NCBI GenBank assembly: GCA_028719045.1
Contig: JAQULD010000043.1
Location: 1 to 12,478, forward strand
DNA: 12,478 nucleotides
Reading direction: 5' to 3'
Origin: Candidatus Omnitrophota bacterium
GTDB taxonomy: Bacteria; Omnitrophota; Koll11; Gygaellales; Profunditerraquicolaceae
The notes under the pieces are model-generated. The model was not told the DNA's origin and made no database searches. It saw only the letters and a list, made by a program, of their open reading frames with translations. A program made the position numbers and the translations under genes. Below, piece after piece: positions 1-12,478 of this stretch (positions are counted from its first letter, which is position 1; each line of letters starts with the position of its first letter).

Positions 1-2
1 CT

Positions 3-482
3 ACTACCGCCGCGCAGAAGGAATTGGTGAGCCTGGCGTTATTAGCCGTTATAACCCCAATACTGGTGGGATTGGTTTTACAGGTGGAGGCCCTTGGCGG
101 TTTTCTGGCTGGAGTAATACTTTCAGGACAACTCCTGGCGGTTTTTATGTCGAATGCCGGAGGCGCCTGGGATAATGCCAAGAAAACAATAGAAGACGAG
201 GAGCATAATATTGCCCTTAATACAGGTAAAGGCTCCGAACGCCATAAAGCGGGAGTGGTTGGAGACACGGTCGGAGACCCTTTGAAGGACACGGCAGGCC
301 CGGCGTTGAATCCGATGATCAAGGTCGTAAACCTTGTTTCGGTAATAATCGCTCCTATTGTTGTCCAGTATAATAAACCGGGTATAGCGAAAGACATAAT
401 TATTGTCCTGCTTTTTACGGTTTTACTGGGAGCGATATTGCACAGCAAAAAGCCGGCTACGGAGCTAGCTAAGCCTGTCTAA
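3..482 (+). CDS. hppA: Membrane-bound ion-translocating pyrophosphatase, C-terminal part (5' end outside window)
   Basis: The reading frame is open from the window edge, so only the last 159 residues are present. Membrane pyrophosphatases hydrolyse cytoplasmic PPi to pump H+ or Na+ across the inner membrane. Family signatures are clear: [12 protein letters not shown] (the last cytoplasmic PPi/Mg-binding loop), the acidic stretch [23 protein letters not shown] and [13 protein letters not shown], followed by two C-terminal hydrophobic helices. The visible part begins with [16 protein letters not shown], itself family-like. The TTG at 24 is not the real start, because homology continues upstream of it. 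The residues that separate K+-dependent from K+-independent enzymes and H+ from Na+ pumps lie upstream, so ion specificity cannot be called. A strong terminator follows 40 nt after the stop, so this gene ends its transcript. Confidence 0.95.
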
Positions 483-521
483 GCCGTAAGGCGCTAAATC
501 GCATAGATTACTGAGAAATAT

Positions 522-561
522 AAACGCAGCTTACTTAAGTATAGGTGAGCTGCGTTTTTTT
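522..561 (+). terminator. Intrinsic terminator after hppA
   Basis: Arms AAACGCAGCT (522-531) and AGCTGCGTTT (548-557) are perfectly complementary. The stem continues inward through G-U and A-U pairs to a tetraloop at 538-541, about 16 bp in total, and runs into seven T residues at 555-561. This is a textbook Rho-independent terminator that insulates hppA from the next gene. Confidence 0.9.
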
Positions 562-666
562 GTTTTGTGGCGTCGAATATCTTATTTCGTTGCTGTCCGC
601 GCTTTCATTAATAAAAACAGGAGTGGAAAAAGGTCAGAAAAAAGCAGAATCACACAATAGAATATT

Positions 667-702
667 TTCCAGCCCTTACTATAATATTAACGTAAGCTGG
701 AA
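667..702 (+). promoter_or_regulatory. Possible promoter -10 (TATAAT) in the loop of an inverted repeat
   Basis: A perfect TATAAT lies at 680-685, 40 nt before the hemerythrin-like gene. It sits between imperfect inverted arms: TTCCAGC-cc-TTAC at 667-679 and GTAAGCTGGAA at 692-702. No convincing -35 is visible; TAGAAT at 658-663 is a poor match. The arrangement could be a promoter overlapped by an operator-like palindrome, or a hairpin in a longer 5' leader. The rest of the 483-725 gap holds the hppA terminator and nothing else recognised. Confidence 0.4.
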
Positions 703-725
703 GGCCTTTTGAGAGGGAGGTAGAA

Positions 726-1421
726 ATGAACTTTATCCTAAAGCTTCTTGTAGTATTCGTTTTTTCCGTATTGAGCGTACCGGCGGCTGTTTTTTCGCAA
801 ACAGAGCCAAATGGAGATAAAGCAAAGACTGAGGCGGCGGAAAATATTCCTGTTTCTCCCGTGGAAGACCTAATGCGTGAGCACGGCGCGCTTAGCCGGG
901 TCCTGCTTATTTATGAGGAAATTGCCAAACGCCTGGATAAACGCCAGGATATCCCGGATGAAGCCCTGGATAAAACTACATTAATAATACGCGCTTTTAT
1001 ACAGGATTACCATGAAAAACTCGAAGAAAAATACGTTTTTCCCAGGTTACGCAATGCCAATAAACTGGTTCCTCTGGTAAATACGCTGGAAGAGCAGCAC
1101 CGGGCGGGACGTAGGATAATCGATAGTATTATGAAAGAGGAAAAACCACGTGATAAAGCGGCGAGGAAGAAATTAGCGGGATCTATTCGCCAATTTATAC
1201 TCTTATACAGGCCGCATAAGTCCAGAGAAGATACAATATTGTTCCCGGAGTTTCATTCTATCGTGCCGCTCGAAGAATATAACAAGCTGGGAGAAGAATT
1301 CGAAGACAGGGAACACGAATTATTCGGCGAGGAGGGCTTCACAAAAATAGTGGACGAAATAGCGGGCCTGGAAAAGGAACTCGGGATATACGATTTATCG
1401 CAATTTACCCCAAAGAAATAG
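726..1421 (+). CDS. Secreted hemerythrin-like (HHE cation-binding domain) protein
   Basis: The protein has 231 aa and starts at ATG 726 behind a good GGGAGG SD (715-720). Residues 1-24 form a signal peptide (Lys, hydrophobic core, likely cleavage near VFSQ), so the domain is probably periplasmic. The rest is a four-helix bundle of the hemerythrin/HHE type. The expected di-iron ligands are visible: H53 (REHG), H96-x3-E100 (YHEKLE), H125 (EQH) and H164-x3-E168 (PHKSRE), plus the typical LFPEF at 172-176. Such domains bind O2, NO or peroxide, or store iron. Most bacterial hemerythrins of this kind are cytoplasmic, so an exported one is less common. It stands between the hppA terminator and the DUF5677-like gene, with no obvious functional partner nearby. 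The exact ligand it senses or binds cannot be read from sequence. Confidence 0.85.
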   Translation: MNFILKLLVVFVFSVLSVPAAVFSQTEPNGDKAKTEAAENIPVSPVEDLMREHGALSRVLLIYEEIAKRLDKRQDIPDEALDKTTLIIRAFIQDYHEKLEEKYVFPRLRNANKLVPLVNTLEEQHRAGRRIIDSIMKEEKPRDKAARKKLAGSIRQFILLYRPHKSREDTILFPEFHSIVPLEEYNKLGEEFEDREHELFGEEGFTKIVDEIAGLEKELGIYDLSQFTPKK

Positions 1422-1437
1422 AATATTGGTAAATAAG

Positions 1438-1466
1438 TTGTATTACGGCAGGTTATTGTTTATAAT
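1438..1466 (+). promoter_or_regulatory. Candidate promoter, -10 overlapping possible start codon
   Basis: TTGTAT (1438-1443) and TATAAT (1461-1466) are separated by 17 bp, close to the sigma-70 consensus. Transcription would begin near 1473-1474, exactly where an in-frame ATG lies, so the downstream mRNA could be leaderless. The call is a motif match only. Confidence 0.4.
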
Positions 1467-1473
1467 GGTTGCC

Positions 1474-2379
1474 ATGGATAATAGCGAGGAATCGAAGACA
1501 AAGATCTACGAGGAAAACGGGGAAATGTTTGACCTGGCGGAAGAAATCCGCAGGTCATCGGTTTTATTTTTGAAAAACTTTAACTCCAGGAAGGTCAAAT
1601 TAGCCAGCCTTGAGCCTCGCAAAAGGATATTCCTGTTCTTCTTGACCAAAATAATCAAGACCTATTCTGCGGTTTATGCCCTTTGCCGGGAAGGCTACGG
1701 CCAGGATGTCTGTCCTTTATTAAGGAGTTCACTTGAAACTCTTATCTCGGCAAAATACATACTTTACGACCCTGCCGCGGCGGACAAAAATGCCGCGCGT
1801 TTCGTGGAATACAAATGGGTGATCTTTAAACGTTATCTGGGAGAGTTTGAAAAAGGGCCGTTGGATAAATCGCAGGGGAAGATTTCCTCCTCGAAACAGC
1901 TGATCCTGGAGAAATTCAAGGAGTATAAGGAAAAATACGGTATTTCTTCGGACAGGGGGCTTTTGACCTGGTCGGGCAAGCCCATAAGAGATATGGCAAA
2001 GCTGGTGGATGAGAAACTTCTTGGCGAATACGAATCCGCTTTCCGCATAGATTCGCGCTTTTCCCACCCCAGCATCTTATCGGATAATGAGTACCTGGAT
2101 TATGATGACTATATTTTAAAGTTGTCTCCTTTGCCTTCTGACGCCGGGGTCGTTACCAACCTCAAAAGGGCGATTACCTACCTTATAGAATTCCTGGGTT
2201 TGTTCAATGAATTATTCGGCCTGCAATATGAAGCAAGGCTTATGGAATTACAATCCCGCGTTGACGAAGTTTTCAATATGGAAAAATACAAGAAAGAAAT
2301 TACTTTCGGAAAATCTTTCCCCAATCTTAATAAAAAAGACCTGGAAAAGGTCTTGGTCCAGTTTGACCTGCCTCTGTAA
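1474..2379 (+). CDS. DUF5677-like protein of unknown function
   Basis: A soluble protein of about 301 aa. The pattern of an early helix (FFLTKIIKTYSAVYALCREG), then QDVCPLLRSSLETLISAKYI and a conserved-looking RFVEYKWVIFKRYL, resembles DUF5677 proteins. These are helical proteins of unknown function often found in accessory regions. No signal peptide or catalytic motif is visible. The start is uncertain. The frame is open from TTG 1426, with ATGs at 1465 and 1474, and none has a convincing SD. I chose 1474 because a near-consensus promoter (1438-1466) would place the transcript start there and because the upstream residues are unlike the rest. If 1465 is right the protein has 304 aa. The gene follows the hemerythrin gene by about 50 nt, but that promoter suggests it can be expressed alone. 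Confidence 0.65.
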   Translation: MDNSEESKTKIYEENGEMFDLAEEIRRSSVLFLKNFNSRKVKLASLEPRKRIFLFFLTKIIKTYSAVYALCREGYGQDVCPLLRSSLETLISAKYILYDPAAADKNAARFVEYKWVIFKRYLGEFEKGPLDKSQGKISSSKQLILEKFKEYKEKYGISSDRGLLTWSGKPIRDMAKLVDEKLLGEYESAFRIDSRFSHPSILSDNEYLDYDDYILKLSPLPSDAGVVTNLKRAITYLIEFLGLFNELFGLQYEARLMELQSRVDEVFNMEKYKKEITFGKSFPNLNKKDLEKVLVQFDLPL

Positions 2380-2430
2380 AAAAACCGCGAGAATTCACTC
2401 TTTAAAACACCGACGATAAAACCTTACCGT

Positions 2431-2460
2431 GTCTTAGTCTGTCCTATTTTGTCCTAGTTG
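2431..2460 (+). repeat. Three tandem 10-bp direct repeats (GTCYTA core)
   Basis: GTCTTAGTCT, GTCCTATTTT and GTCCTAGTTG follow one another at 2431, 2441 and 2451. The 10-bp period equals about one helical turn, so a protein bound to each copy would sit on one face of the DNA. They lie roughly 85-115 bp upstream of the predicted start of the amyloid-like operon transcript, a typical activator zone. Confidence 0.5.
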
Positions 2461-2471
2461 TATTTTCAGGC

Positions 2472-2501
2472 AAAGTGGAAATTAATCAAAAAAAAGTGGA
2501 A
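2472..2501 (+). repeat. Pair of AAAGTGGAA direct repeats, 21 bp apart
   Basis: Exact copies of AAAGTGGAA occur at 2472-2480 and 2493-2501. The 21-bp centre spacing is two helical turns, as in many dimeric response-regulator operators. The second copy ends 8 bp before the proposed -35 at 2510, so the pair is well placed for an activator that contacts RNA polymerase. The protein that binds is unknown. Confidence 0.5.
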
Positions 2502-2509
2502 TGCTGAAA

Positions 2510-2537
2510 TTTACTTTTTATTCGTTTGGATTATTAT
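2510..2537 (+). promoter_or_regulatory. Candidate sigma-70-type promoter of the amyloid-like operon
   Basis: TTTACT (2510-2515), a 16-bp spacer and TATTAT (2532-2537) give 4/6 and 5/6 consensus matches. The imperfect -35 plus upstream direct repeats fits an activated promoter. Transcription would start near 2544, just upstream of the small ORF at 2570. The stretch 2380-2430 holds nothing recognised. Confidence 0.5.
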
Positions 2538-2569
2538 GAAACTGTAAATTAAAACACGAAAGGATGAAT

Positions 2570-2689
2570 ATGACGACAATGCCGACGGAAAAAAACAAAA
2601 CGAAAGGCAAGAATAATTTAGGAACCCTTACCGGGCAGGTTTGGGTTCTCTGTAAAAATCAGGATAAGAAAGGGGGTGTAATACTATGA
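2570..2689 (+). CDS. Possible 39-aa small protein or leader peptide, coupled to the next gene
   Basis: The start ATG at 2570 has an AAAGG SD (2559-2563) at 6-nt spacing. The frame runs to a TGA at 2687-2689 that overlaps the next start as ATGA, a classic translational-coupling arrangement. The product is Lys/Thr/Asn-rich at first (MTTMPTEKNKTKGKNN) and then LGTLTGQVWVLCKNQDKKGG. It has no signal peptide or recognised motif. An in-frame ATG at 2564 is too close to the SD. It would be the first ORF on the transcript of the predicted promoter. It might be a real small protein, a leader peptide that tunes translation of the repeat protein, or a chance ORF in a 5' untranslated region. Only the SD, position and overlap argue for it. 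Confidence 0.4.
   Translation: MTTMPTEKNKTKGKNNLGTLTGQVWVLCKNQDKKGGVIL
2621..2649 (+). promoter_or_regulatory. Symmetric RNA hairpin upstream of the first repeat-protein start
   Basis: GAACCC (2622-2627) pairs with GGGTTC (2643-2648). Inside it a symmetric TT/TT internal loop leads to ACC (2630-2632) pairing with GGT (2638-2640) around a GGGCA loop. No T-run follows, so it is not a terminator. It lies inside the small ORF and 37 nt before ATG 2686, so it could affect translation or RNA stability. Confidence 0.35.
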
Positions 2690-3651
2690 AACGTATATTC
2701 ATATTATCGCTAGTGTTATTGCTGTCAGCTTCCGGTTTAGCGTTTGCAGGTGCGAAACCTATGTCTGATAGCGCACTGGATAATGTCAGTGCAGGGGACT
2801 GGGTTGTCGTGACAGATACCAATGGCAATCAGTCAGTGGTGGATGTTTATGCAACCAACAATACCTTGGACCTCATGTCTACTTCACAAAAAGACATTAA
2901 CGCGGTCAGCAACGCCAACGCAATCGACAGCGCGATCGATGTCCAGACAAACGTGGCCAGGGTTTCCTCAGCCAATGCTCCGACCAATAACGTCGAAGTA
3001 AACGGCACCAACAGCGCAAATATCACCAATTACAGGCCAGCGGACGCAGAAAATGACACTTTCTCTGCTACCCACGAAACCTCAGCGCTCGAAAGCAGCT
3101 TCTTGAAGAATGAAAACAGCAAATCGTTCAACTTGGATTCCAGCGCATCATCGTCTTTCGCGGCGGCTTCCGCAGATGGTTCTTCAAAAGCGTTCAATCT
3201 GCTTGAGACAAACGACGTGACCGGATCCGCGGCTACTTCAAGCGCGGCTGTCGGAAAAACGATCGGCGTTTCCAGCTTAGCGGCCAATCTGCTTATCGAT
3301 TATGACAAGATCATAACCGATGAGGAAGCTTCTTCTTCCAGCAGTTCAGCGAGCGCAAGCTGCGACAAATCGCTTGATATCCAAGCTGCTGAGAATTGTG
3401 CCACCACGGCCGCTCATCTAGAGAAAGAAACTGAACTCTGCAAATTAGATACAAGCAAAACAACCCGCTCCAGCAAAGGCGTCAACAACCACATCGCTTT
3501 GCTTGAGAATTCACAGCAGAGCATCAAGGCCGTCAGCAACTTAAACGCAGTCGGCGCAGGTGCTGCCGTTCAGACAAACATAGCTTCTAACGTTGGCGTA
3601 AACGGATCCATCTCCCACGTTAACAGCGCGACCGTCTCGAGCGGTTTTTAA
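2686..3651 (+). CDS. Secreted repeat protein, candidate Fap-like amyloid subunit 1
   Basis: The protein has 321 aa; ATG 2686 follows a strong AGGGGG SD (2671-2676). Residues 1-21 form a signal peptide cleaved near AFA-GA. Next comes PMSDSALDNVSAG (25-37), which resembles a double-glycine-type leader. Two repeats bracket the protein: residues 67-91 (INAVSNANAI, VQTNVA) and 276-300 (IKAVSNLNAV, VQTNIA), identical at 14 of 25 positions. Between them is a Ser/Ala/Asn-rich linker with runs of Ser (217-222) and three Cys (226, 238, 252). The architecture of signal peptide, repeat, low-complexity linker and repeat, with alternating hydrophobic and Asn/Gln/Ser residues, matches FapB/FapC-type functional amyloids. 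The C39 and barrel genes downstream support this. The sequence is not close to Pseudomonas FapC by eye, so the family call is inferred from architecture and context. An adhesin or other surface-layer protein is the alternative. Confidence 0.6.
   Translation: MKRIFILSLVLLLSASGLAFAGAKPMSDSALDNVSAGDWVVVTDTNGNQSVVDVYATNNTLDLMSTSQKDINAVSNANAIDSAIDVQTNVARVSSANAPTNNVEVNGTNSANITNYRPADAENDTFSATHETSALESSFLKNENSKSFNLDSSASSSFAAASADGSSKAFNLLETNDVTGSAATSSAAVGKTIGVSSLAANLLIDYDKIITDEEASSSSSSASASCDKSLDIQAAENCATTAAHLEKETELCKLDTSKTTRSSKGVNNHIALLENSQQSIKAVSNLNAVGAGAAVQTNIASNVGVNGSISHVNSATVSSGF
2884..2958 (+). repeat. Protein repeat R1 of candidate amyloid subunit 1
   Basis: Encodes residues 67-91 (SQKDINAVSNANAI and onward to VQTNVA). 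It matches R2 at 3511-3585 at 14 of 25 residues, including SQ, AVSN, NA, VQTN and the final A. Confidence 0.7.
3511..3585 (+). repeat. Protein repeat R2 of candidate amyloid subunit 1
   Basis: Encodes residues 276-300 (SQQSIKAVSNLNAV and onward to VQTNIA), the C-terminal partner of R1. The tail after it (NVGVNGSISHVNSATVSSGF) resembles the segment after R1 (VEVNGTNSANITNY), so the repeat unit may extend to about 45 residues. Confidence 0.7.
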
Positions 3652-3698
3652 GCAGTTGTTTATTTGAAATTCAGGATAAGTAGTCAAAAGTTAACCAT

Positions 3699-4763
3699 AT
3701 GACAAAAAACATTTTCTTATCCAGATTTAGTACAAAGAAACCCGAACCTGTCCGGCAGGGAATCACGATATTCGTGATTTCCTGCTTTTTTCTTAATCCA
3801 TTCGTGTTTAGCTGCGGCAGCGAAGTTATGGCCGCCCAGGGGGTAGAGCTTAAAGATGAAGAGATGGATAATGTCTATGCCGAAGGGTTCACCTTCAGTT
3901 TTGACATTTCTATGCCAGACACGCAGAATATAATAAATCATGTAAATAACGCGGTTGATAGCGTCAAAGCCGCCGTAAAGAATAATTTCTCGATAATCCC
4001 TGCCGGAGGCCAGAGCGTGAATACATTAATGGTCTCCGATTATTCGCAGCAATTCCTGTCTTCTCTTGTCAATATAAACGCCGCGGGTAGTTCTGTCCCG
4101 GTAATGCTTAATTTATCCGTAAACGTTAATTCGAAAATAGAGAATATTATCAATAGCAATTTAATGAATGTGGCCAACTATTATAATTACAATTATAATG
4201 CTTTGCCTGCCGCGGTCCAGCCTCAAACTATTACACCCGCGGTTTCAGCCGTAAATCCTGCACCTGAGGCGGTTATCAATACTGTCCAGCCGGTTTTAAA
4301 TCAACCTGTTGTTATTGAACCCGCTGTGGTCGCTCCGGCAGTTCCGGTTGTGGATCAGGTTTCTTCTCAGCCGGCCGTAACAGTTAATGCCGGCAATCCC
4401 GCAGTAAATGTACCTTCCAGCGCGGATATTATAAATAATGCCAATAATATAATTAATAATGTGCAGTCGAATATAAACGCCGCTCAAAATGACGCTCAAA
4501 CGACGCCGCAAACCGGCGCAGTAACTCCTGTTACTACGCCTTCCGTTCAGACTACCGCGGTGGGAAATCTTGGCGGGGCGAATACGGTGGTAATAGGAAA
4601 TAATTCTCAGCAATATCTTTCTTCGCTGGTAAACGTAAATGCCGCGGGAAGCATCGTCCCGGTGCTCCTTAATTTAGTGATCAACATAAATTCAAGCGTA
4701 AATAAAGTCTCAAACAGCAATAATCTGGATTTCTCAACTTATTCCCGTTTCCAACTAAAATAA
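3699..4763 (+). CDS. Secreted repeat protein, candidate Fap-like amyloid subunit 2
   Basis: The protein has 354 aa. Start ATG 3699 has no strong SD, but a TCAGGATAAG element 18 nt upstream matches one before the previous gene. The N-terminus has a long basic region (residues 1-20) and a hydrophobic core (21-38), with likely cleavage at MAA-Q (46/47). LKDEEMDNVYAEG (51-63) follows, close in pattern to the leader-like motif of subunit 1. Two strong repeats, residues 116-154 and 303-341 (SQQ[FY]LSSLVN[IV]NAAGS, then VPV.LNL), agree at 26 of 39 positions. They are joined by a Pro/Val/Ala-rich linker (about 167-290) holding an Asn-rich stretch (IINNANNIINNVQSNINAAQ). It lies 47 nt after subunit 1 and 9 nt before the C39 gene. 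One subunit may nucleate and the other form the fibre, as with FapB and FapC; which is which cannot be told. Confidence 0.6.
   Translation: MTKNIFLSRFSTKKPEPVRQGITIFVISCFFLNPFVFSCGSEVMAAQGVELKDEEMDNVYAEGFTFSFDISMPDTQNIINHVNNAVDSVKAAVKNNFSIIPAGGQSVNTLMVSDYSQQFLSSLVNINAAGSSVPVMLNLSVNVNSKIENIINSNLMNVANYYNYNYNALPAAVQPQTITPAVSAVNPAPEAVINTVQPVLNQPVVIEPAVVAPAVPVVDQVSSQPAVTVNAGNPAVNVPSSADIINNANNIINNVQSNINAAQNDAQTTPQTGAVTPVTTPSVQTTAVGNLGGANTVVIGNNSQQYLSSLVNVNAAGSIVPVLLNLVININSSVNKVSNSNNLDFSTYSRFQLK
4044..4160 (+). repeat. Protein repeat R1 of candidate amyloid subunit 2
   Basis: Encodes residues 116-154, beginning SQQFLSSLVNINAAGS. It is identical to R2 at 26 of 39 positions. The alternation of Val/Ile/Leu with Asn/Ser would suit beta-strand stacking. 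Confidence 0.75.
4605..4721 (+). repeat. Protein repeat R2 of candidate amyloid subunit 2
   Basis: Encodes residues 303-341, beginning SQQYLSSLVNVNAAGS. Most differences from R1 are conservative hydrophobic exchanges (F/Y, I/V, M/L), which points to selection on the beta-prone pattern. Confidence 0.75.
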
Positions 4764-4772
4764 ACCGTAAAA

Positions 4773-5480
4773 ATGTCTTTAACGCTTTTGAAACCGGCAA
4801 TAGTGTCTGTTTTTCTCGCTGTAATTTTCTTAGGCGGGGATTCTTTCGCTATGGACATTGCTACCAGAGAAGTGGTCCTGCGTAAGAAGGTGAAGAGCAT
4901 AAGAGAGCTCAGGGACCAGAACGTGGTAAAACAATCCACCGATTACAGCTGCGGGGCGGCGGGGTTGGCGACCATACTCAACTATCATTTTAATGATCCG
5001 ATCAGTGAAAATGAAATAATATTGGGAATTTTGCGTACAACCAACCTGGCAAAGGTAAAGCAAAGAAAAGGCTTTTCTTTGCTGGATTTGAAGAAATTTG
5101 TGGAATCAAGGGGTTATAAGGTAACCGGCTATAAAATGGATATAGACTTTTTACGTAAGCTCGATATCCCTGTGCTCGTCCCGATAAAATTTAAAGAGTA
5201 CCGCCATTTTATAATCGTAAAGGCGGTAGTGGGGGATAGGGTTTTTGTCGCTGACCCCTCAATGGGTAATATGAGCATGAAAATAAACTGCTTTAACGGC
5301 ATATGGCAGGACGGGGTAGGCATGGTTATAGAACGGAAAGGGGAAAAAGATCCTTTCTTAAGCCGGATGTCATCCCTAAGGCTGAAAAAAGAAGACCTTA
5401 AGGTTGTGGATATGGAGAGCGTGGAGAGGAATCTGGAAAGCGAAGTGATCCGCACGGCCATCCATGTAGGAGAATTCTAA
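4773..5480 (+). CDS. Secreted C39-family cysteine peptidase (FapD-like)
   Basis: The protein has 235 aa. Residues 1-26 form a signal peptide ending DSFA, so the enzyme should act in the periplasm. The C39 fold is clear: oxyanion Gln54 and catalytic Cys60 in KQSTDYSCGAAGLATIL, a GFSLLDLKKFVESRGY segment typical of C39 domains, catalytic His145 in YRHFIIV and Asp161 in VFVADPSMGN. All catalytic positions are present, so it should be active. It is not fused to ABC transporter domains, unlike bacteriocin-export C39 peptidases. A free-standing secreted C39 protein next to repeat subunits and a barrel is the Fap pattern (FapD). Likely substrates are the two preceding proteins with their D-x-x-[LM]-D-N-V motifs; this is inferred. 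The C-terminal 45 residues are charged and extend past the usual domain. The gene starts 9 nt after subunit 2 with a weak SD, suggesting coupling. Confidence 0.85.
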   Translation: MSLTLLKPAIVSVFLAVIFLGGDSFAMDIATREVVLRKKVKSIRELRDQNVVKQSTDYSCGAAGLATILNYHFNDPISENEIILGILRTTNLAKVKQRKGFSLLDLKKFVESRGYKVTGYKMDIDFLRKLDIPVLVPIKFKEYRHFIIVKAVVGDRVFVADPSMGNMSMKINCFNGIWQDGVGMVIERKGEKDPFLSRMSSLRLKKEDLKVVDMESVERNLESEVIRTAIHVGEF

Positions 5481-5501
5481 GAAAGGAGCCGGATTAGCCC
5501 A

Positions 5502-6764
5502 ATGATTATCATTTCTAATAAACATTTCTTCGCGTTGGTTTTTTGTTTCGTGGTTTCGCTTGCCGCGGTTTTATTCGCATTTAAAGAATACATAACAAAA
5601 GAATATGATAGAAAGTTCAAGGAAAAGATCTTAAGCGAATTGCGCCGGGAAGTAAAACAGATGGTCAAAAGCGAGTTGAATAACACTTATGCCGCGGTAT
5701 CAACTCCGGACCGGGGCAGGCCTGATAAAGATGTCATGCTGACATTGAACCGGAAAGTGAGGGAAATGGTAAACCTCGAACTGGAATCTTACCGGGCGGG
5801 GGATATGGAGCCTGAAACGGCCACGCCGGCAGGCCCGAAAAAGAAATCTGAGCAGCCGGTCCAAGAAGGCCCGGCCGCAGGAAAGGCCGGGGATGATTCC
5901 AAAGAAGGCATAACCAAGCAGAACGCTATCGAAAGGACCCTGGTTGAAAGAGGAGGCATGCTGCTTCCCAAGGGCACGCTGCAGATAGAGCCTGGTTTTA
6001 CATCCGCGCATTTTTCCTCCAATAATATCAATATAGAAGGATTTGCCATCATACCTCTTTTTATCGGAGAAGTGACCACCCAGACTAAAAAACGGGATAT
6101 CTTTATCAGTACCTTATCCACGAAGTACGGTTTACTGGAGAATTTACAGGGTGAATTGAGAGTGCCTTACCGCTATGAATATGACAGAACCACCGATAAT
6201 ACCCAGGGCACGGAGACTTCGTTAAAAAAAGGAGGGTTGGGCGATATAGAATTATCTTTAAGCCGCCAGATAGCCTTTGAACACGGATTGGTCCCTGATA
6301 CGGTGTTTTCTATCACCGGCAAATCCATTACCGGGCAGGATCCTTACAACCACCCGATCGGCTTGGGAACCGGGCATTGGGGCGTAAGAACCGGGCTTGT
6401 ATTCGTGAAATCGAGCGACCCCGCGGTTATTTTCGGCGGATTGAATTATTCCTGGAGCGCCAGAAGGAAATTCGACAATTTCGGCAAAGTTGAGCCCGGT
6501 TCAAGCGTAGGCTATACCTTGGGAGCGGCTATTGCTTTAAGTTATCAGACCGCGATAAATTTCGCGTTCGACCACAGCGTTACCTTCAAGATGAAAAAGG
6601 ACGGCGTCAATGTAAACGGCTCTTTTCTTAATTCCGCCAGCCTAAAAACCGGTTTCAACTGGTCATTTTCCAAAAACGCGTCCGTAGATTTTTCCATAAG
6701 CCACGGATTAACCACGGATGCCCCGGATTATGTGGTGGAATTAAGGTTCCCGTATACGTTTTAA
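5502..6764 (+). CDS. Outer-membrane beta-barrel transporter with N-terminal coiled coil (FapF-like)
   Basis: The protein has 420 aa. Residues 7-27 are a hydrophobic signal or anchor. Residues 30-62 and 78-98 are highly charged heptad-like helices (KEYDRKFKEKILSELRREV), which could form a trimeric coiled coil. A Pro/Gly/Lys linker (about 100-137) and a possible plug helix (139-150) precede the barrel. From residue 156 the sequence alternates as in beta-barrels, with the Phenol_MetA_deg/transporter-like GGLGDIELSLS (244-254), and ends in FPYTF, a C-terminal aromatic BAM-recognition signal. Coiled coil, plug and barrel is the known FapF layout, the pore that exports Fap amyloid subunits. A general outer-membrane transporter of the same Pfam family is the alternative, but the operon favours FapF. 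The SD AAAGGAG (5482-5488) is 13 nt from ATG 5502, longer than usual. Confidence 0.75.
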   Translation: MIIISNKHFFALVFCFVVSLAAVLFAFKEYITKEYDRKFKEKILSELRREVKQMVKSELNNTYAAVSTPDRGRPDKDVMLTLNRKVREMVNLELESYRAGDMEPETATPAGPKKKSEQPVQEGPAAGKAGDDSKEGITKQNAIERTLVERGGMLLPKGTLQIEPGFTSAHFSSNNINIEGFAIIPLFIGEVTTQTKKRDIFISTLSTKYGLLENLQGELRVPYRYEYDRTTDNTQGTETSLKKGGLGDIELSLSRQIAFEHGLVPDTVFSITGKSITGQDPYNHPIGLGTGHWGVRTGLVFVKSSDPAVIFGGLNYSWSARRKFDNFGKVEPGSSVGYTLGAAIALSYQTAINFAFDHSVTFKMKKDGVNVNGSFLNSASLKTGFNWSFSKNASVDFSISHGLTTDAPDYVVELRFPYTF

Positions 6765-6768
6765 AATA

Positions 6769-6797
6769 TTGAAAACCGCCCGGAGATATTATATAAT
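6769..6797 (+). promoter_or_regulatory. Strong candidate promoter for the ZIP gene
   Basis: TTGAAA (6769-6774), 17 bp, TATAAT (6792-6797). This near-consensus sigma-70 promoter begins 5 nt after the FapF-like stop codon. Transcription would start near 6804, inside the left arm of the terminator hairpin at 6800-6835. Confidence 0.6.
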
Positions 6798-6799
6798 GT

Positions 6800-6835
6800 A
6801 CGCAACTTACCGTACGGAAAGTTGCGTCTTTTTTT
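6800..6835 (+). terminator. Intrinsic terminator of the amyloid-like operon
   Basis: ACGCAACTT (6800-6808) and AAGTTGCGT (6819-6827) pair perfectly over 9 bp, followed by C and seven T (6829-6835). The hairpin overlaps the start region of the promoter at 6769-6797, so a transcript begun at about 6804 lacks part of the left arm and may escape termination, while read-through from the operon stops. Confidence 0.85.
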
Positions 6836-6853
6836 GCCAAACCGATATTGATT

Positions 6854-7591
6854 ATGAACCTATTATACGCGTTTCTTGCCAGCATTGCCGTCAGCCTCAT
6901 ATCTTTAGTCGGGGCATTTGCCCTGATGCTTAATGATAAGGCGCTTAAGAAGATCCTTATCTTCCTGGTCGCTTTTGCGGCCGGAGGGTTGATTGGAGGG
7001 GCGTTTTTACATATTTTGCCCGAGGCAGGGGAGTATGTAAAAGACAGTACCCGGCTCTACCTTTTTGTTATCATCGGTTTTTTGCTTTTTTTTATCCTGG
7101 AAAAATACCTCTATTGGCGCCACTGCCATAATTTCAAATGAGAAATACATATGTTCACTTATCTTAATATTATGGGCGATATTATCCACAATTTCAGCGA
7201 TGGCCTGATCATGGGCGCCATTTTCATGGTGGATATCAGAATAGGTTTAGTGACCACGCTTGCTATTATTTTCCATGAGATCCCGCATGAACTGGGTAAT
7301 TTTATGGTCCTGATATACGGCGGTTTTAATAAATTTAAAGCTTTGTTCTTCAATTTTCTGTCTTCTCTGTTCGCGATAGCGGGTACCGGGTTCGGCTATT
7401 ATTTCGCGGACAAAATCGGCGGTTTTTCAGCGGTGCTGCTGCCCGCCGCGGCGGGGGGCTTCATTTATATCGCTGCCTGCGATTTGATCCCCGAACTGCA
7501 TAAAGAAGGAGGGGCAGTAAAACAGGGGCTTACGATGGTCTTTTTTGTTTTGGGCATTGTCCTTATGTATTTGTTAAAGGTATTATCTTAG
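6854..7591 (+). CDS. ZIP-family metal transporter with in-frame TGA at codon 96 (selenocysteine candidate or nonsense mutation)
   Basis: ZIP proteins import Zn2+, Fe2+ or related divalent metals. Taken across the TGA at 7139-7141, this frame encodes about 245 aa, a normal bacterial ZIP length. Residues before the TGA hold AFLHILPEA (H53, E57) and WRHCH (88-92). After it come HNFSDG and HEIPHELG, the two metal-site helices, then AGGFIYIAACDLIPELHKE, all typical of the family. Both halves are in the same frame with only three codons (Glu-Ile-His) between the TGA and ATG 7151. Standard gene calling would give two genes, 6854-7141 and 7151-7591. Each alone would lack half of the metal path. I recall related ZIPs having a Cys near this place, so selenocysteine is possible, but a nonsense mutation or base error is equally open. 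The start ATG 6854 (a TTG lies at 6848) has no clear SD. Confidence 0.7.
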
Positions 7592-7609
7592 AAAGGTGAG
7601 GGAAAAGCC

Positions 7610-7915
7610 GTGAAATGGGCTGCATTGGCAATGGTGGCGGTGGTTTTTCATAAAAAAAAGTTAAGTGAAGAAGCTACTCAGGAGATTGTAAAACTGCTTA
7701 GGAAGGACGCCGCAGTGGATAACCTTTCTATCCATAATCAGGGGATAACCTTCTATATCTGGGGAAAAGAAGAAGTTGATTTTCGAATACTGGATGAATT
7801 GAAGAAAAAGCTAAAAACCCTGGAATACGAATGGTTTTCGATCACTGCCGAAGAATATCTGAAGACCAAAAAAGGCTATTCTTACGATAGCCAGAGCGGT
7901 AGTCAGAAGCCATAA
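7610..7915 (+). CDS. Small protein of unknown function (101 aa)
   Basis: Starts at GTG 7610 behind a good SD (AAAGGTGAGG, 7592-7601); an in-frame ATG at 7631 would remove seven residues. The first 13 residues are hydrophobic (WAALAMVAVVF) but too short for a clear signal peptide or membrane helix, and more likely form a first beta-strand. The rest alternates helix (LSEEATQEIVKLLRK, 18-32), strand (GITFYIWG, 45-52), helix (FRILDELKKKLKTLEY, 58-73) and strand (WFSITAEEYL). This is consistent with a small alpha/beta, possibly ferredoxin-like, fold. No catalytic or metal-binding motif is visible. It lies 18 nt after the ZIP gene and is probably co-transcribed with it. I do not recognise the family. 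Confidence 0.6.
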   Translation: MKWAALAMVAVVFHKKKLSEEATQEIVKLLRKDAAVDNLSIHNQGITFYIWGKEEVDFRILDELKKKLKTLEYEWFSITAEEYLKTKKGYSYDSQSGSQKP

Positions 7916-7921
7916 AGACAT

Positions 7922-7949
7922 TTGACTTTTGTTTATTATATTGTATACT
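7922..7949 (+). promoter_or_regulatory. Promoter of the riboswitch-kimA unit
   Basis: TTGACT (7922-7927), 16 bp, TATACT (7944-7949). Both boxes match consensus at five of six positions. Transcription would start near 7956, a few bases before the riboswitch aptamer. Confidence 0.65.
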
Positions 7950-7963
7950 TAATGTGTTTAAAT

Positions 7964-8113
7964 GCTTAATCCTTTCTGCCGCCTTTACTTAAGGCTTGGC
8001 GAAAAGGAGCGGGGGAACCAGAGAAGAGCGGATAATATATTATCCTGGGGGCGAATATCCTTAAAAATGGATTAGGGCACTAAAGCCCGGGCCCGACAGC
8101 TAACTCCGTAAGC
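7964..8113 (+). ncRNA. c-di-AMP riboswitch (ydaO-yuaA class)
   Basis: The leader carries the conserved core blocks of this riboswitch in order: GCTTAATCC at the 5' end, GAGCGGGGGAACCA (8007-8020), GGGGGCGAAT (8047-8056), the AGGGC/GCCC stem (8074-8088), and CCCGACAGCTAAC followed by CCGTAAGC at the 3' end. The closing P1 helix pairs GCTTA (7964-7968) with TAAGC (8109-8113). Ligand binding normally turns expression off. A terminator hairpin follows at 8128-8157, and the controlled gene is a KimA-type K+ importer, a known target of this class. High c-di-AMP (ample K+) should therefore stop transcription. Exact end points are approximate. Confidence 0.92.
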
Positions 8114-8127
8114 TTATCAAGAAGGAG

Positions 8128-8157
8128 AAACCAAAGAAAAATCCTTTGGTTTTTTTT
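8128..8157 (+). terminator. Riboswitch-linked intrinsic terminator
   Basis: AAACCAAAG (8128-8136) pairs with CTTTGGTTT (8144-8152) around a 7-nt loop, inside a run of T at 8150-8157. It stands between the SD AAGGAG (8122-8127) and ATG 8161, so it ends transcription just before the coding region when formed. Confidence 0.8.
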
Positions 8158-8160
8158 ATT

Positions 8161-10125
8161 ATGGAAGCCCTGTATAAAAAAATCAAAAGCGTTGTCATCG
8201 GGAAAGCCAAGAACCCGCTGGATACCTCTGTTTTCCACAAGCTTTCGCTGATAGCATTTTTTGCCTGGATAGGCCTCGGAGCGGATGGTTTATCATCTTC
8301 CTGTTACGGGCCGGAAGCGGCTTTTGTCGCTCTTAACGGGCATACTTATTTGAGTATTTTCGTGGCTTTGGCTACCGCGTTTACGGTATTTATAATCAGC
8401 ACAAGCTATTCTCAGATAATAGAACTATTCCCCAGCGGAGGGGGAGGGTATCTTGTAGCAAGTAAATTGCTGTCTCCTACGGTAGGCATGTTTTCCGGAT
8501 GCGCCCTGATGATCGATTACGTCCTAACCATAGCTATTTCCATAGCCAGCGGCATGGACGCTGTTTTTAGTTTTCTGCCTCCGGCGTGGCTTCCGTTTAA
8601 ACTGGAGTTTACCGTATTTGCCTTGCTGATGCTTACCATCATGAATATGAGGGGGGTTAAGGAATCGGTGATCCCTTTGGCTCCGATCTTTTTGACATTC
8701 CTCTTAACCCATATTTTTGCGATAATCTATGCGATTTCGACCCATATAGGCAATTTCCCCGCAGTGGTTCAGGCTACCGGAGCCGAAGTTTCTCAGGTCT
8801 CTTCCCAAATCGGGGTTGCCGGAATGATTTTTTTGATACTGCGTTCCTATAGCCTGGGAGCGGGTACTTATACTGGTATTGAAGCTGTCAGTAATGGGTT
8901 ACCTATATTAAGAGAACCAAAGGTGGCTACCGGCAGGCGGACTATGCAATATATGGCATTTTCTTTGGCGTTCACCGTCCTGGGATTAATGGTGGCGTAT
9001 TTATTGTTCAAAGTCACTCCTACTTCCGGCAAGACATTGAACGCTATTTTGTTTGAGAATATAAGCAAAAATTGGGGATTTAGCGGCCATATATTTTTGG
9101 TGGTTACGCTTATTTCCGAAGGAGCTTTGCTTTTGATAGCCGCGCAGGCTGGTTTCTTGGACGGGCCAAGAGTGCTTGCGAACATGGCTATTGACCGCTG
9201 GTTCCCGATTAAATTCGCCAACTTAAGCGATAGGCTCGTTACCCAGAACGGCGTCCTTATCATGGGCGGCGCTGCATTAGGGATTTTGTTGCTTACCCAC
9301 GGTTCGGTAGCCTTTCTTGTCGTGCTTTACAGTATCAATGTATTCATAACGTTTTTGCTCTCGCAGCTTGGAATGGTGCGCCATTGGTGGAATGTCCGCC
9401 TGGAATTTAAGCGTTGGAAGAAAAAAATCCTGATCAACGGGGTGGGTTTGGTTTTGACCGCTTTTATCCTGGTATCGGTGGTGGTGATTAAATTCCATGA
9501 GGGCGGCTGGATTACCCTGCTTGTGACTTTTTCTTTAAGCGCAGTGGCTCTGCTTATCAGGCGCCACTATTTAAAGGTGGCAAAACTTTTGCGCAGGCTG
9601 AATTCTTTGGTCCAGTCTACCACGATCCCGAATCCGGAAACCCCGGCGAAGCCAAAATTCGAAAAATCGGCAAAAACCGCGGTGCTCCTGGTGAGCGGTT
9701 TTAACGGGTTGGGGCTGCATACCCTCTTTAATATTATCCGTTTTTTCGGAAAAGAATTCAGGAATTTTGTTTTTGTGGAGGTAGGGCTTATCGATGCCGG
9801 CAATTTTAAAGGTCTATCGGAGGTCAGCAACCTTAAAGAACAGATAAACAAGGATCTCAAGCGTTACATTGACTTTATGCAGGGGCAGGGGTTTTACGCG
9901 GAAGGGCTCCCCTTTATGGGAGTTGACGTGATCAACGAAGTCGAAAAGATAATACCGATAATAGCGGAGCGTTTCCCCAATGCCGTGGTTTTTGGCGGCC
10001 AGCTGGTTTTTCCCCAGGAATCGCTTTTGACGCGCTTCCTGCATAACGACACTGTTTTTTCACTGCAGAGGATATTTTACCAGAAGGGCATACCTTTTGT
10101 GATACTTCCGATCAGGGTATATTAA
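8161..10125 (+). CDS. kimA: KimA-like APC-superfamily potassium importer
   Basis: The protein has 654 aa from ATG 8161; a TTG at 8146 lies within the terminator and is unlikely. KimA imports K+ with protons across the inner membrane. The N-terminal IGLGADGLSSSCYGPEAAF (37-55) is diagnostic of this family; D42 and Y49 match the Asp and Tyr that bind K+ in Bacillus KimA. About twelve hydrophobic segments span roughly residues 25-485, including FPSGGGGYLVASKLL (90-104) and AAQAGFLDGPRVLANMA. A soluble C-terminal alpha/beta domain (about 500-654, starting KTAVLLVSGFNG) fits the cytosolic domain of KimA. The riboswitch directly upstream gives independent support. Like most KimA genes it stands alone in its transcript unit. 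Amino-acid permease is the alternative reading of APC proteins, less likely here. The 112-bp gap after it contains the exbB promoter and no clear terminator. Confidence 0.9.
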   Translation: MEALYKKIKSVVIGKAKNPLDTSVFHKLSLIAFFAWIGLGADGLSSSCYGPEAAFVALNGHTYLSIFVALATAFTVFIISTSYSQIIELFPSGGGGYLVASKLLSPTVGMFSGCALMIDYVLTIAISIASGMDAVFSFLPPAWLPFKLEFTVFALLMLTIMNMRGVKESVIPLAPIFLTFLLTHIFAIIYAISTHIGNFPAVVQATGAEVSQVSSQIGVAGMIFLILRSYSLGAGTYTGIEAVSNGLPILREPKVATGRRTMQYMAFSLAFTVLGLMVAYLLFKVTPTSGKTLNAILFENISKNWGFSGHIFLVVTLISEGALLLIAAQAGFLDGPRVLANMAIDRWFPIKFANLSDRLVTQNGVLIMGGAALGILLLTHGSVAFLVVLYSINVFITFLLSQLGMVRHWWNVRLEFKRWKKKILINGVGLVLTAFILVSVVVIKFHEGGWITLLVTFSLSAVALLIRRHYLKVAKLLRRLNSLVQSTTIPNPETPAKPKFEKSAKTAVLLVSGFNGLGLHTLFNIIRFFGKEFRNFVFVEVGLIDAGNFKGLSEVSNLKEQINKDLKRYIDFMQGQGFYAEGLPFMGVDVINEVEKIIPIIAERFPNAVVFGGQLVFPQESLLTRFLHNDTVFSLQRIFYQKGIPFVILPIRVY

Positions 10126-10141
10126 GGCCTTCCCAAATGAG

Positions 10142-10170
10142 TTGCATTATTGCCCCTAATTGAGTATAAT
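10142..10170 (+). promoter_or_regulatory. Promoter of exbB-exbD
   Basis: TTGCAT (10142-10147), 17 bp, TATAAT (10165-10170). An exact inverted repeat GCATTAT (10144-10150) / ATAATGC (10177-10183) flanks the -10 and reaches the expected transcript start, which might be an operator. A short hairpin TCCTGC-GATT-GCAGGA (10202-10217) lies in the leader just before the SD. Confidence 0.6.
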
Positions 10171-10237
10171 AACCTGATAATGCGGTTTTAAACAAATTTC
10201 ATCCTGCGATTGCAGGAAGTTAAGGAGGATTTTTAAG

Positions 10238-10858
10238 ATGAATCTTTGGCAATTGGTTAAGGTCGGCGGGTTTACCATGTATGTGCTTTTGCTTTTTTCC
10301 GTTCTTTCACTTTCCATAATCCTGGAAAGATATTTCTATTTCCGCAGGAAATCCAGGGTGAAAAGGAATGAATTTATGTTCAGGATAACCAAGGAGCTGG
10401 AAAAAGGCAACGTCAAAAGGGCCCTTGAAATATGCAAAAGCACGAACACTCCCTTTGCGAACGTGGTATATTCCGGGCTTAGCCTGCACGGCCACAATGA
10501 AGTGGTTGTTTCCAACAGTATGGAACGGGAAGTGACGGTGGAAACCGGGAAGCTGGAACGTTATACGAGTGTAGTCGGCACCATAGGAAGCACCGCCGTT
10601 TATATCGGGCTTTTTGGGACGGTCCTGGGGATAATAAGGGCTTTCCATGATATATCAAAAAGCGGATCGGGAGGGGGCATAAATGTCGTTATAAACGGAA
10701 TAGCCGAAGCCCTGATCTGCACGGCCGCCGGACTTTGCGTGGCGGTGCCCGCGGTAATCGCGTATAACTATTTTGTCAGGGCAATAGATAATTTCATTAC
10801 CGATATGGAACTGTGCGCTTCCGAAACCATGGATCTGCTTAATATAAGACAAAAATGA
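10238..10858 (+). CDS. exbB: ExbB/TolQ/MotA-family proton channel subunit
   Basis: The protein has 206 aa; ATG 10238 has an excellent SD, AAGGAGG (10222-10228). With ExbD it forms an inner-membrane proton channel that passes the proton motive force to TonB- or TolA-like proteins. Three membrane helices are visible: residues about 12-29 (TMYVLLLFSVLSLSIILE), 112-134 (containing GTVLGIIRAF, the family motif) and 154-178 (EALICTAAGLCVAVPAVIA). The cytoplasmic loop (about 36-105) shows the usual family pattern, including GNVKRALEICKSTNTPFANV. Length is that of a typical short ExbB. Stop and exbD start overlap as ATGA (10855-10858), so the two are coupled. ExbB and TolQ cannot be firmly separated from sequence alone. 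Confidence 0.9.
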   Translation: MNLWQLVKVGGFTMYVLLLFSVLSLSIILERYFYFRRKSRVKRNEFMFRITKELEKGNVKRALEICKSTNTPFANVVYSGLSLHGHNEVVVSNSMEREVTVETGKLERYTSVVGTIGSTAVYIGLFGTVLGIIRAFHDISKSGSGGGINVVINGIAEALICTAAGLCVAVPAVIAYNYFVRAIDNFITDMELCASETMDLLNIRQK

Positions 10859-11271
10859 GGAAAACATACCGGAAACAGAAATTAGTGGCGGAGATCAATA
10901 TAACTCCTTTTACGGACGTGATCCTCGTGTTATTGGTCATATTCATGATCACCACGCCGTTAATTTCTCAGTCGAGCATAAAGGTGAAGCTCCCGGAAGC
11001 GAAGAGCGGCAAGCCCCTTGAAGCCGCCAAGCCTACTCAGGTATACGTCACCGTGACCAATGAGGGGATGATTTATCTTAATGACAAGGTGGTTACAAGA
11101 AGAGAGCTTAAAGAGAAGGTCAGCGCGATGCATAAAGACAATCCCGACCTGCTCGTTATTTTGCGTTCCGATAAATTAGTCCGTTTTAACGATATCGTCA
11201 GTGTCCTTGACCCCCTTACAGAACTCGGCATTACCAAGCTTGATATTGCGGCGACCGCCGAACAACAATAA
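10855..11271 (+). CDS. exbD: ExbD/TolR-family biopolymer transport protein
   Basis: The protein has 138 aa, overlapping exbB by 4 nt. The layout is standard: short basic cytoplasmic N-terminus (MRKTYRKQKL), the INITPFTDVILVLLVIFMIT segment with the essential proton-carrying Asp21 at the start of the single membrane helix, and a periplasmic domain. The latter includes VYVTVTNEGMIYLN, RRELKEKVSAM and ILRSDKLVRFNDIVSVLD, as in ExbD proteins. It works as a complex with the preceding ExbB. No TonB, TolA or outer-membrane receptor gene follows within the window; the next gene is a regulator with its own promoter. The partner that uses the energy must be elsewhere, or the pair serves another export or motility system. 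Confidence 0.9.
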   Translation: MRKTYRKQKLVAEINITPFTDVILVLLVIFMITTPLISQSSIKVKLPEAKSGKPLEAAKPTQVYVTVTNEGMIYLNDKVVTRRELKEKVSAMHKDNPDLLVILRSDKLVRFNDIVSVLDPLTELGITKLDIAATAEQQ

Positions 11272-11307
11272 AAGGCCTTTCGAAAAACTTTGACCTCAAA
11301 AAAAGAC

Positions 11308-11336
11308 TTGACAAAAACCTCTCGATTAAGTATACT
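11308..11336 (+). promoter_or_regulatory. Consensus promoter of the rrf2-cysK unit
   Basis: TTGACA (11308-11313), 17 bp, TATACT (11331-11336): the -35 is perfect and the -10 is 5/6. Transcription should start near 11343. This is the best promoter in the window, which suits a gene held down by a repressor. Confidence 0.8.
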
Positions 11337-11375
11337 ATTCCTATAGAGATGATAGAGATTAAAAGAGAGGTTTTT
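11313..11375 (+). promoter_or_regulatory. Inverted repeat spanning the rrf2 promoter and SD (possible autoregulatory operator)
   Basis: AAAAACCTCTC (11313-11323) and GAGAGGTTTTT (11365-11375) are perfect 11-bp inverted copies, 41 bp apart. The left arm lies in the promoter spacer and the right arm contains the SD of the regulator gene. Between them ATAGAGAT occurs twice (11343-11350, 11352-11359). Since transcription starts between the arms, an RNA hairpin cannot form from this promoter, so a DNA-level role such as Rrf2 self-repression is more likely. Confidence 0.45.
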
Positions 11376-11379
11376 AAAT

Positions 11380-11823
11380 ATGAAATTATCGACGAAAGTA
11401 CGTTATGGAACCAGGGCAATGCTGGATTTGGCGGTGCATTACGGCAAGGGGCCTGTCCTTCTTAAGGATATAGCTCAGCGCCAGGAAATATCCGTCAAAT
11501 ACCTGGATAGTATTCTTGCTTCTTTAAAAGCCTCCGGCCTTGTAGTGACGGTGCGCGGGGCAAAAGGGGGATACGCTTTGAGCGAAGCCCCTTCAAAGAT
11601 AGCTGTAATACAGATCGTTGAGGCTTTAGAAGGCCCCCTGGAATTGGTAGGCTGTATCGCCGATAACGGCTTTTGCCACAGGGTCAATTCCTGCGTGACG
11701 CATGATATCTGGTATGAATTGGAAAAAGCTATGGAAGGGGTGCTAAGAAGCACTACGCTGGAGGATTTGATCATCAGGGATAAGAGAAAGAACCAGCTTT
11801 CGGAAAAAATGTATTATATCTAA
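11380..11823 (+). CDS. Rrf2-family transcriptional regulator
   Basis: The protein has 147 aa; SD AGAGG (11366-11370) is 9 nt before ATG 11380. It begins [18 protein letters not shown], the hallmark of Rrf2 proteins (IscR, CymR, NsrR). A winged helix-turn-helix covers residues about 25-68 ([19 protein letters not shown]; wing [10 protein letters not shown]). Three cysteines, C92, C99 and C105, lie where IscR and NsrR hold a [2Fe-2S] or [4Fe-4S] cluster; the spacing here is C-x6-C-x5-C. CymR lacks such cysteines. The stop codon is 13 nt before cysK, so the two genes are probably co-transcribed, pointing to control of cysteine synthesis in response to Fe-S or sulfur status. The inverted repeat over its own promoter suggests autoregulation. 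IscR-like is the closest reading, but no isc genes are visible. Confidence 0.88.
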
Positions 11824-11836
11824 GAGGAGAATAGAA

Positions 11837-12478
11837 ATGGCCAAAATTGCCAAAGACATAACGGAGCTTATCGGCAATACGCCTTTGGTACAGCTAAACA
11901 GGTTGACCAGGGGCGCGGCGGCGCAGGTAGCGGCGAAATTGGAATATTTTAACCCCTGTTCTTCAGTAAAGGACAGGATCGGCCTGAGCATGATCAAGCA
12001 GGCTGAAAAAGAAGGTAAGATAACCAAAGACACAGTTGTGGTGGAGCCAACTTCCGGCAATACAGGTATCGCTTTGGCTTTTGTCTGCGCTGTGAGAGGG
12101 TATAAATTGGTCCTGACCATGCCGGAGACCATGAGCGTGGAACGCCGGCAGCTTTTAACCGCTTTTGGCGCCGAGATCGTTTTGACTCCCGGCGCAGAGG
12201 GTATGACCGGGGCGATCAAAAGGGCCGAAGAAATATTAAAAAGCGGTAAAAATTATTTTATGCCGCAGCAGTTTGATAATCCCGCCAACCCCGAGATACA
12301 CCGCAGGACAACCGCCAAAGAGATCTGGGAAGATACAGACGGGAAAGTCGATATAGTCGTAGCGGGCGTGTGCACGGGAGGGACGATCACGGGGATCGCG
12401 GAGGCGATAAAAAAGAAAAAGCCTTCTTTTAAGACGGTTGCGGTTGAACCAAAAGATTCTCCGGTTTTGTCCGGAGGA
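11837..12478 (+). CDS. cysK: Cysteine synthase (O-acetylserine sulfhydrylase), N-terminal part (3' end outside window)
   Basis: The 214 codons from ATG 11837 (SD AGAGGAG, 11823-11829) run to the window edge without a stop. The enzyme makes L-cysteine from O-acetylserine and sulfide, using PLP in the cytoplasm. Visible family features are [16 protein letters not shown], the PLP lysine K45 in [11 protein letters not shown], the substrate loop [10 protein letters not shown] (71-80), [13 protein letters not shown] (143-155) and the start of the phosphate-binding loop [10 protein letters not shown] (177-186). The last usually reads GVGTGGT, so Cys179 replaces a commonly conserved Gly; the other loop residues are intact. 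Cys41 just before the PLP lysine region is also uncommon. About 90 residues are missing at the C-terminus. Being downstream of an Rrf2 regulator gene is a common arrangement for cysK. Cystathionine beta-synthase-like proteins are a less likely alternative. Confidence 0.93.

Follow-up and report, generated by a model that had tools for sequence, protein, structure and literature searches.

The closest described counterpart of the locus reported here is the Pseudomonas Fap system, fapABCDEF, in which two repeat-and-linker subunits are encoded upstream of an exported C39 peptidase (FapD) and a FapF-type barrel, all within a single operon. Published accounts place the action of FapD in the periplasm and describe its catalytic cysteine as required for secretion (PMC5557850); its target is described as unclear and Fap proteins are said to lack canonical C39 sequences (PMC5557850), with suspicion falling upon FapE and the FapF linker (PMC5557850; 2025 review PMC12822426), and both that linker and the N-terminus of FapE appearing to be processed (PMC5557850). 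According to two further texts, fapD and fapF homologues are co-located in five further phyla, whose names the text does not give (PMC6173800), and Fap operons occur in Desulfobacterota, Nitrospirota and Bacillota, the main text making no mention of Omnitrophota (PMC12822426). Comparison is also invited by the Fil system of Acinetobacter (FilA, FilB, FilC), and by the PCAT/double-glycine bacteriocin exporters (LahT, ComA, NHLP), which share with our locus the C39 fold and the hydrophobic −12/−7/−4 leader rule, but from which it differs in that its operon encodes no ABC transporter, its leader sits behind a Sec signal and its peptidase has a signal of its own. Curli (Csg), like the locus, has dedicated export of repeat-bearing fibre subunits, but neither Pfam nor NCBIfam matched any operon protein to a Csg family.

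The window, a 12,478-nucleotide stretch of an Omnitrophota contig—a phylum with few cultured members—carries four co-directional open reading frames (ORFs) at 2686–3651, 3699–4763, 4773–5480 and 5502–6764 (all features described here lie on the + strand). Within 2686–6764, the first two encode repeat proteins exported by Sec, the third a C39 peptidase that carries its own signal and the fourth a barrel of the outer membrane; besides these four, there is no + strand ORF of at least 80 aa within 2379–6764. An earlier, sequence-only reading had drawn the region as 2570–6764; its four-gene content holds, and its start, 2570, lies upstream of the first start codon (2686). Two repeat-protein genes followed by those for C39 and FapF recur in that order, within contig reach, in eight of eight loci recovered by a contig profile scan with a FapF alignment (a single FapF protein as query returned zero loci), and none of the eight has more than 156 bases between peptidase and barrel. 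Among 191 genomes, FapD was found in seven, the subunit-1 profile in seven and both in six; as for the two exceptions, the operon is present in G127, where the match to subunit 1 is weaker and contig-cut, and in G129 subunit 1 extends past the contig end.

The locus differs from Pseudomonas Fap in having no FapE match and no gene at the FapE or FapA position, in belonging to another phylum, and in its subunits, which FapB/FapC models do not match and which bear a leader-like segment themselves. The FapE model found nothing in 11 draft genomes carrying the locus (a set outside which the window's own genome lies) whilst recovering the Aeromonas control, L023; an Aeromonas FapE query among plasmids returned its own record only. 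Together with the short peptidase-to-barrel gap, this bears out the earlier description of a reduced operon lacking an evident FapE; FapA is frequently absent from true Fap operons (PMC3792158). The same description had placed the operon ‘outside its classic setting’, which is already partly in print (PMC6173800, PMC12822426).

Peptidase and barrel are both recognisable by homology. The peptidase (4773–5480), which begins with a hydrophobic N-terminal signal, matches Peptidase_C39 at 1.6e-21, has Gln54, Cys60, His145 and Asp161 all in place, as previously claimed, and matches the FapD model NF058616 at 7.9e-39 (133.2 bits, below the curated equivalog cut-off of 330); the FilB model NF050078 does equally well (4.7e-40, also below its curated cut-off) and is the best NCBIfam match. 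By profile and catalytic residues, the locus possesses the exported C39 peptidase of a Fap system. The barrel protein (5502–6764) comprises an N-terminal hydrophobic segment, a helical coiled-coil-like region, a linker and the barrel itself, the putative coiled coil being read from a charged helix-like segment and from homology. It matches the FapF model NF058560 at 1.1e-36 (126.6 bits, below the NCBI equivalog cut-off of 700), the sequence of the FapF crystal structure (PDB: 5o65) at 9e-23 over residues 152–420, and Phenol_MetA_deg at 3.7e-8, and so represents the FapF-type outer-membrane barrel. Profile searches had been proposed beforehand as a check, and the similarity they return is to FapF and FapD, as had been predicted, rather than to unrelated families.

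The equal standing of FilB raises the question of whether the products might be a non-amyloid surface polymer or adhesin, resembling the Fil pilus and exported by the same peptidase and barrel. Acinetobacter FilA does, by eye, have a leader-like start after its signal, and the fibre proteins of our locus match no FapB or FapC model (see below); the barrel, however, lies far nearer FapF than FilC (2.8e-11 only), the subunits give no match to the FilA model, and FapB and FapC are themselves laid out as paired, imperfect Asn/Gln-rich repeats flanking variable linkers (PMC3792158, PMC12392863). We regard a Fil-like product as possible, though unlikely.

Subunit 1 (321 aa; ORF 2686–3651) consists of a Sec signal, a leader and two repeats flanking a Ser/Ala-rich linker. 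It has 57 database relatives besides its own entry, at 33–66% identity over the aligned part, from which an alignment of 41 rows (A3) was made; the two relatives with an organism name are both Omnitrophota. Its repeats (about residues 58–110, 2857–3015, and about residues 267–321, 3484–3648) match each other by profile–profile comparison in HHalign at 99% (E 1e-17; reversed control 2%). Subunit 2 (354 aa; ORF 3699–4763) has a long-n-region signal peptide—missed in the window's protein by our crude Sec-site test—followed by a leader and two repeats flanking a Pro/Val/Asn/Gln linker; with 27 relatives besides itself, it forms a family of 28 (alignment A2). Here the two copies, residues 106–160 (4014–4178) and 293–348 (4575–4742), can be read directly as ‘SQQ-LSSLVN-NAAGS-VPV-LNL’, the C-terminal copy being a block conserved across the family, so that the paired repeats first noticed by eye are present in both proteins. 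Between the proteins, repeat 2 of subunit 1 matches the C-terminal repeat of subunit 2 at 87% (E 4e-6), and repeat 1 at only 22% (E 1e-3).

Neither family could be linked to FapB or FapC, in keeping with the impression gained on first reading. The FapB, FapC and FapE models match neither (for FapB and FapC, 0/41 subunit-1 and 0/28 subunit-2 rows), whilst finding the Aeromonas Fap proteins that served as positive controls, and the FapC model found nothing in the 11 draft genomes with the locus. The subunit profiles fail to match solved FapC at E 10, a protein that Aeromonas FapC finds at 1e-10, and HHalign of the subunit repeats against canonical Fap repeats, a thin set of just five Aeromonas repeats, gives at most 1.3%, as compared with up to 9.6% for reversed controls. 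By models, and by HHalign at control level, the locus does not encode canonical Fap-repeat subunits. An origin of the subunits from canonical FapC was considered and is not supported, there being no link from the FapB/FapC models, the profiles or HHalign with those five repeats. In favour of true FapB/FapC orthologues that had diverged past sequence recognition are the position of both subunits ahead of FapD, the arrangement of fapBCDEF, and the similar repeat layout, together with a loose N-x-A-x-G...Q-x-N resemblance made out by eye; set against these negative comparisons, we think orthology unlikely. AlphaFold models of the two subunits (pLDDT 62, pTM 0.34 and pLDDT 49, pTM 0.22) are of too low confidence for a judgement on fold, stacked beta-solenoids included, and a Foldseek search with the subunit-1 model, among whose 50 listed rows TM-scores reach at most 0.16 and most matches are pore-forming proteins, is meaningless. 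Since peptidase and barrel match FapD and FapF, and the subunits match no FapB, FapC or FapE model, the exporter is therefore of Fap type and its fibre proteins are not recognisably Fap.

A segment of 12 residues, LSDx(E/A)(M/L)DxVxAG, follows directly upon the Sec signal in each of the two subunit families. In subunit 1 it spans residues 26–37 (MSDSALDNVSAG; 2761–2796), with a cut predicted after Gly37, and scores 29.1, a self-trained value in that the matrix was trained on the subunit-1 family. In subunit 2 it spans residues 51–62 (LKDEEMDNVYAE; 3849–3884), Gly63 following, and scores 7.8 with that same matrix, trained on subunit 1 only, by which 23 of the 28 family members exceed the 99% shuffle level. 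Published C39 recognition relies upon Leu−12, Glu−8, Leu−7 and a hydrophobic residue at −4, with 13 leader residues sufficing (PMC6363468). All 41 subunit-1 rows combine hydrophobic −12/−7/−4 with small P2–P1, Ala36 and Gly37 being invariant; position −8 is more varied (Glu 15, Ala 14, Gln 6, Asp 5, Thr 1). Scored subunit-2 relatives retain −12, −7 and −4 but have Glu or Gln rather than Gly at P1 (AE-G, AQ-G), the window's own protein having Glu at this final leader position; AG-G is seen in loci L002, L005 and L006. As judged from sequence, the segment fits the published ‘double-glycine’ leader, Glu−8 excepted. A crude estimate of propeptide length, counted from whichever signal-peptidase-like triplet lies closest ahead of the motif and thus biased short, gives 12–17 residues (median 14) for 54 of 57 subunit-1 and 28 of 28 subunit-2 proteins; three subunit-2 proteins are without a clear motif. 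A tag of this type is what C39 peptidases are known to cleave, and its presence points to the subunits as the peptidase's substrate.

Such a segment could alternatively serve as a docking or export signal, bound by the C39 domain or by FapF without being cut; certain C39-like domains do work without cutting (PMC5557850), and Glu or Gln at P1 in subunit 2 would sit comfortably with it. The intact catalytic residues of our peptidase, the invariant Ala-Gly at P2–P1 of subunit 1 and the necessity of the catalytic cysteine in Pseudomonas FapD (PMC5557850) all speak for cleavage, and we hold binding alone to be quite improbable.

The shared motif is nearly confined to the locus among the genomes searched. 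Of 380 open frames in the eight loci, 17 score at least 5, and 16 of these belong to the operons; a search with a leader alignment (A4, 25 rows) found the motif absent from 20 other genomes, an absence unaffected by the partial circularity of the matches elsewhere, 16 of the 25 rows having come from genomes then searched. Among 24 proteins of Proteobacterial relatives, 6 show the formal leader pattern against about 2 in shuffles, a weak test; by eye, five of six FapE-position proteins show a hydrophobic residue at −12, Leu or Met at −7 and R-G-G.

The sequence-only reading had not included the leader-like segment, which the FapF linker shares with the two subunit families. In the window's FapF it spans residues 89–100 (MVNLELESYRAG; 5766–5801), a candidate second FapD site recognised by a post hoc anchor pattern; it lies 50 residues ahead of the barrel start, inside the family's usual range, but scores −5.0 with the subunit-1 matrix, which on its own is background. 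Across the family, 91 N-terminal parts were scored from 106 FapF relatives, 12 of the 15 omitted having no recognisable GGMLL-type start and three having fewer than 40 residues before it (the FapF of G033, split over two frames, and a FapF fragment in G139 were also left out of the counts). The subunit-1-trained matrix places 31 of the 91 above the 99% shuffle level, as opposed to 1 of 94 barrels; in 25 of these 31 the segment falls 40–75 residues before the barrel, the best segments of the other six lying elsewhere. The leader-related pattern, chosen post hoc, is present in 46 of the 91 (mean in shuffles 0.41) and missing from 45, including 16 of 18 with a fibronectin-like domain, FapF types having been sorted by database label.

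The analysis establishes that peptidase and barrel are homologues of FapD and FapF, in what order the genes stand, and that the motif is shared and, in the genomes searched, almost restricted to this locus; cleavage and its order, export, polymerisation and an amyloid nature of the product are inferred. The reading we favour, and consider fairly probable, is Fap-type secretion of non-Fap fibre proteins, in which the C39 peptidase would both mature the subunits and cut FapF. The two repeat proteins would cross the inner membrane by Sec, whereupon signal peptidase would expose a propeptide of about 14 residues ending in the C39-type leader, L-S-D-x-E/A-M/L-D-x-V-x-A-G; the periplasmic FapD-like peptidase would bind this through the hydrophobic residues at −12, −7 and −4 and cut after the small residue, and the mature subunit would then leave through the FapF-like barrel and assemble outside. 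A second cut by the same enzyme, at the related site between coiled coil and barrel, would open or reset the pore. More speculatively, and in our view on the unlikely side, a single C39 leader code might run across Fap-type systems, placed on both fibre proteins and the FapF linker in Omnitrophota and on FapE-position proteins in Proteobacterial relatives, so that one protease licenses pore and cargo: the Omnitrophota FapF may be tethered to the inner membrane by its uncleaved N-terminal helix until FapD cuts the linker and frees the barrel, and the same protease may mature the new amyloid subunit family.

What is new is the predicted near-canonical leader on the cargo of a divergent Fap branch and, in many relatives, on the pore; with both so marked, the question of the FapD target reduces to a straightforward assay of whether particular bonds are cut. 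A Fap exporter paired with a different repeat-protein family also opens a wider search for new amyloids, given that the published genome surveys consulted here depend on a FapB/C repeat match and would overlook systems of this type.

As for the surroundings of the genes, Rfam gave no match over 2300–7000 at E 0.1. The ‘strong terminator’ of the sequence-only reading survives in part: a terminator-like hairpin at 6800–6827 is followed by seven T (−16.4 kcal/mol when folded with its surroundings, 6775–6845; z −2.0), but is absent from the consensus scan list. A stronger terminator-like hairpin at 3755–3785, within subunit 2, was not built upon because it is absent from the equivalent place in the five relatives examined. 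In one of the eight loci, L008, the operon includes an additional leader protein.

The window appears to be an entire contig of 12,478 bases. Its open reading frames include four genes in succession on the forward strand (2686–6764): subunit 1 (2686–3651), subunit 2 (3699–4763), a C39 peptidase (4773–5480) and a FapF-like barrel (5502–6764). Similarity of the barrel to FapF is seen both with the NCBI model (1.1e-36) and, over residues 152–420, with the sequence of the crystallised protein, 5o65 (9.1e-23); the model of FilC, from the putative pilus system (Fil) of Acinetobacter, gives only 2.8e-11. The peptidase matches the FapD and FilB models at 7.9e-39 and 4.7e-40 respectively, and retains all four catalytic positions (Gln54, Cys60, His145, Asp161). 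Both the FapF/FapD similarity and the intact C39 residues proposed in the sequence-only reading are thus borne out. As all matches for the barrel and peptidase fall below the NCBI equivalog cut-offs, we refer to these proteins as homologues rather than certified equivalogs.

The same reading noted that the subunits look unlike FapB/C by eye and that no FapE is evident; here too our searches agree. The FapB, FapC and FapE models match neither subunit of the window, nor any row of the subunit-1 (0/41) or subunit-2 (0/28) alignments, with Aeromonas FapC (1e-50), FapB (8e-22) and FapE (2e-12) all recovered from the same model library as a positive control. The FapC and FapE models likewise find nothing in the 11 draft genomes with a whole or partial locus, both being detected in the Aeromonas record. 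By HHalign, the subunit repeats show no link to the canonical set, which comprised only five Aeromonas repeats (at most 1.3%, with reversed controls reaching 9.6%). Compared with one another, repeats 1 and 2 of subunit 1 align at 99%, and the C-terminal repeat of subunit 2 aligns with repeat 2 of subunit 1 at 87% (E 4e-6), but with repeat 1 at only 22% (E 1e-3).

Behind the Sec signal of subunit 1 lies a leader segment of the C39 ‘double-glycine’ type, seen in 41/41 rows: Leu/Met/Ile at −12, Met/Leu at −7, Val/Ile at −4 and Ala-Gly at −2/−1, counted from the inferred cut. At the level of sequence, this fits the C39 recognition rule as given in the available text of PMC6363468 (Leu−12, Glu−8, Leu−7, a hydrophobic residue at −4 and small residues at P2–P1, 13 leader residues being sufficient); Glu−8 is found in only 15 of the 41 rows, the window having Ala. 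A signal-peptidase-like site is present in 57/57 subunit-1 proteins by a crude test, and a similarly crude estimate puts the propeptide, from Sec site to inferred cut, at 12–17 residues (median 14).

Subunit 2, FapF and other frames were scored with a matrix derived from subunit 1 only. With it, 23 of 28 subunit-2 proteins lie above the 99% shuffle level and seven above 99.9%; of the window’s own segments, that of subunit 1 stands out (score 29.1, within its own training family) and that of subunit 2 is moderate (7.8, with Glu at P1). Across eight loci, 17 of 380 open frames score 5 or more, 16 of them proteins of these operons. A combined signal-plus-leader profile is found at E <1e-5 solely at these loci, in 10/11 locus genomes and 0/20 others, 16 of its 25 training rows coming from locus genomes. 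One genome, G033, also encodes an unlinked 173-residue frame that combines a Sec-like signal and a leader with the same repeats (locus L083, 965–1486, contig C20; profile E 5.8e-5) and may be a further substrate encoded outside the operon. In a single frame on its contig C3 (L033, 4721–5671), a leader with one repeat runs into a C39 domain through a short stretch common to both; this is either a collapsed copy or a genuine fusion.

With the subunit-1 matrix, 31/91 N-terminal parts of FapF relatives lie above the 99% shuffle level and 19/91 above 99.9%, compared with 1/94 and 0/94 for the barrels; 25 of the 31 segments sit 40–75 residues ahead of the barrel. A post hoc pattern finds 46/91 N-terminal parts, a median of 61 residues upstream of the barrel start (shuffle mean 0.41, maximum 3 in 200 shuffles; barrels 0/91), and by database label 44/69 without and 2/18 with a fibronectin-like domain. 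The window’s own FapF segment scores −5.0 with this matrix, which is independent of FapF, not above background, and so the case for a FapF leader rests on the family. By a crude test, an AxA-type Sec site follows the hydrophobic segment in 30/70 FapF proteins (P0029–P0119) without the PF16656 label and 14/19 with it; where missing in the former, this may reflect an uncleaved inner-membrane anchor, and some FapF proteins may stay anchored in this way until cut. The fibronectin-like PF16656 domain (1e-10 to 7e-9) replaces the coiled coil ahead of the barrel in some Omnitrophota FapF (L008, 7464–8957; L032, 12454–13404; L079, 882–2369), the L079 protein still having a leader-like segment in its linker. 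In G033, FapF (L032, 12454–13982) is divided between two overlapping frames.

Eight Proteobacterial regions were compared, leaving six Fap-like operons, since Indioceanicola FapF has no nearby peptidase and the Acinetobacter region is the Fil system. By eye, the FapE-position protein beside the peptidase has a hydrophobic residue at −12, Leu/Met at −7 and Arg-Gly at −3/−2 in 6/6 operons, reading R-G-G in five (Cupriavidus, Vibrio, Photobacterium, Croceicoccus, Polymorphobacter) and R-G-R in Aeromonas. The formal leader pattern, a weak test, finds 6 of 24 proteins within their first 220 residues (summed shuffle rates ~2.1): three FapE-position proteins, two small proteins and one FapF. Photobacterium FapE was taken from a frame translation, and that of Cupriavidus is located past residue 220 in its frame. 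The FapE-position segments agree with hints in the available text of PMC5557850 that the FapE N-terminus is removed and the FapF linker unseen by mass spectrometry. Acinetobacter FilA (L029, 5472–6341), beside FilB, carries MDDAALSAATGQDG after its signal, leader-like by eye.

In the protein database, organism-named relatives are all from Omnitrophota (subunit 1, n = 2; subunit 2, n = 2; barrel, n = 9), and of eight loci in named genomes seven are titled Candidatus Omnitrophota and one ‘bacterium’; gene order is the same in all eight, as far as contigs extend. The FapD model and subunit-1 profile each occur in 7/191 Omnitrophota genomes, six being common to both, and the FapF profile in 13/384 genomes. 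G127 has the operon, its subunit-1 match being weaker and placed at a contig end, and in G129 the contig ends within subunit 1. Two deeper relatives (G290, G319) retain the C39 protein, FapF and a small leader protein, together with a long partner that has no leader and, by eye, an Asp/Ser-rich start.

In the available text of the sources, Fap was initially confined to Proteobacteria (PMC3792158), co-located fapD and fapF homologues were placed in five additional phyla, unnamed there (PMC6173800), and GTDB surveys demand a FapB/C repeat match (PMC12392863, PMC12822426), so that by their design they would overlook any system whose subunits are unrelated. The same literature proposes the FapE N-terminus and FapF periplasmic region as FapD targets (PMC5557850, PMC12822426); new here is the leader segment on the subunits. 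Among the matches listed, by title and abstract opening, we found no paper describing a Fap-type system in Omnitrophota or a C39 leader on Fap subunits. Our best reading is that the subunits would be exported by Sec, stripped of their propeptide by the FapD-like peptidase, passed through the FapF-like barrel and assembled into a surface fibre; by analogy only, this fibre is likely amyloid.

The start of subunit 1 at 2686 is supported by full-length relatives, its database entry being a 258-residue piece only (80% coverage). The signal peptide of subunit 2 has a long n-region (3699–3810), with a P-V-(W/R)-(Q/K) core common to many relatives, which we take to resemble extended signal peptides. 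Within these signal-peptide codons, a hairpin of 14 perfect pairs with six T after it (3755–3785; −21.3 kcal/mol) could terminate many transcripts after subunit 1; it was not found at the equivalent position in five relatives. Downstream of the operon, a ZIP metal transporter is split between two frames (6848–7141 and 7151–7591), which align to separate portions of the Zip model.
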